Positions 1 through 64,000 of a stretch of DNA of 64,000 bases are shown here, in pieces (within the stretch, counting starts at the first letter, position 1; each line of letters begins with the position of its first letter). The stretch comes from Roseateles sp. GTDB taxonomy: Bacteria; Pseudomonadota; Gammaproteobacteria; Burkholderiales; Burkholderiaceae_C. The stretch is taken from positions 1 through 64,000 of the forward strand of contig JAEUPJ010000007.1 of assembly GCA_016790285.1 (NCBI GenBank), written 5' to 3'. Under the pieces are notes generated by a model that was not told where the DNA came from, ran no database searches, and was given only the letters and a program-made list of their open reading frames with translations. Position numbers and translations under genes: made by a program.

Positions 1-141
1 TGCAACACGCCAGCCGCCTGATCGGCGACTGGATCCACTTCTACAACCACCGGCGCCCGCACCAGGCGCTGAACATGAAGACCCCCGCTGAGGCATTCGC
101 GTTAGCGGCCTGACCTGTGCAGGTTCTGCTGGGTCAATACA
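1..141 (+). mobile_element. 3' end of an IS3-family insertion sequence
   Basis: The window opens inside an insertion sequence. The transposase tail ends at 113, and the element seems to end near 141, in a terminal stretch reading TGTATTGACCCAGC on the minus strand. Immediately beyond it a conserved ImmA/IrrE reading frame resumes on the minus strand, which places the insertion junction at about 141/142. The other end lies outside the window, so no target duplication could be checked. Family assignment rests on the transposase tail; the exact IS name is not recognised. Confidence 0.75.
3..113 (+). CDS. IS3-family transposase OrfB, C-terminal fragment
   Basis: Partial gene whose start lies before the window. 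The 36 visible residues contain HFYNHRRPHQALNMKTPAE, the typical end of an IS3-family DDE integrase (rve) domain with the Y-N-x(2)-R-P-H-x(2)-L signature. The stop is TGA at 111-113. It carries out transposition of the insertion sequence that interrupts the neighbouring ImmA/IrrE gene. Whether the upstream part is intact cannot be seen. Confidence 0.85.
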   Translation, partial: QHASRLIGDWIHFYNHRRPHQALNMKTPAEAFALAA

Positions 142-410
142 GGGCCGTGTTCGTCGTTATAGACAATTCGCCTGCGCCGACCTTCAAAAAAGGTGAATGC
201 AGAGACCTTCTTGTAGATCTCCGCAACGTCGATGGAGTCTTTCGGTTGCTTCGCGGCTTCGAGGAATTGGCTGAGAGACCAGTAGGGGATGTGGAGGTGC
301 CGCGCCAGTGCGTCCATATCCATGGGATCGAGCTGCCCCATCCCCATCTCCGCTCGAACATCCTGAACCAGGCGCTCGGCGTAGGTCTTGAATCCGCGAA
401 CCAGCTTCAT
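142..410 (-). pseudogene. ImmA/IrrE-family metallopeptidase, truncated by IS
   Basis: The ATG at 408-410 overlaps the stop of the XRE gene (ATGA), so the two were one operon. About 89 native residues remain: an N-terminal helix region with VRAEMGMGQLDPMDMDALA and a strand region ending RRRRIVYNDEHGP. This matches the start of ImmA/IrrE peptidases. The HExxH zinc motif normally follows within about 30 residues, but here the frame runs into IS sequence and stops at 102-104 after 102 codons. The protein therefore lacks its active site and should be inactive. In this family the peptidase relieves repression by cleaving or antagonising the paired XRE repressor. Loss would be expected to lock the switch, which is an inference. 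Confidence 0.75.
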
Positions 411-787
411 TCCGACGGAGCGTCCCCAGGGGAACCCTTTTTTAGCGTGTTGTAGGCGGTTTCAACGATGGCCTCGAGCTGTCGTCGGGCTCCGGGACTA
501 AGGGCTGCATCCTGGCGAAAGAGCAGCGCTACTTGTTCAAGGGTCTGACCAGCCGCCGGAGTCTGGAACTGGCCGGCCACGTAGTTGGCGGGATTGATGC
601 CCGCCCAAGCGGACAAGGCGGCCATGCTGGAAGCGTCGGGTTTACGGCCCTGCCCCATCCGCGTCAGTGTGGTCTGGCTTACTCCGGTGGCCACGCTCAC
701 TTCCTTCCAAGTCGCTCTGCGTTGGTCACGCGTTCTTTCAAGTGCCGCATAAAACCCTTCTGAGTCGAACTCGTGCTTGTTCGTCAT
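407..787 (-). CDS. XRE-family helix-turn-helix repressor
   Basis: A 126-residue protein. The N-terminal helix-turn-helix (about residues 14-60) includes TWKEVSVATGVSQTTLTRM, a classical XRE/Cro fold. The C-terminal helices have no recognised function. I chose the ATG at 785-787 because GAAAGGA lies 8 bases upstream; the ATG two codons earlier would put that site too close. It overlaps the truncated ImmA gene by four bases and diverges from the ubiquitin-like operon across a 169-bp gap rich in AGCAA/TTGCT sites. It is likely a repressor of itself and of the divergent operon. That role is inferred from layout, not shown. Confidence 0.8.
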   Translation of the reverse strand: MTNKHEFDSEGFYAALERTRDQRRATWKEVSVATGVSQTTLTRMGQGRKPDASSMAALSAWAGINPANYVAGQFQTPAAGQTLEQVALLFRQDAALSPGARRQLEAIVETAYNTLKKGSPGDAPSE

Positions 788-828
788 CGGCATCGTCCTT
801 TCGTTACATTTAGCTACAAATTGCGACG

Positions 829-912
829 TAGCAAATAATTGCTTAACAGCAATTGGCGCAGTACAGTTGCTTCGCCTGATTGCTTTATAGCAATTGATAG
901 GCACCTCAGCAA
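829..912 (+). promoter_or_regulatory. Operator cluster: seven AGCAA/TTGCT sites in the divergent gap
   Basis: AGCAA or its complement occurs at 830, 839, 848, 867, 880, 889 and 908. Two pairs form palindromes with four-base A/T spacers: AGCAA-ATAA-TTGCT (830-843) and TTGCT-TTAT-AGCAA (880-893). The stretch is much more AT-rich than its surroundings and lies between the XRE gene and the ubiquitin-like operon. It is a strong candidate for the XRE operator and for overlapping divergent promoters. Exact -35/-10 boxes were not assigned. Confidence 0.6.
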
Positions 913-956
913 CCACTCTGGCATCGACTGTCTCTCTTGCGTTGAAAGGACGCGCC

Positions 957-2051
957 ATGAATCCCAACGAATCCCTGAATGAACGAAACGCCATCCGGGT
1001 GGCTGGTGTGGATCTGAACTTTCACAAGGTGCGCATGCCGGACCGCACACCCACTGGCGCGCAAATCGCGGCCGCAGCGGGCTTCACGCCGAGCCAACAG
1101 CCGACTGTGCTCCAACTGCTGACCGACGGCGGCTTCGAAGATCTCCGCCCCGAGGAGGTCACCGAGCTCGCGGGCGACGACAAGTTCATCGTCGTCGAAA
1201 GCGATCGATCCTTCCGTCTCACCATCGACGGCCGCCGCGTCGACTGGCCCATCGCGCGCATCACTGGCGAGATCGTGCGCAAGCTTGGCAACGTGCCGAG
1301 CGACAAGGACGTGTACTTCGAGCAGCAGGACGTCGCCGACCGGCTCCTGCAGAACGCTGATGTGGTGGATTTGTCCGGCACTGGGGTGGAGTCCTTCTAC
1401 AGCCGCAAGGCGTCCTGGGTGCTGAACGTCCAGGGCGTGAGGCTCGAGGTCCACACGCCGACCATCGTCGTTCGCGATGCACTGGTGATGGCCGGCTTCG
1501 TGCCCGAGGACTGGAAGGTCTATCTGAAGTACGCCAGCCAGGAAAAGCAGGCGGTTGAGCTTACGACCATCGTCGATCTGCGCCAGCCGGGCATCGAGAA
1601 GATCTGGCTGGTCCCGCATGCTGTCGACAATGGCGAGGTCGTCCAGGCTGTCCGCCAAGAGTTTGCCCTCATGGAAGAGGACGAAGCGTTTCTCAACGAA
1701 CGCTTCGCGTTCTGGGAGACCTTCGTGGAAGCAGGCCGCCGATGGCTCGTCATCCACGCCTTCCAAGTGCCTCTCGGCTATCGCGGCCAACGGCGAGTCA
1801 CGCTCGCGCTGGAGGTCCCGCCGAACTACCCGACGGCGCAGGTCGACATGTTCTACGTCTTCCCGGCTCTCAGCCTCAGCTCCGGTGGAGGGATCCCCAA
1901 CACTGAGGCGGTGCAGGCCATCATGGGCCAGCAGTTCCAGCGCTGGTCTCGCCACCGCGGCACTGACTCCACCTGGAAAGCCGACTCGGACAACATCATC
2001 ACGCACCTCGCTCTGGTGGAGTCCGCGCTGCGCAAAGAGGTGGCGCAATGA
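957..2051 (+). CDS. Multi-ubiquitin-like protein fused to a Prok-E2 family E domain
   Basis: A 364-residue protein. The first ~225 residues look like about three tandem ubiquitin-like (multiubiquitin) units, starting near IRVAGVDLNFHKV, FRLTIDGRRVDW and WVLNVQGVRLEVH. The last ~140 residues match prokaryotic E2-like family E: PPNYPTAQVDMFYV, then GGIPNT, then WSRH and a C-terminal helix. No cysteine occurs anywhere in the protein, so the E2-like part cannot form a classical thioester. No C-terminal Gly-Gly is present. I chose the ATG at 957 (Met-Asn-Pro-Asn) after GAAAGGA; an upstream in-frame ATG at 894 lies in the operator region. The stop overlaps the next ATG (ATGA). Comparable operons are known from comparative genomics as bacterial ubiquitin-like conjugation systems. 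Domain limits are approximate. Confidence 0.8.
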   Translation: MNPNESLNERNAIRVAGVDLNFHKVRMPDRTPTGAQIAAAAGFTPSQQPTVLQLLTDGGFEDLRPEEVTELAGDDKFIVVESDRSFRLTIDGRRVDWPIARITGEIVRKLGNVPSDKDVYFEQQDVADRLLQNADVVDLSGTGVESFYSRKASWVLNVQGVRLEVHTPTIVVRDALVMAGFVPEDWKVYLKYASQEKQAVELTTIVDLRQPGIEKIWLVPHAVDNGEVVQAVRQEFALMEEDEAFLNERFAFWETFVEAGRRWLVIHAFQVPLGYRGQRRVTLALEVPPNYPTAQVDMFYVFPALSLSSGGGIPNTEAVQAIMGQQFQRWSRHRGTDSTWKADSDNIITHLALVESALRKEVAQ

Positions 2052-3445
2052 CCTCGGCGCCGATGCTGGCGATGTCCGCTGCGCAGCATGCCTTGCTGCG
2101 CAGCCATCTTTTTCCTGGTGATGAGCTGGAGGCGGCGGCCATCCTTCTCTGCAGCCGCACGCCCGCGCCACGCATGCGGTTCATTGTGCGCGAAATGATC
2201 ATGGTCCCGCATGAGCACTGTCACCGAGAACGGGATCGCCTCACGTGGCCCGGTGATGCGCTCGTCGCTGCGGTTGATCGAGCGGAGAAAGAAAATCTCG
2301 CGCTGGTGCTGACGCACTCGCACCCCGGCGGTCTCTTCGGCTTCTCAGATCTTGACGACCGCAGCGACCGCTTGACGATTGGCAGCTTGCTTCAAGGCTA
2401 CGGGACGTGCCATGCATCAGCCATCATGACGCCCAGCGGCTCGATGGCTGCTCGATGGTATGGGCAGGATCTTGTGCCGAACGACTTCGCTGCGGTAAGC
2501 GTCACCGGGCACGAGCTGCGCTGGTGGTGGCGTGACAACGCCTTTGTGAACCGCCCACTGGCGTTTACCTCCGCCGCCCGAGATGAGCTGGCGCGCCTGT
2601 GTGTTTGCATCATCGGCGTCTCGGGCACGGGCTCCGTTGTGGCCGAGCAGCTTGCTCGAATGGGCTTTGGTCGCGTTCTGTTGATCGACCACGACCGTGT
2701 CGAAAAGAAGAACCTGAACCGGATCCTCAACTCCACGCTGGCACACGCCCAAGCCGAAACGATCAAGGTGGAGGCCATGGCCGACGCGATCACGCTCTAC
2801 CGCGGGTCCGGGGTCGCCGTGCCCCTGGCGAAGTCCATCACGGTCCGAGAGGCCGTGCTGCTCGCCAGCCAGGCGGACATGCTGTTCAGCTGTGTCGACA
2901 CCCTTGACGCTCGGCACATCGCCGACGAGATCGCCGCCTGTTTTTGCCTTCCATTGTTCGATGTGGGTGTCACCATCCCGACCAGAAAGGCGGCGAATGG
3001 CACGCCAGTCATCGCTGATGTGTGCGGGCGCATCGACTACGTCCAGCCCGGTGGGTCCACGCTGCGCGACCGCGGCATCTATTCGCCAGCGTCGTTGAGG
3101 GCCGAATACCTCCGAAGAGTCGCGCCGGACGCACATGCCGACGAAGTTAAAGCGGGCTATCTGAAGGGCGTGAAGGAGGAGGCGCCGTCGGTGATCGCGT
3201 TGAACATGAGGGCGGCTTCGGCTTGCGTGATGGAGCTGATTGCACGCATCTACCCATTCAGGCATGAGCCCAATGCCCTCTTCGCTCGGACTGAGTTCAG
3301 CCTGGCTGCGGGCGAAGAGATGCATACGGCCGAAGCCGCGTTCAATGCCGAATCCAACCCAAAGTTAGGACGAGGGGCTGCTGAGCCTCTTCTAGGGCTG
3401 CCGGCGCTGCGCTTACCTAAGAGCGCGAACGGAGGGGCAGTATGA
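2048..3445 (+). CDS. JAB/JAMM peptidase-E1 (ThiF) fusion
   Basis: A 465-residue two-domain protein. The N-terminal JAB domain has the JAMM zinc motif HSHP at residues 90-93, followed by Ser100 and Asp103; Glu28 is the likely partner glutamate. The C-terminal E1-like domain (from ~183) has the nucleotide loop GVSGTG at 190-195, the acidic LLIDHDRV at 211-218 and KKNLNR at 220-225. Cys326 in ADVCGRIDY is a candidate catalytic cysteine. The predicted roles are to adenylate and transfer the ubiquitin-like modifier and to cleave or trim it. It overlaps both neighbours by four bases (2048-2051 and 3442-3445), implying coupled translation. Fusion of activating and deconjugating activities is known for these operons. 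Substrates are unknown. Confidence 0.85.
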   Translation: MTSAPMLAMSAAQHALLRSHLFPGDELEAAAILLCSRTPAPRMRFIVREMIMVPHEHCHRERDRLTWPGDALVAAVDRAEKENLALVLTHSHPGGLFGFSDLDDRSDRLTIGSLLQGYGTCHASAIMTPSGSMAARWYGQDLVPNDFAAVSVTGHELRWWWRDNAFVNRPLAFTSAARDELARLCVCIIGVSGTGSVVAEQLARMGFGRVLLIDHDRVEKKNLNRILNSTLAHAQAETIKVEAMADAITLYRGSGVAVPLAKSITVREAVLLASQADMLFSCVDTLDARHIADEIAACFCLPLFDVGVTIPTRKAANGTPVIADVCGRIDYVQPGGSTLRDRGIYSPASLRAEYLRRVAPDAHADEVKAGYLKGVKEEAPSVIALNMRAASACVMELIARIYPFRHEPNALFARTEFSLAAGEEMHTAEAAFNAESNPKLGRGAAEPLLGLPALRLPKSANGGAV

Positions 3446-3774
3446 ACTGGCCGCGCTGGGCACGTCGGGCCTGGGATCGCTATGGGCCGGCGCGACGCCT
3501 GCGCAAGATCTCAGGCGATACGCTACCCAATGACCTTCCGTCGCGCGACCTGGTGCTGGCACGGGAGGGCATTGAGAACGTCTGTGTTGGCCTCCGGTGC
3601 CCCTGCGGCTGCGGCTACCCAATACAGCTGGCCACCTTCGATGTCGCGCGCCCGCGCTGGGATGTGGTTGAAGATGAAGAGGGGCGCCCGACTCTTCAGC
3701 CCTCCGTGAACCTACGCCAGGGGTGCCGATCGCATTTTTGGATACGGAAGGGTCGCGTCATTTGGTGTGACTAG
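3442..3774 (+). CDS. DUF6527 zinc-ribbon-like protein
   Basis: A 110-residue protein with a cysteine cluster RCPCGCGYPI in the middle and CRSHFWIRKGRVIWCD at the end, a pattern typical of DUF6527. The paired cysteines suggest a metal-binding knuckle. This family is repeatedly found as the last gene of ubiquitin-like E1/E2/JAB operons, and here it overlaps the E1 gene by four bases. Its biochemical role is not known; a ligase-like or accessory role is only a guess. The first 30 residues are basic and poorly defined. Confidence 0.75.
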   Translation: MNWPRWARRAWDRYGPARRLRKISGDTLPNDLPSRDLVLAREGIENVCVGLRCPCGCGYPIQLATFDVARPRWDVVEDEEGRPTLQPSVNLRQGCRSHFWIRKGRVIWCD

Positions 3775-3799
3775 AGCTCGCCGCCGCTCCCCAGTGGGC

Positions 3800-3823
3800 G
3801 CCGCCGACGCAGTGGCCGGCGGC
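3800..3823 (+). terminator. GC-rich hairpin after the ubiquitin-like operon
   Basis: GCCGCCG (3800-3806) pairs with CGGCGGC (3817-3823) around a 10-base loop, 26 bases after the DUF6527 stop. No T-run follows, so this is at best a weak or factor-assisted terminator. Confidence 0.35.
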
Positions 3824-3843
3824 CAAACTATGTACTCTTATGT

Positions 3844-3862
3844 ATGCATCAAGATGATGCAT
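3844..3862. repeat. 7-bp inverted repeat near the accessory/core junction
   Basis: ATGCATC-AAGAT-GATGCAT is a perfect 7-bp inverted repeat in the AT-rich stretch between the operon and the truncated tdk. It could be an operator or a recombination site; nothing else supports either. The rest of 3775-3944 has no recognisable gene. Confidence 0.4.
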
Positions 3863-3944
3863 TCCCAACGAAGGGAAGCGTTTTCCGCCTAGGCAGACAT
3901 CCACAACCTCGGTTTCTTTGAGCGCTTAGGGGGTAAGAGCCCAC

Positions 3945-4475
3945 GTGAACGCGGGCAAATCCACCGCCCTGCTGCAGGTCGCCCACAACTATGAGGAGCG
4001 CGGCCACCGGGTGCGCATCTTCACGGCGCGGCTGGACGACCGTTACGGGCGAGGCTACGTCACGTCGCGGCTGGGCCCGCAGCGCGAGGTGGAGCAGTTC
4101 GACGGCGACACCGACTTCGTCGCGCTGATGGCGCAGACCCCGGGCATCGCCTGCATCCTGGTCGACGAGGCACAGTTCCTGACCAAGCACCAGGTGCAGC
4201 AACTCCACGAGATGGCGCACCTGCGCAACCTGCCGGCCATCTGCTACGGCCTGCGCACGGATTTCCAGGGCGAACTCTTCCCCGGCTCGGCCACGCTGCT
4301 CGCGCTGGCCGACGAGATGGACGAGATGAAGACCATCTGCGACTGCGGCCGCAAGGCCACCATGAACATGCGGGTGGACGCCAACAACCGCAAGGTCACC
4401 GAGGGCGCGCAGGTGGAGATCGGCGGCAATGCCCGCTACCGGTCGGTCTGCGGCCGGTGCTTTCGCCAAGGATAA
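3945..4475 (+). CDS. tdk: Thymidine kinase, N-terminus replaced
   Basis: A 176-residue reading frame matching bacterial type II thymidine kinase, which phosphorylates thymidine in the salvage pathway. Visible motifs are the P-loop end NAGKSTALL, the DEAQFL Walker B, the CYGLRTDFQGELF lasso region and zinc ligands ICDCGRK and VCGRC. Normal homologues start about ten residues earlier with a first beta strand ending Ser-Ala-Met-Asn-Ala-Gly-Lys. Here homology begins exactly at the GTG (3945) that replaces that Met, and the upstream DNA bears no resemblance to the missing strand. The gene was probably clipped by the event that brought in 1-3944. GTG could still serve as a start, but loss of beta strand 1 probably damages the fold. 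Confidence 0.75.
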   Translation: MNAGKSTALLQVAHNYEERGHRVRIFTARLDDRYGRGYVTSRLGPQREVEQFDGDTDFVALMAQTPGIACILVDEAQFLTKHQVQQLHEMAHLRNLPAICYGLRTDFQGELFPGSATLLALADEMDEMKTICDCGRKATMNMRVDANNRKVTEGAQVEIGGNARYRSVCGRCFRQG

Positions 4476-4483
4476 AAAGCAAA

Positions 4484-4500
4484 GGCGGCCAAAGGCCGCC
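4484..4500 (-). terminator. Hairpin between tdk and the 78-aa gene
   Basis: GGCGGCC-AAA-GGCCGCC is a perfect 7-bp stem. Read on the minus strand it is followed by TTTGCTTTTT, the layout of an intrinsic terminator for the minus-strand gene at 4653-4889. It may also stop tdk transcription less efficiently. Confidence 0.6.
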
Positions 4501-4569
4501 CATCAGCACAAGCAAGGCGTGGTGCCTTCACGGCGCCGACCGCCGGGCCGCTCCCAAGGCGGCGCCTCT

Positions 4570-4641
4570 CGATGCATGTCGGGGCCACGGCCCCGACATG
4601 CATCGACCCCCTCGGGGGTCAGCCCGCGCTCACGCGCGGGC
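4570..4641. repeat. Array of three back-to-back perfect hairpins
   Basis: Three perfect inverted repeats follow with hardly any gap. The first is a 17-bp stem with a 2-base loop (4570-4586 / 4589-4605). The second is GACCCCC-TC-GGGGGTC (4605-4620). The third is GCCCGCG-CTCACG-CGCGGGC (4622-4641). They lie between two convergent genes, with no T-run. The long first stem with so small a loop would extrude easily as a cruciform. It may be a REP-like element or a transcription barrier; its function is unknown. Confidence 0.6.
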
Positions 4642-4652
4642 CGGGGGCCAAC

Positions 4653-4889
4653 TTATTTGGCTGCAATCTGCGCATCCAGCTCCTTGCAGGAGGGCGAGCA
4701 GACCGGCTGCGACTTGCCGAGCAGCTTCTTGGACTTGAGCATCGCCCGAGGGCGGTGCTTGCCGCAGAGGAAGCACGACATCGTGGCCGCGCCGAAGGAA
4801 GAGGTCGCTGCGAAAGGCGAGCCGGGAGCTTTGGAGCGGTAGCGCAGACCATCCGCTTCGATGGTGGTCTTGGTGGTTTCTTTGGCCAC
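4653..4889 (-). CDS. Small conserved-looking protein with two cysteine pairs
   Basis: 78 residues, basic, not recognised by name. A CFLCGKHRPRAML knuckle and a later CSPSCKELDAQIAAK together give C-x2-C and C-x3-C, suggesting one bound metal ion. The start ATG (4887-4889) follows AGGACCAGC on the minus strand. It stands alone between tdk and an enoyl-CoA hydratase gene, with a terminator hairpin beyond its stop. The cysteine spacing and Lys-rich segment suggest a nucleic-acid or regulator-binding role, but no function is claimed. Confidence 0.65.
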   Translation of the reverse strand: MAKETTKTTIEADGLRYRSKAPGSPFAATSSFGAATMSCFLCGKHRPRAMLKSKKLLGKSQPVCSPSCKELDAQIAAK

Positions 4890-4985
4890 GCTGGTCCTGT
4901 CGAAGAGTGTTGTAAGGGGGGACGCCCGGGCAGACGTCGAGACCCGTATTTTCCACGATGTGGCGACCGACCCGGCCTAGGGCTT

Positions 4986-5747
4986 TCAACCCCCCTTGAA
5001 ACGCGCCGGTCTTTTGCCCGCCCAGGCGGCCTGGCCCTCGACGAGATCGGCGGAATCTCGCGCCCGCGCGACGTCAGCGGCGAGCCCCGCGGCGTCCAGC
5101 CGCCCCGCCGCAATGGCGTTCAAGTGCTGCTTCATCGGCAGCAGCGCCAGCGGCGCCATGCCGAGCAGTTCATCGACAAGCGCCTGCAGCGCGGCGTCCA
5201 GCGTCTGGACATCGGGCAGCAGTTGGTCGAGATAGCCACAGGCCAGCAGCGAGGCGGCATCCAACGTGCGCCCGGCCAGCAGCACCTGCTTGGCCGTGGC
5301 CAGGCCCAGCCGGTTCACGAAGCGCTGCAGCCCGCCCGCATAGAAGTGCAGCCCGATGCGCGCAGCCGGCACGAACATCTCGACTGCCGGCCCGCCCAGC
5401 CGGAAGTCGCAGGCCAGGGCGAGGTCGGCCGCGCCGCCATAGGCTCCGCCGTGCAGCCGCGCGATGGTGATGGGCCGCGCGGCTTCCAGCGCGTCGGCCA
5501 GCTCGCCGAAGCGTGCGCCTGCGTCGATGGCGCCGAGCGCGCCGAGGTCGAAGCCGGCGCAGAAGTGCCGCCCTTCACCCACCAGCACCAGCACACGCAC
5601 GCCGTCGTTCGCATCGACCTCGGCCAGCAGGCCGCGCAGGGTGTCGAGGTCCTCCACGGCCAGCCGGTTGGCCTGGCGGGGGCGGCGCAGCGTGATGCGC
5701 GCAACGCCACCGTCCACACTCAACAGCGGCGGCTGGCCGCTGCTCAT
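4986..5747 (-). CDS. Enoyl-CoA hydratase/isomerase family protein
   Basis: 253 residues of the crotonase fold. Acyl-CoA oxyanion-hole segments are visible as GRHFCAGFDLGAL (about 59-71) and LHGGAYGGAADLALACDF (98-115). The first catalytic glutamate usual in hydratases is not obvious, and Asp replaces it around VPAARIGL, so the precise reaction is open. It probably acts on a CoA thioester in the cytosol. The start overlaps the stop of the upstream 274-residue gene by four bases (ATGA), so both are co-translated. Confidence 0.8.
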   Translation of the reverse strand: MSSGQPPLLSVDGGVARITLRRPRQANRLAVEDLDTLRGLLAEVDANDGVRVLVLVGEGRHFCAGFDLGALGAIDAGARFGELADALEAARPITIARLHGGAYGGAADLALACDFRLGGPAVEMFVPAARIGLHFYAGGLQRFVNRLGLATAKQVLLAGRTLDAASLLACGYLDQLLPDVQTLDAALQALVDELLGMAPLALLPMKQHLNAIAAGRLDAAGLAADVARARDSADLVEGQAAWAGKRPARFKGG

Positions 5748-6568
5748 GCGCGCTGCCGCGCGACGCGGCCCTCGCGGGTGTAGCCCTGCTCGATGTGCGA
5801 ACGCCGGGCGCTGCGCTCGGCCTCCACCAGCTCGCGCAGCAGGCGCGACTGCGTGGGTTGCAGCCCGGCGTCCTGGTGCAGCACGAGTTCGGCGAGCAGG
5901 CCCCAGTCGGCGTCCTGGGGCGATGGCCACAACGGCGCCTCGGCGGGCAGCTCGCCCAGCAGCGACGTCCAGGCGTCGGCAGCGCTCTCGCCTTCCACAA
6001 GGGCCGCCCAGGCCGGCCAGCGGCCCGGCGTGGCGGCGCTGGCCTGCGGCGGCCAGGCCGCACACAGCCACTGCGCCGCCCGGTGCTCCACCTGCAGCCC
6101 TGCGGGCGTGTGCCGCACCTCGGCTGCGGCACCGCTGAGCTGGCGCGTCAGGCCCAGCCAGGCGTCGGGCTGCCAATGCGCCAGCAGCCGGGCATCGCGC
6201 ACGGCCGCCGGCGGCGGCAGGTCCAGCGCCGGGGGCTCGGGCTCGGGGGCTGCAGCCGCGACGGGCGGCATCTCGAGCTCGGCGATCACGGCCTGCGGGT
6301 CGGCCGGCGCGGGCGGCGCCACGCGCAGCTCCACCACGGGCGCGGCCACCTCGGGCGGCGGGGCCGGCGGCCGCTCCCGCACCTCGACGTCCTGCACGTC
6401 GTGCATCTCGAAGCCGTGCTGCTTGAGCCACGCCTGCTTCTTGACGTCGGCGGGCGCTGGCGCGCGCGTGGGGCGCAGCGAGCGCAGGTCCAGGTCCAGC
6501 GGCGGCGGCGCGGGGGCGCGCCAGCCGTCCAGGGCGTGGGTGGGGTCGAAGTCGTCAGGCACGGCCAT
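5744..6568 (-). CDS. Ala/Pro-rich hypothetical protein
   Basis: 274 residues, not recognised. The N-terminal half is a low-complexity Ala/Pro/Glu region (about residues 60-130). The C-terminal half is richer in Trp and Leu (AAQWLCAAWPPQ) and ends in an Arg-rich helix ending RVARQRA. No signal peptide or membrane segment is seen. It is the first gene of a two-gene unit with the enoyl-CoA hydratase (overlap ATGA). A divergent lipoprotein gene begins 61 bp away. Codon use is typical of the core, so it is probably a real lineage gene. Confidence 0.6.
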   Translation of the reverse strand: MAVPDDFDPTHALDGWRAPAPPPLDLDLRSLRPTRAPAPADVKKQAWLKQHGFEMHDVQDVEVRERPPAPPPEVAAPVVELRVAPPAPADPQAVIAELEMPPVAAAAPEPEPPALDLPPPAAVRDARLLAHWQPDAWLGLTRQLSGAAAEVRHTPAGLQVEHRAAQWLCAAWPPQASAATPGRWPAWAALVEGESAADAWTSLLGELPAEAPLWPSPQDADWGLLAELVLHQDAGLQPTQSRLLRELVEAERSARRSHIEQGYTREGRVARQRA

Positions 6569-6629
6569 GGCTTTACAAGCCAGACATTGTGACGACGTAA
6601 GCTCGCGACTCCGCCGTCACAAAAACGTC

Positions 6630-8300
6630 ATGTTGCACAACCGCCGTCGCCTCCTGGGCCTGGCCGCCGCCGCCAGCCTCACCGCCGCCCTCACCGCCTG
6701 CTCCACCCCGCCGTCGGCCTCCGGCACGGCAGCAGCAGCGCCGCGGCCCAAGCTGGTCGTTCTCGTGGTCATCGACGGCCTGCCGATGCGCCAGGTGACG
6801 GGCTACCGCGACCAGCTCGCCCCCGACGGCTTCGCGCGCTTCCTGGACCGCGGGCGCTGGTTCGCCGATGCGCACTACGGCCACGGCCACACGGTGACGG
6901 CCGCCGGCCACTCGGTGATGCTCAGCGGCGCCTACCCACAGCGCAGCGGCATCATCAGCAACGAGTGGCGCGACCCCGCCACCGGCGAGCAGGTCTACAA
7001 CACCGGCGACACGGCCTACCGGTACATCGACAGCCCCACCTCGCCGCTGTCGGGCACCAGCCCGCGCAATCTCAAGGTCGAGACCCTGGGCGACGTGCTG
7101 CGCACCGCTTCGCCCACCTCCAAGGTCATCGGCATCTCGGGCAAGGACCGCGGCGCCATCCTGCCGGCTGGCCACAAGGGCACGGCCTACATGTACATGT
7201 CGGAGACCGGCGGCTTCGCCTCCAGCACCTACTACATGCCCGCCCACCCGCAGTGGGTGACCGACTTCAACGCCGCCAAGCCCGCCGACGCCTTCTTCAA
7301 GAAGACCTGGGCGCCGCTGCTGCCGGAGTCGGCCTACGCCCGCTCCGTGCCGGACGGCCAGACCTGGCAGATCGCCAGCGGCAACGGCAACAAGCTGCCG
7401 GCCGTCATCGGCGACAAGATGGACGGCCCCGGCGCGCGTTTCTACGGCAACCTGCTGGCCTCGCCGTTCGGTGACGAGCTCACGCTGGCCTTCGCCCGCG
7501 CGGCCGTCACGAACGAGAAGCTCGGCCAGCGCGGCGTTCAGGACATCCTGTCGGTGAGCCTGTCCAGCCACGACTACATCAACCACGCCTTCGGCCCCGA
7601 GTCGCGCCTGTCGCACGACCACACGCTGCACCTGGACCGCCATCTGCAGGCCTTCTTCCAGTTCCTGGACAAGACGGTCGGCGCGGGCAACTACGTGCTG
7701 GCCCTCACCGCCGACCATGGCTTCACCGACACGCCTGAGTGGGCCGTGACCCAGGGCCGCGACGCCGGCCGCTTCACGAACGGCCCGGCGCTGGCCATCG
7801 TCAACGGCGCGCTGTCGGCCCGCTTCGGTGTGGAGAAGCTCGCCTGGAACTTCTCCGCCTCAGGCCTGCTGCTCAACGAGAAGCTGGCCGCCGACAAGGG
7901 CCTGAAGTTCGCCGACGTGCAGGCCGTGGCGCGCGACGAGCTGCTGAAGCTGCCGGGCGTGGCCGCCGTGTTCACGCGCGAGCAGCTGCTGGGCAGCGAC
8001 ACGGCGACGCCGTTCCTGGAGGCCATGCGCAAGTCCTACGACCCCACGCGCGCAGCCCAGCTGCAGATCGTGCTCAAGCGCGGCTGGATCTTCAGCTACC
8101 GCGCCGGCGGCAGCACGCACGGCAGCCCGTACGACTACGACACCCACGTGCCGCTGCTGTTCTGGGGCCCGGCCTATGTGGGCCAGGGCGAGGTGAAAAC
8201 CCGTGCCGAGGTGGCCGACCTGGCGCCGACCCTGGCTGCAGTGGCGGGCCTGCCCGCACCGGCCCAGGCGCAGGGCCGGGACCTGAAGCTCAAGCCCTGA
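6630..8300 (+). CDS. Alkaline-phosphatase-fold lipoprotein (type I phosphodiesterase/PafA-like)
   Basis: 556 residues. The N-terminus is a lipoprotein signal: basic start, hydrophobic core, lipobox LTAC with Cys24. The mature part shows the alkaline phosphatase superfamily pattern: metal Asp in VVIDGLPM, nucleophile region GHGHTVTAAGHSVMLSG (Thr), HDYINHAFGP, ADHGF and the late THGSPYDYDTHVPLLF. These supply the usual bimetal ligands. It is likely an outer- or inner-membrane-anchored phosphatase or phosphodiesterase facing the periplasm. The ATG at 6630 was chosen because the signal peptide starts there; the open frame extends far upstream only as antisense. It converges with the PAS gene, overlapping by 11 bp. 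Confidence 0.85.
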   Translation: MLHNRRRLLGLAAAASLTAALTACSTPPSASGTAAAAPRPKLVVLVVIDGLPMRQVTGYRDQLAPDGFARFLDRGRWFADAHYGHGHTVTAAGHSVMLSGAYPQRSGIISNEWRDPATGEQVYNTGDTAYRYIDSPTSPLSGTSPRNLKVETLGDVLRTASPTSKVIGISGKDRGAILPAGHKGTAYMYMSETGGFASSTYYMPAHPQWVTDFNAAKPADAFFKKTWAPLLPESAYARSVPDGQTWQIASGNGNKLPAVIGDKMDGPGARFYGNLLASPFGDELTLAFARAAVTNEKLGQRGVQDILSVSLSSHDYINHAFGPESRLSHDHTLHLDRHLQAFFQFLDKTVGAGNYVLALTADHGFTDTPEWAVTQGRDAGRFTNGPALAIVNGALSARFGVEKLAWNFSASGLLLNEKLAADKGLKFADVQAVARDELLKLPGVAAVFTREQLLGSDTATPFLEAMRKSYDPTRAAQLQIVLKRGWIFSYRAGGSTHGSPYDYDTHVPLLFWGPAYVGQGEVKTRAEVADLAPTLAAVAGLPAPAQAQGRDLKLKP

Positions 8301-8931
8301 GCAGGAGCTCCGTGGCCGTCTCGCCCCAGACGGCTTCGGTGAGCACCAGGGCGCCCAGCCGCCGCCCGAGGGCCGCGGCCTGCGCCGGCCCCGTGGCCGG
8401 CAGCATCACCAGCAGTCGGCCGTCGTCCAGCCGCATGCAGCCGTCTTCGCCACGGATGCGCGAGAGCAGCTCGGCCGGGTCGGCCGCGGCGGGCAGCGTG
8501 GCCACCGACAGCGGCCACGCGCGCGGGTCGGCCAGCAGCGCCTGCAGCAGCTCGCGGCCCACCTGGCTCGACAGCAGCTGGCCTGTCAGCGGGCGCGGCC
8601 CGGCCAGGGCGCTGATGTCCACGCCCGTGACGGCCAGGCCGCCGCTGGCCGTGCGCTGCTCCACCCACCACAGGCGCCGGCCGTCGCGCCAGGCCTGCTC
8701 GTAGCCGCGCTGGGCGATGCGGCTGCGCCGCTCGGGGGCGTCCACGGGGCCGATGCCAGCATCGCGGGCCGCCTCGACCAGCTCGCCCCACCCCGGCGCG
8801 GCCTGGGCGTCCAGGCCCCAGGCGTCGCGGTAGGCGGCATTGGCTTGCAGCAGGCGGTCGTCGGCGTCGAACAGGGCCAGCAGCAGCGGGCCGTGGTGCA
8901 GCGTCTGCCACCAGAGGTCGTCTTGGGTCAC
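8290..8931 (-). CDS. PAS-domain protein with a degenerate C-terminal domain
   Basis: 213 residues starting at GTG (8929-8931). The N-terminal ~110 residues resemble a PAS sensor (ALFDADDRLLQANAAYRDAW is the typical start). The C-terminal ~100 residues (residues 120-213, with SRIRGEDGCMRLDDGRLLV and AAALGRRL) look like a shortened GGDEF-like fold without the GGDEF signature. It may be a sensor lacking catalytic output. It stands alone, converging on the phosphatase gene. Function is unknown. Confidence 0.6.
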   Translation of the reverse strand: MTQDDLWWQTLHHGPLLLALFDADDRLLQANAAYRDAWGLDAQAAPGWGELVEAARDAGIGPVDAPERRSRIAQRGYEQAWRDGRRLWWVEQRTASGGLAVTGVDISALAGPRPLTGQLLSSQVGRELLQALLADPRAWPLSVATLPAAADPAELLSRIRGEDGCMRLDDGRLLVMLPATGPAQAAALGRRLGALVLTEAVWGETATELLLRA

Positions 8932-8955
8932 GCCCCGATTCTGGGGCGTGCGGCG

Positions 8956-9750
8956 TCAGTGGCGATGGATCTCGCCGGAGCCGGTGACGCTTTGGCGCAA
9001 CTGCGGGCGACCGGCGTAGCTCAGGTCGCCGGACCCGCTCAGTTGGGCGTCCAGCTGTTCCGTCACGCCCAACGAGACATCGCCCGAGCCGCTGAGGTTG
9101 ACCTTGGCGCTGCGCCCGGACAGGGCCCGGGCGTCGATGTCGCCGGAGCCGCTGATGCTCCAGCTCTGCTGCTCGGCGCGGCCGGCCAGGCGCACGTCGC
9201 CGGAGCCGCTGATGTTGACCGTCAGGTCCTTGACTTCGACCAGGCCGAAGTGGGCATCGCCCGAGCCGATGATGGTCAGGCCCAGGGTGTCGCCCTTGAA
9301 GCTGTCCATGCTCAGGTCGCCCGAGCCGTGGATGGTGATGGCCTGCAGCGTGCGGGCGCTCACGCGCACGGCAGGCGCCAGGCGCGTCGTGAAGCCGGCG
9401 TCGCGCTTCATGCGCACGACCAGGGTGTCGCCCTCGACCACGGTTTCCACCAGCGGCTCGATGTTGTCGTCGGCCTGGACGGTGGCCTGGTCGCTGCTGC
9501 CCTGGGTGAGCCTCACGTCGAAGGGGCCGTCGATGCGCAGCTTGGTGAAGGCGGCCAGCGCGCGCTGCTTCTCCACCTTGACGCCCGAGCCGCGGATGCG
9601 GTTCTTGCCGCTGCCGTAGTCCATGGGGCCGGTGAAGCTCGCCGACCAGCCGTCCGCTTCCTTCTTGATGCGCAGCCGCCAGTCGTTCTCGCCGGCGACG
9701 GCGGCGGTGGTCAGGGCGGCGGCGAGGACAAGCAGGGCGAGGCGTTTCAT
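8956..9750 (-). CDS. GIN-domain (DUF2807) secreted protein with GSGD repeats
   Basis: 264 residues with a signal peptide ([20 protein letters not shown]). A strand-rich body follows. From about residue 140 the motif G-S-G-[DE] recurs seven times at roughly 20-residue steps ([56 protein letters not shown]). This is the ladder of a right-handed beta-helix as in the DUF2807/GIN fold. The likely place is the periplasm or outer surface. I chose the ATG at 9748-9750 because GGAG sits 8 bases upstream. It diverges from the YpfJ-type peptidase gene. Confidence 0.8.
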
Positions 9751-9878
9751 GGTCAAGGCTCCGGTTCTTCGATGCGGCGGCAGTGTGGCCAGCCGCGTCG
9801 CCCCCTGCGCGGGGGACGCGACAGACTGCGATTTGCCAGGGATGGGCCGTAGGATGGACCGATCAGCAGGAGAGCCGC

Positions 9879-10757
9879 ATGAAATGGGAAGGCCAGCGCG
9901 AGAGCGAGAACGTCGAGGATGCCCGCAGCAGCGGCGGCGGCGGCCGGGGGCTGCCCATCGGCGGGCGGGGCATCGGCCTCGGGGGCATCGTCATTGCGCT
10001 GCTGGCGTCGTGGGTGCTGGGCGTCAACCCGCTGACCGTGCTCGGGATCCTGAGCGGAGACGGCGGCGGCGGCGGCGCGCCGGTGCAGGCCCCCGCGGGC
10101 GACTCCCAGGCGCAGGACCCGGCCTACCGGTTCGTCAAGGTGGTGCTCGCCGACACCGAGGACGTCTGGGGCACCTACTTCCAGCAGCGCGGCCAGCAGT
10201 ACGCCATGCCAAAACTGCGCGTGTTCCGCGGCAGCGAACCCACGGCCTGTGGCCAGGGTGAGGCCGCGATGGGCCCTTTTTACTGCCCCGCCGACCGCAA
10301 GGTCTACATCGACCTGGGCTTCTACGACACCCTGCGCCAGCGCCTGGGCGCGCCGGGCGATTTCGCCCAGGCCTATGTGATCGCCCACGAGGTGGGACAC
10401 CACCTGCAGAACCTGATGGGCACCACCGCCAAGCTGGACCAGGCCCGTGGCCGCGTTTCGGAACGTGAAATGAACGCGCTGAGCGTCAAGCTCGAGCTGC
10501 AGGCCGACTGTTTCGCCGGTGTCTGGGCCCAGCTTTCGCAGCGCGGCAAGGGTTGGCTCGAGCAGGGCGACATCGACGAGGCCTTGAATGCGGCCGCCCA
10601 GATCGGCGACGACACCCTGCAAAAGCGCTCGCGGGGCACGGTCGTGCCGGAGAGCTTCACCCACGGGAGCAGCGCCCAGCGGGTGCGCTGGTTCAAGCGC
10701 GGGCTGGAGGCCGGCGAATTGCGGGCATGTGACACGTTTTCGTCAACCACCCTCTGA
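9879..10757 (+). CDS. ypfJ: YpfJ-family neutral zinc metallopeptidase
   Basis: 292 residues. A short acidic/Gly-rich cytosolic start is followed by one membrane segment ([18 protein letters not shown], about 30-50), a Gly-rich linker and a zincin domain with the metal motif HEVGHH. Downstream [12 protein letters not shown] supplies the third ligand and matches the family. Length is as usual for YpfJ/YPFJ-type proteins. The start follows AGGAGAG by 5 bases. The natural substrate is not known for the family. It diverges from the GIN-domain gene across 128 bp that include a G/C hairpin near 9797-9818. Confidence 0.85.
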
Positions 10758-10934
10758 ACCCTGGATCCGAGCCCACCCAATCGAGGGGGCGGGCGGATGC
10801 GCCCCAAAAGGCTTTGTGTGAAACACTCCCATCCAAACCGCCGAGCCCTCCACTAGCATCGGCCCGCCCTTCAAAAGAGCGCATGTTGCGCCCCAAGTGG
10901 GTGCAATCTGAGAAGCAACACGAGGCCCACTGTC

Positions 10935-11690
10935 ATGAGCGAACGCCACATCAACGACCCCCAGTCGACGCCACAGGCGCCGGCCTCCGTCGACGCGGCC
11001 GCACGCCAGCTGGCTTCTGCCCGCCGCCGCCGCTTCATCAAGCTGGGCGGCGCCGCCGTCCCGACCGCCCTGACGCTGGCCAGCCGCCCCGTGATGGCAT
11101 GGCACTGCAACACGGCCTCCACCTGGGGTTCGGCACAGGGCATGTCCAACAGCGCCTACACGCGCTCGCAGGACCTCAACGTCCGGCTGTTCCCGGATGA
11201 GACCTACACCACGGCCTGCTGGCTGAACAACACCGGCCGCTCCACGCTGAGCTCCAACCCGTGGAACCGCGCGCCGCTGGGCTGCAACACGACCACGTCG
11301 ACCGCCTCCAACTATTACAAGGGCTACACCGTCGCCCAGCTGCTGGCGGGCACCGGCGCGAGCATCACCGGCGTGAATACGGCCGACACGGTGTGGAGCA
11401 TCCTGAACGGGTCGGCCAAGAAGCCCAGGACGGCGCCCTTCAACGGCACCTTCCTCACGGGCTCGTCGACCTGCGGCGAATTCCAGAAGCTCATGCTGGT
11501 CGCCTGGCTGAACTACCGCGTGCTGAACTCGACGCTCAGCAAGTGCCTGTCGCCCGGCCAGACCAATGTGCTGGTCAAGTTCGGCACGGCTTCCTACGTG
11601 GACCCGATGGGTTCGCAGTGGACGCAGACCAAGATCGTCAGCTACCTGAAGAAGAACTTCGTCGCCTGCGCCGACGAGAGCTGCGCCTGA
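10935..11690 (+). CDS. Tat-like secreted protein next to the HPr-rel-A cassette
   Basis: 251 residues, not recognised. Residues 31-57 form a twin-arginine-like signal: RRRRFIKLGGAAVPTALTL followed by a cleavage-like PVMA-WH. The mature ~195 residues are rich in Ser, Thr and Asn and contain seven cysteines (for example WHCNTAS, TACWLNN, LGCNTTT, STCGEF, ADESCA). It lies 22 bp upstream of the PqqD-like gene in the same direction, so it is probably co-transcribed with the kinase and nucleotidyltransferase. It is a candidate for the protein those enzymes act on or export, which is an inference from position. The 177 bp before it hold no gene. Confidence 0.65.
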   Translation: MSERHINDPQSTPQAPASVDAAARQLASARRRRFIKLGGAAVPTALTLASRPVMAWHCNTASTWGSAQGMSNSAYTRSQDLNVRLFPDETYTTACWLNNTGRSTLSSNPWNRAPLGCNTTTSTASNYYKGYTVAQLLAGTGASITGVNTADTVWSILNGSAKKPRTAPFNGTFLTGSSTCGEFQKLMLVAWLNYRVLNSTLSKCLSPGQTNVLVKFGTASYVDPMGSQWTQTKIVSYLKKNFVACADESCA

Positions 11691-11712
11691 CCCTGGCGCG
11701 CCCGCCAACGCC

Positions 11713-11994
11713 GTGCTGACGCGCTGGCAACTCCATCGCGCCGATCAGGTGCGTGTGCGGGAATGGGATGATGGCGGCGTGATCTACGACGCGGCCAGCG
11801 GCAACACCCACCTCATGGACCCCCTCGGCCTGGAGCTGCTGGCGCTGTTGCGCCTGCAGCCCTGGAGCGTGGACGGCCTCGTCGCCGAGCTCGGCGACGC
11901 CATGCCCGACGACCTCACCCCGCAGGACGTCCCGCGGCTGCTCAAGGCCAAGCTGGAGCAATTGGCCAGGCTCGACCTGGTCACCACGGCATGA
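11713..11994 (+). CDS. HPr-rel-A system PqqD-family protein
   Basis: 93 residues with the PqqD-like fold: WDDGGVIYDAASGNTHLMDP is the typical beta-hairpin start, followed by helices and a C-terminal LARLDLV. PqqD relatives bind leader peptides in RiPP-type pathways. This subtype is named for occurring beside HprK-related kinase A, exactly as here. GTG at 11713 gives the family's usual length. Its stop overlaps the kinase ATG by four bases (ATGA at 11991-11994). Confidence 0.8.
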   Translation: MLTRWQLHRADQVRVREWDDGGVIYDAASGNTHLMDPLGLELLALLRLQPWSVDGLVAELGDAMPDDLTPQDVPRLLKAKLEQLARLDLVTTA

Positions 11995-12923
11995 GCCAGC
12001 GCCTGGCCAGCCTGGGCGAGGCCGAACTTCGCCGCCGGCTGCGCGGCGCCGGGCTCACGCTGCAACTACCGCCTTTCGTCGCCCGGCTGACATCTGACGT
12101 TCCCCGCGTGGCCGCCGACCTGCAGCGCCTGTATGGCGACTTCGAGGTGGGCGCCGACGACGACTTCGCGGACTTCCACCTCGCCGTCAGTTACGACCGC
12201 GGCTGGCACGCCTGGTGGCGGCGGCTGTCGGGGCGGCGGCAGGCCCGCTTCTCGACCGACGGCCTCGCAGCCTTCACGACGCTGCGCGCCACGCAGGCCT
12301 TCCACATGATCGAGTGGGGCCTGAACTGGGCCGTGACGGCCCACGCCCACCACTATGTCGTCTACCACGCGGCGGTGCTGGAGCGCGGTGGCCGGGCGGT
12401 GGTGCTGCCGGCCCCGCCCGGGTCGGGCAAGAGCACGTTGACGGCCGCGCTCGCCCAGCGCGGCTGGCGGCTGCTGTCCGACGAACTCGCGCTGCTGGAC
12501 GCCCGCGAGGGCCTGATCTACGGCCTGGCCCGCCCCGTGAACCTGAAGAACCAGGCCATCGCCGTCATGCGCGCCTTTGCCCCCGACGCCGTGATGACCG
12601 AGCCGGTGCCGGACACGCTCAAGGGCACGCTCTCGCTGATGAAGGCGCCCGGCGACGCCATCGCCCGCGTGCGCGAGGGCGCGCGGGCGGCCTGGGTGGT
12701 GGTCCCGAGCTACGAGCCCGGCGCCGAGGCACGGCTCGAGCCGCTGCCCAAGGCCCAGGCCCACCTGCTGCTGGCCGACCAGGCCTTCAACTACGACATC
12801 CACGGCGTCGACGGCTTCGAGGCCACGGCCGACCTGGTGGACCAGTCGGCCTGCTGGGCCTTCACCTACTCGAGCCTGGACGACGCCATCCGCGTCTTCG
12901 ACGAGCTCGCTGCCGCCCCATGA
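11991..12923 (+). CDS. HprK-related kinase A
   Basis: 310 residues. An N-terminal ~125-residue domain is followed by a P-loop core resembling the C-terminal domain of HPr kinase/phosphorylase: APPGSGKST (Walker A at 144-149), LSDELALLD, then LARPVNLKN. True HPr kinase acts on the PTS protein HPr; no HPr gene lies nearby, and the N-terminal domain differs. The target is therefore unknown. It is translationally coupled on both sides (ATGA overlaps at 11991 and 12920). It probably phosphorylates a protein or peptide handled by the PqqD-like partner. Confidence 0.85.
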   Translation: MSQRLASLGEAELRRRLRGAGLTLQLPPFVARLTSDVPRVAADLQRLYGDFEVGADDDFADFHLAVSYDRGWHAWWRRLSGRRQARFSTDGLAAFTTLRATQAFHMIEWGLNWAVTAHAHHYVVYHAAVLERGGRAVVLPAPPGSGKSTLTAALAQRGWRLLSDELALLDAREGLIYGLARPVNLKNQAIAVMRAFAPDAVMTEPVPDTLKGTLSLMKAPGDAIARVREGARAAWVVVPSYEPGAEARLEPLPKAQAHLLLADQAFNYDIHGVDGFEATADLVDQSACWAFTYSSLDDAIRVFDELAAAP

Positions 12924-14002
12924 CCGCACCTTTGCTGCTGCAGCTGCTGCTCACGCCTGCCGACGCCACGCGGCTGAGCCTGGTCGACTGGGACCTGCTG
13001 ATCCGCCAGGCGCGCCGCGCCAACCTCATCGCGCGGCTGGCCACGCAGCTGGAGCCGCAGCTCGACGCCCTGCCCGCCGCCCCTGTGCGCCACCTTCGCG
13101 CGGCGCTGCTGATCGCCCGCCGCCAGCGCATCGCCACGCGCTGGGAGGCCGAGTGCATCCGCCGGGCGCTGACGCCGCTGGGCATCCAGCCCATCCTGCT
13201 CAAGGGCGCGGCCTACCTGCTGAGTGACCTGCCGGCCTCCCGCGGGCGGCTGTTCGGCGATGTGGACCTGCTCGTGCCCCAGGCGCAGATGGCCGCCGCC
13301 GAGGCGGGCCTCATCGCCGCGGGCTGGGCGTTCGACGCCGCGCTGAGCGACTACGACAGCCGCTACTACCGCGACTGGATGCACGAGATCCCGCCGCTGT
13401 ACCACCAGCAACGCGACACCGCGCTGGACCTGCACCACACCATCCTGCCGCCCACCGCGCGCGTGAAGGTCAACACCGAGGCGCTGTTCGCCGACGCGCA
13501 GGACGTGCCCGACATGCCGGGGCTGCGCGTGCTGGCCCCCGTGACGATGTTCCTGCACAGCGCCGCCCACCTCTTCCACGAGGGTGAGCTGGACAACGGC
13601 CTGCGCGACCTCTTCGACCTGGACGCCCTGCTGCGCGACTTCGGCCGCGACCCGGCGTTCTGGGCCGCCCTCGTGCCGCGCGCGCGGGTGCTGGGGCTGA
13701 CGCGGCCACTCTTCCACGCGCTGCGCTACACGACGCGGCTGCTCGGCACGCCCGTGCCCGACGGCGTCATGCAGGCCGCGGCGGCCGACGCGCCCGGCTG
13801 GCAAGGGCTGCTGGACGGTTGCTACGACCGCGCACTGATGCCGGTGCACGCCAGCTGCGACGACGCCCTCACCGGCCCAGCGCGCCTGGCGCTGTACGTG
13901 CGCTCGCACTGGCTGCGCATGCCCATGGGGCTGCTCGCGCGCCACCTCGCGCGCAAGGCCTGGTTGCGTCTGCAACCACCCGCGGAGGCGTTGAAGGTCT
14001 GA
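12920..14002 (+). CDS. Nucleotidyltransferase-family protein (PF14907 type)
   Basis: 360 residues. The central motif is LLKGAAYLLSD followed by RGRLFGDVDLLVP; the G-D-x-D-L-L-V pattern provides the two metal-binding aspartates of the pol-beta/MNT nucleotidyltransferase fold. A helical C-terminal half contains HDLHHTILP-like histidine-rich elements (DLHHTILPP, HSAAHLFHEGELD). It is the last gene of the HPr-rel-A cassette, overlapping the kinase by four bases. Relatives occur next to HprK-related kinases and polysaccharide or peptide modification genes. Nucleotide and acceptor are unknown. Confidence 0.8.
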   Translation: MTAPLLLQLLLTPADATRLSLVDWDLLIRQARRANLIARLATQLEPQLDALPAAPVRHLRAALLIARRQRIATRWEAECIRRALTPLGIQPILLKGAAYLLSDLPASRGRLFGDVDLLVPQAQMAAAEAGLIAAGWAFDAALSDYDSRYYRDWMHEIPPLYHQQRDTALDLHHTILPPTARVKVNTEALFADAQDVPDMPGLRVLAPVTMFLHSAAHLFHEGELDNGLRDLFDLDALLRDFGRDPAFWAALVPRARVLGLTRPLFHALRYTTRLLGTPVPDGVMQAAAADAPGWQGLLDGCYDRALMPVHASCDDALTGPARLALYVRSHWLRMPMGLLARHLARKAWLRLQPPAEALKV

Positions 14003-14013
14003 CAGCGCCGACA

Positions 14014-14643
14014 ATGCGCCCCGTCATGGACAAACCCAAGCCCTTCTCGATGATCCGCGAGTTCCACCTCGCGGACTGGTTCACGCTCGGCAACGCCTGC
14101 TCCGGCATGGGCGCCCTGTTCGCCGTGATGACCTTCCTGCAGACCGGCGACACGCGCCATCTGCAATACGCCTGCGCCCTCATCCCGCTGGCGCTGGCCT
14201 TCGACGTGCTGGACGGGCGCATCGCCCGCTGGCGGCAGAAGAGCTCGGCCCTGGGTCGCGAGCTCGATTCGCTGGCCGACGTGATCTCGTTCGGCGTGGC
14301 GCCGGCCGCCATCGCCTACGGCTGCGGCATGCAGGGCCTGTACGACCGCATCGTGCTGGTGTTCTTCGTGGCCTGCGGCGTGAGCCGGCTCGCGCGTTAC
14401 AACGTGACGGCCGAAAAGCTCAGCGCCGGCTCGGACAAGGTGGCCTATTTCGAGGGCACGCCGATCCCGACGTCGATGGTGCTGGTGGCGGTGCTCTGGG
14501 CCGCGGCAGCGCAAGGCGCCCTCGGCGATGCCCTGTGGGGCGGTGTGTGGTGGCTGGGCGGCTTCCGGCTGCACCCGCTGGTGCTGCTGTTCGCGGTGTC
14601 CGGCTCGCTGATGGTGAGCCGGATCCGCATCCCGAAGATCTAG
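14014..14643 (+). CDS. pssA: CDP-alcohol phosphatidyltransferase, PssA-like
   Basis: 209 residues with several membrane segments. The CDP-alcohol phosphotransferase signature is present: DVLDGRIARWRQ followed by GRELDSLADVISFGVAP, that is D-G-x2-A-R-x8-G-x3-D-x3-D. The SLADVISFGVAPA stretch is characteristic of phosphatidylserine synthases, which join CDP-diacylglycerol and serine at the inner membrane. Start at 14014; an in-frame ATG at 14026 is equally possible. It begins 11 bp after the nucleotidyltransferase stop and may be read with it. Other head-group specificity cannot be excluded. Confidence 0.8.
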   Translation: MRPVMDKPKPFSMIREFHLADWFTLGNACSGMGALFAVMTFLQTGDTRHLQYACALIPLALAFDVLDGRIARWRQKSSALGRELDSLADVISFGVAPAAIAYGCGMQGLYDRIVLVFFVACGVSRLARYNVTAEKLSAGSDKVAYFEGTPIPTSMVLVAVLWAAAAQGALGDALWGGVWWLGGFRLHPLVLLFAVSGSLMVSRIRIPKI

Positions 14644-14861
14644 GCCGTCCGGCGCGACAGCCAGCTCAGCGGCGATTCCTGCGGCGAGCGGCCCGACTGG
14701 GACTCGAGCAGGTCGCTGGGCGAGTGGCTGCGGTATTCGCTGATGCCGCCGCCGTCCAGGCAGGCGTCCAGCCCGAAGGCGGTGCCCAGGTCGGCCGGGT
14801 CCGGCGCGGTGCGCGCAGCGACGTCACGGCGGAAGAAACGCAGTGAAGGGACGAATCGCAT
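14640..14861 (-). CDS. Short hypothetical protein
   Basis: 73 residues, beginning MRFVPSLRFFRRDVAART and ending SWLSRRTA. The ATG at 14859-14861 is preceded by GAGAGG at good spacing, whereas the longer open frame upstream has no such site. It overlaps the 3' end of the pssA-like gene by four bases, tail to tail. No signal peptide, domain or motif was recognised. Confidence 0.5.
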   Translation of the reverse strand: MRFVPSLRFFRRDVAARTAPDPADLGTAFGLDACLDGGGISEYRSHSPSDLLESQSGRSPQESPLSWLSRRTA

Positions 14862-15116
14862 GGCACACCTCTCAGACTGGGGCGGTGCCGACAACCACAG
14901 CGGCACCGTGAACCCAGTGTGCGGGATTCATGTGACAACTCGAACCCCCATCTGTGAGTAAATATTGCCTGCTCATGCATTACCGCACGGGTGCGAAGCA
15001 CCGTTTTACGAGGGAAGACGCGGCCTTGCGACACCCGACCCTCGATTCGCGGGGGCGTTGCGCATTTGCAATTCTTTTCCCCCCTCCCCTAGGGCTCAGG
15101 ATAGGGTGCGAGTCCC

Positions 15117-15135
15117 TGGCGCGTAAGCTGCGCCA
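15117..15135 (+). repeat. Hairpin in the leader of the 57-aa gene
   Basis: TGGCGC-GTAAGCT-GCGCCA is a perfect 6-bp stem, 25 bases upstream of the ATG at 15160. A second small stem (AGGG...CCCT) lies just before it. The 298 bp from 14862 to 15159 otherwise show no gene; no known riboswitch was recognised. Confidence 0.35.
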
Positions 15136-15159
15136 CCATCCAAGCCCCCCGGCTTTTGC

Positions 15160-15333
15160 ATGAGTTCAGAACTGTTGAAATGGGTCGCCAGCGGCCTGAT
15201 CGCCGTCGTGCTGGCCAGCACGCTGTGGATGGCGCACGTCATCCATCCCGAACACGCCGGCACCAACCTGCTCCTGGCGCAGGCAGCACCCGCGCCCGCG
15301 CCAGCCGCCTCGGCAGCCACGACCCACCGCTGA
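15160..15333 (+). CDS. Small single-pass membrane protein, 57 residues
   Basis: Starts MSSELLKWVASGLIAVVLAS and continues into a single hydrophobic segment, then a His-containing stretch (MAHVIHPEHAG) and an Ala/Pro-rich tail. It has core-like codon use and ends one base before the 3' end of argP (stop at 15331-15333; argP ends at 15334). It is not recognised by name. A small inner-membrane peptide with a short periplasmic tail is the best reading. Confidence 0.55.
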   Translation: MSSELLKWVASGLIAVVLASTLWMAHVIHPEHAGTNLLLAQAAPAPAPAASAATTHR

Positions 15334-16239
15334 TCACCCCAGCGCCTGGCGAGCGCCCTCGGCCAGGGCGCGGCCGATGCGGTCCAGCAGCGCGTCACGC
15401 CCCTGCAACTGCCACTGGTGCCAGAACAAGGCCACGTCCACGCTCACGTCCGGCCGCAGCACCACCAGCTGCCCGGCCGCGACGAGCGCGCGCACCTGCA
15501 CCTCGGGCGCCACGCCCACCCCCCAGCCCATGGCTGCGGCGCGCACATAGGCCTCGCTTGACGGCACGAAGCGCTCGCGCAGCCGCGGCGCGCGCACGCC
15601 GAAGGCCTGGGACACCCATTGCGCCTGGGTGTCGTCCTTGCGGTTGAAGACGAGGAAAGGCGTGTCCGCGAAGTTGGCGGCATGCAAGCCCTCGGGCAGC
15701 TGCGCGGCCAGGAAGCCGGGGCTGGCCACCGCCACGTAGCGCATCACGCCCAGCGGCTGCACGCGGCAGCCCTGCAGCGCCTCCGCCACCGTGGACACGC
15801 AGCCCAGCACGGCGCCCTGGCGCAGGCTGTCGTGGGTGAAGTCCTGGTCATCCACCACCAGCTCCAGCCCGTAGCCTTCGCGCAACCCCTGCTGCACGAG
15901 GGCATCGAGCGCCGGCAGCACCCAGGTGGCCAGGCTGTCGGCATTGACCGCGATCGCCAGCCGCGACTGCGGGGCGAGCCGCTCGCCGAGCTCCCGGGCC
16001 ACGTCCACCCGCAGCGCCTGCAGCTGCCGGGCAAAGCGCAGCAGCACCTTGCCCGCCTCGGTCAGGCGCAGCGGGCGCGAGCGCACCACCAGTGGCTGGC
16101 CGACCTGCGCCTCCAGCGAGCGCAGCCGCTGCGAGACGGCGCTCTGCGTGATCGCCAGGCGCTGCGCGGCGCGCTCGAAGCCCTGCTCATCGGCCAGGGC
16201 CGCGAGGCAGTCCAGGGCGGCGGGATCGAACTCGTTCAT
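15334..16239 (-). CDS. argP: LysR-family regulator ArgP
   Basis: 301 residues. The N-terminal winged HTH (AAQRLAITQSAVSQRLRSLEA) is followed by a LysR effector domain. Sequence style and divergent arrangement with a LysE/ArgO exporter identify it as ArgP (IciA), which activates the exporter gene in response to arginine or lysine. The ATG at 16237-16239 matches the usual start; upstream open frame is antisense. The 73-bp divergent gap (16240-16312) should hold the ArgP site, though no clear T-N11-A palindrome was picked out by eye. Confidence 0.9.
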   Translation of the reverse strand: MNEFDPAALDCLAALADEQGFERAAQRLAITQSAVSQRLRSLEAQVGQPLVVRSRPLRLTEAGKVLLRFARQLQALRVDVARELGERLAPQSRLAIAVNADSLATWVLPALDALVQQGLREGYGLELVVDDQDFTHDSLRQGAVLGCVSTVAEALQGCRVQPLGVMRYVAVASPGFLAAQLPEGLHAANFADTPFLVFNRKDDTQAQWVSQAFGVRAPRLRERFVPSSEAYVRAAAMGWGVGVAPEVQVRALVAAGQLVVLRPDVSVDVALFWHQWQLQGRDALLDRIGRALAEGARQALG

Positions 16240-16312
16240 AAGCGCCACTAATGTACGGCGAAGAATATGAATGACGCTTCTTGAAAGCGGGGGAGCTGCG
16301 GAGAATCCGCCG

Positions 16313-16948
16313 ATGCCTGTGTCCATCCTGTCCCCGCAAGCCTCTGCCGCGTTCGCGCAGGGCTGGGCCATGGGTGCCGGCCTCATCCTGGCCATCGGCG
16401 CGCAGAACGCGCTGGTGCTGCGCCAGGGCCTGCGGCGGGAACACGTCGGCGCCGTCGTCGCGGTATGCACGCTGTCGGACTGGCTGCTGATCGCGCTGGG
16501 CGTCTTCGGCCTGGGCGCGCTCATCCAGGCCCAGCCGCTGCTGCTGGAGGCGTTTCGCTTCGGTGGCGCGGCGTTCCTGCTGGCCTACGCCGCGATGGCC
16601 GCACGCCGCGCCTGGCGGCCCCAGGCGGGCCTGCAGGCGGCGGGCCAGGCCGCGAGCCTGGGCGCCACGCTCTCAGCGGCGTTCGCCTTCACCTACCTCA
16701 ACCCCCACGTCTACCTGGACACGGTGGTGCTGCTCGGCGGCCTGGGCGCACGCCAGCCGGCGGAGCTGCGCGGCGCCTTCGCCGCCGGCGCGGCGCTGGC
16801 CTCGGCCATGTGGTTCGGGCTGCTGGGCTTCGGCGCGGCGGCCGTGGCCCCGAAGCTGCAGAGCCCTGCCACGTGGCGGGTCGTCGATGCCCTTGTCGCT
16901 TTGCTGATGACGGCCCTGGGTTTACAACTCCTCCTCCAACCCCTCTAA
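16313..16948 (+). CDS. argO: LysE/ArgO-family amino-acid exporter
   Basis: 211 residues with about six membrane segments. The family signature GAGLILAIGAQNALVLRQG is near the N-terminus, and TYLNPHVYLDTVVLLG forms the second conserved block (Asn-Pro-His). It exports basic amino acids from the cytosol. The ATG at 16313 follows CGGAGAA by about 8 bases. It diverges from argP, as in the classical argP-argO pair. A D-amino-acid dehydrogenase gene follows 17 bp later in the same direction, suggesting a shared amino-acid role. Confidence 0.9.
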   Translation: MPVSILSPQASAAFAQGWAMGAGLILAIGAQNALVLRQGLRREHVGAVVAVCTLSDWLLIALGVFGLGALIQAQPLLLEAFRFGGAAFLLAYAAMAARRAWRPQAGLQAAGQAASLGATLSAAFAFTYLNPHVYLDTVVLLGGLGARQPAELRGAFAAGAALASAMWFGLLGFGAAAVAPKLQSPATWRVVDALVALLMTALGLQLLLQPL

Positions 16949-16965
16949 GAACTCGAAGGAAAGCC

Positions 16966-18240
16966 ATGAAGATCGTCGTTCTCGGCGCCGGCATCATCGG
17001 CATCGCCACCGCCTGGTACCTGCTGGACGAAGGGCACGACGTCATCGTCGTGGACCGCCAGCCCGACGCCGCGCTGGAGACGAGCTTCGCCAATGGCGCG
17101 CAGATCTCCGTGAGCTTCTGCGAACCCTGGGCCAACGCCGGCGCGCCGTTCAAGGTGGCGAAGTGGCTGCTGCGCGACGACTCGCCGCTGCTGTTCCGCC
17201 CGCGGCTGGACCCCAACCAGTGGCGCTGGGGCCTGGCCTTCCTGATGCAGTGCACGAACGCCGCCTTTGAGCGCAACGTGGAGGAGCTGGTGCAGCTGGG
17301 CCGCTACTCGCACGAGTCGCTCAAGGACCTGGTCACGCGCACGGGCATCGAGTACGACCGCCTGGAGCGCGGCATCCTGCACTTCTTCTCCAGCCAGGCC
17401 GACTTCGACAACGGCGCGGCCGGCGCCGAGATCATGCGCCGCCACGGCGTGGACCGCCGGGTGCTCAACCGCGAGGAGGTGCTGAAGGTGGAGCCGGCGC
17501 TGGCCGCGTTCGGCCCCAAGGTCTTCGGCGGCACCTTCACGCCCAGCGACGAAAGTGGCGACGCCAAGGTCTTCACGCAAAAGCTCGCCCGGCTGTGTGC
17601 CGAGCGGGGTGCGCAGTTCCTGTACGAGCACGACATCCTCGGCCTGCAGCGCGTGGGCGACGGCATCGAGTCGGTGCAGATCGCCCACGTGCGCACCGGC
17701 GAGCGCAAGACGCTCAAGGCCGACGCCTTCGTGGCCGCCATGGGCTCCTATACGCCGGCCCTGGTGCAGCCCCTGGGCGAGTGCCTGAACATCTACCCCG
17801 CCAAGGGCTACTCGGCCACGCTGCGCCTGAAGAAGCCCGAGGCTGCCAGCGTCGTGAGCCTGCTGGACGACACGCGCAAGATCGCGATCTCGCGCCTGGG
17901 CGACCACATCCGCATCGCCGGCACGGCCGAGCTGTCGGGGTTCGACCTGAACCTGGACTCGCCCACCGCCAAGGTGCGCTGCGCGGCGCTGGTGCGGCGC
18001 TACGAGGAGCTCTTCCCCGGCGTGGCGGACACGAGCGAACCCAACTACTGGACGGGCCTGCGCCCGAGCACGCCCACCAACATCCCCTACATCGGCCGCA
18101 GCAAGGCGGCGCGCAACCTGTGGCTCAACGCCGGCCACGGCACGCTCGGGTGGACGCACGGCGCGGGCTCGGGCCGCGCGGTGGCCGAGCTCATCGCCGG
18201 GCGCAAGCCGGCGATGGCCTTCAACTGCTACAACGCCTGA
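16966..18240 (+). CDS. dadA: D-amino acid dehydrogenase small subunit
   Basis: 424 residues. The N-terminal FAD-binding Rossmann motif is VVLGAGIIGIATAWYL, with the acidic end VVDRQ. NGAQISVSFCEPWANAG is diagnostic for DadA, and the C-terminal LRPSTPTNIPYIGRS and NAGHGTLGWTHGAGSGR close the FAD fold. It oxidises D-amino acids to keto acids at the inner membrane, passing electrons to quinone. The start follows GAAGGAAAGCC. It ends immediately before the convergent prsT stop (18240/18241, no gap). It may be co-transcribed with argO. Confidence 0.93.
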   Translation: MKIVVLGAGIIGIATAWYLLDEGHDVIVVDRQPDAALETSFANGAQISVSFCEPWANAGAPFKVAKWLLRDDSPLLFRPRLDPNQWRWGLAFLMQCTNAAFERNVEELVQLGRYSHESLKDLVTRTGIEYDRLERGILHFFSSQADFDNGAAGAEIMRRHGVDRRVLNREEVLKVEPALAAFGPKVFGGTFTPSDESGDAKVFTQKLARLCAERGAQFLYEHDILGLQRVGDGIESVQIAHVRTGERKTLKADAFVAAMGSYTPALVQPLGECLNIYPAKGYSATLRLKKPEAASVVSLLDDTRKIAISRLGDHIRIAGTAELSGFDLNLDSPTAKVRCAALVRRYEELFPGVADTSEPNYWTGLRPSTPTNIPYIGRSKAARNLWLNAGHGTLGWTHGAGSGRAVAELIAGRKPAMAFNCYNA

Positions 18241-21027
18241 TCAGAGCGTCTTGAGCAGCGCCTGCACCTGGGCGTGCTGCGGGAACTTGGTGCCGAGCTT
18301 GGCCAGCCCTTCGAGTTCGGCCTTGGCGCCGGGCTTGTCGCCCGACTGCAGCAGGATCTCCGCAAGGTTGAAGCGGTAGGACGGCTGCTCCGGCTGCTCG
18401 CTGACGAGCTGGCGCAGCTGGCTGATGGCCTTGCCGTATTCCTTCTCGTTGGCGAGCACCGTGGCGTAGGTGTCGCGCAGCGCGGCGTACTCGGGGTTGA
18501 TCTTGAGGCCGCGCTCGGCGAGGTCGCGCGCACCGGGCTTGCCCAGGCGGCTCCTCAGCCAGGCCACGTTGTTGATGACGGGCAGCGCCTCGGGGCTGCG
18601 CTTGAGCATGGCCTCGTAGCGCTGCAGCGCCGGCTCGAACTCGCCGCGCGACAGCAGCACGTCGGCGGTGGCGCTCGCGAAGGCGGTGTCCTTCGGGTGG
18701 GCGGCCAGCCACTGCGTCTCGAACGCCAGCGCCTCGTCGCGCTTCTTGTTCAGCAACAGGGCCGTGAAGAGGCGCTGCGGGGCGTCGTTGGGGTCGCGCA
18801 GGGCCGCGGCCTTGCGCAGCAGCGCGATGGCGGCGTCGCTGCGGCCCCGCCCTTGCTCCAGCTCGGCCTCGGCGATCAGGCCGTAGGCTTCGTCGGGGTA
18901 CTTCTTCTGGCGCTCGTGCAGGGCCGCCAGGCCTTCCTCGATGCGACCCTGGCGCAAGGCGAGCTGGATGAGCAGGCGCTGCGAGACGACCGACGTCGGC
19001 TCCGCCTCCAGCGCGCGCTTGATCTCGCGCTCGGCGCCCGCGTAGTCCTTCTCGATGTAGCGCAGCTGCCCGAGGCCCAGCCAGCCGGAGGCGCGCGCGG
19101 GCGCCAGCACGGTGAGCCGGGTGTAGGTCTTGGCCGCCTGGGCCCGGTCGTTGACCGCGAGCTGGGTGCGCGCCAGGCGCTCCATCAGGTCGGGGTTCTG
19201 CGGCATCGCGGCAGACGCCTCCTGCGCGGCCTGCGAAGCCTTGGCCGTGTCGCCCATGCGCAGGTAGTGGTCGATCAGCGCCACGCGCAGCGAGGCTTCG
19301 GTCGGCTCCTCGCGCACGCCGGTGCTCAGCACCTCGGTCACGCGCTCGGCAGGCGCGCGCGTCTGCACCAGCAGGTCGGCCAGGGCCAGGCGCGCCTGGC
19401 TGGCGTGCTGCTGGCTGCCCACGAAGGCTTCGAGCCGCTTGACGCCGGCCTCGCCACGCCCGCCCTGCAGGTCCAGCGCCACCAGGCCCAGCACGGCCGG
19501 CAGGTAGCCGGCATCGGCCTTGAGCGCCGCCTCGAAGGCCGTCTGCGCCGCGGCGTTGTCCTTGCGGGCGAGGTGGATGCGCCCGCGCAGCCCGTCGGGC
19601 ACGGGGCTGCCCTTCATCTTGGGCGCCAGCTTGTCCAGCGCGGCGAGCGCCGCGGGCAGCTCGTTGCGGCGCATCAGCGAGTTGATCAGCATCAGGTCGT
19701 AGTTGCTACCGCCGTCCTTGGCCGCCAGCTCGCGCAGCTGGCCAACGGCCGCGTCGGCCTTGGCGCGGTTGGCGCCGCCCGGGCCGGCGTCGTCACGCGC
19801 GATGGCCGACAGCGCCAGCGCCGCAGCCGTCTTGGTGTCGTCCGGCCGCAGCTTGGCGGCCGCGCCGAAGGCCTTGTCGGCCGCCTCGAAATTGCCCTGC
19901 ATCAGCTGCGCCTTGCCGGCGAGCAGCAGGGTTTCGGCGTCGGCCTTGCCCGATTCGAGCAGGGGGCGCAGGGTTTCCAGCGTCTTGGCCGGCGCGCGGC
20001 GCTGCAGCTGCAGCCCCGCGAACTGCCGGCGCAGCGCCAGGTCCTCGGGCGCGAGCTTGAGGGCCTGGTTGAGCAGGTTCTCGGCCTCGGCCAGTTCACC
20101 GAGCTGCTGGTGCGCGCCCGAGGCGAGCCGCAGCAGCGGCAGGAAGTTGGGCATCGCCTTGACCAGCGGCAGGGCCAGGTCGCGCGCCTTGGTGGGGTCG
20201 TTCTTGGCCAGCGCCAGCTGCGCCTGCAGGAAGCGGCCCTGGGGCTTCTTGGCCAGGGGCGGCGGCATGTCGTCCACCAGCTTGGTGGCGGCATCCAGGT
20301 CCTTGCGGCCGAACGCCATGCGCAGCAGCAGGGAGCGGGCGTCGTAGGAGTTCGGGTCCAGGGCCAGCACGCTGTTGAGCAGCGGCTGGGCCTCGTCGAG
20401 CTTGCCGCGTGCCAGCAGGACCTCGGCCTTGAGCTGCAGGGCGTTGACGGCCTTGGGGTTCTTCAGCAGCAGCTCGTCGAGCTGCGCGAGCGCCTCGTCG
20501 GGCATGTTGGAGGCCAGCTTGACCCGGGCGCTGACGAGCACGGCCTCTTCCGAATCGGGCTTGAGCTGCAGCGCACGGGTGGATGCGGCCTTGGCCTCCG
20601 TGAGGTTGCCTTGGGCCAGGTAGGCCAGGGACAGGTACTGCTGCAGCCGCGACATCGCCACCGGGTCGGCCAGGCTCTGGTCGCTGAACTCGCCGATCAC
20701 CTTGCGCGACTGGCCCGAATTGAGCAGCGCCTCGGCCAGCAGCGGCGCGAGCTCGTCGCGCGGCGCACCGAGCTCCCAGGCGCGGCGCAGCTCGATCTCG
20801 GCGCCGGCCATGTCGCCGGCCTCCAGCAGCGCCTTGCCCAGCAGGTGGCGGGCCTGAGCGTTCTCGGGGCTTTGCTGCAGCAGGTTCTTCAGCTCGATGA
20901 CCGCCCCGCCGTTGTCCTTTTGCTCCATGCGCTTTTGCGCGGCGGCAAGCAGGTCCTGCTCGGATTTCTGGCCACAGGCCGCCAGGGCGGCCAGCATGAT
21001 GAGGGCGAGAGCGCGGCTCGATTTCAT
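18241..21027 (-). CDS. prsT: PrsT-type TPR lipoprotein (PEP-CTERM/exosortase-associated)
   Basis: 928 residues. The lipoprotein signal has lipobox LAAC at residues 15-18. The mature protein is an almost continuous array of tetratricopeptide repeats; the first, AVIELKNLLQQSPENAQARHLLG, is characteristic of the PrsT family found with PEP-CTERM/exosortase loci. It is probably an outer-membrane-anchored periplasmic scaffold for exopolysaccharide or protein sorting. No exosortase, PEP-CTERM protein or polysaccharide genes were seen in this window, so the copy is isolated. It diverges from yegD. Confidence 0.85.
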   Translation of the reverse strand: MKSSRALALIMLAALAACGQKSEQDLLAAAQKRMEQKDNGGAVIELKNLLQQSPENAQARHLLGKALLEAGDMAGAEIELRRAWELGAPRDELAPLLAEALLNSGQSRKVIGEFSDQSLADPVAMSRLQQYLSLAYLAQGNLTEAKAASTRALQLKPDSEEAVLVSARVKLASNMPDEALAQLDELLLKNPKAVNALQLKAEVLLARGKLDEAQPLLNSVLALDPNSYDARSLLLRMAFGRKDLDAATKLVDDMPPPLAKKPQGRFLQAQLALAKNDPTKARDLALPLVKAMPNFLPLLRLASGAHQQLGELAEAENLLNQALKLAPEDLALRRQFAGLQLQRRAPAKTLETLRPLLESGKADAETLLLAGKAQLMQGNFEAADKAFGAAAKLRPDDTKTAAALALSAIARDDAGPGGANRAKADAAVGQLRELAAKDGGSNYDLMLINSLMRRNELPAALAALDKLAPKMKGSPVPDGLRGRIHLARKDNAAAQTAFEAALKADAGYLPAVLGLVALDLQGGRGEAGVKRLEAFVGSQQHASQARLALADLLVQTRAPAERVTEVLSTGVREEPTEASLRVALIDHYLRMGDTAKASQAAQEASAAMPQNPDLMERLARTQLAVNDRAQAAKTYTRLTVLAPARASGWLGLGQLRYIEKDYAGAEREIKRALEAEPTSVVSQRLLIQLALRQGRIEEGLAALHERQKKYPDEAYGLIAEAELEQGRGRSDAAIALLRKAAALRDPNDAPQRLFTALLLNKKRDEALAFETQWLAAHPKDTAFASATADVLLSRGEFEPALQRYEAMLKRSPEALPVINNVAWLRSRLGKPGARDLAERGLKINPEYAALRDTYATVLANEKEYGKAISQLRQLVSEQPEQPSYRFNLAEILLQSGDKPGAKAELEGLAKLGTKFPQHAQVQALLKTL

Positions 21028-21041
21028 GGGTTCTCCTTGTC

Positions 21042-21071
21042 GGCGCGGATTGTGTTCCTAGAATCCGCGCC
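21042..21071. promoter_or_regulatory. 10-bp perfect inverted repeat between prsT and yegD
   Basis: GGCGCGGATT (21042-21051) and AATCCGCGCC (21062-21071) flank a 10-base centre containing CCTAG. A -10-like TAGAAT (21059-21064) for yegD overlaps the right arm. Its position in the 79-bp divergent gap suggests an operator, but it could also be an RNA stem in either leader. Confidence 0.45.
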
Positions 21072-21106
21072 CCTTCTCAGGTCCGGCCCCAGGGCCGGTA
21101 ATTTGC

Positions 21107-22393
21107 ATGATTGCCCCACCCCCTTTCTGCGCGATTGACTTCGGCACGTCGAACTCTGCCGTGGCCGTGCCGGATGCGGCCGGCCAGATGCAGCTCGTGG
21201 ACCTGGAGCCCGGCCAGCGCACCATGCCCACGGCCGTTTTCTACTTCACCGAGGGCACCCACGACGCCGACGGGCCGCCGCGGGCCTTCGGGCGCGCCGC
21301 CGTGGCAGCCTATGTGGAAGGCCATGACGGCCGGTTGATGCGCTCGATGAAGAGCATCCTCGGCTCGGCCCTGATCGACCAGACCACGGACGTCGGCGGC
21401 GGGCGCGGCGCCAAGTACTCCGACATCGTGGCCGGCTACCTCAAGCGGCTGCGCCGCCTGGCCGGCGAGCCCGAGCGCGTCGTGCTGGGCCGCCCCGTGT
21501 TCTTCGTGGACGGCGAGCCCGAGCGTGACGCCGCCGCCCAGGCGCAGCTCGCCGCCTGCGCCCGCGCGGTGGGCTTCGCGGACGTGCAGTTCCAGTTCGA
21601 GCCCATCGCGGCCGCCTTCGACTTCGAGCAGCAGGCCATCCGCGAGGGCCGCGGCGAGCAGATCGTGCTGGTGGCCGACATCGGCGGCGGCACGAGCGAC
21701 TTCTCCATCGTGCGCGTGGGCCCCGAGCGGGCCGAGCGCCTGGCCCGGCGCGACGACATCCTGGCCAGCCACGGCGTGCACATCGCCGGCACCGACTTCG
21801 ACCGCCACATCGAGCTGGCCGGCATCCTGCAGGCCTTCGGCTACCGCGCCACGGGCCCGAGCGGCCGCGAGGTGCCCAGCGGCCTGTACTTCGACCTCGC
21901 GACCTGGCACCTGATCAACACCTGCTATGCGCCGCTGCGCGTGGCCGAGTGGCGCGGCATGAAGAGCTGGTTCAGCGACGTGCGCCAGCACGCCCGCTTG
22001 ATGACGGTGCTGGAGGAGCGCCTGGGCCACGAGCTGGCCGCGCGCGCTGAAGGGGCCAAGATCGCCATCTCCGGCGGCGCGGACACGACGGTGGACCTCG
22101 GCCACGTCGAGCGCGGCCTGACGCTGCCACTGAGCGAAAAGACGGCGGTGGACGCGCTGCGCAGCGACCTGGACCGCATCATCGCCACGGCCCACGAGAC
22201 CGTGGCGCTGGCGGGCCTGCAGCCCGGGCAGATCGACGCCCTCTACTTCACCGGCGGCTCCACGGGGCTGCGCCTGCTGGTGGACGGCATGGCCGCGGGC
22301 TTCCCGCAGGCCGCGCGCGTCACCGGCGACCGGTTTGCTTCGGTCGCGACGGGCCTGGGCCTGCACGCCCGGCGCCTGTTTTCCGGTCATTGA
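21107..22393 (+). CDS. yegD: Hsp70-family protein, YegD-like
   Basis: 428 residues. The actin-like ATPase motifs of Hsp70 are present: IDFGTSNSAVAVP (phosphate 1), VADIGGGTSDFSI (phosphate 2) and YFTGGSTGLRLLV (adenosine). The C-terminal substrate-binding domain of DnaK is absent, as in YegD. It has no sign of secretion, so it is cytosolic. Clients are unknown. Its last 74 bp overlap the end of the convergent UPF0149 gene. Confidence 0.88.
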   Translation: MIAPPPFCAIDFGTSNSAVAVPDAAGQMQLVDLEPGQRTMPTAVFYFTEGTHDADGPPRAFGRAAVAAYVEGHDGRLMRSMKSILGSALIDQTTDVGGGRGAKYSDIVAGYLKRLRRLAGEPERVVLGRPVFFVDGEPERDAAAQAQLAACARAVGFADVQFQFEPIAAAFDFEQQAIREGRGEQIVLVADIGGGTSDFSIVRVGPERAERLARRDDILASHGVHIAGTDFDRHIELAGILQAFGYRATGPSGREVPSGLYFDLATWHLINTCYAPLRVAEWRGMKSWFSDVRQHARLMTVLEERLGHELAARAEGAKIAISGGADTTVDLGHVERGLTLPLSEKTAVDALRSDLDRIIATAHETVALAGLQPGQIDALYFTGGSTGLRLLVDGMAAGFPQAARVTGDRFASVATGLGLHARRLFSGH

Positions 22394-23042
22394 GGCGGGC
22401 ATTGAGCCGGTCATTGCCCGGCCCGCGCCCGGGCTGGCCCGCGCCGGGACGCAGCGGCCGCGAGACATCGGCCAGCATCAGCACGGCGCTCACCAGCCCC
22501 TCCACCGCCTCCTCCAGGTCGGCCGGCGGCTCCAGCGACTCGATCTCCTCCAGCAGCGCGTCGGCGTCCTCCAGGTCGTCCGGGTCCAGGTGGAGGTAGA
22601 TGGCCGCCAGCGGCTCGAGCAGCGGCTCCTCGGGCAGCTTCATCAGGGCCGGGTGGGCGTCCAGCGCATGGGCGAAGCCGGCCACCCAGGGCAGCACGGT
22701 CTCGCTCGGGTCGTCGCTCTCGTCGAGCTCGAAGACCCAGGGGTCGAACCACTGCCGCCCGGCGATGGCGACGTTCAGCTCCTTGTGGCGGCGGCGCAGC
22801 AGCGCCAGCAAGTCGTCGTCGACCCGGCCCGGCGTGGGCCGGCCCTCGGTGTCCAGCACGGGCGGCAACCAGGCCGCCAGTGGCACCGGCTCGGGCTGCA
22901 GCAGCACGCCGCAGAGGTAGCCGTCGACCATGCTGACGTCCAGCGGCTCCAGCGGCGCCGGCAGCGCGTCCAGCAGCGCCTGCAGGCGATCGAGGTCGGC
23001 CTCGGACAGGGATTCGGGCGGGCGGTGCGGGGCTTGGGGCAT
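22320..23042 (-). CDS. UPF0149 (YecA/YgfB-like) family protein
   Basis: 240 residues. The body (about 15-190) has the family pattern LDVSMVDGYLCGVLLQPEP, WFDPWVFEL and WVAGFAHALDAHP, with an acidic late region. The last ~40 residues are basic and low-complexity and run antisense to the 3' end of yegD for 74 bp. That tail may be a recent extension after loss of an earlier stop. No C-terminal SEC-C zinc motif is present. Function of the family is largely unknown. Confidence 0.78.
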   Translation of the reverse strand: MPQAPHRPPESLSEADLDRLQALLDALPAPLEPLDVSMVDGYLCGVLLQPEPVPLAAWLPPVLDTEGRPTPGRVDDDLLALLRRRHKELNVAIAGRQWFDPWVFELDESDDPSETVLPWVAGFAHALDAHPALMKLPEEPLLEPLAAIYLHLDPDDLEDADALLEEIESLEPPADLEEAVEGLVSAVLMLADVSRPLRPGAGQPGRGPGNDRLNARLNDRKTGAGRAGPGPSRPKQTGRR

Positions 23043-23178
23043 GGCGGGATTATCGGCAGACCGCCGTAAATATTGCCCACCGCCGCCGCGAGGCCCGGCC
23101 TACAGTCATTCATCCCAACGACGCCCTCGACCCCGAGGGCTTCACGACCCGGCAGCTTGCTGACCGGGTCTTTTTTTT
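23043..23178 (+). ncRNA. Candidate small RNA ending in a strong orphan terminator
   Basis: No plus-strand gene ends here (yegD stops 650 bp upstream), yet a textbook terminator points rightward. Upstream of it lies a second hairpin, GCCCTCG-ACCC-CGAGGGC (23123-23140). A short transcript starting between about 23043 and 23110 would contain two stem-loops and a U-tail, the form of a small regulatory RNA. No convincing promoter was found by eye. No Rfam family is claimed. Confidence 0.4.
23146..23178 (+). terminator. Intrinsic terminator with eight T
   Basis: GACCCGG-CAGC-TT-GCTG-A-CCGGGTC folds into an 11-bp stem with a single bulged A and is followed by TTTTTTTT (23171-23178). It reads on the plus strand only; the opposite strand lacks a T-run after the stem. 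Confidence 0.85.
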
Positions 23179-23239
23179 GTGTCTGTCGTGGGGGCGCCTC
23201 GCGAGGCTCGCGCGCCTTCAGGTCGGTCGCAACGACAGC

Positions 23240-24733
23240 TCAGACCGCCATGCGCTCCGGCGCGACGTAGTGCCGGCGGAAGGTTTCGAAGTCCATCGTG
23301 TCAGCCGCCTCGATGCGGGCCTGCTCGGCCAGCGACTCCACGGCCAGGCGCTCGAAGCGGCGCTGCAGTGGCTCCGGGAACGGCAGCGCCAGCAGCGCGG
23401 CGCGCGTCGCGTCGCTCTGGCGGCGGATGAAGCCGACGTAGCTGTCGTCGAACTGCTCGTGCATCACGGCCAGCATGCGCGCCGACGGGCAGAGCTCGGG
23501 GCGCTGAAGTCGCTCGGCCACACGCTCCAGTGACTCGCGGTAGGCGTGGCCACCGTGCACGGCGTCCAGCGCGTCGGCTTCGGCGGCACAGCCCGCGATG
23601 ATCTCCGCCGCCCAGTCGGCCAGCGAACGCTCGCCGCCCCGCCAGTGCTCCAGCATCAGGCCCGGCTCGCGGCCGCGCGCGGCGACGTGGTGCTGGTTGC
23701 GCGCATTGGCGGCGATCTCCGCGGGCGTGTCGTCGGGGCTTTCGGTGTTCAGGCAGCGCAGCAAGAAGGCGTCGAGCACGCGGATGGTGTCGGCGCCGAT
23801 GCCCACGGGCTCGAACGGGTCCAGGTCCATCAGCCGCACCTCGATGTACTCCACGCCACGCTCGCGCAGCGCGTGCAGCGGCCGCTCCCCCGGGCGGATC
23901 ACACGCTTGGCGCGGATGGTGCTGTAGAACTCGTTCTCGATCTGCAGCAGGCTCGTGGAGAGCTGGTTGTAGTCGCCGCCGGGTGTCTGCACGCCGATGG
24001 CCTCGTAGGCCGGGTAGGGCGTGGTCAGCGCGCCCTGCAGCGAGGCGGCGTAGCTTTCCAGGCAGTTGTAGCTGACGGCGATGCTCGCCTGGGCGTCGCT
24101 CTGGTAGCCCAGCCGCCCCATGCGCAGCGAGGTGGCGTGCGGCAGGTACAGCGTGCTGCCGGAGAGCCGCTGCAGCCCGTGCTCGCGGCCCGCGACAAAG
24201 CTCTGGCACAGCGCCGGGCTCGCACCGAAGAGGTACAGCAGCAGCCAGCCCTCGCGGCGGAAGTTGCGGATGGCGCCGAGGTAGCCGTCGGTGCTCACGC
24301 CGGGAATGGACCAGTTGTAGTGGATGCCCGAGATCGTCTGCATGCGCCGGCCGTAGCGCTGGCCCAGGCCCATGCGGTAGACGCTCTTGGCGCGGCCCAC
24401 GTTGCTGCTGCCGTAGCGGCCGATGGGAATGGTCTCGTCGGCCGGCAGGCCGCAGGGCATGGAGCCCACCCACAGCCGCTCTTCGGCCAGCGCGCGGTAG
24501 ACGGCCTGGTGGATCTCGGTCAGCTCGGTCAGCACGTCATCCACCCCGGCATGCACGCCGGTGATGAGCTCCAGCTGACTCTCGCTGTAATCGGTCGTGA
24601 TGTGCGGGTGCGTGAGCGCCGCGCCGAGCGCCAGCGGATGCGGCGTCAGCGCCAGGCCACCCCCGGGCAGGGCGCGCAGGCTTTCCTTCTCGATGCCGCG
24701 GCGGATGCCGAGCAGGGTCTCTTTGTTGTTCAT
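23240..24733 (-). CDS. gshA: Glutamate-cysteine ligase (proteobacterial type)
   Basis: 497 residues. It opens with RRGIEKESLRALPGGGLALT, followed by TTDYSESQLELITGVH, PCGLPADETIPIGRYGSSN and GIHYNWSIP, all diagnostic of the proteobacterial GshA. It joins glutamate and cysteine with ATP, the first and limiting step of glutathione synthesis, in the cytosol. It lies 46 bp downstream of a SulP transporter in the same direction. A sulfate importer beside a cysteine-consuming enzyme is sensible context. Confidence 0.95.
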   Translation of the reverse strand: MNNKETLLGIRRGIEKESLRALPGGGLALTPHPLALGAALTHPHITTDYSESQLELITGVHAGVDDVLTELTEIHQAVYRALAEERLWVGSMPCGLPADETIPIGRYGSSNVGRAKSVYRMGLGQRYGRRMQTISGIHYNWSIPGVSTDGYLGAIRNFRREGWLLLYLFGASPALCQSFVAGREHGLQRLSGSTLYLPHATSLRMGRLGYQSDAQASIAVSYNCLESYAASLQGALTTPYPAYEAIGVQTPGGDYNQLSTSLLQIENEFYSTIRAKRVIRPGERPLHALRERGVEYIEVRLMDLDPFEPVGIGADTIRVLDAFLLRCLNTESPDDTPAEIAANARNQHHVAARGREPGLMLEHWRGGERSLADWAAEIIAGCAAEADALDAVHGGHAYRESLERVAERLQRPELCPSARMLAVMHEQFDDSYVGFIRRQSDATRAALLALPFPEPLQRRFERLAVESLAEQARIEAADTMDFETFRRHYVAPERMAV

Positions 24734-24779
24734 GGCGTCCGGGGACCGGGAATCGGGGCGAAACGGTATCAGATTAGGG

Positions 24780-26453
24780 CTACAGCTGCCCTGGCACGTC
24801 CATGTCAGCCAGACTCGGTCTCAGGGCATGCTCTCCCGCCTGGATGCCCTCGTGGTGGCTGAGGTAGAGCGACACGTCGTAGCGCTCCAGCCAGCCGATC
24901 GCGCGCAGCCGGTCGAGCACCGGCCCCTTGACCTCGGAAAACTCCAGCCGCAGCCCTTCGGCGGCCAGCGCCGCGTGCAGCTCCTGCAGCGCCGTCAGGC
25001 CGGAGACGTCGATGTGGTTCACCGGCGCCATGAGCATGAGCACGCGCTGCGGCCGGCCCACGCGTGCGCGGTGCTCGCGCACATGGGCCAGCACGGCGTC
25101 GGCCAGGCCGCGGGCGTTGGTGAACACGAGGCTCTCGTCCACGCGCAGGCCCACCACCTCGGGCCGGCACTCGACGGCGTAGCGCTCGACGTTGCGGTAG
25201 TGCTGCGTGCCCGGCACGCGCCCGATGCGGGCCACGTGGGGCCGGGCGGTGCGCTGGATGAGCAGCGCCACCGACCCCACCACGCCGATGGCCAGCGCCG
25301 CGGCGATGCTCCACAGCAGCACGGCCGCCGTCACGGCCGCCATCAGCAGACCCTCGGCGCGCGCGTAGCGCCAGGCGTCGCGGTAGGGCTGCAGCGAGAA
25401 GCTGCCCAGCACGGCCACGACGATGGTCGCCGCCAGCACGGGCTTGGGCAGGTGGGCCAGCGGCCCGGCCAGCATCAGCATGGCCAGCGCCATGAACACG
25501 GCCACGAACACCAGGCTCCAGCGCGTGCGCGAGCCGGCCTCGTGCAGCAGGATGCTGCGCGAGAAGCTGCCGGCCACCGGCATGCCGCCGCTCACCGCCG
25601 CCACGAGGTTGGCCGCGGCCAGGCCGCGCATCTCTGCCGCGGGCAGCAGCTTCTCGCCGCGGCGCTGCGCGAGCGACTCCGACACCGCCAGGCTCGACAC
25701 GAACCCCATCAACGCCATCAGCGCGGCCGCCGGCAGCAGCTGCAGCCACAGCGCGGCATCCAGCGGGGGCAGGCCCAGCGGCAGCGCGAGCGACGGCAGC
25801 GCGCCCACCTGGGCCACGCCGCTCGCGGCGGGCGTGAAGGCTGATACGGCCATGGCCGCCACCAGCAGCAGCAGCGGCGCGAGCCGGGCCAGCGTTGGCA
25901 GCCCCACGCGCCGCGAGGCCAGCAGCAGCCCGATGGCCACGCCGCCCCACAGCGCGCTCTGCCAGCGCCAGCCGCCGTCCAGCGCCGACAGCGCCAGCGC
26001 GGGCAAGGTGAAGCCCGCCGCCGCGCTGCCCAGCAGCACGGGCAACTGGCCCGCCGCGATCATCAAGGTAGCGCCGTTCTCGAAGCCGCGCAGCGCCGGC
26101 ACGGACAGCAGCGACGCCAGCGCATCCAGACGCAGCAGCGCGGCCAGCGCGAGCACTGCCCCCACTTCGGCGGCCAGCACCAGCGCGCCGGCTTCAGCGC
26201 TGACGCCGGCCGGCAGATCACCGAGTGCCTGCGCGATCATCAGTGCCAGCACGGCCACGGGCCCGAGGCCGAGCACCGGGCTCGAGCCCAGCGCGGCATA
26301 GGCCAGCAGCGGCAGCAGGCTCGCGTACAGCCCCACCTGCGGAGGCAGCCCGGCGAGCATCGCGTAGGCCAGGCTCTGCGGGATGAGCAGGACGGCCACG
26401 ACGGCGCCGGCCATCAGGTCGGCGCGCCAGGTGGCGGGAGGTTTCAGCGGCAT
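24780..26453 (-). CDS. SulP-family anion (sulfate) transporter with STAS domain
   Basis: 557 residues: about 12 membrane segments (residues ~10-410), then a cytosolic STAS domain with HIDVSGLTALQELHAAL. Early motifs (LIPQSLAYAMLAGLPPQVGLYASL) are diagnostic for SulP. It is likely an inner-membrane sulfate or other anion transporter. I used the ATG at 26451-26453; the frame extends three codons to a TTG. It may be co-transcribed with gshA. Confidence 0.87.
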   Translation of the reverse strand: MPLKPPATWRADLMAGAVVAVLLIPQSLAYAMLAGLPPQVGLYASLLPLLAYAALGSSPVLGLGPVAVLALMIAQALGDLPAGVSAEAGALVLAAEVGAVLALAALLRLDALASLLSVPALRGFENGATLMIAAGQLPVLLGSAAAGFTLPALALSALDGGWRWQSALWGGVAIGLLLASRRVGLPTLARLAPLLLLVAAMAVSAFTPAASGVAQVGALPSLALPLGLPPLDAALWLQLLPAAALMALMGFVSSLAVSESLAQRRGEKLLPAAEMRGLAAANLVAAVSGGMPVAGSFSRSILLHEAGSRTRWSLVFVAVFMALAMLMLAGPLAHLPKPVLAATIVVAVLGSFSLQPYRDAWRYARAEGLLMAAVTAAVLLWSIAAALAIGVVGSVALLIQRTARPHVARIGRVPGTQHYRNVERYAVECRPEVVGLRVDESLVFTNARGLADAVLAHVREHRARVGRPQRVLMLMAPVNHIDVSGLTALQELHAALAAEGLRLEFSEVKGPVLDRLRAIGWLERYDVSLYLSHHEGIQAGEHALRPSLADMDVPGQL

Positions 26454-26480
26454 CGGCGGCAAGTATCGACGCGCTGAAAA

Positions 26481-26505
26481 GCAAAAACCCGCCGGAGGGC
26501 GGGTT
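26481..26505 (-). terminator. Intrinsic terminator after the Bug receptor genes
   Basis: AACCCGCC and GGCGGGTT form an 8-bp stem with a 4-base loop. On the minus strand it runs into TTTTTGCTTTT. It closes the minus-strand chain ending at 26539. Confidence 0.75.
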
Positions 26506-26538
26506 GTGCGGGCAGCGCGCAGGCGCGAAAACCCGGAG

Positions 26539-27525
26539 TCAGTCGACCTTGGCGCCCGAGGCCTTGACGACCTTGGCCCACTTGGCGGTTTCAGCAGCGA
26601 TCAGCGCCGCGAACTCGGCCGACGTGCCGCCGCCGGCCACGGCACCCTGCCCGGCCAGCCGCTCCCGCAGCGCTGGCGTGTTCAGCGCCGCCGCGGCCTC
26701 CCGCTGCAGACGGGCCACCTGATCGGCAGCCTGGGTGACCGGTGCGAGCAGCCCGAACCAGGAACTGGCCTCGTAGCCCTTGAGCATCGGGCCGCCCGCC
26801 TCCGCCACCGTGGGCAGCTCGGGCACGGCCGGGCTGCGCTGCGCGCTCGTCACGGCCAGCGCCAGCAGCTTCCCCGCCTTGATGTGGGGCAGGGCCGAAG
26901 GGAGGTTGTCGAACATCAGGTCCGTGTTGCCGGCCATCAGGTCCATCAGGGCCGGCCCCGACCCGCGGTACGGAAAGTGCAGCATGAAGCTGCCGGTCAT
27001 CGTCTTGAAGAGCTCGCCCGCGAGGTGGATGGACGTGCCGTTGCCGCTGGACGCCATGTTGAGCTTGCCCGGGTTGGCACGCGCCACGCGGATCAGGTCG
27101 GCGACGCTGTGGATGCCGTAGCGCGCCGCATTGGCCGGGTTGAGCACGAGCACGTTGGGCACGGCCGCCACGAGGGTGACGGGGGCGAAATCCTTGACCG
27201 GGTCGTAAGGCAGGCGCGGGTAGAGGGCGGCGTTGATGGCGTGCGTGCCGACCGTGCCCATGAGCAGCGTGTGGCCGTCGGTGGCCTTGGCGACCTCGGC
27301 CGAGCCGATGTTGCCGCCCGCGCCGGGCCGGTTGTCGACGACGACGGCCTGGCCCAGGCGCTGCTGCAGCTCCGGCGCCATCGCACGGGCCAGCAGGTCG
27401 GTCGTGCCACCGGGTGTGAAAGGCACCACCAGCCGCAGCGGGCGCTGGGGCCAGCCTGACTGAGCGGCGACGGGCAGCGCGAGGCTGCCGGTCCAGGCAG
27501 CGACCTGGCGGCGATTGAGGCTCAT
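26539..27525 (-). CDS. Bug-family (TctC) tripartite tricarboxylate receptor
   Basis: 328 residues with a signal peptide-like start ([23 protein letters not shown]). Family motifs are [37 protein letters not shown] and a late [14 protein letters not shown]. It is a periplasmic extracytoplasmic receptor for small carboxylates or similar. No TctA/TctB membrane genes are adjacent, as is common for Bug proteins in Burkholderiales. It lies 27 bp after a paralogue, so the pair is a tandem duplication. Confidence 0.9.
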
Positions 27526-27552
27526 GTCTGTCTCCTGTCTGCGCGAGGCGCG

Positions 27553-28587
27553 TCAGCGGTCGCCCTTGATGCCGGCCAGCTGGAGCACGCGCGCCCACTT
27601 CTCGGTTTCTGCAGTCATCAGCGCGGCAAGGCCTGCGGCCCCGCTGCCTTGCACGAGCATGCCACGTTGCGTGAGGCGTTCACGCAGCGCGGGCTGGGCG
27701 AGTGCAGCGACGCAGTCGCGCTGCAGGCGCGCCACCTGGTCGGGCGGCTGGCTGGCGGGGGCATACAGGGCCGTCCAGGCGCTGGCTTCGTAGCCACGCA
27801 GCGCCGGGCCGCCGGCCTCTTCCAGGGTGGGCAGCTCCGGCAGGCTGGGGCTGCGGCGGGCGCTGGTGACGCCCAGCGCGAGCAGCTTGCCGGCGCGGAT
27901 CTGCGCCAGCGCCGTGGGCAGGGCGTCGAACATCAGGTCCATGTTGCCGGCGACGACGTCCTGCTGGGCCGAGGCCGTGCTGCGGTAGGGAAAGTGCAGC
28001 ATGTACGTCTGCGTGAGCCGCTTGAACAGCTCGCCGGCCAGGTGCGTGGGCGTGCCGTTGCCACCAGAGGCGATGTGCAGCCGGCCAGGCTGCGCCGTGG
28101 CGGCGTGGATGAGGTCGGTCAGGCGACGCACGCCCAGGCTCTGCGCCACCGCCGGGTTCATGACGAGCACCAGCGGCAGCGTGGCCACGAGGCAGACGGG
28201 GGTGAAGTCCTTCACCGGGTCGTAGGGCAGCCGGCTGGACAGCAGTGGGTTGATGACGTGCGTGCCCAGGCCGGCGATCAGGAAGGTGTGGCCGTCGGTC
28301 GCGCCGGCCACTTCAGCGCTGCCGATGTTGCCGTTCGCGCCGGCCCGGTTCTCGATGGCGATCGGCTGGCCGAGGCTGCGCTGCAGTTCCGGCGCGAGCT
28401 GCCGCGCGGCCACCTCGTTGGCACCACCCGCAGGAAACGGCACCACGAAGCGCAACGGGCGCGTGGGCCAGGGCGCGGGTGCGCCGGGCTGGGCCATGGC
28501 GTTGCCGCAAGTGGCTGCCAGCCAGGCCAGCAGATCACGGCGATGCAGGGAAGCAGGCGGCCTGCGGGGCGGCCGTGCGGGGCTCAT
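27553..28587 (-). CDS. Bug-family (TctC) receptor, tandem paralogue
   Basis: 344 residues. The N-terminal basic region and hydrophobic stretch (RRDLLAWLAATCGNAMA) form an export signal. The mature protein has [37 protein letters not shown] and LLALGVTSARRSPSLPEL, aligning throughout with the next gene. The binding pocket residues differ (GGANEV versus GGTTDL), suggesting another ligand. Its ATG overlaps the stop of the upstream GGDEF gene by four bases (28584-28587), so receptor and signalling protein are co-translated. Confidence 0.9.
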   Translation of the reverse strand: MSPARPPRRPPASLHRRDLLAWLAATCGNAMAQPGAPAPWPTRPLRFVVPFPAGGANEVAARQLAPELQRSLGQPIAIENRAGANGNIGSAEVAGATDGHTFLIAGLGTHVINPLLSSRLPYDPVKDFTPVCLVATLPLVLVMNPAVAQSLGVRRLTDLIHAATAQPGRLHIASGGNGTPTHLAGELFKRLTQTYMLHFPYRSTASAQQDVVAGNMDLMFDALPTALAQIRAGKLLALGVTSARRSPSLPELPTLEEAGGPALRGYEASAWTALYAPASQPPDQVARLQRDCVAALAQPALRERLTQRGMLVQGSGAAGLAALMTAETEKWARVLQLAGIKGDR

Positions 28588-30626
28588 GTCGGACCGGGCA
28601 ATTGTCGGAGTTGGACCTGGCCGTTGATGCAGGCCGCGTCGAAGTCTTGCAGGAGAGCCGCGAGCATATCTGCGTTGGGTGCCTCGACCGCCGTGATACC
28701 GACGCCGCGGTTGCGCCCCTCGGCCTTGGCCTTGTAGAGCACCATGTCGGCCCAGTTCACGGCCTGCTCCCAGTGCAGGTGCAGGCCCGGGCCCGCCGTG
28801 CCGCCGAGCGGGAAGCTGGCGAAGCCGATGGAGGCCGTGACGCGCAGCGGGCCCTCGGGCGTGTCGATGGCCTGCTCGCCGATGCCGCGCAGCACGCGCT
28901 CGGCCATCTGCGCGAGGTCGTCCCCGGGCAGGGCGGGCGCGAAGACGAGGAACTCCTCGCCGCCCCAGCGCACGACAAGGTCGCTGTCGCGCACCGCGGC
29001 GCGGATGCGGCGGGCCACCTCGACGATGACGGCATCGCCGGCCGCATGGCCGTGCCAGTCGTTGATGTTCTTGAAGTGATCGATGTCGATCATCATCAGC
29101 GCGCCTTCGAAGCCCTCGGCCGGGTGCTCGCGGGTGCGCTGGTCCATCACGGCCAGGAAGTGGCGGCGGTTGGACAGGTCGGTCAGCGGGTCGCGCTCGC
29201 TCTGGGCGCGCAGCAGGCTCTGGTTGGCCGTCAGGCGCGCCTGGGCGCGGCGCATGCGCACCAGCGTGACTCCCACCAGCGCGATCGACAGCAGCAGCAG
29301 CGCGCCCACGGCCAACCCCACCTGCTGCGCCAGCTGCTGGTTGGCGATCTGCTGGTCCTTGAGCTGGCCGTCGCGGGCGAGCAGGTCCAGGTCGCGCTGC
29401 TTGGCGGCGCTGTCGTACTTGCGGCCGAGCTCCTCCAGCGCCGCCGCGCGGTTGCGCTCGTTGGCCCGGTCGTTGAGCGCGCGCTCGGCATGCAGCGCCG
29501 TCAGCGCCTCCTTGAACTGGCCGGCCTCGGCCCAGGTGTCGGCCAGCTCGCGCAGCTCGCGGGCGCGCAGCACGAGGTCGCCGGGGTCGGTGCCGAACTC
29601 GCCCACGCGGGCGAGCTCCAGGCGCGCCTGGTCGAACTGGCGCAGCTTGATGTGGGCCACGGCCAGGTTGTGGTGCAGGCTGCGCTCGTAGAAGCGGTCG
29701 CCGAAGCGCTGCAGCACCGGCATGGCACGCTGCCCGGCGGCCAGGGCCTCCTTGAGCAGGCCCAGGTGCATGTAGGAGTCCACCAGGTTGGAGCGCAGCT
29801 GCGCGGCCAGGTGCGGCGCGTCGGCCTGATCGGCCAGCAGCAGCGCGGCCTCGAAGGCGCTGCGGGCGGCCTGCATGTCGCGCGCGCGGCGCTCGATCGC
29901 GCCTTCGTAGTTGCGCACCCGCGCGCCGGCCACGAGGTCGCCGGCGGCCTCGATCTCGGCGGCGTGCAGCTCGGCCCGGGCGGCGTCGAGCCGGTCCTGG
30001 GCCTGCAGCGAGATGGCCAGCATGCCCAGGCTGATGGCGGCCAGGTGCTTGTCGTCACCGCCTCGGGCCAGGGCCAGCGAACGGCGCGCGCTGGCCTCGG
30101 CGATGGCAAAGCTGCCCTGGGCGTACTGCTCGCGCTGCAGGAGGCGCAGGGCCTCCCAGGCGCTGCGGAAATCGCACCCCTGCTCGCGCACGGCGCGCTT
30201 CTCGTCGCCGGCCGGGCAGTGCTTGTCCAGGCCCGCGAGCGCCCGCGTCGCCAGCGGGCCGGCGGGCTTGCCCGCACGCTCCAGCGCCAGCGCGCGCAGC
30301 AGCCAGCTGCGGTCGACGCCGTCCTCGCGGGACATCAGCCGCTCGGCCACGGCCTCGGCCGCCTCGGTCTGACCTGCGTGCAGCAGCACGCGACCGCGCG
30401 CCATCAGCCAGGCCGCCTCGCGCGGCTGGCCGGGCCCGGCGTGGGTCGGCCAGCGCTGGTGCAGTTCGGCCAGCATGGCCTCGGGCGCATCGAAGGCGCG
30501 CCGTGTGAGGGCGGCCAGCTGGGCGTCTTCCGTGGCGGGGTCGGGTGCCACGACCGGCGCAGCGCCCGCGGACACGGCCGCCGCGAGCAGCACGATCAGG
30601 CGCAGGCCTCGGGTTGCCCAGCTCAT
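28584..30626 (-). CDS. TPR sensor diguanylate cyclase
   Basis: 680 residues: signal peptide (about 1-23), a ~380-residue periplasmic TPR-like helical sensor, one membrane segment (QQVGLAVGALLLLSIALVGV), then a cytosolic GGDEF domain. The active loop is RWGGEEF, with an RxxD inhibition site (RDSD) five residues before it, so feedback-controlled c-di-GMP synthesis is expected. I chose the ATG at 30624-30626; the longer frame to 31346 is antisense-like shadow within its neighbour. It overlaps the upstream GGDEF gene and the downstream Bug gene by four bases each. Confidence 0.88.
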   Translation of the reverse strand: MSWATRGLRLIVLLAAAVSAGAAPVVAPDPATEDAQLAALTRRAFDAPEAMLAELHQRWPTHAGPGQPREAAWLMARGRVLLHAGQTEAAEAVAERLMSREDGVDRSWLLRALALERAGKPAGPLATRALAGLDKHCPAGDEKRAVREQGCDFRSAWEALRLLQREQYAQGSFAIAEASARRSLALARGGDDKHLAAISLGMLAISLQAQDRLDAARAELHAAEIEAAGDLVAGARVRNYEGAIERRARDMQAARSAFEAALLLADQADAPHLAAQLRSNLVDSYMHLGLLKEALAAGQRAMPVLQRFGDRFYERSLHHNLAVAHIKLRQFDQARLELARVGEFGTDPGDLVLRARELRELADTWAEAGQFKEALTALHAERALNDRANERNRAAALEELGRKYDSAAKQRDLDLLARDGQLKDQQIANQQLAQQVGLAVGALLLLSIALVGVTLVRMRRAQARLTANQSLLRAQSERDPLTDLSNRRHFLAVMDQRTREHPAEGFEGALMMIDIDHFKNINDWHGHAAGDAVIVEVARRIRAAVRDSDLVVRWGGEEFLVFAPALPGDDLAQMAERVLRGIGEQAIDTPEGPLRVTASIGFASFPLGGTAGPGLHLHWEQAVNWADMVLYKAKAEGRNRGVGITAVEAPNADMLAALLQDFDAACINGQVQLRQLPGPT

Positions 30627-32722
30627 GCGCCGGCCCCCCGCGGCGTGAGCTCCCCGGCCTCGGTCGGGCGCAGGCTCTGCGGCCCGGTGAGCGCCTGCAG
30701 GCCCACGAGGCCTTCGCTCCACGCCGCCTCCAGCCGCGCGGTGAGCTGGGCGGCCGCCAGGGCATCCGCAGCCTCGATGCGCTCCACGCCGTAGGCCTTG
30801 TTGCGGCCATGGGCCTTGGCCAGGTACATGACGGTGTCCACGAGGTCGATGGCGCGCTCCCACGTCAGGCGCAGGCCATGTGGCGGCACGGGCAGGCTCA
30901 CGAAGCCGATCGAGGCCGTGACGACGAGCTCGCAACCCGCCAGCCGCACCGGCTGGCCGCCGATGAGGTCGAGCAGGCGCTGGGCGAGCTGCGCGCCGAA
31001 CTGGCCTTCGTGGCTGCGCGCGACGATGAGGAACTCCTCGCCGCCCCAACGCACGATGAGGTCGTCGTCCCGCACGGCCTGGCGCAGGCGGTTGGCGATC
31101 TCGATCAGCACCGCGTCGCCCGCGGCGTGGCCCTGGCTGTCGTTGATGCGCTTGAAGTGGTCGATGTCGATGAGAAAGACGCTGGCGGCCAGGCCTTCGC
31201 CGCTGGACAGGCTCTTGATGGCCGCCTGGAAGTGGCGGCGGTTGGCCAGGCCGGTGAGCGGGTCGGTCTCGCTCTGGCGCTTGAGCGAGGCGTTGCTGTG
31301 CGCCAGTGCCTCGTTGGTGCGGCGCACGCGCCGGAAGGCCTGCCACAGCAGCCCGAGCGAGACGAGCACGCAGCCGCCCAGCGCCGCCCAGAGCATCAGC
31401 GCGAGGTTGCGCTGGTGGACCTGCTCGGCCTTGAGGGCGTTGTCGCGGTTGAGCAGCTCGATGTCGCGGGCGCGCTGCTCGGCGTCCTGGCGCTCCTGCG
31501 CCTCCAGCAGCAGCTTGCGGGTTTCGTCGCGCAGCACGCGTTCGCTGACGCGGCGGTGTTCGCGGTAGGCCGCGACGGCACCTGCCAGGTCTCCGGCCTT
31601 TTCCAGGTAACCGGCGAGCTCCTCCCAGCCGGCTGACGCGTAGGAGAGCGCGCCCTGCTGCTCGTCCAGCGTGTTGCCGGCGCGCACGTCGTCGCGCCCC
31701 TCGGCCACACGGCCCATGGCGATCTTGGCCAGGCCGATGTTGGACCGCGCCACGCTCTCCGCGCTGATGTTGCGCGTGGCGCGCGCCAGGGGCAGGGCCT
31801 GCTCCGCCAGCTCCAGCGCCCGCGCCCAGTGGCCCTGGCGCAGGTGGTGGTCGGCCAGGTTGGCCAGGCCCAGGGCGCGCACGGAGTCTGCACCGGCGCG
31901 CGCGGCCTGCTCCAGGGCGTCGGAGTAGGCCTGCAGCGTGATGCCGGAGTCGGCGTCGCCCGCATGCACGATGCCGCGCATCGTGTAGACGCGGTTGAGC
32001 GTCATGGGGTCGGGGTCCTTCTGGGCCTCGGCCAGCGCTTGGCCGATCAGCTGGCGTGCGCGCGCCGGGGTGTCGGCCCGGCTGGACGTGAAGGCCAGCT
32101 CCACCAGGCTCAGCGCCACGCGCCAGGGCTGGCCCATCTGCTCGGCAAGCCGCAGTGCGGCGTGGCCGTGGTTGAGCGAGGCGTCGAGCTCACCCGAGTC
32201 GCTGCTGATGGAGGCGAGCTGGTCGTAGTAGCGCCAGCGGAACACCGGGCCCGCGGCGGCCAGCTGGGCGGCATCCACCGCGAGCAGGGTCTTGCGCGCC
32301 TCCCGCAGGTCGCCATGGGCGCGCAGGTACTCGGCGCTGGCCGTGGCCGCGGCCACGACAGCCGCCGCGCGCTGCGGCCCGGCCGGCCAGTCGCGCAGCT
32401 GCTGGCTGATCTGCTCGCTCAGGCCCCGGTCGCGCCCGAGGGCGGCGAGCCAGCCGCGCAGGGCGAGCACGTCCAGCTGGGCGGCGCTGCCCGGGGGCAC
32501 GCCCTGGGCGCGGGCGCGCAGCTCCTGCTCCAGCGCCGCCGGCTTGGCGCGCGCGGCGCGCTCGATGCGGTCCAGGTCTCGCTGGAGCTGGCCGTCGGTC
32601 GCCGCCGACGCCGCCGACGATGGCCCGTCGGCCGCACCGCCCTGGGGCGAGCACGCGCACAGCAGCGCGAGCGCGGCCAGGACCGCGCACAGCGTCGAAC
32701 GTGAAGCCGGGGATGGGTGCAT
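30623..32722 (-). CDS. TPR sensor diguanylate cyclase, lipoprotein-like N-terminus
   Basis: 699 residues. It opens with a lipobox-like LLCACSPQG (Cys at about 24), continues with TPR-type helices to ~460, a membrane segment (LALMLWAALGGCVLVSLGLL), then GGDEF with RWGGEEF and the RxxD site RDDD. A paralogue of the next gene with the same architecture; the two overlap by four bases. First gene of the chain GGDEF-GGDEF-Bug-Bug. The ATG at 32720-32722 is used; the frame's extra codon is TTG. The 121 bp upstream hold no gene. Confidence 0.87.
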   Translation of the reverse strand: MHPSPASRSTLCAVLAALALLCACSPQGGAADGPSSAASAATDGQLQRDLDRIERAARAKPAALEQELRARAQGVPPGSAAQLDVLALRGWLAALGRDRGLSEQISQQLRDWPAGPQRAAAVVAAATASAEYLRAHGDLREARKTLLAVDAAQLAAAGPVFRWRYYDQLASISSDSGELDASLNHGHAALRLAEQMGQPWRVALSLVELAFTSSRADTPARARQLIGQALAEAQKDPDPMTLNRVYTMRGIVHAGDADSGITLQAYSDALEQAARAGADSVRALGLANLADHHLRQGHWARALELAEQALPLARATRNISAESVARSNIGLAKIAMGRVAEGRDDVRAGNTLDEQQGALSYASAGWEELAGYLEKAGDLAGAVAAYREHRRVSERVLRDETRKLLLEAQERQDAEQRARDIELLNRDNALKAEQVHQRNLALMLWAALGGCVLVSLGLLWQAFRRVRRTNEALAHSNASLKRQSETDPLTGLANRRHFQAAIKSLSSGEGLAASVFLIDIDHFKRINDSQGHAAGDAVLIEIANRLRQAVRDDDLIVRWGGEEFLIVARSHEGQFGAQLAQRLLDLIGGQPVRLAGCELVVTASIGFVSLPVPPHGLRLTWERAIDLVDTVMYLAKAHGRNKAYGVERIEAADALAAAQLTARLEAAWSEGLVGLQALTGPQSLRPTEAGELTPRGAGA

Positions 32723-32843
32723 CAAGGTGGCGGCGAGGCGGTTGTGTCGCCTCGACCCAGCATTTCAGCGCGGCTCGGCCACCCGGTCGCGCGGGCGACA
32801 CCGCAGGAGCGTTGAAATTGCACGCTACCGCCGGCTCGCCCGG

Positions 32844-34531
<1,688 letters not shown>

Positions 34532-34535
<4 letters not shown>

Positions 34536-35557
34536 TCGAGTCCCCGCAGCTTGGGGTCGAGGGCGTCGCGCAGCGCGTCGGTGAAGAGCGCGAAGGCGGT
34601 GACGAACACGGCCATGAAGGCCGTCACGGCGGCCAGTTGCCACCAGTAGCCGAGGATCATCTCGTTTTGCGCCTCGGCCAGCATGGTGCCCCAGGAGACC
34701 TGGTCCACGCTCACGCCCAGGCCCAGGTAGCTCAGGATGACCTCGCTCTTGATGAAGCTCACCACGTGCAGCGACAGCTGGACGAGGGCCACGTGCGACA
34801 CATTGGGCAGGATGTGCCGGAACATGCGCGACCACTGGCTCGAGCCGATGGCCTCGGCCGAGCGCACGTACTCGCGCACGCGGTGCTTCATGAACTCGGC
34901 GCGGATGAGCCGGTAGATGCCCGTCCAGCCCGTGAAGGCCAGGATGCACACCACCGCCCCGATGCCGCGCGGGAAGATGGCCGCGAACGCGAAGATCAGC
35001 AGGATGCTCGGGATGGCCGTGAAGACGTTGTAGACCCACTCCAGCAGGTCGCCGATCTTGCCGCCGAAGAAGCCCGACAGCGCGCCGAGCACGGTGCCGA
35101 TCAGCGTGGCCACGAGTGCGGCGGCCAGGCCCACGACGATGGACACCTCGGCGCCCTTGACCACCTTGGCGAGCACGTCGCGGCCGAGCCGGTCGCCGCC
35201 CAGCGGCAGCGTGTCGGCCTTGACGATCTCCTCGGTCTTGAAGGCCTTGGCGCGCTCGGCCCACTCGGCATAGCGCGGGGCGAGCGGGTCGACGTCGCTC
35301 AGGTCGACGTTGGGGCCCTTGGGCGAGGCGATGGTGCCGGTGTCTTCCTGGGGCTGGGGGCCGAGCAGGGTCGGCGGTGCATTGGGCACGCCGACCTCGC
35401 GCTGCCAGCCGGCGGCCACGAGATCGGTCGCGGCCAGCAGCACGAGCACCAGGAAGGCGCCCACGATGGCCATGCAGACCATGCCGACGCGGTCGGTCTT
35501 GAGCCGCCGCCAGGAGGCGGCCCAGACGCCGCCGGAGGAGTTGGATGCCGCCGTCAT
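34532..35557 (-). CDS. ABC importer permease, OppC/YejE-like
   Basis: 341 residues. TM1 (MVCMAIVGAFLVLVLLAA) is followed by a long periplasmic loop (about 50-125), then five membrane segments. The EAA-type coupling motif lies near EYVRSAEAIGSSQWSRMFRHILPN. It pairs with the OppB-like permease upstream, overlapping it and the ATPase gene by four bases each. The extended loop is typical of the YejE/OppC subgroup. Confidence 0.88.
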
Positions 35558-36492
35558 TTCAGGACCACCCGCGGGTCGACGAGCTTGTAGAGGAGGTCCA
35601 CGAGCAGGTTGAAGGTCATCGTGAGCGCCGCCAGGTAGATGGCGAAGGCCTGCAGCACCGGGTAGTCGCCGCGGTTGACCGCCAGCAGCAGCTCGCGGCC
35701 CAGGCCCGGGATGGAGAAGAACACCTCGATCAGGAAGCTGCCCACCAGCACGCCGGGCAGCAGCACCGACACGTTGGTCAGGATGGGGATCATGGCGTTG
35801 CGCAGCACGTGCTTGAGCAGCACGGTGCGCTCGGTCAGGCCCTTGGCGCGCGCGGTGCGCACGTAGTCGTGGCCGATCTCGTCGAGGAAGAAGCTGCGGT
35901 ACAGGCGGATCTGCGGCGCCAGCGACACGGCCACCGCCACCAGGATGGGCAGCGGCGCGTAGGTGGTGAGGTTGGTCCAGTGGTTGGCCGTCCAGCCCTG
36001 CACCGGGAACCAGCCCAGGCGGAAGGCGAACACGTACTGCGCCAGGATCACGTAGACCAGCAGCGAGATGGACACCGCCACCGTGCTGCAGATCATCACG
36101 GCACGGTCGGTCAGGCTGCCACGCACAGTGGCCACGGCCAGCGCGAACGGGATGGCCAGCACCACTTCCAGGATCAGGATGGGCACCGTCACCGTCAGCG
36201 TGGCCGGCAGCCGCGTGGAGAAGAGGTTGGCGACCGACTCGTTCGTCGCCCAGCTCTTGCCCCAGTCGAAGGTGACGATCTGCTTGACGAAGAGGTAGAG
36301 CTGCTCCCAGACCGGCTTGTTCAGGCCAAGCTGCTCGCGGATCGACTCGATCTGCTCGGGGCTCGCATTCAAACCACCAAGGATGACGGAAGGATCACTT
36401 CCAAAATACTTGAACAAAAAGAACACCAGCAGCACGACACCGAGCAGGGTCGGGATCATCTGCCACAGGCGTCGGATCAGGTAGGCCGCCAT
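35554..36492 (-). CDS. ABC importer permease, OppB/YejB-like
   Basis: 312 residues with about six membrane segments. Start MAAYLIRRLWQMIPTLLGVV is typical of DppB/OppB proteins, and DYVRTARAKGLTERTVLLKHVL is the EAA loop contacting the ATPase. First gene of the minus-strand importer operon; GGAG lies 8 bases before its ATG (36490-36492). The matching binding proteins are on the opposite strand (36645 and 38453), so the locus is divergently organised. Confidence 0.9.
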   Translation of the reverse strand: MAAYLIRRLWQMIPTLLGVVLLVFFLFKYFGSDPSVILGGLNASPEQIESIREQLGLNKPVWEQLYLFVKQIVTFDWGKSWATNESVANLFSTRLPATLTVTVPILILEVVLAIPFALAVATVRGSLTDRAVMICSTVAVSISLLVYVILAQYVFAFRLGWFPVQGWTANHWTNLTTYAPLPILVAVAVSLAPQIRLYRSFFLDEIGHDYVRTARAKGLTERTVLLKHVLRNAMIPILTNVSVLLPGVLVGSFLIEVFFSIPGLGRELLLAVNRGDYPVLQAFAIYLAALTMTFNLLVDLLYKLVDPRVVLK

Positions 36493-36524
36493 CGAGGACT
36501 CCAGTGGGGCGCGCAAAAACCACA

Positions 36525-36547
36525 AACCCCGCGGGAGACACGGGGTT
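36525..36547 (-). terminator. Terminator-like hairpin in the leader of the importer operon
   Basis: AACCCCG and CGGGGTT pair around a 9-base loop. On the minus strand the stem is followed by TTTGTGGTTTTT (down to about 36512), ending 20 bases before the oppB-like ATG. No minus-strand gene precedes it, so it must lie in the operon's own leader. This suggests attenuation or a decoy terminator. Confidence 0.5.
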
Positions 36548-36561
36548 ACGCGACAAAACGG

Positions 36562-36619
36562 GGCGGAGTCTATGCGAGCGCCGCGTCCTGGCGGCATGCC
36601 GGTTTCACTAGACTCCGCC
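36562..36619. repeat. 11-bp inverted repeat in the divergent gap
   Basis: GGCGGAGTCTA (36562-36572) and TAGACTCCGCC (36609-36619) are perfect complements 36 bases apart, ending 25 bases before the ATG of the first binding-protein gene. They could be paired operator half-sites or an RNA stem shared by both leaders. Confidence 0.5.
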
Positions 36620-36644
36620 ACTTCCGTCGACGACCCTGCCCGAA

Positions 36645-38456
36645 ATGAAGCTGCCCGCCCTGTTCTGTGCCCTGCTGCTGAGCTGTGCCCTGCCCGGCGC
36701 CCAGGCCCAAACCCCCGCACCGCAGAAGGTCTTGCGCTACGCCTTCAAGGTGGCTGAAACCGGTTTCGACCCTGCCCAGATCACGGACCTGTACTCCAAG
36801 GCCATCGCCGCGGGCATCTTCGACGCCCCGCTGGAGTACGACTTCGGCGCCCGCCCCTTCAAGCTGCGCCCGGCCACGCTGGCCGAAATGCCCGAGATCA
36901 GTGCCGACTTCAAGACCATCACGATGAAGGTCAAGCCGGGCATCTACTTCAGCGACGACCCGGCCTTCAAGGGCGAAAAGCGCGAACTCACCGCGGCCGA
37001 CTACGTCTACAGCATCAAGCGCCACTACGACCCGAAGTTCAAGAGCGGCAATCTGTACCTGCTCGAGAACGCCAAGATCGTCGGCCTGTCGGAGTTGCGC
37101 CGGGAACTGATGAAGGCCAAGAAGCCCTTCGACTACGACCGCGAGGTCGAGGGCCTGAAAGCCCTGGACCGCTACACCTTCCAGATCAAGCTCGGCGTGC
37201 CGGACCCGCGCTTCGTCTACCAGTTCAGTGACGCCGGCTTCCTGGGCGCCGTGGCGCGCGAGGTGGTGGAGTTCTACGGCGACAAGATCATGGAGCACCC
37301 GGTGGGCACCAACGCCTGGCGCCTGGCCGAGTGGCGGCGCAGTTCGCGCGTCGTGCTCGAGAAGAACCCCAACTACCGCGACGTGCGCTACGTCGAGACC
37401 GCCCCGCCTGGCGCGAGCGAGCAGCTCAAGGCCGAGATCGCGGCGCTGCAAGGCAGAAAGCTGCCGCTGGTGGACCGCGTCGTCATCGACATCATCGAAG
37501 AGGCGCAGCCGCGCTGGCTGTCCTTCCTGCGCGGCGAGGCCGATGTCATCGAGGAAGTGCCCATCGACTTCGCCGGCGTCGCCATGCCGGGCAACCAGCT
37601 GGCGCCCAACCTCGCCAAGCAGGGCATCACGATGACGCGCTACCCGCGGGCCGACATCTCGCTGAGCTACTTCAACATGGATGACCCGGTCGTCGGCGGC
37701 TACACACCGGAGCGCATCGCGCTGCGCCGGGCCATCAACCTGGCGGTGGACCTGGACAAGGAGATCCGCCTCGTGCGCCGGGGCCAGGCGCTCAAGAGCC
37801 AGGGCCCCATCCCGACCACCGTGTTCGGCTACGACCCAGCGTTCAAGTCGGAGATGACGGAGTTCAGCGTGCCCAAGGCCAAGGCGCTGCTCGACATGTA
37901 CGGCTACAAGGACCGCGACGGCGATGGCTGGCGCGAACAACCCAACGGCGAGCCGCTGTCCATCGAGTACTCGACGCTGGCCGACGGCGAGCGACGCCAG
38001 CTCGCCGAGCAGTGGCAGAAGAACATGGCCGCCATCGGCATCCGCATGACCTTCAAGATCGGCAAGTTCCCCGAGCAGCTCAAGGCGGCCAACGCCGGCA
38101 AGCTGCAGATGTGGGGCGTCGGCTGGGTGGGCACCACCCCTGACGGCGACACCTTCCTGGCCCTGGGCTCGGGCAAGGCCAAGGGCCATGCCAACAAGCC
38201 GCGGTTCGAGCTCGCAGCGTTCGACGCCATCTACGAGAAGCAGAAGGCCCTGCCCGACGGCCCCGAGCGACAGGCGTTGATGACCGAAGGCCAGCGGCTG
38301 CTCGTGGCCTATGCCCCGTACAAGTTCCACGTGCACCGCGTCTGGACGGACATGGCCCAGCCCTGGGTGAAGGGCTACAGCCGCAACATCTTCGTGCGCG
38401 ACTTCTGGAAGTACATCGACGTCGAGCCCGCCGCACAGCCCAAGGCCAAGTCATGA
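36645..38456 (+). CDS. Family 5 extracellular solute-binding protein (ABC importer)
   Basis: 603 residues with a clear signal peptide ending ALPGAQAQ. The OppA/DppA-type fold is visible: VLRYAFKVAETGFDPAQ, then PEISADFKTITMKVKPGIYF, and DPVVGGYTPERIALRRAINL. A DRDGDGWRE loop resembles a calcium-binding hairpin common in this subgroup. It delivers peptides or other oligomers to the permeases encoded divergently. It overlaps the paralogous next gene by four bases (38453-38456). Binding specificity is unknown. Confidence 0.88.
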   Translation: MKLPALFCALLLSCALPGAQAQTPAPQKVLRYAFKVAETGFDPAQITDLYSKAIAAGIFDAPLEYDFGARPFKLRPATLAEMPEISADFKTITMKVKPGIYFSDDPAFKGEKRELTAADYVYSIKRHYDPKFKSGNLYLLENAKIVGLSELRRELMKAKKPFDYDREVEGLKALDRYTFQIKLGVPDPRFVYQFSDAGFLGAVAREVVEFYGDKIMEHPVGTNAWRLAEWRRSSRVVLEKNPNYRDVRYVETAPPGASEQLKAEIAALQGRKLPLVDRVVIDIIEEAQPRWLSFLRGEADVIEEVPIDFAGVAMPGNQLAPNLAKQGITMTRYPRADISLSYFNMDDPVVGGYTPERIALRRAINLAVDLDKEIRLVRRGQALKSQGPIPTTVFGYDPAFKSEMTEFSVPKAKALLDMYGYKDRDGDGWREQPNGEPLSIEYSTLADGERRQLAEQWQKNMAAIGIRMTFKIGKFPEQLKAANAGKLQMWGVGWVGTTPDGDTFLALGSGKAKGHANKPRFELAAFDAIYEKQKALPDGPERQALMTEGQRLLVAYAPYKFHVHRVWTDMAQPWVKGYSRNIFVRDFWKYIDVEPAAQPKAKS

Positions 38457-40264
38457 AGCTGCTCCTTGCCGCCCTCGCCGCCAGCCTCACCCTCGCGCTG
38501 CCCGGCGCCACGCACGCGAGCGACGCCGCCGCGCCCGTCAAGACGCTGCGTTATGCCTTCCTGCAGGCCGAGACCGGCTTCGACCCCGTGCGCGTGTCCG
38601 ACATCTACTCGCGCACCGTCACCTCGCACATCTTCGAGTCACCCTACACCTACGACCCGCTGGCACGGCCCACGCGCATCGTGCCGCAGGTCGCCGACGG
38701 CGAGCCCGAGATCAGCGCCGACTACAAGACCTTCCGCATCAAGATCCGCCCGGGCATCTACTTCGCCGACGACCCGGCGTTCAAGGGCAAGCGGCGCGAG
38801 GTCACGGCACAGGACTTCGTCTACAGCATCAAGCGCTTCGCCGACCCCGCCACCAACGCGCAGGGCTGGATCAGCTACGAGGACGCCGGCATCGTGGGCC
38901 TGGGCGAGTTGCGCAGCCAGATCATCAAGTCCAAGAAGCCCTTCCCCTACGACGCCGAGGTGGAGGGCCTGAAGGCACTCGACCGCTACACGCTGCAGGT
39001 CAAGACCATCGAGCCGCGACCGCGCCTGGTGGAGTCCATCTTTGCCGGCAACGACCTCTACGGCGCCGTGGCGCGCGAGGTGGTCGAGGCCTACGGCGAC
39101 AAGATCTCCGAGCACCCGGTCGGCACGGGGCCTTTCGTCCTGCATGACTGGCGGCGCAGCTCGCAGATCGTGCTCGTGCGCAACCCCACCTACCGCGACC
39201 GTCTGTACGACGCCCAGCCCGCGGCCGACGATGCCGAGGGTCAGGCCATCCTGGCCCGGCTCAAGGGCAAGCGGCTGCCCATGGTCGACCGCGTGGTGGT
39301 GGACATCATCGTGGAGCGCCAGCCGCGCTGGCTGGCCTTCCTGAACAACGAGCACGACTTCATCGAGCGCGTGCCCGAGGAGTTCATCACCCAGGCGGCG
39401 CCGGGCGGCAAGCTCGCGCCCAACCTGGTCAAGCGCGGCATGCAGGCGGTGTTCACGCTGGCGCCGGACATGACGCTGACCTGCTTCAACATGGACGACC
39501 CCGTCGTCGGCGGCATGGCCCCCGAGAAGGTGGCGCTGCGCCGCGCCATCTCGCTGGCCTACGACGTGCGCAAGGAGATCCGCCTGGCGCGCCGCGGCCA
39601 GGGCGTGCCCGCGCAGGCGCCGATCGTGCCGCACACGACCGGATACGACCCCGCCTTCAAGAGTGAGATGAGCGACTACGACCCGGCCCGCGCCAAGGCG
39701 CTGCTGGACCTGTACGGCTATGTCGACAAGGACGGCGACGGCTGGCGCGACCTGCCCGACGGCAGCCCGCTCGTCATCACGCGCAACACCGAGCCCAACT
39801 CGCTGAACCGCGCGGTGGACGAGCTGTGGGAGAAGGCACTGCGCGCGGTCGGCATCCGGCTCAAGACCAAGATCCAGCAGTGGCCCGAGAACCTCAAGGC
39901 CGCGCAGGCGGGCAACTACCAGATGTGGCCGGTCGGCTCCACGGCCGCGCAGCCCGACGGCGCCGGTGCCCTGCAGCGCTACTACGGCCCGGCCAGCGGC
40001 ACGCAGAACCTGCCGCGCTTCCGCAACGCGCGCTTCGATGCGCTGTACGACCGCATCCAGGCCCTGCCCGACGGCCCCGAGCGCGACGCGCTCTTCAAGG
40101 AGGCCAAGCGGCTTGCCGTGACCTACATGGCCTACAAGGTCAACCTGCACCGCATCGTGACGGACATCGAGCAGCCCTGGATGACGGGCTACCGCCGACC
40201 GCTGTTCTGGCAGGACTTCTGGCAGTACGTCGACATCGACCCTGCCAAGCAGCCTGTCCACTGA
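38453..40264 (+). CDS. Family 5 extracellular solute-binding protein, paralogue
   Basis: 603 residues, exactly as long as the preceding gene, with signal peptide ending ALPGATHAS. Motifs align one to one (TLRYAFLQAETGFDPVR, DKDGDGWRDLPDG, MDDPVVGGMAPEKVALRRA), so this is a tandem duplicate that has diverged in pocket residues. Two binding proteins sharing one permease set would widen the substrate range. Translation is coupled to the first copy by ATGA. Confidence 0.88.
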   Translation: MKLLLAALAASLTLALPGATHASDAAAPVKTLRYAFLQAETGFDPVRVSDIYSRTVTSHIFESPYTYDPLARPTRIVPQVADGEPEISADYKTFRIKIRPGIYFADDPAFKGKRREVTAQDFVYSIKRFADPATNAQGWISYEDAGIVGLGELRSQIIKSKKPFPYDAEVEGLKALDRYTLQVKTIEPRPRLVESIFAGNDLYGAVAREVVEAYGDKISEHPVGTGPFVLHDWRRSSQIVLVRNPTYRDRLYDAQPAADDAEGQAILARLKGKRLPMVDRVVVDIIVERQPRWLAFLNNEHDFIERVPEEFITQAAPGGKLAPNLVKRGMQAVFTLAPDMTLTCFNMDDPVVGGMAPEKVALRRAISLAYDVRKEIRLARRGQGVPAQAPIVPHTTGYDPAFKSEMSDYDPARAKALLDLYGYVDKDGDGWRDLPDGSPLVITRNTEPNSLNRAVDELWEKALRAVGIRLKTKIQQWPENLKAAQAGNYQMWPVGSTAAQPDGAGALQRYYGPASGTQNLPRFRNARFDALYDRIQALPDGPERDALFKEAKRLAVTYMAYKVNLHRIVTDIEQPWMTGYRRPLFWQDFWQYVDIDPAKQPVH

Positions 40265-40368
40265 TTTGCGCGGGCGCATCCCGCCCAATCGACGGCCTGT
40301 CGCAAGGGGCTGGCAGGCACGCGCCATGCCGCTAGGCTTCGTCTCATCAACACCGAGAGGAGCCCGAC

Positions 40369-40707
40369 ATGAACGACGCCGACGAACTTGCCAAACTTGC
40401 TGACCTGCACGCTCGCGGTGTGCTGAGCGACGAGGAATTCGCCAAGGCCAAGGCCCGCGTGCTGGACGGCCACGCCGCCGCCGGCAGCGCCAGCGGCAGC
40501 AGCAGCCCCCCGCCGAACATCGGCGCCGTCAACGGCATCCGGCGTGCGCGCATGGACCGCTGGCTCGGTGGCGTCTGCGGCGGCATCGCCCGCGCCACGG
40601 GCCTGGACTCGTGGGTGTGGCGGCTGATCTTCACCGTCCTCTTCCTGGCCTTCGGCAGCGGGATCCTGCTCTACATCCTGCTGTGGATCTTCATACCCGA
40701 GGAATGA
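40369..40707 (+). CDS. SHOCT plus PspC domain membrane protein
   Basis: 112 residues. Residues 4-35 (ELAKLADLHARGVLSDEEFAKAKARVL) form a SHOCT oligomerisation motif. After a Ser/Pro linker comes a PspC domain: MDRWLGGVCGGIARATGLD, then one membrane segment (LIFTVLFLAFGSGILLYILLW) ending IFIPEE. It is a small envelope protein, possibly stress-related. GAGGAG lies 7 bases before the ATG. Confidence 0.85.
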   Translation: MNDADELAKLADLHARGVLSDEEFAKAKARVLDGHAAAGSASGSSSPPPNIGAVNGIRRARMDRWLGGVCGGIARATGLDSWVWRLIFTVLFLAFGSGILLYILLWIFIPEE

Positions 40708-40719
40708 GACCACCCCCTA

Positions 40720-40772
40720 CCGGCTTCGCCGGCCCCCTCAAGGGGGCGCCGCTGGCGGCCCGGCAAAGCCGG
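40720..40772. repeat. GC-rich hairpin array between PspC and WS/DGAT genes
   Basis: Three perfect stems: CCGGC-TTC-GCCGG (40720-40732), CCCCCT-CA-AGGGGG (40733-40746) and CCGGC-AAA-GCCGG (40760-40772). This resembles dispersed intergenic repeats of Burkholderiales and may help end transcription. No T-run is present. Confidence 0.5.
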
Positions 40773-40855
40773 TTCCGCGGCGGCTGCTGGAGGGGTCGGC
40801 CCGGGGGGCCTCCGTGGGTTTCGCCGGTATGCTGGGCAAAACACGGAGACAGCGC

Positions 40856-42487
40856 ATGAAACAGCTTGCAGGCCTGGACGCCAGCTTCCTGTATCTGGAG
40901 ACCCCGCAGATGCCGATGCATGTCGGCGCGCTGCACGTGCTGGAGCTCCCCGCGGACTACGACGGGGACTTTGTCGAGGACCTGCGCGAACACATGCGGG
41001 CGCGGCTGCCGCTGCTGCCGGCCCTGCGCCGCAAGCTGCTGTCGATGCCGCTGGGGCTGTCCAACCCGGGCTGGGTGGACGCCGACCCGGACCTGGAAGA
41101 GCACATCGTCGAGATCGCCCTGCCCGAGGGCAGCGGCATGGCCGAGTTGGAGGCGCAGGTGGCCGCACTCCACCCCGTGCTGCTGGACCGCATCCGGCCG
41201 CTGTGGAAGTTCCATGTGTTCACGGGCGTGGAGCCCGGCCCCGAGGGCCAGCCGCGCGTGGCGCTGTACACGCAGCTGCATCACGCCGCCGTGGACGGGC
41301 AGGCCGCCGTGGCGCTGGCGCAGGTCATCCTGGACCTGAGCCCCGAGCCGCGCGCCGTGGACACCATCGCGGCCCGCGGCAAGAAGCGCGGCCAGCTCGG
41401 CACTGTCGGGCTGCTGCGCGCGGCCGTCTCGCAGCAGTGGAAGCAGACCGTCAAGCTCGCCCGCTCGCTGCCCAGCGCGGCCGGCATCCTGGGCCACATG
41501 GCCGCGGGCTATGTTGGCGGTGCCGCCACGGGCGCCTCGGTCGGCAAGCTGCGCCAGTTGCTGGCCGACGTGGCCTCGCAGACGACGGCCGTGGTGCGCG
41601 GCAAGACGGCCGTGTCCAGCCTCGGCCCCGCGCCGCGCACGCGCTTCAATGTGAGCCTGTCGGCCACGCGCTCGTTCGCGGCTGTCACGCTGCCGCTGGC
41701 CGAGCTCAACCGCACGCGCAAGCGCCACGGCGCGAGCGTGAACGACGCCGTCCTCTTCGTCATCGGTGGCGCGCTGCGCCGCTACCTGACCAAGCACGGG
41801 CCACTGCCGCGCAAGCCGCTGATCGCGGCCGTGCCCGTGTCCACGCGGGCGGCCGGCGACACCACGTCCAACAACCAGGCCACCATGACGCTCATGAGCC
41901 TGGGCACGCACCTGGCCAACCCCGCCGAGCGCCTGGCCCACGTGATGGCCTCCAGCCAGGCCATGAAGGCCCAGATGAGCCAGCTCAAGAGCCTGATGCC
42001 CACCGACTTCCCGAGCCTGGGCATCCCCTGGCTGATGCAGGCCGGCGCCATGCTCTACGGCCGGGCCAAGGTGGCCGAGAAGCTGCCGGTCATTGCCAAC
42101 GTCGTCATCTCCAACGTGCCGGGGCCGCAGATGCCGCTGTACCTGGCCGGCGCGAAGATGATCACCAACTACCCCACGTCGATCGCCGTGCATGGCCTGG
42201 CGCTGAACGTCACGGTGCAGACCTACAACCAGTCGCTGGACATCGGCCTGATGGCCTGCGGCGAGGCCCTGCCCGAGACCGCCGAACTGGCCGCTTATGT
42301 CGAGGCGGCCTTCATGGAGTTCCAGGCTTTGCCGGTGGTGCAGGCACCTGAAGAAGCGCCCGCGGTGAAGAAGGCCGCGCCGCGCAGGCCCGCCGCCAAG
42401 AAGGCGCCCGCCAAGCCCAAGGCCGTCGCCAAGGCGACACCCAAGCCCCGGGCAAGCACGCCCCGGAAAAGGGCCGTGGCTGGCTAA
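40856..42487 (+). CDS. WS/DGAT-family acyltransferase with Lys/Ala/Pro-rich tail
   Basis: 543 residues. The catalytic motif HHAAVDG sits at 142-148, as in wax ester synthase/acyl-CoA:diacylglycerol acyltransferases. Start MKQLAGLDASFLYLETPQMP and late NVVISNVPGPQMPLYLAG are also family-typical. It probably makes storage wax esters or triacylglycerol. The last ~45 residues are an added tail of KKAAPRRPAAKKAPAK-type repeats, like histone H1-type bacterial tails. The ATG at 40856 follows GGAG at 8 bases. A lipase-like gene follows 12 bp later. Confidence 0.88.
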   Translation: MKQLAGLDASFLYLETPQMPMHVGALHVLELPADYDGDFVEDLREHMRARLPLLPALRRKLLSMPLGLSNPGWVDADPDLEEHIVEIALPEGSGMAELEAQVAALHPVLLDRIRPLWKFHVFTGVEPGPEGQPRVALYTQLHHAAVDGQAAVALAQVILDLSPEPRAVDTIAARGKKRGQLGTVGLLRAAVSQQWKQTVKLARSLPSAAGILGHMAAGYVGGAATGASVGKLRQLLADVASQTTAVVRGKTAVSSLGPAPRTRFNVSLSATRSFAAVTLPLAELNRTRKRHGASVNDAVLFVIGGALRRYLTKHGPLPRKPLIAAVPVSTRAAGDTTSNNQATMTLMSLGTHLANPAERLAHVMASSQAMKAQMSQLKSLMPTDFPSLGIPWLMQAGAMLYGRAKVAEKLPVIANVVISNVPGPQMPLYLAGAKMITNYPTSIAVHGLALNVTVQTYNQSLDIGLMACGEALPETAELAAYVEAAFMEFQALPVVQAPEEAPAVKKAAPRRPAAKKAPAKPKAVAKATPKPRASTPRKRAVAG

Positions 42488-42499
42488 CATGCCGGGGCT

Positions 42500-43348
42500 G
42501 TGCCTGCCCTCTCCGACCTGATGCCCGCCTCCCGCACGCCGCGCTTTTCGCGCTGGCAGACCGCCCCCGGCCTGACGACGCCCGACTGGTCCGACCTGCG
42601 CGCCCCCAACGCCTGGCTGTTGCTGCTCGAAGGCCGCGCGCCGTGGGAATACGCCGCGCTGCTGGCGGCCACGCCGTGGCTGAAGAAGCTGCCGCACGGC
42701 GACGGCCACCCGGTGCTCGTCTTCCCCGGGCTGGGCGCCAACGACCTCACCACCGCGCCGCTGCGCGCACTGCTCGACTCCATCGGCTACATGACCCAGC
42801 CCTGGGGCCAGGGCTTCAACTTCGGCCCGCGCGCCGGCGTGCTGGAACAGATCAAGCACGACCTGCAGGCCCTGCACCGGCGCCACCACCGCAAGGTCAG
42901 CCTGCTGGGCTGGAGCCTCGGGGGCATCTACGCCCGCGAGCTGGCCAAGGAGTGCCCTGACCTCGTGCGCTGTGTCGTCACGCTGGGCACGCCCTTCACC
43001 GGCCACCCGCGCGCGACCAACGCCTGGCGTTTCTTCGAGCTCGTCAGCGGGCACACGTCCAACGACGCTGAGCTGATGGAGGCCATCCGCCAGCCGCCGC
43101 CCGTGCCCACCACGTCCATCTTCTCCAAGACCGACGGCGTCGTCGCCTGGCGCTGCAGCGTCAATGAACCGGGCCCGCTGGTGGAGAACATCGAGGTGCA
43201 CGCCAGCCACATCGGCCTGGGCTTCAACCCCATGGCCCTGTACGCCCTGGCCGACCGCCTCGCCCAGCCCGAAGGCGACTGGAAGCCCTTCGAGCCCAAG
43301 GGCGCGCGGCGCTGGTTCTACAAGACGCCGGCAAGCGCCGCCGACTGA
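42500..43348 (+). CDS. Alpha/beta-hydrolase (lipase-like)
   Basis: 282 residues. The nucleophile elbow is LLGWSLGGIYAREL (Gly-x-Ser-x-Gly), preceded by VLVFPGLGAND, the oxyanion region. A late HASHIGLGFNP probably supplies the catalytic histidine. Start is GTG at 42500; the ATG at 42521 is an alternative, and neither has a good ribosome site. It follows the WS/DGAT gene closely and may turn over its lipid product. Confidence 0.8.
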   Translation: MPALSDLMPASRTPRFSRWQTAPGLTTPDWSDLRAPNAWLLLLEGRAPWEYAALLAATPWLKKLPHGDGHPVLVFPGLGANDLTTAPLRALLDSIGYMTQPWGQGFNFGPRAGVLEQIKHDLQALHRRHHRKVSLLGWSLGGIYARELAKECPDLVRCVVTLGTPFTGHPRATNAWRFFELVSGHTSNDAELMEAIRQPPPVPTTSIFSKTDGVVAWRCSVNEPGPLVENIEVHASHIGLGFNPMALYALADRLAQPEGDWKPFEPKGARRWFYKTPASAAD

Positions 43349-43475
43349 GGCGCAAACGCGGTGAACGGGCGGGTCGCCCTGCCGCCCAGTGGGGCCGAAG
43401 GCGCACCCAACAGCCCGCCCGAGGCGGCGTCGGCCATCTCGCGGTAAGGTATCGCCTTCAAACCGGATCCCGACC

Positions 43476-44072
43476 ATGCAACACCACACCCTCGCCGCCG
43501 ACGACAAGGCCGCCAAGAAAGACGCCCCCGAGAAGCAGGAAGAGCAACTGCTCTTCAAGAGCCGCTTCGTGATGATCTTCGGCGAGATCGACGACAAGAT
43601 GGCCCACGCCACCTGCCGCCGCCTGCTCGCGCTGAGCCAGGAGTCCGACGCGCCGATCACGCTGCTCATCTCCAGCCCCGGCGGCCACGTGGAGAGCGGC
43701 GACGCCATCCACGACATGATCCGCTTCGTGCGCGCACCGGTCACGGTCATCGGCACGGGCTGGGTGGCGAGTGCCGGCACGCACATCTACCTGGCCGCAC
43801 CCAAGGAACGGCGCCTGGCCCTGCCCAACACCCGCTTCATGATCCACCAGCCGGCCGGCGGCGCCGGTGGCCAGGCCAGCGACATCGCCATCCAGGCCAA
43901 GGAGATCCTGCGCACCCGTGCGCGCATCGCCGCCGTCATCGCCCGCGAGACGGGCCAGCCGATGGAGCGTGTGGCCATCGACATCGAACGCGACTTCTGG
44001 ATGAGCACCGACGAGGCCATCGCCTACGGGCTGGTCTCGCGCGTGGTCGAGCGCCAGTCCGAGCTGGGCTGA
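43476..44072 (+). CDS. ClpP-type ATP-dependent protease proteolytic subunit
   Basis: 198 residues of the ClpP fold. Likely catalytic residues are Ser99 (GWVASAGTHI), His124 (FMIHQPAGG) and an Asp near 173 (ERDFWMSTDEA). ISSPGGHVESG supplies the oxyanion strand. A 25-residue acidic/basic N-terminal segment precedes the fold. No clpX or tig is adjacent, so this is probably an extra ClpP-like copy, not the housekeeping one. The ATG at 43476 begins the conserved part; the longer frame upstream is proline/arginine noise. Confidence 0.85.
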   Translation: MQHHTLAADDKAAKKDAPEKQEEQLLFKSRFVMIFGEIDDKMAHATCRRLLALSQESDAPITLLISSPGGHVESGDAIHDMIRFVRAPVTVIGTGWVASAGTHIYLAAPKERRLALPNTRFMIHQPAGGAGGQASDIAIQAKEILRTRARIAAVIARETGQPMERVAIDIERDFWMSTDEAIAYGLVSRVVERQSELG

Positions 44073-44086
44073 CCCGCTTCACCCGG

Positions 44087-45004
44087 ATGCAGCTCTCCTG
44101 CAATGGCGTGCGCCTCGAAGTCGAGGTGCACGGCCCGGACGACGGCGAGCCCTTGCTGATGATCATGGGCCTGGGCATGCAGCTCGTGGCCTGGCCCGAC
44201 GGTTTCGTCGAGCAGCTGGTGGACCGGGGCTTTCGCGTCATCCGCTTCGACAACCGCGATGTCGGCCTGAGCGAATCCTTCGACAGGCTGGGCGTACCCA
44301 ACATCCCCGTCGCCGCGCTGCTGCACACCTTCGGGCTGCCGGTGAAGGCGCCCTACCAAATCGCCGACCTGGCGCGCGACGCCGTCGGCGTGCTGGACGC
44401 GCTGGGCATTGCGCGGGCGCATGTGTGCGGCGCGTCCATGGGCGGCATGATCGCCCAGCACCTGGGCTTCGCCCACGGGCAGCGGCTCAAGAGCCTGACG
44501 CTGATGATGACCACCAGCGGCCACCGCAGCCTGCCCAAGGAGAGCCTCAAGGTGCGCCGCGCGATGTTGTCGCGCCCGCGGCCCGCGAGCACGCCCGAGC
44601 AGAAGTTCGAGAACGTGCTGGACCACTACGTGCGCCTGTACGGCGTCATCGGCAGCCCGGGCTACCCGCCGGAGCCGGCCGCGCTGCGCCAGCGCATCTC
44701 GCAGGTCGTGAAGCGCTCGTTCCGGCCGCAGGCCGTGGCCCGACAACTGGTGGCCATTGCCGCCGACACGCACCGCGCGGAACGCCTGCCCCGCATCACG
44801 GTGCCGACCCTGGTGCTGCACGGCGAAGGCGACCCGCTGATCCCCGTGGCGGCAGCGCACGACCTGGCGCGCCGCATCCCGGGCGCCCGGCTGGACACCC
44901 CCCCCGGCTGGGGCCATGACCTGCCCGAAGCGCTGTGGCCGCGCCTGGCGACGGCCATCGCCACGCACGCCGCCCAGGGCGCGCCGGCGGCCGGCGGCGC
45001 CTGA
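44087..45004 (+). CDS. Alpha/beta-hydrolase
   Basis: 305 residues. Oxyanion strand LLMIMGLGMQLVAWP, FDNRDVGLSE, nucleophile elbow VCGASMGGMIAQHL (Ser), acid GEGDPLIPV and a late GWGHDLP (His) complete the triad. It belongs to the esterase/epoxide-hydrolase-like group; substrate is unknown. It starts 14 bp after the ClpP-like gene and may share its transcript. Confidence 0.85.
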   Translation: MQLSCNGVRLEVEVHGPDDGEPLLMIMGLGMQLVAWPDGFVEQLVDRGFRVIRFDNRDVGLSESFDRLGVPNIPVAALLHTFGLPVKAPYQIADLARDAVGVLDALGIARAHVCGASMGGMIAQHLGFAHGQRLKSLTLMMTTSGHRSLPKESLKVRRAMLSRPRPASTPEQKFENVLDHYVRLYGVIGSPGYPPEPAALRQRISQVVKRSFRPQAVARQLVAIAADTHRAERLPRITVPTLVLHGEGDPLIPVAAAHDLARRIPGARLDTPPGWGHDLPEALWPRLATAIATHAAQGAPAAGGA

Positions 45005-45011
45005 CCCCCAT

Positions 45012-45359
45012 TCAGCGCTGCGCGTCGGCCAGCGAGGCGATGCTCTGGTAGGCCTGCAGGGCCTGCTCGAGGTTGGCGCCGCCTTCCAGCATGGCCTTGC
45101 GCAGCGCGAGCTGCGCGTCCTCGGTCTGCTGCTCCTGGTCGGACACCGTGCCGTCGCGGTTGACGTCGGCCGTGGCGTGCACGACGCCGGTGGCCACCTT
45201 GGCCGAGTCCTGCGCCGCCGCGGCCCGCGCGCCTGCGGCCGAGACGGTCACCACGGCTGACGCGGCCTCTGAATCCGCCACGGCCCGCCGCGCCGGCGCA
45301 GGGCCGTCAGCCGCGCCCGGTGGCGCGTTGCTCAGGGAGGAAGTGACAGGCGTGACCAT
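45012..45359 (-). CDS. EF-hand-like small protein
   Basis: 115 residues, Ala-rich. One EF-hand-type loop, DVNRDGTVSDQEQQ (D-x-N-x-D-G-x-V-x3-E), is in the middle; helices follow. No signal peptide is obvious. It converges on the alpha/beta-hydrolase gene, ends 7 bp apart. It could be a calcium-responsive protein or part of a filament. Not recognised by name. Confidence 0.6.
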   Translation of the reverse strand: MVTPVTSSLSNAPPGAADGPAPARRAVADSEAASAVVTVSAAGARAAAAQDSAKVATGVVHATADVNRDGTVSDQEQQTEDAQLALRKAMLEGGANLEQALQAYQSIASLADAQR

Positions 45360-45428
45360 GGCGCAATGGGTGGGTTCGTGCCGGGATATCGGCAGCCCTG
45401 GCTGGAACTGAAGCCGATTCTTGCCGGC

Positions 45429-45848
45429 TCAGCGCCCGCGCGCCTGCGCCTTGACCTCGACCGTGGTGCGTTGCTTGTCCTCGCCCTCGACGGTGAGCGT
45501 CAGCGGCACCGTCTCGCCCGCCTTGATGGGGGCCTTCAGGCCCATCAGCATGACGTGATAGCTGCCGGGCTTGAGCGCCACGGCCTGCCCCGCCGGCAGG
45601 GCCAGGGCCTCGACGGCGCGCATCTTCATGACGCCGTCTTCCATCTTCATCTCATGGATCTCGACCATCTCGGCCACCGGCGAGCTGGCCGCCACCACCT
45701 TGGCCGCCTTGGTGGCGGTGAGCTGCATGAAGGCCCCCGTGGCCTTCTGGGGGGCCACGGTGGCGCGCACCCAGGGGTCGTCGACCTTGATTTGGGCGTG
45801 GGCCGCGAAGGCGGCGAACAGGGCGGAGGCGGTCAGCAGTCGGCGCAT
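45429..45848 (-). CDS. PCu(A)C-type periplasmic copper chaperone
   Basis: 139 residues with a signal peptide (MRRLLTASALFAAFAAHAQ). The copper motif is spread as MVEIHEMKM and YHVMLMGLK, matching H-M-x10-M-x21-H-x-M. It carries Cu(I) to cytochrome oxidase assembly in the periplasm. I chose the ATG at 45846-45848 where the signal begins. It diverges from the GntR-ABC operon. Confidence 0.88.
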   Translation of the reverse strand: MRRLLTASALFAAFAAHAQIKVDDPWVRATVAPQKATGAFMQLTATKAAKVVAASSPVAEMVEIHEMKMEDGVMKMRAVEALALPAGQAVALKPGSYHVMLMGLKAPIKAGETVPLTLTVEGEDKQRTTVEVKAQARGR

Positions 45849-45930
45849 GGGAGTCGGGTGCAGGGCGAAAACCACCATTTTGGCGAGTTCGGTCCGGCCC
45901 TGCCGCCCAGGGACTTGCAATCACTGTCCA

Positions 45931-45954
45931 TGTGTACTATCGTACTAGTACACA
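45931..45954 (+). promoter_or_regulatory. GntR(YtrA) operator palindrome
   Basis: TGTGTACTA-TCGTAC-TAGTACACA has perfect 9-bp arms with a 6-base centre, ending 12 bases before the GntR ATG at 45967. A candidate -35 TTGCAA (45915) with TATCGT (45938) as -10 would overlap it. YtrA-subfamily regulators bind such long palindromes in their own promoter, so autorepression is likely. Confidence 0.8.
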
Positions 45955-45966
45955 TTGCCAGTACCC

Positions 45967-46359
45967 ATGGACCCCACCCACTTCGTGCAGATCAACACCG
46001 GCTCGCCCGAGCCGATCTACCGCCAGCTCATCGAGCAGGTGAAGCGGCGGGTCGCGGCCGGGCAGTTGCAGGCGGGCGACGAGATCCCGTCGGTGCGCGA
46101 GCTGGCGCAGGCGCTGGCCGTGCACCCCATGACCATCTCCAAGGCGTACTCGATGCTGGAGATGGAGGGCGTGCTGGAGCGCCGGCGTGGGCTGTCGATG
46201 GTGGTGGCCGCCCAGCACCAGGGCGCGCAGCCCACCGCCGACCGCGCCGAGCTGCTGCGCCCCACGCTGGAGAAGGCCGCGGCCGAGGCGCGCCAGCTGG
46301 CGCTGCCGGCCGCCCAGGCGCTGCAACTGTTCAAGACCATCCTGGAGGAAGCCCCATGA
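45967..46359 (+). CDS. GntR-family regulator, YtrA subfamily
   Basis: 130 residues. Winged HTH: PIYRQLIEQVKRRVAAGQL, then PSVRELAQALAVHPMTISKAY. The short C-terminal helical segment (about 50 residues) is typical of YtrA rather than of larger GntR effector domains. It is the first gene of an ABC operon and lies just downstream of a perfect operator. Its stop overlaps the ATPase ATG by four bases. It likely represses the operon until an envelope signal or drug appears. Confidence 0.9.
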   Translation: MDPTHFVQINTGSPEPIYRQLIEQVKRRVAAGQLQAGDEIPSVRELAQALAVHPMTISKAYSMLEMEGVLERRRGLSMVVAAQHQGAQPTADRAELLRPTLEKAAAEARQLALPAAQALQLFKTILEEAP

Positions 46360-47243
46360 CCAGCCCTCACTTCCCGCATGCCGAGACCCCCAGCGCCGTG
46401 CTGGCCGGCGTGACCCTGCACTACCCCAAGGGCCCGACGGTGCTGCAGGGGCTGGACTGGCAGCTGCTGCCCGGCCAGGTCGTCGGCCTGCTGGGGCGCA
46501 ATGGCGCGGGCAAGACGACGCTCCTCGAGACACTGCTCGGCCTGCGCTCGCCGGATGCAGGCGCCGTGCAGCTGTTTGGCCAGCACGTTCAGCACCTGGA
46601 CGACGCGACGCGGGCGCGCATCGGCTACGTGCCGCAGCACAGCGACCTCTTCGAGGCGTTCACCGGCACCCAGCTGCTGGCCTACTTCCGCAGCTTCTAC
46701 CCGCGCTGGAACCAGGCCAAGGTCGACGGCCTGATGTCGCGCTGGGACATCGACGGCGACAAGCCCATCCGCAAGCTCTCCGGCGGCCAGAAGCAGCGCC
46801 TGTCCATCATCCGCGCGCTGGCCCACGAGCCCGACCTGCTGGTGCTGGACGAGCCCGTGGCGAGCCTGGACCCGGCCGGGCGGCGCGACTTCCTGCGGGA
46901 GCTCGTGGGCGAGGTGCTGGACCGCGGCGCCACGGTGGTGTTCTCCACCCACATCCTGTCGGACCTGGAACGGGTGGCCTTCAACATCGCCTTCCTGAGC
47001 CAGGGCCGCATCGCGCTGCAGGCGCCGCTGGACGAGCTGCTGGAGCAGGTGCGCGCCTTCACGGGCAGCGTGACCGAGATGGCGGCCCTGATGGCGCGGC
47101 TCGGTGCCCAGCCGCTCAAGCGCACGCCGCTAGACGCCGGCCGTGAGCGCGTGCTGGCGCGGCTGCCGGCCGATGTGGCCGTGCCCGCAGGCGTGGCAGC
47201 GGACCGGGTCAACCTCGACGACCTGTTCACGGAGCTGACCTGA
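46356..47243 (+). CDS. ABC transporter ATPase (YtrB-like)
   Basis: 295 residues. LLGRNGAGKTTLLETLLGL (Walker A), LSGGQKQRLSI (signature) and LLVLDEPVASLDP (Walker B) are intact. The C-terminal ~70 residues form an extra domain typical of export-type ATPases. GGAGGAAGCCCC precedes the ATG. It works with the membrane protein of the next gene, whose ATG shares the last base of its stop codon (TGATG). Export of a lipid or peptide is most likely. Confidence 0.9.
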   Translation: MTSPHFPHAETPSAVLAGVTLHYPKGPTVLQGLDWQLLPGQVVGLLGRNGAGKTTLLETLLGLRSPDAGAVQLFGQHVQHLDDATRARIGYVPQHSDLFEAFTGTQLLAYFRSFYPRWNQAKVDGLMSRWDIDGDKPIRKLSGGQKQRLSIIRALAHEPDLLVLDEPVASLDPAGRRDFLRELVGEVLDRGATVVFSTHILSDLERVAFNIAFLSQGRIALQAPLDELLEQVRAFTGSVTEMAALMARLGAQPLKRTPLDAGRERVLARLPADVAVPAGVAADRVNLDDLFTELT

Positions 47244-48694
47244 TGAACACCGCGCAGCTCTCGCAGACCCTGCTGGCCTCGTGGCGCCAGCGCGACCGCA
47301 GCTCGCCGTGGGGCCGCTGGCTGATCGCGGCGCTGGTGATCGTGCCAAGCCTGGCGAGCGTGGCGTGGTTCGAGGGGCCCGCGCGTTGGGCCTTGCCCGC
47401 TGGAATGCTGCTGTTGGTCATCCACATCGGGTGGATGGGTGTCAGCGCCAACCTGCAGGTGCAGAACGACCCGGCCGCCGCCCGCTTCGTGCCGGGCCAC
47501 GTGCGCGCGCTGCAGGAGGCCGCGTTGCTGGGCTGGGTGCTGTGCACCGCCGCGAGCACCTTGCTGATGTGGCTGGTCGTGCCCGCGCCATTCCTGTCGT
47601 GGCAGGCGCTGCTGCTGGGCAATGCGGCCGCCGCCGTCTTCTCGCTGTGGTCCTCGCGCTTTTGGTGGCTGTGGTTCATGGCCGTGTTCTGGGCGCCGCT
47701 GCTGGGCGCCTTCGGCGAGACCGTGCGGGCCCCGCTGCAGGCGGCGCAGGCGCTGTGGGCCGGGCACACCGATGTGCTGCTGGTCGTCGGCCTGCTGCTG
47801 CTCTCGACGCTGGTGCCGGCCGTCTTCGGGCATGGCGACGACCGCCACCGCCGCTCCCACGACCGCCTGCGCCGCATGCAGGAGGTGCAGCGCATGTTCC
47901 AGGAGGGCCGGCAGGCCACGCCCGTGCAGGCGTTCGCGAGCCTGGAGCGCTTCAGCAGCCCATTCGTCGCGGCCATCTCGGCGTGGCGCCAGCATGTGCT
48001 GCGCACGGCGGACAACCGCCGGCTGGGCAGCGTGATGGCGCGGGCCGAGCTGGTCCTGCATGGCAACCAGCACTGGACGTACCAGCTGCTCGCCGTGATG
48101 AGCCTCGTCGTCGGCCTGGCGCTGACCTTCGTGGTCGTGATCGCGTGGACGTCGGTGCCGCTGGCCGAGATGGTCAAGCATGGCGCCTTCGGCATGAGCA
48201 TCGGGCTGGCCAGCATGGCCATGAACCCGACGCTCGCGCGCCCCATGCTCTGGCAGACACGCCGCGAGCAGGCCCTGCTTCGCCTGCTGCCGGCCATACC
48301 CCAGGGCAGCGCGCTGAACCGCGCCGTGGCCTGGATCGCGCTGCGCCATGCGCTGCTCGCGGCCCTGCTGGCGTCCCTGGTCATCATCCCGCTGTGCGCG
48401 GCAACGAGCCAGTGGGGGCTGCTGTGGCTGCCCGTGATGGCCGTGCCGTGGTCGGTGTGGACGGCCACGCGTTCACCGGCCAGCATGCGGCCGCCCACCG
48501 GGCTGACGTCAGCGCTGCCCGTGCTGGCGTTCTATCTGTGCGCAGGGCTGGCTTATGTCGGCACCGAACGGCTCGGGCTGCCGATGACGCCGCTGGCGCT
48601 GGGCCTGCTCGCGGCCACCGCGGCCTGGGGTGCGTACCGCTGGCGCCAGCTCGCCCGGCAACCCGCGGCGCTGCCGGCGGGGCGCCTGGCCTGA
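47243..48694 (+). CDS. ABC transporter membrane subunit
   Basis: 483 residues with about ten hydrophobic segments in two halves, separated by a charged cytosolic stretch (DRHRRSHDRLRRMQEVQRMF). No signature domain is recognised, which is usual for the membrane parts of YtrA-controlled exporters. It is the last gene of the GntR-ABC unit. Function is inferred from operon position and topology. Confidence 0.75.
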   Translation: MNTAQLSQTLLASWRQRDRSSPWGRWLIAALVIVPSLASVAWFEGPARWALPAGMLLLVIHIGWMGVSANLQVQNDPAAARFVPGHVRALQEAALLGWVLCTAASTLLMWLVVPAPFLSWQALLLGNAAAAVFSLWSSRFWWLWFMAVFWAPLLGAFGETVRAPLQAAQALWAGHTDVLLVVGLLLLSTLVPAVFGHGDDRHRRSHDRLRRMQEVQRMFQEGRQATPVQAFASLERFSSPFVAAISAWRQHVLRTADNRRLGSVMARAELVLHGNQHWTYQLLAVMSLVVGLALTFVVVIAWTSVPLAEMVKHGAFGMSIGLASMAMNPTLARPMLWQTRREQALLRLLPAIPQGSALNRAVAWIALRHALLAALLASLVIIPLCAATSQWGLLWLPVMAVPWSVWTATRSPASMRPPTGLTSALPVLAFYLCAGLAYVGTERLGLPMTPLALGLLAATAAWGAYRWRQLARQPAALPAGRLA

Positions 48695-48695
48695 C

Positions 48696-49145
48696 TCACT
48701 GCGGGATCTCGGGCTCTGCCAGCTGTGCCAGCAGCGTGAGCGATTCCTGCCAGCCCATGATGCAGGCCTCGGCCGGGATGACGGCCGGGATGCCCTCCTG
48801 CGTGATGCGCAGCTCGGTGCCGCAGAACACAGCGCGCAGCTCGACCGTGGTCGTCATCTCGCCGGGCAGGTTGGGGTCGTCGAAGGTGGCGGTGTAGCGC
48901 AGTCGCTCGCCCGGCACCAGTTCGAGGTAGCGGCCGCCAAAGCTGTGGCTGCCGCCGGTCGTGAAGTTGGTGAAGCTCATGCGCCATCTGCCGCCGACCT
49001 GGGCGTCCATGGTGTGCACCGTGCCCGTGAAGCCATGCGGCGGCAGCCACTTGGCCATGGCCGCGGGCGTGATGAAGGCGCGGTAGACGCGCTCGGGTGG
49101 GCAGCGCAGCACGCGCTGGAAATTGACGGTGGTGGTGGTGCTCAT
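48696..49145 (-). CDS. SRPBCC (AHSA1-like) family protein
   Basis: 149 residues of the START-like fold: VLRCPPERVYRAFITPAAMA, WLPPHGFTGT, GGRWRMSFTNF and the late GWQESLTLLAQLAE. It binds a hydrophobic ligand or helps a protein client in the cytosol. It converges on the ABC permease gene, stop one base away. A flavin reductase gene lies 84 bp upstream in the same direction. Confidence 0.85.
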   Translation of the reverse strand: MSTTTTVNFQRVLRCPPERVYRAFITPAAMAKWLPPHGFTGTVHTMDAQVGGRWRMSFTNFTTGGSHSFGGRYLELVPGERLRYTATFDDPNLPGEMTTTVELRAVFCGTELRITQEGIPAVIPAEACIMGWQESLTLLAQLAEPEIPQ

Positions 49146-49229
49146 GTCGTGGTCGGTGGGGGCAGAGGACGACCCTCTGTCGACACGACGATCAGACCCG
49201 CTCCCGATCGACAACGCAAGCGGCGCGGC

Positions 49230-49706
49230 TCAGAGCGGCAGTTCGGTGAAGTAACGCCCGCCGTGGAAGATGAGGGGCTGCGCGCCAGGGCGGGCGGTGC
49301 AGCGCTCCACCTCGCCGACGAAGATGACGTGGTCGCCCTCCTCGTAGCGGCTGCGGTTGGCGCACTCGAACGTGGCCACCGTGCCGTCCAGCACCGGCGC
49401 GCCACCCGCGCCCTCGCGCCAGGCGACGCCCGCGAAGCGGTCGATGTCGCGCGTGGCAAAGCGCTGGGCGAGGTCTTTCTGGTCGGCCGCGAGGATGTTG
49501 ATCGCGTAGTGGGAGCCGTGGGTGAACACCGGCATGGAGCCCGCACGCCGGGCCAGGCTCCACAGCACCAACGGAGGCTCCAGCGACACCGAATTGAAGG
49601 AGTTCGCGGTCAAGCCCACCAGGCTGCCGTCGGCACCACGCACGGTGATGATGGTCACGCCGGTGGCGAACATCCCCAGGGCGGCGCGGAATTGCTGGCT
49701 ATCCAT
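49230..49706 (-). CDS. Flavin reductase family protein
   Basis: 158 residues. FMN-binding split-barrel motifs GMFATGVTIITVRGADGSL, LTANSFNSVSLEPPLVLWSL and YAINILAADQ are visible. It probably supplies reduced flavin to a monooxygenase using NAD(P)H. No oxygenase partner is adjacent. The ATG at 49704-49706 is used. Confidence 0.88.
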   Translation of the reverse strand: MDSQQFRAALGMFATGVTIITVRGADGSLVGLTANSFNSVSLEPPLVLWSLARRAGSMPVFTHGSHYAINILAADQKDLAQRFATRDIDRFAGVAWREGAGGAPVLDGTVATFECANRSRYEEGDHVIFVGEVERCTARPGAQPLIFHGGRYFTELPL

Positions 49707-49770
49707 CGTGGCGATTGTCGCCGTCCTCGTCCTACGCCAGGGCCTTGAAGGTCATCGCACAATCCCGGGC

Positions 49771-50739
49771 ATGAATGCCGCCGACTTCACCGTCCACGAC
49801 GACCTTCAGTTCAGCAACCCGCCGCGGCGCATGTTCGGCGACTGTGCCGACTGCGCCGCCGGCCGCTGCGCCCCGCCGGCCCAGCGCGGGCGGCGCCTGT
49901 TCACCGGCCTGCTCGGTGCGGCGGCGCTCACGCCTGCCTGGGCACGCGAGGGCGTGGACGTGGGGCCCAAGAGCAAGTTCGCCGGCCTCGTGTCGGCCGA
50001 GCAACTCGAAGGTGCCGGCGGCCAGCAGTACGCGCAGATGATGCGCGAGGCCGCCCAGCAGCGCGCACTCGCCCCCATGGAGCATCCGCAGGCCCAGCGC
50101 CTGCGCTACATCGCCCAGCGCATCATTCCCTACAGCTACGAGTGGAACGACCGCGCACGGCAGTGGAAGTGGGAGGTCAACCTGCTGGGCAGCCCGCAGC
50201 TCAACGCCTTCTGCATGCCGGGCGGCAAGATCGCCTTCTATTACGGCATCCTCGAGAAGCTCAAGCTGGAGGACGACGAGGTCGCCGCCATCATGGGCCA
50301 CGAGGTGGCGCACGCGCTGCGCGAACACGCCCGCGAGCGCATGGGCAAGACGGCCGCCACCAATGGCGTCATCGAGCTGGGCTCGGCCCTGCTCGGCCTG
50401 GGCAACCTCGGGCGGGGCCTTGCGGGCCTGGGCGGCCAGCTGCTCACGCTGCGCTTCAGCCGCGAGGACGAGAGCGAGGCCGACCTGGTGGGCATCGAGC
50501 TGTCGGCGCGCGCCGGCTACGACCCGTCGGCAGCCGTGCGGCTGTGGGAAAAGATGATGGCAGCCAACAAGGGCGCGCCGCCCCAGTGGCTGTCCACCCA
50601 CCCGGCCAGCGGCACCCGCATCCGCGACATCCAGGCCAGCCTGCCGCAGGTGTCGGGGCTCTACGCCCGCGCGCCCCGCCCGGACCGGCGCTTCCCGGTG
50701 GCGCCCCCGCTGCGGTCGGCCCAACAGGGCAACGGCTGA
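49771..50739 (+). CDS. M48-family metalloprotease
   Basis: 322 residues. Zinc motif HEVAH at 177-181, with the third ligand in EDESEADLVG. A cysteine-rich start (FGDCADCAAGRC) precedes a signal-like segment LFTGLLGAAALTPAWA, suggesting export after an unusual N-terminal extension. It belongs to the periplasmic BepA/LoiP-like group that handles outer-membrane proteins. It diverges from the flavin reductase gene across 64 bp. Confidence 0.87.
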   Translation: MNAADFTVHDDLQFSNPPRRMFGDCADCAAGRCAPPAQRGRRLFTGLLGAAALTPAWAREGVDVGPKSKFAGLVSAEQLEGAGGQQYAQMMREAAQQRALAPMEHPQAQRLRYIAQRIIPYSYEWNDRARQWKWEVNLLGSPQLNAFCMPGGKIAFYYGILEKLKLEDDEVAAIMGHEVAHALREHARERMGKTAATNGVIELGSALLGLGNLGRGLAGLGGQLLTLRFSREDESEADLVGIELSARAGYDPSAAVRLWEKMMAANKGAPPQWLSTHPASGTRIRDIQASLPQVSGLYARAPRPDRRFPVAPPLRSAQQGNG

Positions 50740-50754
50740 AGCCGCCGCGGCGCG

Positions 50755-51387
50755 CTACCAGCGCGCCGGCAGGTTCTTCAGCCGCTGGTACTCGCCCGCG
50801 GCCACGCGGCGCAGGTAGCCGCCCAGTTCCAGGTCCTTCACGAGCTTGGACACCATCTCGCGCGAGCAGCCCAGGCGCTGCGCCATGCCCTGGTGCGTGA
50901 GCGCCAGGTGGCGGCCATCGCCGGTGGACTCGTCCACCAGGTTCTTGAGCCGGCCGTAGACGTCGTTGAGCGCGAGCTGCTTGGTCGACAGCGTGGCCGC
51001 CCGCGCGCGGCGGATGACCTTGGTCAGCAGCTCGAAGGCGAACTCGGGGTGCTCGCTGATGTGCGTGAGCAGGCTGGCGCGCGTGACCATGACCAGCCGG
51101 CTCGCCTCCTCGGTGATGACGCTGGCCGAGCGCGGGCCGCCGTCCAGGCTCATCTCGCCGACGTACTCGCCGGGGCCGTAGACGCCGTAGGTGATCTCGC
51201 GGCCGCGCACGTCGCTGCTGAACGCGCGCAGCGAGCCGCTGAGGATGAGGTAGAGGTTGTCACCGACCGAGCCCTCCTCGATCAGCACGATGCCCTTGCG
51301 GTAGCTGCGCGCAATGCCGCGCGCCGCAAGCAGCCGCAGCGAAGGCGGCAGGGACTGGAATTCGTTGTCGAGAGCGTCGTCGGCCAT
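50755..51387 (-). CDS. Crp/Fnr-family transcription regulator
   Basis: 210 residues. A cyclic-nucleotide-binding barrel (GDNLYLILSGSLRAF, GEMSLDGGPRSAS) is followed by a long helix and a winged HTH (MAQRLGCSREMVSKLVKDLE). No Fnr-type cysteine cluster is present, so it does not sense oxygen through Fe-S. The effector is unknown. It lies 66 bp downstream of a LuxR-type regulator in the same direction. Confidence 0.87.
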   Translation of the reverse strand: MADDALDNEFQSLPPSLRLLAARGIARSYRKGIVLIEEGSVGDNLYLILSGSLRAFSSDVRGREITYGVYGPGEYVGEMSLDGGPRSASVITEEASRLVMVTRASLLTHISEHPEFAFELLTKVIRRARAATLSTKQLALNDVYGRLKNLVDESTGDGRHLALTHQGMAQRLGCSREMVSKLVKDLELGGYLRRVAAGEYQRLKNLPARW

Positions 51388-51453
51388 CCAAGCGGCACCG
51401 GGGCATGTGGCCCGCGGTGCGCCCGAATGTTAGTGCGTGTGCCGACCCGGCTT

Positions 51454-52131
51454 TCAGTTGACCAGCTTGGCCGGCCGCAGCGAGGACACGAGGGGCGGCA
51501 GCAGGGCCAGCTGGCGCATCAGCTCGCCGATGCTGTCGGCGCCGCTCTTGGCGCGGATGCTCTGGATCTGGCTGCGCACCGTGGAGATGGCCACGCCCTG
51601 GCGCTGCGCGACTTCGGTAGGCTTGACGCCGTTGGACAGCGCCTTGAGCACCTCGGTCTCGGCGGGCGTGAGCTGGTAGCGCAGCGCGAACCATTGGGCG
51701 GCGAGGTCGCCGCACAGCTGGCGGCGCTCGAGGATGAGCAGCACGGCGGCCTGGCTCACGTCACGGTTCAGCGGCACGACGACGACGTTGGCGCGGCCGC
51801 ATTCCGCGCGGTCGTCGCCCAGGCGCAGCAGGCAGCGCCGGCCGCTGGCCTCCGCACCTTCGAGGGCCTCGGCCAGCGGGACCGCGTCGGTCAGCAGCCG
51901 CGCGCGCAGGTGCTGGCCGACGAGCTCGAGCGGGTGGTTGTCATCCAGCGAGGCGCGCGCGGCCAGGTTGGTGTGCAGCACGCGTCCCGCGCCGTTGAGG
52001 ATCACGACGCCATGGTCGAGCTCCTCCAGCACGAGGCCCATCCACTGGTTGGACAGCGAGGCCGCGGCGCGGCGCTCGCGGGGACGGGTGCCGGGGGTCT
52101 GGCCCGGCGGAACAAACTCGGACATCCACAT
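51454..52131 (-). CDS. LuxR-type HTH regulator with PAS-like sensor
   Basis: 225 residues. A PAS-like N-terminal sensor (VLEELDHGVVILNGAGRVLH) leads to a C-terminal LuxR HTH: LTPAETEVLKALSNGVKPTE and VAISTVRSQIQSIRAKSG. I chose the ATG at 52129-52131 because AAGGAGT sits 6-7 bases upstream, ahead of a second ATG two codons later. The 228 bp to the divergent DUF2946-like gene contain no gene. Target genes are unknown. Confidence 0.83.
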   Translation of the reverse strand: MWMSEFVPPGQTPGTRPRERRAAASLSNQWMGLVLEELDHGVVILNGAGRVLHTNLAARASLDDNHPLELVGQHLRARLLTDAVPLAEALEGAEASGRRCLLRLGDDRAECGRANVVVVPLNRDVSQAAVLLILERRQLCGDLAAQWFALRYQLTPAETEVLKALSNGVKPTEVAQRQGVAISTVRSQIQSIRAKSGADSIGELMRQLALLPPLVSSLRPAKLVN

Positions 52132-52359
52132 CTCAGCACTCCTTGGCTCACCCCTTGCAAGCCATCCATAAAGCGTAGGAGAGCATGTTTGACGTGAGTC
52201 GTAAATGTTGCGGGATGTGTTTGTGAACGAATTACGGCGAAGCGTGGTGGTGCAACTTAGGGATTGCCGAAGCGCCCCGGCAGTGGACGCGGCGGCGGCA
52301 CGCGCCGTCATGGAGGCTCGTGCACAATCCCGCGTCCCGCACTGCTGCCCCCTTCTTCA

Positions 52360-52722
52360 ATGCTCCGGCCCCGCCCCCGCAAGGCCATCCTGGCCTGGCT
52401 GATCTTCGCGCTTGCCCTGGCAAGCCTGGTGATCGGCAGGCCGCTGCATGAAGCATTGCACCTGTCGGCACCGGGCAGCGTCCTGGCTGCGCAGTCAGCC
52501 GAAGAACCGGCACCGGACAGCCCAGCGCCGGAGGCCGGCTCGCACGGTGGCAGCTGCGTCTGGTGCCTGCTCCATGTGCAGGCGCTGCATACGGCCACGG
52601 AGCCGGCCGACGTTGCGCAACCAGCCGCGCATGCCGCTGCTCCGCTGGACGGCCTGCGCACGGCGCTGCCCGAGCCCGCGGAAGTCCATGCCCCGCCGCC
52701 GCGCGGGCCACCCGCCGCCTGA
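52360..52722 (+). CDS. DUF2946-like small secreted/membrane protein
   Basis: 120 residues. One N-terminal hydrophobic segment (AILAWLIFALALASLVIG) is followed by HEALHLS and a Cys/His pair region GGSCVWCLLHVQALHTA, the pattern of DUF2946 proteins. These often sit beside TonB receptors for metal or metal chelates, as here. The tail is Ala/Pro-rich. It is probably the first gene of the transport operon; the receptor starts 154 bp later. Confidence 0.65.
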   Translation: MLRPRPRKAILAWLIFALALASLVIGRPLHEALHLSAPGSVLAAQSAEEPAPDSPAPEAGSHGGSCVWCLLHVQALHTATEPADVAQPAAHAAAPLDGLRTALPEPAEVHAPPPRGPPAA

Positions 52723-52876
52723 AGCCTCGTCGATGCGCGGCCCGTGAGGGCCGTGCCTGGCCCTGCCCTCCTCGCGCCTGCAGTCCTGCGCGAGCGGGCA
52801 GACATGGCCCACGCCCAGCGCCTGGCACGTGACCGGGGGCTGCGCGGCGGGCCGGGTTTCCGCTGTCTTCGCTCCC

Positions 52877-54994
52877 ATGACCACTTCTGCCCGTCTACCC
52901 TTGCTGCGCCATGCCGTGGCGCTCGCGCTCATCGCGCAATTCCCGACCCACGCCGCTGCCGATGCCGTGGCCGCTTCCGCCAACACCCTGCCGCCCGTCG
53001 AGACCGTCGGCCGCAGCGACTCCGGCGCCTACCTCGCCACGGAGGCCAGCGGCGCCAAGACCGAGCTGCGCCTGCGCGAGCTGCCGCAGTCGGTGCGCGT
53101 GATGACGCGCCAGGCGCTGGACGATCTCGGCGCCACCAAGCTCGACGACGTGCTCGACTACGTTGGCGGCGTCTCGCGCCAGAACAACTTCGGCGGCCTG
53201 TGGGACAACATCGCCATCCGTGGCCTCGCCGGCAACGAGAACGTGGGCATGGCCACGCTGTTCAACGGCTTCGCCTCCAACCGCGGCTTCAACGCACCGC
53301 GCGACCTGGCCGGCGTGGAGCGCATCGAGTTCCTGAAGGGCCCGGCCGCCTCGCTGTACGGCGCCAGTGAACCCGGCGGCACGCTCAACGTCGTCTCCAA
53401 GGCACCGTTGTGGCAGCGCGCCCAGTCCCTGGAGGCCTACGTCGGCAGCTTCGACCTGCGCCGCGTGGCGCTGGACAGCACCGGCCCGCTGGGTCAGCAG
53501 CTGGCCTACCGTCTCAACGCGGCGGTGGAACACCGCGACAGCTTCCGCGACCACGTGAGCGCGCGCCGCGAGGTGCTGGCGCCCGCGTTCACCTGGAAGC
53601 TTGGCGCCGACACGGTGCTCGACTACCGCGGGGAAGCCCTGCGCCACCGCACGCCGCTGGACCGCGGCGTCATTGCCGACGCGCAAGGGCGCCTGGGCGT
53701 GGTCCCGCGGGAGCGCTTCCTGGGCGAACCGGCTGACGGCGACGTCGAGGTCAGCAACCAGACGCACCAGTTCGTTCTGGCCCACGACTGGAGCGACGCC
53801 TGGCGCAGCCGCGCTGCGCTGTCCTATCGCGGCACGTCCATCCAGGGGTTCTCCACCGAGCCCACTGCCCTGCAGGCGGACGGCCGCACGCTGACCCGCC
53901 AGCGCCGCCTGCGCGACTACGACTCCCACGATGTAGCCCTGCAGGCCGAGCTGCAAGGCCGGCTGCGCCTGGGCGCCCTGCGGCACGAAGTGCTGGTCGG
54001 CGTGGAGAGCTTTCGCTTCCGCATGGACACGGTGATGCGCCGCATCAACCCGAGCCCGGCCGCCCCCTATGCCATCGACGTGCTCAACCCGGTCTATGGC
54101 CAGACCCAGCCCGTGCCCACGGCCAACACCGACACGCTGGAGCACCAGCGCAACACGGGCTTGTACGTGCAGGACGCCATCGAGCTGGCACCCGCCTGGC
54201 GCCTCGTTGCGGGCCTGCGCAGCGACCACTATCACCAGGACCTGCTCAACCGCCGCAACGGCAGCAGCACGGCGCAGCGGCCGTCCACGCTGGTCCCCCG
54301 CCTGGGCTTGAGCTGGCTGCCCGATGCGCAGTGGACGGTGTATGCCAACGCCTCGGAGTCTTTCCGCCCCAACGTGGCCAGTGCGGCACGCAGCTTCGAG
54401 CCCGAGCAGGGCCGCGCACTGGAGCTGGGTGGCAAGTGGGAGAGCGCCGACCGCAGGCTCGGCGCCACGGCCGCGCTGTTCCACATCGTCAAGCGCAATG
54501 TGCTGACCACCGACCCCGCGGACGCCACGCAGCAGATCGCCGCCGGCGAGATCCGCAGCCAGGGCGCGGAGTTCGACCTCGCCGGCCAGCTCAGCACCCA
54601 TTGGCGCGTGAACGCGGCGCTGGTGCTCACCGATGCCGAGGTCACGCGCGACACCACGCTCGCCGCCGGCAGCCGGCTGCTGAACGTGGCCCGCGTGAAC
54701 GGCAGCGTGCTGGCCGTGTATGAAGCCAGCACGGCCCAGGGGCAGCGCTGGAGCCTGGGCGGTGGCCTGACGCACGTGGGCCGCCGGCTCGGCCAGACGG
54801 GCACGAGCTTCGAATTGCCGGCCTACACGACCGCCAAGCTCGTGGCCAGCTGGCGCCTCAGCCCGACCCTGCGCCTGAGCCTGGACGTGGACAACCTGTT
54901 CGACACGACCTTCTACAGCAGCAGCTACAGCCGTGTCTGGGTGACGCCGGGCACCGCGCGCAACCTCAGCCTCGGCCTGCAGGTCAAGCTGTGA
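52877..54994 (+). CDS. TonB-dependent siderophore-type receptor
   Basis: 705 residues. Signal peptide (about 1-27), then a plug domain: LRELPQSVRVMTRQALDDLG, NIAIRGLAG and VERIEFLKGPAASLYGASEPG, followed by a 22-strand barrel ending LGLQVKL (terminal aromatic replaced by Leu). It moves a metal chelate across the outer membrane with TonB energy. The next gene, an ABC binding protein, starts with GTG overlapping this stop (GTGA), so receptor and importer are translated together. The 154 bp before the ATG gave no recognised riboswitch. Confidence 0.9.
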   Translation: MTTSARLPLLRHAVALALIAQFPTHAAADAVAASANTLPPVETVGRSDSGAYLATEASGAKTELRLRELPQSVRVMTRQALDDLGATKLDDVLDYVGGVSRQNNFGGLWDNIAIRGLAGNENVGMATLFNGFASNRGFNAPRDLAGVERIEFLKGPAASLYGASEPGGTLNVVSKAPLWQRAQSLEAYVGSFDLRRVALDSTGPLGQQLAYRLNAAVEHRDSFRDHVSARREVLAPAFTWKLGADTVLDYRGEALRHRTPLDRGVIADAQGRLGVVPRERFLGEPADGDVEVSNQTHQFVLAHDWSDAWRSRAALSYRGTSIQGFSTEPTALQADGRTLTRQRRLRDYDSHDVALQAELQGRLRLGALRHEVLVGVESFRFRMDTVMRRINPSPAAPYAIDVLNPVYGQTQPVPTANTDTLEHQRNTGLYVQDAIELAPAWRLVAGLRSDHYHQDLLNRRNGSSTAQRPSTLVPRLGLSWLPDAQWTVYANASESFRPNVASAARSFEPEQGRALELGGKWESADRRLGATAALFHIVKRNVLTTDPADATQQIAAGEIRSQGAEFDLAGQLSTHWRVNAALVLTDAEVTRDTTLAAGSRLLNVARVNGSVLAVYEASTAQGQRWSLGGGLTHVGRRLGQTGTSFELPAYTTAKLVASWRLSPTLRLSLDVDNLFDTTFYSSSYSRVWVTPGTARNLSLGLQVKL

Positions 54995-56568
54995 GCCCCG
55001 TGCTCACGCGGCGCCAGGCGCTCGCCGCCGCGGGTGCCGGATGGCTGACGGCACCCGCGCATAGTGCACGGCGGGCGCCACTGCAGATCGTCGGCCCGTG
55101 GGAGCTGGGCGGCCTGTCGCCCGCGCAGAGCGGCCACCTCTACCTGCGGCTGCAGGTGGCCCAGACCCTGCTCGATGCTGCGCCCGACGGCAGCCCGCTG
55201 CCCGGGCTGGCGGCGCAATGGCAGGTCTCCGAGGACGGCCGGCAGTGGCAGTTCCGGCTCCACGAGAGCCGGCACTTTCATGACGGCACACCGGTCGACG
55301 CGGCCAGCGTGCTGCCCAGCCTCGCCGCGGCACGGGTGCCGCCAGCGCTGCTCAGCCAGGCGCCCATCCGCGAGCTGAGGGCGGTCGCATCGCACACGGT
55401 GCAGATCACGCTGACCCGCCCCTTCGCCGGGCTGCCGGCGCTGCTGGCCCATGCGAGCGCCGTGGTGCTCGCGCCCGCCAGCCGCGACGGGCAAGGCCGC
55501 GTCACCCAGGTGATCGGCAGCGGCCCTTACCGCGTGGTCGAGCTGAGCCCGCCCCAGCGCATGGTCGTGGCCTGGGCGGGTGCGGCGGGCCAGCCAGCGC
55601 CCGACGTCACCGAAGCCCACTACCTCGCGGCGGGCCGCGCCGAGACGCGGGCGCTGATGGCCGCGGCCGGCCAGGCCGACCTGGCCTTCGTGCTGGACCC
55701 CGCCAGCGTCGCCCGCCTGCGCCGCGAGGCCGGCACAGGCGGCGGTGTGCGGCTGGCCAGCACCATGCTGCCGCGCGTGCTGCTGCTCAAGCTCAATGCG
55801 GGTGACGCTCGCCTGGCCGATGTGCGCGTGCGCCGCGCCCTGAGCCTGGCGATCGACCGCGCCGGCATCGCCCAGGCCCTGCTGCGCGAGCCCGACCTCG
55901 CCGCCAACCAGCTGCTGCCGCCGATGTCGTTCGCCTGGCACCGGCCGGGCCTTCCGCCGCTCACGCAAGACCTCGCCCACGCGCGCGAGCTGCTGCGCCA
56001 AGCCGGCTGGCAGCACCAGGCCCGCAACGGCGAAGCCGGATGGCTGGATGCCGCGGGCCAGCCCGTCAAGCTGACGTTGCGCACCTTCCCCGACCGGCCT
56101 GAGCTGCCGCTGGTGGCCACCGCGTTGCAGGCGCAGTGGCGGGCCCTGGGCGTGCCGGTGCGCGTGGCCATCGGCAACTCCGGCGACATCCCGCTGGGCC
56201 ACCGCACCGGCAGCCTGCAGCTCGGCCTTTTCGCGCGCAACTACGCGACCGTGCCCGACCCGACCGCCACCCTGGCGCAGGACTTCGGCCGCCACGGCGC
56301 TGCGCAGGGCGGCGACTGGGGCGCGATGGGCTGGCACCACGCCCCCACCGCCGACGCGCTGCAGGCCCTGCTGCAGGGCACCGCCGACGCCTCCCGGGCT
56401 GCCGCGTGGCGGGCCCAGGTGATGACCGCGCTGCGCGACGAGCTGCCCGTCATTCCCATCGCGTGGTACCGGCTGCAGGTCGCGGTATCGCCGCGCGTGG
56501 GCCATGTCGTGCTGGACCCGCTGGAGCGCAGCTATCAACTCCACCAGATCCGCTGGAGGACCTCATGA
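54991..56568 (+). CDS. Nickel/peptide-type ABC binding protein (family 5)
   Basis: 525 residues. The start RRQALAAAGAGWLTAPAHSA is a Tat-like export signal. Family 5 motifs follow: VAQTLLDAAPDGSPLPGLAAQW, WQFRLHESRHFHDGTPVDA and DVRVRRALSLAIDRAGIAQ. GTG at 54991 overlaps the receptor stop. Its TonB partner suggests a metal complex or opine-like metallophore rather than free peptides. Ligand is unknown. Confidence 0.87.
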   Translation: MSPVLTRRQALAAAGAGWLTAPAHSARRAPLQIVGPWELGGLSPAQSGHLYLRLQVAQTLLDAAPDGSPLPGLAAQWQVSEDGRQWQFRLHESRHFHDGTPVDAASVLPSLAAARVPPALLSQAPIRELRAVASHTVQITLTRPFAGLPALLAHASAVVLAPASRDGQGRVTQVIGSGPYRVVELSPPQRMVVAWAGAAGQPAPDVTEAHYLAAGRAETRALMAAAGQADLAFVLDPASVARLRREAGTGGGVRLASTMLPRVLLLKLNAGDARLADVRVRRALSLAIDRAGIAQALLREPDLAANQLLPPMSFAWHRPGLPPLTQDLAHARELLRQAGWQHQARNGEAGWLDAAGQPVKLTLRTFPDRPELPLVATALQAQWRALGVPVRVAIGNSGDIPLGHRTGSLQLGLFARNYATVPDPTATLAQDFGRHGAAQGGDWGAMGWHHAPTADALQALLQGTADASRAAAWRAQVMTALRDELPVIPIAWYRLQVAVSPRVGHVVLDPLERSYQLHQIRWRTS

Positions 56569-57533
56569 CCCTGCGTCGACTTCCCCCCGGGCTCGCCCGG
56601 CTGCTGCTGCGCCGCAGCGTGCAGGTGCTCGCGCTGGCCCTGACCATCAGCACCCTGTGCGTGGCCATGTTGCGCAGCCTGCCCGGTGACATGGCCACCC
56701 GCGTGGCCGCCGGCCGCTACGGCTACGACATGGTCACCAACGCCGCCGCCGCCGAGGTGCGCGCCGAGCTGGGCCTGGACCTGCCCCTTGCACACGCCTT
56801 GTGGCAACGCTGGCACGACCTCGCCCGCGGCGACCTCGGGCGCTCCTGGGTCAGCGGCGAGCCTGTGCTGCACGAGCTCGCCGAGCACCTGCAGGCCACC
56901 CTCGTGCTGACCGGCGCTGCGCTCGCGCTGGGGCTGGCCCTCGGGCTGCCACTGGGCTTGCTGTTCAGCCGACCGCACCCCGCGCCCTGGGTGCGCGCAC
57001 TGCAGGCCGGGACCCTGCTGCTGCGCAGCCTGCCGCCCTTCCTCGTTGCCGTGCTGCTGATGCTCGCCGTGGCCGTGCATGCGGGGCTGCTGCCCGTGGC
57101 CGGCACGCAAGGCGCGGCCAGCCTGCTGCTGCCCGCCCTGACGCTGGCGCTGCCGCTCGCTGCGGGCGTGGCGCAGGTGTTCGCACTGGCCTTGCAGCAG
57201 GCGCGGGCGCTGCCCTCGCACCTCTTCGCGCGCACCAAGGGCCTGAGCGACCGCGAAGCCCTGGTGCGCCACGCGCTGCGCCACGCGGCGCTGCCGCTGC
57301 TGGCCTACGCGGGCAGCCAGGCCGTGCTGCTGGCCGAAGGGGCTGTCGTCGTGGAGTCGCTGTTCGCCTGGCCTGGCATCGGCCACGCGCTGGTGCACGC
57401 CGTCTTCGGCCGCGACCTGCCCGTCATCCAGGGTGCGGCGCTCACCATGGGCCTGCTCTTCATCCTGTTCAACACGGCCACCGATGCGGCGCAGGTCGCA
57501 CTGGACCCCCGGCTGCGCAGGAGGCCCGCATGA
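56565..57533 (+). CDS. ABC importer permease, NikB/OppB-like
   Basis: 322 residues with about six membrane segments. SLPGDMATRVAAGRYGYD and GRSWVSGEPVLHELAEHLQATL are typical of the DppB/NikB family; LFARTKGLSDREALVRHALRH is the EAA loop. GGAGGACCTC precedes the ATG, which overlaps the binding-protein stop by four bases. It forms the channel with the next gene product. Confidence 0.9.
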   Translation: MTLRRLPPGLARLLLRRSVQVLALALTISTLCVAMLRSLPGDMATRVAAGRYGYDMVTNAAAAEVRAELGLDLPLAHALWQRWHDLARGDLGRSWVSGEPVLHELAEHLQATLVLTGAALALGLALGLPLGLLFSRPHPAPWVRALQAGTLLLRSLPPFLVAVLLMLAVAVHAGLLPVAGTQGAASLLLPALTLALPLAAGVAQVFALALQQARALPSHLFARTKGLSDREALVRHALRHAALPLLAYAGSQAVLLAEGAVVVESLFAWPGIGHALVHAVFGRDLPVIQGAALTMGLLFILFNTATDAAQVALDPRLRRRPA

Positions 57534-58330
57534 GCACGCTGAAGACACGCCATGCCGGCGTTGCGCTGCTGGCGGCACTCGCCCTGGCTGCGGCGCTGGG
57601 CCCCACGCTGGTGGGCCTGGACCCGGCCGCACAGCAGCTCTCGCGCAGCCTGATGCCGCCATCGGCCGCCGACCCGCTGGGCACCGACCTCTTCGGCCGC
57701 AGCGTGCTTGCACGCCTGGCCGAAGCGGCCCAGCTCTCGCTCCAGCTGGCGGTGTTGTCGGCCCTGGGCGCGCTGGCCGTGGGCACGCTGCTGGGTGTGC
57801 TCGCCGCCTGGCGCGGGGGCGCTGTCGCACAGGGCCTGGGCATGCTCGCCGACGCGGCCCAGGCCACGCCGGGCTTGCTGCTGGTGCTGCTGTGCGCGGC
57901 CCTGGCGCCTGGCCAGCTGTGGGCGCTCTACCTGGGGCTGGCGCTCGCGCAATGGGTGGAGTGCTACCGCGTCGCGCGGGCAGTGGCCCAGCCGGTGCTG
58001 GCCGGCTCCGCCGTGGAGGCCGCGCGCCTGCTCGGCCTGGGCCGTGGCCATGTCTTGCGCCACCACCTCGGGCCGGCCTTGCTGCCGGTGCTCGGCCGGC
58101 TGCTGCCGCTGGGCGCGGCGCAGGCCGTGCTGTCGCTGGCGGCGCTCGGCTTCATCGGCGTGGGGCCCCAACCACCTCGCGCCGAACTCGGCCTGCTGAT
58201 GACCGAAGCCCTGCCGCACTACGCCGAGGCGCCCTGGCTGCTGGCCGCGCCCGTTGCGTTGCTGGCCTGCCTGGTGCTGGGCCTGTGGCTGATCCAACCC
58301 GGCAAGGAGGCCGACGATGACAACCGCTGA
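57530..58330 (+). CDS. ABC importer permease, NikC/OppC-like
   Basis: 266 residues with about six membrane segments. GTDLFGRSVLARLAEAAQLS and the EAA region VEAARLLGLGRGHVLRHHL are characteristic of NikC/DppC. It overlaps the NikB-like gene by four bases and the ATPase gene by 14 bases. It is short for the family, with little periplasmic loop. Confidence 0.9.
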   Translation: MSTLKTRHAGVALLAALALAAALGPTLVGLDPAAQQLSRSLMPPSAADPLGTDLFGRSVLARLAEAAQLSLQLAVLSALGALAVGTLLGVLAAWRGGAVAQGLGMLADAAQATPGLLLVLLCAALAPGQLWALYLGLALAQWVECYRVARAVAQPVLAGSAVEAARLLGLGRGHVLRHHLGPALLPVLGRLLPLGAAQAVLSLAALGFIGVGPQPPRAELGLLMTEALPHYAEAPWLLAAPVALLACLVLGLWLIQPGKEADDDNR

Positions 58331-59801
58331 CGTGCTGCTGGCCGCTGACGGCCTTTCCGTCTGGCAGGGCAAGCGCTGCCTGCTGGAACCCTTGTCGTTC
58401 TCGCTGCGCGCGGGCGAAGTGCTCGTGCTGCTGGGCGAGAGCGGTGCCGGCAAGTCGCTGCTGGCGCAAGCCCTCATGGGCCTCACGCCGCCCGCGCTGC
58501 AGGTGTGCGGCGAGGTGCACCTGGCCGGGCAGCGCAGCGCCACCGCCGACGCTCACGCACGCCGGCCGCAGTGGGGCCGCCAACTCGCCTGGCTGCCGCA
58601 GGAACCCGCCGTCGCCCTGGACGAGCTGCGCCGCCTGCAGCCGCAGCTGGACGAGGTGTTCGAGCGGGTGCGCGGCCTCACGCCTGCCGCGTCTCGCGCT
58701 GCAGCCCGGAGCCGCCTGCAGGACCTGGGCCTGGCCGACGCAGCCGGCCTGCTCCCGAGGCAGCTCTCCGGCGGCATGGCCCAGCGTGCCGCCACGGCCG
58801 TGGCGGTGGCCGGCGGTGCCCCGGTCGTGCTGGCGGACGAACCCACCAAGGGGCTCAACGCGCAGTGGCGCGACCATGCCGCAGCACAGCTGGCCGAGGT
58901 CCCACAGCAGGGCGGCGCACTGCTGCTGATCACGCACGACCTCGCCCTGGCTCGGCGACTGGGCGGCCGGGTCATGGTGCTGCGCGAGGGCGCCGTCATC
59001 GAGTCGGGCCCGACCGCCGCCGTGCTGGCCGCGCCGGGACATGACTTCACCCGCCGCCTGCTCGCCGCCGACCCCGCGCGCTGGCCTCGCCCGCAGCGCG
59101 CGACACGATCGCCAGGGCCGGGTGCCGGCGAAGCCCTTCTACAGGCGAACGCCGTGGGGCACCGCCGCCACGAACGCTGGCTCTTCCGCGACGTGTCGCT
59201 GCGCCTGCATGCGGGCGACCGCCTGGCCCTGCTGGGCGAGAGCGGCAGTGGCAAGACGACGCTGGGCCAGGTGCTGCTGGGCCTGGCGACGCCGCGTGAA
59301 GGCCACGTTCGGCGCCGGGCCGACCTGGGCCCCCAACAAGTGCAGAAGCTCTACCAGGACCCGCTTGCCAGCTTCGCCCCCACGCTGACGCTGCACGAGG
59401 CGCTGCACGCCGTCGCGCGGCGCCACGGCCAGCCGGCACAAGCGCCGGCCACGCTGGTGCAGCAGCTGGGCCTGGCCCCCGCGCTGCTGCGGCGCAAGCC
59501 CCGTGAAGTGTCAGGGGGCGAGCTGCAACGCATCGCCCTCGCCCGCGCCCTGCTCACCCGGCCCCGCGTGCTGTTTGCCGACGAGCCCACCTCGCGGCTC
59601 GACCCCCTCAGCCAGCAACTCACGTTGGAGGCCCTGGATGCCGCGCTGCGCGCGCAAGACGCTGCATTGATGCTGGTGACGCATGATGAGGACCTTGCCC
59701 AGGCGGTGGCACCGCGCACGCTGCGCCTCGTCCCCGGTGTGCCGGGGCTGCAGGCCCACACCGCGCCCGACGTGCTGCCTCACGCCCTCTCGGCCACGTA
59801 G
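58317..59801 (+). CDS. ABC importer ATPase with two fused NBDs
   Basis: 494 residues. NBD1: GESGAGKS, signature LSGGMAQR, DEPTKGLN. NBD2 (from ~275): GESGSGKT, signature VSGGELQR, DEPTSRLD. Both Walker motifs are intact. In NBD1 the usual Gln-Gln-Arg after SGG is Met-Ala-Gln-Arg, a mild departure. It energises uptake through the two upstream permeases. Its end overlaps the convergent MBL-fold gene by 22 bp. Confidence 0.9.
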   Translation: MTTADVLLAADGLSVWQGKRCLLEPLSFSLRAGEVLVLLGESGAGKSLLAQALMGLTPPALQVCGEVHLAGQRSATADAHARRPQWGRQLAWLPQEPAVALDELRRLQPQLDEVFERVRGLTPAASRAAARSRLQDLGLADAAGLLPRQLSGGMAQRAATAVAVAGGAPVVLADEPTKGLNAQWRDHAAAQLAEVPQQGGALLLITHDLALARRLGGRVMVLREGAVIESGPTAAVLAAPGHDFTRRLLAADPARWPRPQRATRSPGPGAGEALLQANAVGHRRHERWLFRDVSLRLHAGDRLALLGESGSGKTTLGQVLLGLATPREGHVRRRADLGPQQVQKLYQDPLASFAPTLTLHEALHAVARRHGQPAQAPATLVQQLGLAPALLRRKPREVSGGELQRIALARALLTRPRVLFADEPTSRLDPLSQQLTLEALDAALRAQDAALMLVTHDEDLAQAVAPRTLRLVPGVPGLQAHTAPDVLPHALSAT

Positions 59802-60421
59802 GGGTTGGTGCGCCGCTCCCGCCCCAGCGTGCCCTCCGGACCGTGGCCGGGGATGAACACCGTGTCGTCCCCCATCGGCCACAGCCGCGTGCGGATGGCT
59901 TCCAGCAGCTGCTCGTGGTTGCCACCGGGGAAATCCGTGCGGCCGATGCTGCCGGCAAACAGCACATCGCCGACAAACACACGCTGCGCCGAGGCCGAGT
60001 GGAAGACGACGTGCCCCGGCGTGTGCCCGGGGCAGTGGCGCACGTGGAGCGTCTCCTGGCCGATCTGTACGGTGTCGCCGTCGTCCAGCCAGCGGTCGGG
60101 CGTGAAGGTCTCAGCCGGCGGGAAGCCGAACATGCGGCTCTGCTGCGCCAGGCCGTCTATCCAGAACTGGTCGCCCGGATGCGGCCCGACGATGGGCAGC
60201 CCCTGCTCACGCGAAAGCTGCCCCGTGCCCCCGGCGTGGTCGATGTGGGCATGGGTGAGCCAGATGGCCTTCAACGTCAGCCCCCGCTCCTGCACCGCCG
60301 CCAGCAACCGCGGCAGCTCGCCCCCCGGGTCGATGACGGCCGCGTCCTGCGTCGCGTCGCACCAGACGATGGAGCAGTTCTGCTGGAAGGGGGTGACGGG
60401 GAGGGTGAGGTACTGGAGCAT
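59780..60421 (-). CDS. MBL-fold metallohydrolase (YcbL/glyoxalase II-like)
   Basis: 213 residues. The metal motif THAHIDHAGG is present, followed by CPGHTPGHVVFH, FVGDVLFAGSIGRTD and FIPGHGPEGTLG, the metallo-beta-lactamase fold of YcbL-type hydroxyacylglutathione hydrolases. The YcbL-length protein lacks the extra C-terminal domain of GloB. It probably cleaves a thioester. It converges on the ABC ATPase gene. Confidence 0.9.
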   Translation of the reverse strand: MLQYLTLPVTPFQQNCSIVWCDATQDAAVIDPGGELPRLLAAVQERGLTLKAIWLTHAHIDHAGGTGQLSREQGLPIVGPHPGDQFWIDGLAQQSRMFGFPPAETFTPDRWLDDGDTVQIGQETLHVRHCPGHTPGHVVFHSASAQRVFVGDVLFAGSIGRTDFPGGNHEQLLEAIRTRLWPMGDDTVFIPGHGPEGTLGRERRTNPYVAERA

Positions 60422-60449
60422 GGGGGGAGATGTGGAGTTCGGGACTACT

Positions 60450-60497
60450 TGGAAAAACAGAGCATCACATGGAAAAACAGCTCAAGTGCAGCTTGAG
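60450..60497. repeat. Direct repeat and small inverted repeat in the 60.4-60.7 kb gap
   Basis: TGGAAAAACAG occurs at 60450 and again at 60470, 20 bases apart, followed by CTCAAG-TGCAG-CTTGAG (60481-60497). The 274 bp from 60422 to 60695 hold no gene and are less GC-rich than the core. The repeats may be regulatory or mark past insertion. Confidence 0.4.
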
Positions 60498-60713
60498 TCT
60501 GTTGGGAAAACCGCTGCGACCGTTTGACTAGATTTCTATCCGGTCGCCGCGCACGCAGTGGCTAGAGTGCAAGCCTCGGGTGCACCGGAGCGCTCGGGAT
60601 AATTTTTGGTAATTCCTGATAATTGAGCGCTGTGAGCTGGGTCTGGCTCTCCGTGAGCGTCCAGGCGCGCCACCTTGACCAGTCCGAGGCGCGAATGAAT
60701 CGCCCCGGATTTC

Positions 60714-61600
60714 CTAGACACCCGTGAGCCGTTGGGAATGGCGTCGTTCGAACTCGGCCGGCGAAGTGTCGCCGGCGGTGCCGTGGCGCCGCCTGGGGTT
60801 GTAGAACATCTCGATGTAGTTAAAGACGTCGGCGCGGGCGTCGTTGCGCGTGGCGTAGACCTGACGGCAGATGCGCTCGCGCTTGAGCAACTGGAAGAAG
60901 CTCTCTGCCACGGCGTCGCCGTGGCAGTTGCCGCGCCGGCTCACGCTGCTGACCAGGTTGTGGTCCCGCAGGAACTTCTGCCATTCGTGGCCGGTGAACT
61001 GGCAACCCTGATAGGAGTGCACCGTGACGGCCTGTTTGGGCTGGCGGCGCGCCATAACGCCATCAGCAGTGCATCCAGCACAAGGCTGGTGTCGATTCGA
61101 CTGCCCATCGACCAACCCACCACCTGGCGCGAGAACAGGTTCACCACGACCGCCAGCTACAGCCAGCCCTCGTGCGTGCGGATGTAGGTGATGTCGGTCA
61201 CCCAGGACTGGTCGGGCTTGGTCACCGAGAACCGGCGCTGCAGATGGTTCGGTGCAACCACGGCAGGCTTGCCGCCGCGCACACCCGGCCGGCGCCTGTA
61301 GCCGGTCTGCGAGCGCAACCCTTCGAGCTTGAGCAGCCGCGCCACGCGTTGCTTGCCGCAGCGCTCGCCGAGGTCGCGCATGTCCAGGGTCAGCTTGCGA
61401 TAGCCGTACACGCCGCCACTCTCCAGCTAAGCTTGCTTGAGCAGGCCGGTCAGGCGTTGATCGTCCTTGACCCTCGCACTCTGCGGTTCGGACTTCCGCG
61501 CGTAATTGCCGCTGGGGTGCACCTGCATCACCTTGCACATGCGCCGAACGCTGTGCTGGGCCTCGTGCGCCTTGATAAACGCGTACCTCACCCGGACTGC
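60714..61600 (-). pseudogene. IS3-family OrfB transposase, several disabling mutations
   Basis: Read from right to left: FIKAHEAQHSVRRMCKV, a nonsense codon (TAG, 61427-61429, where a Trp is expected in LKQAWLESGG), then MYGYRKLTLDMRDLG, and WVTDITYIRTHEGWL with a second nonsense codon at 61157-61159. A frameshift follows near 61040-61060, after which the frame resumes at TVHSYQGCQFTGHEW. The second catalytic Asp of the DDE triad (normally HSDQG) is Tyr. It ends RRHSQRLTGV with the stop at 60714-60716. Clearly non-functional. Confidence 0.88.
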
Positions 61601-61626
61601 TTGGCAAAGTACGCGGCGGCCTTCCT
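61588..61626 (-). pseudogene. IS3 OrfA, C-terminal remnant
   Basis: About a dozen codons reading FLRKAAAYFAKQSG, the standard end of IS3-family OrfA (leucine-zipper/HTH protein), with a stop at 61588. The upstream part is missing. Confidence 0.65.
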
Positions 61627-61819
61627 AAGAAACACCTTCCTGCACCGGCTGCAATGAGAGGCCGAAGCGCGCAGCCCGCCGCTCAAGCTGCTTGACAACG
61701 CGCTCACGGTACCGTTGCTCGTATTGGTCGGCTCCAGGGTCCTGGTACTGCATGCCGAAGCGTCCTGGGCCGCGACCAGGGCTCTTCTGGCCATCAGCGC
61801 CATCGCCCGGAGCGGCCAT
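61625..61819 (-). pseudogene. C-terminal remnant of another transposase
   Basis: The frame contains YQDPGADQYEQRYRERVV and RRAARFGLSLQPVQEGVS, a pattern I associate with the C-terminus of a transposase of another family, but I could not assign which. It abuts the OrfA remnant, so one element was inserted into or recombined with the other. From 61820 to 62117 no gene is recognised; this stretch is the likely upstream region of the next gene. Confidence 0.5.
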
Positions 61820-62117
61820 GGCAGACCGTCAACGACGGTGCCAAGTGATGGCGCTGCAGACTCTGGCCATGCTCGCATTTGACCCGCAGAAGCTTTCGCC
61901 AGTCGGTCACTGGCCGAGAGCGGGTCCGAGCACGACGGTTGAAAAGTGCGACCGGCGGTCGGCGTCGAACAGGCACCTCGACGACGGTATCCTCAAGCTG
62001 AACCGTCATGCCGCCTGGCAGCGGTCAATCGCCGCGGCGGAAACGCCGGCAGTGAATGAGGACGCTTTCGCGCGAGGGCAGGCGCGTCACCGACACATAG
62101 CCCACAGGGAGAGAAAC

Positions 62118-62870
62118 ATGGCCAGAACGGTTGGCGTCGTGGACGTATTCGCGACGCCGTATGAGAAATGGTCCGATCGAGACACGTCCCCCCAGGAGGC
62201 GGTTGAGTTGGTAAAGCAAGGCGTCAAGCCAATCCTGGCCTTGAAGGTCCGGGACAAGCTCCTGGAAAAGGTGTCGACTCACGTCGAGGCTGCCGAACGC
62301 ATGCTTCGCGTGCACGCCGACAACGGCCTGGAAGGTCACATCGATCGCGCGCTCGACGCGAGCACCGAGTACAGCGATCTCCGCAACCTGATGCCGAAGC
62401 AAGTGCCGCAGGCCTTGGACGAGTATCAGGGTGCGTTCTCAGGCCACGATGAGGCGCTGGCGGACCTCGCGATCAAGGCCTTTGGCGTGGAGATCGCGGA
62501 AGGCCAGGTCTTGTTCCATGGCGGGAAGTGGGCCAGCGAAAGCTCCAGCTTCACGACGTCGCGCCCGTTCTCGACCTCGTTCTGCCCGCAAGTCGCCTTG
62601 CGCAACGCTGAGTGGAGAGGCAAGGCATACGACGCCGGCAGAGTCGAGCTCATGGTCGTTCGAGTTGCTCAGCCCAAGACCAAGGCGTATGCCTATGGGC
62701 GAGAAGGCAACCACGGCAATGAGAAGGAAGTGGTGTTCGCCAGCGGTGCACAGCTGACCAGGGTGCGCGAGACCCACGTCAGGGACTATCCCGTCGCGAA
62801 GGTCGACGGCAGCCTCCGGACGCAAAAGAAGGTCGTGCCCGCCTACGTTGTCGAAGTGGAGATCAGCTGA
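62118..62870 (+). CDS. Predicted ADP-ribosyltransferase (ART fold)
   Basis: 250 residues. Residues 1-125 are helical without known motif. Residues 128-215 show the ART pattern: GQVLFHGG (131-136; His134 where R-S-E enzymes have Arg), FSTSF (151-155, Ser-Thr-Ser) and NEKEVVFASG (201-210, Glu202-x-Glu204). The Glu-x-Glu, strand lengths and spacing fit NAD-dependent mono-ADP-ribosyltransferases. No signal peptide is seen, so the protein is probably cytosolic or delivered by unknown means. AGGGAGAG precedes the ATG by 6 bases. GC is lower than core genes, and it lies beside dead transposases. The target is unknown; no immunity or hydrolase gene is recognised nearby. Confidence 0.6.
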   Translation: MARTVGVVDVFATPYEKWSDRDTSPQEAVELVKQGVKPILALKVRDKLLEKVSTHVEAAERMLRVHADNGLEGHIDRALDASTEYSDLRNLMPKQVPQALDEYQGAFSGHDEALADLAIKAFGVEIAEGQVLFHGGKWASESSSFTTSRPFSTSFCPQVALRNAEWRGKAYDAGRVELMVVRVAQPKTKAYAYGREGNHGNEKEVVFASGAQLTRVRETHVRDYPVAKVDGSLRTQKKVVPAYVVEVEIS

Positions 62871-62880
62871 CTGCCGGAAA

Positions 62881-63255
62881 TCAGGCTGACTTGTGCTGAC
62901 TGACCATCGCATCGTTCAGCGCGTTCACCACCTGAAGCACGTAGTTCTTGTCACGGCTCTTGAGCGCCTTAACTTCACCGGACGCGGTGCTGAGCTTCAC
63001 GAAGTGCCAGGGCCGTCCGAAATAGAACAAGGCGGCAGCAATCAGCAGGAAAAGCACTCCCGCGCCGATCCCATCCTTGCTTGAGAACGCGACGAAACCG
63101 CACAGACCCAGAAAGGCGGGCAAGGCCCAGCTCTGTGGCTTGCTCCATGCTGCGGTACTCGTGATGTTGCGAACCGCGTAGGTCTGCTCGTCGACCTTGA
63201 ACCGGGCGTTCGTGACCTGGACGCCGCCGTGCTCGAAAAAGACTTTCTCTTCCAT
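62881..63255 (-). CDS. DUF6232-family membrane protein
   Basis: 124 residues. The first 35 residues (EEKVFFEHGGVQVTNARFKV, then TYAVRNITS) match the DUF6232 start. Two hydrophobic segments follow (SWALPAFLGLCGFVAF and GAGVLFLLIAAALFYFG), then a cytosolic strand pair. AAGGGAGCGAAG precedes the ATG. It lies 87 bp downstream of the attC-like site in the cassette reading direction and ends 10 bp from the convergent ART gene. Function of the family is unknown. Confidence 0.8.
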   Translation of the reverse strand: MEEKVFFEHGGVQVTNARFKVDEQTYAVRNITSTAAWSKPQSWALPAFLGLCGFVAFSSKDGIGAGVLFLLIAAALFYFGRPWHFVKLSTASGEVKALKSRDKNYVLQVVNALNDAMVSQHKSA

Positions 63256-63341
63256 CTTCGCTCCCTTAAAAAGTTATGCGAAGAGGGTAGCGCGGGCCGG
63301 CCAGGCGGACATCAGGGCATCCCAGAACATCGATTCACTGG

Positions 63342-63415
63342 GCCTAACGGTCAGTTTTTCGACAGCTTCAAGTGCCACTGGCCGCCCCTGGTCGCGGCCA
63401 GGGCAACTGTTAGAT
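63342..63415 (-). repeat. Integron attC-like recombination site
   Basis: On the minus strand ATCTAAC (R'', RYYYAAC) at 63415-63409 and GTTAGGC (R', GTTRRRY) at 63348-63342 bound a 74-bp imperfectly folded region. The inner arms CAGTT (63409-63405) and AACTG (63356-63352) pair. It starts two bases after a stop codon (63420-63418), the usual spacing of integron cassettes. No integrase gene is in the window. Confidence 0.6.
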
Positions 63416-63417
63416 CG

Positions 63418-63510
63418 TCAGGCTTCTACACGTTCGCCACAGGCCTGACAGAACCGTGCTTCCGGGAGGTTCTTGGCGCCGCAGTGCCGGCAGAACTTGA
63501 ACTGCGACGG
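63418..63510 (-). pseudogene. Zinc-ribbon coding remnant preceding the attC-like site
   Basis: In the same frame as the SIR2-like gene, after its TAG (63511-63513), the sequence reads PSQFKFCRHCGAKN, then ARFCQACGERVEA and TGA (63418-63420). The two C-x2-C knuckles make a standard zinc ribbon. A CAG-to-TAG change would explain the interruption. It is probably the 3' end of a cassette gene now split from or fused to the SIR2 fragment. Confidence 0.6.
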
Positions 63511-63948
63511 CTAAGACGCCTCGGCGGCCGGGACATCGTTGACTCCGATCAACGAAGCCGTCGAGCCAGGCAAGCAGCCGTCGTAGTTCGTCGTGAACAC
63601 GTTGCACCGGCGGTCGAGCGCCTTGCGCCGCTTCACCATCTCCAACGCCGTGAGTAGAAAGGTGCGGTAGTTCTTGATGACCGCGGCGCCGCGCTCGGTC
63701 GCGGTCGCGCCCTTGATGCTGAGCAGCTCGGCAGGCCGGATGCACGAGGCGTAGTAGTGCATGAACAGCGGTACGAACCGTCGATCGCCCGTTTGCTCGA
63801 ACAAGGTTGCTAGCTCTTCGAGCGTGTAGCGATCGTCTCCGTCGCCCTTGCGAAGTTGCAGCTGCAGGGTCGGCAGCACGCCGAACGACGCGCCGGATCC
63901 AAACAAGAAGTTGATGTCTTGGTTGTAGATGTCGCCAATAGGGATCAC
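63511..63948 (-). CDS. SIR2-family protein, truncated
   Basis: 145 residues from a GTG at 63946-63948. DINFLFGSGASFGVLPTL is the NAD-binding start of SIR2-like domains found in bacterial defence proteins, and CNVFTTNYDG is a second conserved block. Homologous domains normally continue for 100 or more residues, but this frame stops soon after, followed in frame by a zinc-ribbon tail. It may be a broken NADase-type defence gene. The upstream region lies at the window edge. Confidence 0.65.
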   Translation of the reverse strand: MIPIGDIYNQDINFLFGSGASFGVLPTLQLQLRKGDGDDRYTLEELATLFEQTGDRRFVPLFMHYYASCIRPAELLSIKGATATERGAAVIKNYRTFLLTALEMVKRRKALDRRCNVFTTNYDGCLPGSTASLIGVNDVPAAEAS

Positions 63949-64000
63949 TCGCCACTCCCGAGATGCTCTTGTTAGAAGACGCGATCGTGCCAGGAGACGA

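Follow-up and report, generated by a model that had tools for sequence, protein, structure and literature searches.

A Bub operon beside a putative XRE repressor and an interrupted ImmA gene, apparently carried into tdk by a gamma-mobile-trio element

How is a ubiquitin-like conjugation operon switched on, and how does it reach a new genome? Both questions are raised by the beginning of a 64,000-nt stretch of DNA from an environmental bacterium, Roseateles sp. (GCA_016790285.1, contig JAEUPJ010000007.1, positions 1 to 64,000, forward strand; hereafter the window), where a Bub (bacterial ubiquitination-like) operon occupies positions 957-3774 (Table 1). This operon type is already known, as is its pairing with CapW or CapH+CapP, which adjoin 219 of 544 Bub operons according to PMC13373217, where Ye 2026 and Gong 2025 are cited for these operons. 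New here are a candidate operator, an apparent carrier element and the interruption of the switch, together with a fusion of ImmA, UvrD and a nuclease encoded close to other Bub operons. In the account that we consider probable, the operon lies on a gamma-mobile-trio (Gmt) element in tdk and is repressed by an XRE-type protein, ImmA relieves this repression in intact relatives, and the switch has been cut in this genome.

Table 1. Features at the start of the window, with the evidence for each
Feature	Position	Strand	Basis
IS right end	1..141	+	Transposase C-terminus, stop at 111-113; also contig edge
ImmA/IrrE-type metallopeptidase gene, 5' half	142..410	-	Native sequence 144-410, 89 codons; aligned to L049 and L115
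XRE-type repressor, 126 aa	407..787	-	HTH_31 0.0016; overlaps ImmA gene by ATGA
Predicted operator 1, TTGC-N6-GCAA	821..834		Motif search
Predicted operator 2, TTGC-N6-GCAA	839..852		Motif search
Predicted operator 3, TTGC-N6-GCAA	880..893		Motif search
BubAB	957..2051	+	PF14452 (Multi_ubiq) 3e-28, PF14462 (Prok-E2_E) 4.3e-36
BubCD, JAB peptidase and E1-like adenylating enzyme	2048..3445	+	Prok-JAB 7e-8, ThiF 2e-21 (Pfam)
DUF6527 protein, probable BubE position	3442..3774	+	PF20137 5.7e-22
Right end of integrative element	3775..3944		Junction with tdk at 3944/3945
tdk (thymidine kinase) without first ten codons, split by element	3945..4475	+	Element junction

The operon and its products

The original prediction described three genes overlapping by ATGA; the genes are co-directional, and these overlaps are present at 2048-2051 and 3442-3445. 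The products that it named (multi-ubiquitin/E2-like, JAB-E1 and DUF6527 proteins) were all recovered with Pfam, which confirms the operon as one of an established type. In BubAB, three ubiquitin-like domains, seen as three stretches matching Multi_ubiq, are joined to an E2-like domain at a DNG|E joint. A PDB search gave solved-structure relatives for both parts (9d59, 1.5e-62; Citrobacter BubB 9eav, 5.3e-30), which bears out the ubiquitin-like folds predicted for the first gene. BubCD matched Citrobacter BubCD (PDB 9ea4, 1.4e-138) over residues 6-454 of 465, and keeps the JAMM residues H90, H92, S100 and D103. The names BubA, BubB and BubCD are taken from PDB entries 9ea4, 9ea5, 9ea8, 9eae and 9eav; with these Citrobacter proteins solved and the link of Bub to CapW or CapH+CapP in print, the view that such operons are known mainly from comparative genomics is outdated. 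Regarding the third protein, it carries a C-x3-C-x37-C-x2-H motif, and S88 and H98 are invariant among 61 aligned sequences. Its AF2 model is confident (pLDDT 92) and showed no clear match in the PDB. This DUF6527 protein occupies the place of the dedicated protease BubE, probably a serine protease, and may itself be BubE.

The domains and their order are those of other Bub operons, and the matches to BubA and BubB cover almost their full lengths, but here these two form one protein; the corresponding ORF spans at least 350 aa in 74 of 80 relatives. The present operon also differs in its apparent location on a Gmt element and in its broken ImmA. Iyer, Burroughs and Aravind (2006) presented the same gene set as their operon type 6e (PMC1779556), with one to three Ubl repeats, an E2/RWD-like domain without catalytic cysteine, a JAB domain fused N-terminal to E1 and a C-x3-C-x(35-38) metal-binding-type protein. 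The last half of this motif is C-x2-H in the window and H-x2-C in print, and a regulator stands beside the window operon, whereas the passages on type 6e in that paper describe none.

Scanning of the whole BubAB protein revealed no cysteine, which does not fit a Bil operon, whose E2 is described as having a catalytic cysteine in a CEHH motif (PMC11354881). Among the relatives, 56 of 85 have a cysteine within the last 130 residues of BubAB and no cysteine column reaches 93%, while S331 is invariant in all 86 E2 domains. Bub conjugation would run through oxyester, not thioester, intermediates; the cysteine-free window BubAB and the invariant S331 are consistent with this, the cysteines of those 56 relatives less so. 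In the chemistry that we propose, cleavage at the DNG|E joint by BubE, the JAB domain or both would release the ubiquitin-like protein, which E1 would then activate. Transfer onto targets would be the task of the cysteine-less E2, and the JAB domain would take the modifier off again. An antiphage role may be presumed, and the discussion in PMC13373217 states that phage defence by Bub operons is not demonstrated.

The XRE-ImmA pair and its putative operator

A divergent XRE-ImmA pair had also been predicted. The pair is real, with XRE on the minus strand, but ImmA (frame 102-410, minus strand) lies outside the 407..3774 interval assigned to the system and is broken by an IS. We picked the XRE start by comparison with L049, where the orthologous XRE-ImmA-Bub locus is intact; the longest open frame for this gene would start at 994. 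The HTH_31 match reaches 19.1 bits, under the curated Pfam cut-off of 27. Of the 86 other Bub loci, 7 have a homologue of this XRE, and in alignments the window protein is 75% identical to that of L049 and 33-38% identical to the six others.

When aligned with the L049 ImmA (179 aa, HEFAH; PF06114, 3.1e-16), the window gene breaks off just before HExxH, and the remaining fragment gave no match in Pfam. The first ~141 bases of the window recur at six other contig places with 97-100% identity, and a rve_3 transposase domain is found in another copy of this IS, which we read as IS3-like. The catalytic HExxH half of ImmA has been removed by the IS, and was not found in the assembly with the L049 half (a query used without a positive control), a more distant ImmA or PF06114. 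Because of this loss the switch cannot work as drawn in this genome, and induction of the operon through ImmA has probably been lost.

In relatives, the linkage recurs. L049 and L115 carry a window-type XRE with an intact short ImmA, divergent from Bub; in L140 a related pair lies ahead of a different Ubl operon, and L018 has an HTH protein and an ImmA beside Bub. By contrast, no ImmA lies next to the window-type XRE in L019, L116 and L123, so XRE can stand without ImmA. The idea that the pair makes modification inducible is partly supported.

Between XRE and the Bub genes we detected ten TTGC-N6-GCAA sites (0.08 expected) in seven of the eight loci with a window-type XRE; L140, with its related pair and different Ubl operon, also lacks the motif. 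None of the 77 Bub loci without such an XRE has it in the 200 bases before BubAB. The 64-kb window contains three further occurrences outside the XRE-Bub gap, and a promoter search over 700-1000 yielded nothing sigma-70-like. Judging from these motif counts, the palindrome is likely the operator of XRE. By binding the three copies in the shared promoter region, XRE would keep the Bub genes repressed, and probably also its own gene on the opposite strand, and in intact relatives the adjacent ImmA, once activated, would cut the repressor. Such peptidase-repressor cleavage is reported for PprI-DdrO, as for CapH+CapP, and, as in these systems, the trigger would probably be single-stranded DNA that arises upon damage or infection.

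Control of mobile elements is a common role of ImmA-type switches, and this locus appears to sit on such an element. One could argue, hence, that XRE-ImmA is a module of the element that has Bub as a chance neighbour and controls itself or element excision rather than the Bub promoter. In L019 and L123, what follows this XRE is a set of unrelated genes without ImmA. However, XRE is divergent from Bub in all seven fetched loci that have it, the gap between the two holds the operator-like sites, which the 200 bases before BubAB lack in the 77 Bub loci without this XRE, and L140 has a related pair ahead of a different Ubl operon. Chance adjacency seems quite improbable to us, and we favour control of Bub by XRE.

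Is this regulator CapH+CapP proper? CapP is activated by ssDNA and cleaves CapH (PMC13373217). Layout and kind are the same, an HTH repressor and an M78 peptidase by an immune-type operon, and CapH+CapP, like CapW, is reported beside Bub operons in that source. L018, with a BubCD 56% identical, has a clearer pair (CapH 4.3e-7, CapP 1.4e-13). The window XRE, in contrast, is weakly CapH-like (PADLOC capH 0.038; RmrA 2.7e-4) and the L049 ImmA weakly CapP-like (capP 1.2e-4; RmrA 8.2e-7). The latter is also short, compared with 291 aa in CapP chain 7t5t and 307 in L018, and found no CapP match in the PDB. We consider the assignment possible but doubtful. The window ImmA itself is ruled out as a CapP M78 peptidase with HExxH, that half being gone; L049 keeps HEFAH with its low capP score. 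Taken with the predicted operator, the intact L049 locus and the naturally cut protease offer a direct test of how Bub operons switch on.

The apparent carrier element

The element that ends next to the operon has its presumed left end on another contig (C1:4875). Just within the left junction in tdk, we found GmtY (2e-142), GmtZ (5.4e-264) and GmtX (1.6e-61) together, all above the curated NCBIfam cut-offs. The ends on contigs C1 and C51 were assigned to one element because both meet the same tdk base; its middle is unassembled. The element carries its own tdk. Most likely, the Bub operon is cargo at one end of an integrative element of the gamma-mobile-trio type. It resembles other such elements in its three Gmt proteins and differs from them in its insertion in tdk with a spare tdk, a combination for which our literature search on such sites found no description. 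An apparent Gmt carrier of this kind would be one route by which ubiquitin-like systems may spread.

The operon might instead be a decaying remnant, with a broken switch, on an island in a split tdk, and Bub inactive. The IS cut in ImmA and the patchy spread in the genus (a match at 1e-20 in 5 of 20 Roseateles genomes, including the source genome) point that way, but the XRE, BubAB, BubCD and DUF6527 frames are open and keep the residues invariant in relatives. We regard decay as unlikely, and a Bub operon that has lost its ImmA input as the better reading.

ImmA peptidases at other Bub operons

Of 80 relatives, 55 had an ImmA-domain candidate within the upstream flank that was fetched; Pfam at 0.001 confirmed 53 of these candidates, and among the 64 ImmA-domain ORFs matched in 86 loci just one (L058) lies downstream. 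Near 15-16 of 80 Bub operons, ImmA is fused to a UvrD helicase and a PD-(D/E)XK nuclease. We tentatively suggest that ImmA peptidases may be connected to Bub operons through various architectures, this fusion among them; if so, DNA-end processing would be coupled directly to the onset of protein conjugation. The ImmA neighbours in L050-L054 and L124 are PD-Lambda-2_B-like and are, or could be, components of a different system, as could the proteins related to these (8e-60 to 6e-35) in L067, L071, L077 and L079.

The Bub operon and its distribution

The original prediction of a ubiquitin-like conjugation operon was confirmed, and the assignment of 957-3774 as a Bub operon is secure. By Pfam, BubAB has Multi_ubiq in three stretches plus a single Prok-E2_E domain, BubCD contains Prok-JAB and ThiF, and the third gene encodes a DUF6527 protein. 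In sequence searches of the PDB, BubAB matched 9d59, a multi-ubiquitin protein of known structure (1.5e-62), as well as Citrobacter BubB 9eav (5.3e-30). Residues 6-454 of BubCD matched Citrobacter BubCD 9ea4 (1.4e-138), and for the DUF6527 protein no relative of known structure came up with an E-value of 1 or below. BubCD was recognized by E1-E2 models of PADLOC 2023 (25 of 29 matches listed), while BubAB and the DUF6527 protein were recognized by none of its models.

All of residues H90, H92, S100 and D103, which we take to have the JAMM roles, and D216, R225, K240 and D284, presumably those of the E1, are present in BubCD. The whole of BubAB lacks cysteine, and W330, S331 and R332 are invariant among 86 E2 domains. 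Cysteine occurs somewhere in the last 130 residues of BubAB in 56 of the 85 relatives, and no cysteine column is conserved to 93%. A serine is a possible E2 nucleophile; Ye et al. reportedly described oxyester chemistry in Bub. The DNG|E joint between the third Ubl and the E2 agrees with the solved BubA chain ends, and the pattern [DNE][NDG]G is found in 56/80 relatives, with NG kept in 23 of the 24 others. Across 61 DUF6527 sequences, 12 columns are invariant, among them C53, C55, C57, S88, C95 and H98, and the motif in our protein reads C-x3-C-x37-C-x2-H.

Iyer et al. 2006 (PMC1779556) classed this operon as type 6e. A 2026 paper (PMC13373217) names such systems Bub, counts 544 operons, places CapW or CapH+CapP (an HTH repressor with an M78 peptidase) beside 219 of them and CapK+CapS beside 59, and calls phage protection by Bub still undemonstrated. 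Publications thus already cover both the operon and an HTH-peptidase link, and the present locus adds a member. BubCD relatives are sparse: at 1e-30 they turned up in 7/399 genomes from the order (this genome counted), and at 1e-5 in 147 among 72,556 plasmid records. Among 19 other genomes of the host genus, full-length, close relatives (65%) occur in G406 and G409, and a distant one (33%) in G400; in G407 the match is partial (80 residues at 60%). The Bub loci of G406 and G409 gave no match to the window XRE, and a PD-Lambda-2_B-like gene lies upstream of Bub in both (L051, L054).

Coordinates of the features (positions in the window unless a locus is named)
Feature	Location	Strand	Remark
IS end	1 to ~141		
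XRE repressor gene	407-787	-	ATGA overlap with the ImmA gene
TTGC-N6-GCAA palindromes	start 821, 839, 880		between XRE and BubAB
Further TTGC-N6-GCAA copies	15058, 20935, 53673		all those elsewhere in the 64-kb window
BubAB	957-2051	+	open frame; ATG at 957 taken as start, longest frame from TTG at 894
BubCD	2048-3445	+	open frame; ATGA overlap with BubAB
DUF6527 gene	3442-3774	+	open frame; ATGA overlap with BubCD
Small gene beside tdk	4653-4889	-	
Small gene beside tdk, contig C1	L141:74-367	-	
Gmt genes and spare thymidine kinase, contig C1	L141:596-6953		
Weak M78 fragment, contig C82	L045:141-302		HEFGH
ImmA-UvrD-PD-(D/E)XK fusion, example	L021:3932-7354		
Genes with XRE, rhizobial and sphingomonad loci	L019:3587-4404; L123:2206-4341; L116:1992-4215 and 7785-8423		
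XRE + ImmA pair and different Ubl operon	L140:3017-6256		genome G294

A severed XRE-ImmA pair and its predicted operator

The XRE and ImmA genes diverge from the Bub operon, as proposed, but here the pair cannot act as the switch envisaged, since an IS has cut the ImmA gene to 89 native codons. The window opens contig C51, and the IS end at its start recurs at six other contig places with 97-100% identity; a longer copy carries an rve_3 transposase domain, and we read the element as IS3-like. In the intact orthologous locus L049, from an uncultured betaproteobacterium (BubCD 71% identical), ImmA has 179 aa, with HEFAH soon past the cut point in the alignment. A search of this genome with the C-terminal half of that protein (E cut-off 10, no positive control) gave no match, and no M78 match in this genome exceeded the Pfam cut-off. 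The predicted ImmA-mediated relief route is severed in this genome. Another ImmA-like gene is represented by the weak M78 fragment near the start of contig C82.

Besides the three intergenic palindromes of the window, two occur in L049 and one in each of L115, L019, L094, L112 and L123. The total is 10 against 0.08 expected from dinucleotide shuffles, but it counts for less as independent support: the window and L049 supplied the motif, and three further loci (L019, L094, L123) are closely related. L116 was counted as zero, its copy overlapping the start used. In 77 Bub loci without the window XRE (a few of them duplicates), the 200 bases leading up to the BubAB frame, with mechanically set starts, held no copy. 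XRE likely represses Bub through these palindromes. In intact relatives, damage would act through ImmA to lift this repression, by analogy with PprI-DdrO and with CapH+CapP as described in PMC13373217.

Regulators beside Bub in other genomes

We compared 86 Bub loci, namely 80 best-relative loci (the best 80 of 287, hence a non-random sample), L129 and L018-L022. About 83 are distinct: L021/L062 and L022/L059 each denote one place, and L020/L119 are near-identical. Seven carry a window XRE homologue, always divergent from the operon. The XRE-ImmA arrangement recurs in L049 and L115, where a short ImmA follows, and a related pair exists in L140, so that the predicted linkage is seen in other genomes; in L019, L116 and L123 no ImmA follows, in L094 there is none within the 450 bases present, and L112 is cut by a contig end. 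The ImmA fragment matched in 3 of 300 genomes of the order, this one counted; another of the three is G294, which holds L140.

Sorted by hand, the 80 loci comprised window-type XRE with short ImmA (2), window-type XRE with no visible ImmA (4), separate ImmA of about 260-345 aa (30, one of them, L056, in two frames), HTH-ImmA fusions (2), ImmA-UvrD-PD-(D/E)XK fusions (16, with L102 cut and missing the ImmA part), PD-Lambda-2_B-like (6), CapK+CapS-like (13), WYL (4) and an unsorted remainder (3). Pfam upheld M78 in 53 of 55 ImmA candidates, and UvrD plus PDDEXK in 15. HTH_3 was detected at 0.01 in 21/35 genes positioned between Bub and an ImmA, whether separate or fused (a single gene per locus, 34 from the 80 loci plus L129).

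The fusion, an ImmA/IrrE peptidase, UvrD helicase and PD-(D/E)XK nuclease of ~1140 aa upstream of Bub, has relatives in L057, L059, L061-L063, L066, L068, L076, L091, L092, L095, L096, L100, L104, L109 and the cut L102. It lies on the Bub strand in 14/16 loci, L095 and L104 being opposite, and literature word searches found no paper on it. In L050-L054 and L124, a PD-Lambda-2_B-like protein (L050 by PADLOC, 6.1e-154; the others by similarity to L050) stands directly upstream on the same strand, two systems side by side. Genes in L067, L079, L071 and, farther off, L077 match the L050 protein (8e-60 to 6e-35), so some ImmA neighbours may, judging by sequence, be part of that system instead of Bub.

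In Bub loci of rhizobia and sphingomonads, XRE lies near a ~215-aa protein (weak PD-T4-9_A match in L019), a ~410-aa protein and SDH/ClpP-like proteases. The ~410-aa protein has no significant Pfam match; it may resemble proteasome-like hydrolases.

In L140, the related pair (XRE 50% identical to ours, ImmA 38% to that of L049) diverges from a Ubl operon that differs from ours, with the Ubl (98 aa, Multi_ubiq 2.3e-13) and the second gene separate. A 127-aa protein there has no Pfam hit, and the best solved relative of a 497-aa ThiF protein is BubCD (5.3e-26). L140 lacks TTGC-N6-GCAA; another palindrome, TTAGGAA-N5-TTCCTAA, was seen by eye.

The probable carrier element in tdk

GC content is 61.7% at 142-3944 versus 70.9% beyond, and this genome contains no other copy of 147-3944. 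From 3945 runs tdk without its first ten codons, matching eight same-genus genomes at 92-95%; an exact-string scan of seven sister tdk loci showed the string in 3/7, where the frame extends upstream to MAKLFFRYAA. The missing codons sit on contig C1, whose likeness to the sisters stops at 4874, and C1 and our contig, C51, abut at an identical tdk base in both sister genomes compared.

Just inside this left junction, beside one half of the split tdk (its second half follows the junction 3944/3945 in the window), C1 carries GmtY, GmtZ and GmtX, each above the NCBIfam cut-off, together with a spare thymidine kinase from a different lineage (58% identical). Given the tdk split over both contigs and the Gmt genes at the left junction, the most likely reading is that a gamma-mobile-trio element, its middle unassembled, has inserted in tdk and carries the Bub operon as its right-hand cargo. 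A literature search for these features in combination found no paper. In L105 (Leclercia), a Bub operon accompanied by CapK+CapS-like genes has GmtZ and GmtX relatives downstream, and no further Gmt match was found in 102 stretches, most under 14 kb. Two small related genes, alike by eye, flank tdk, one on either side; they are probably an old duplication, because the alignment with the sisters extends over the downstream side of tdk as well.
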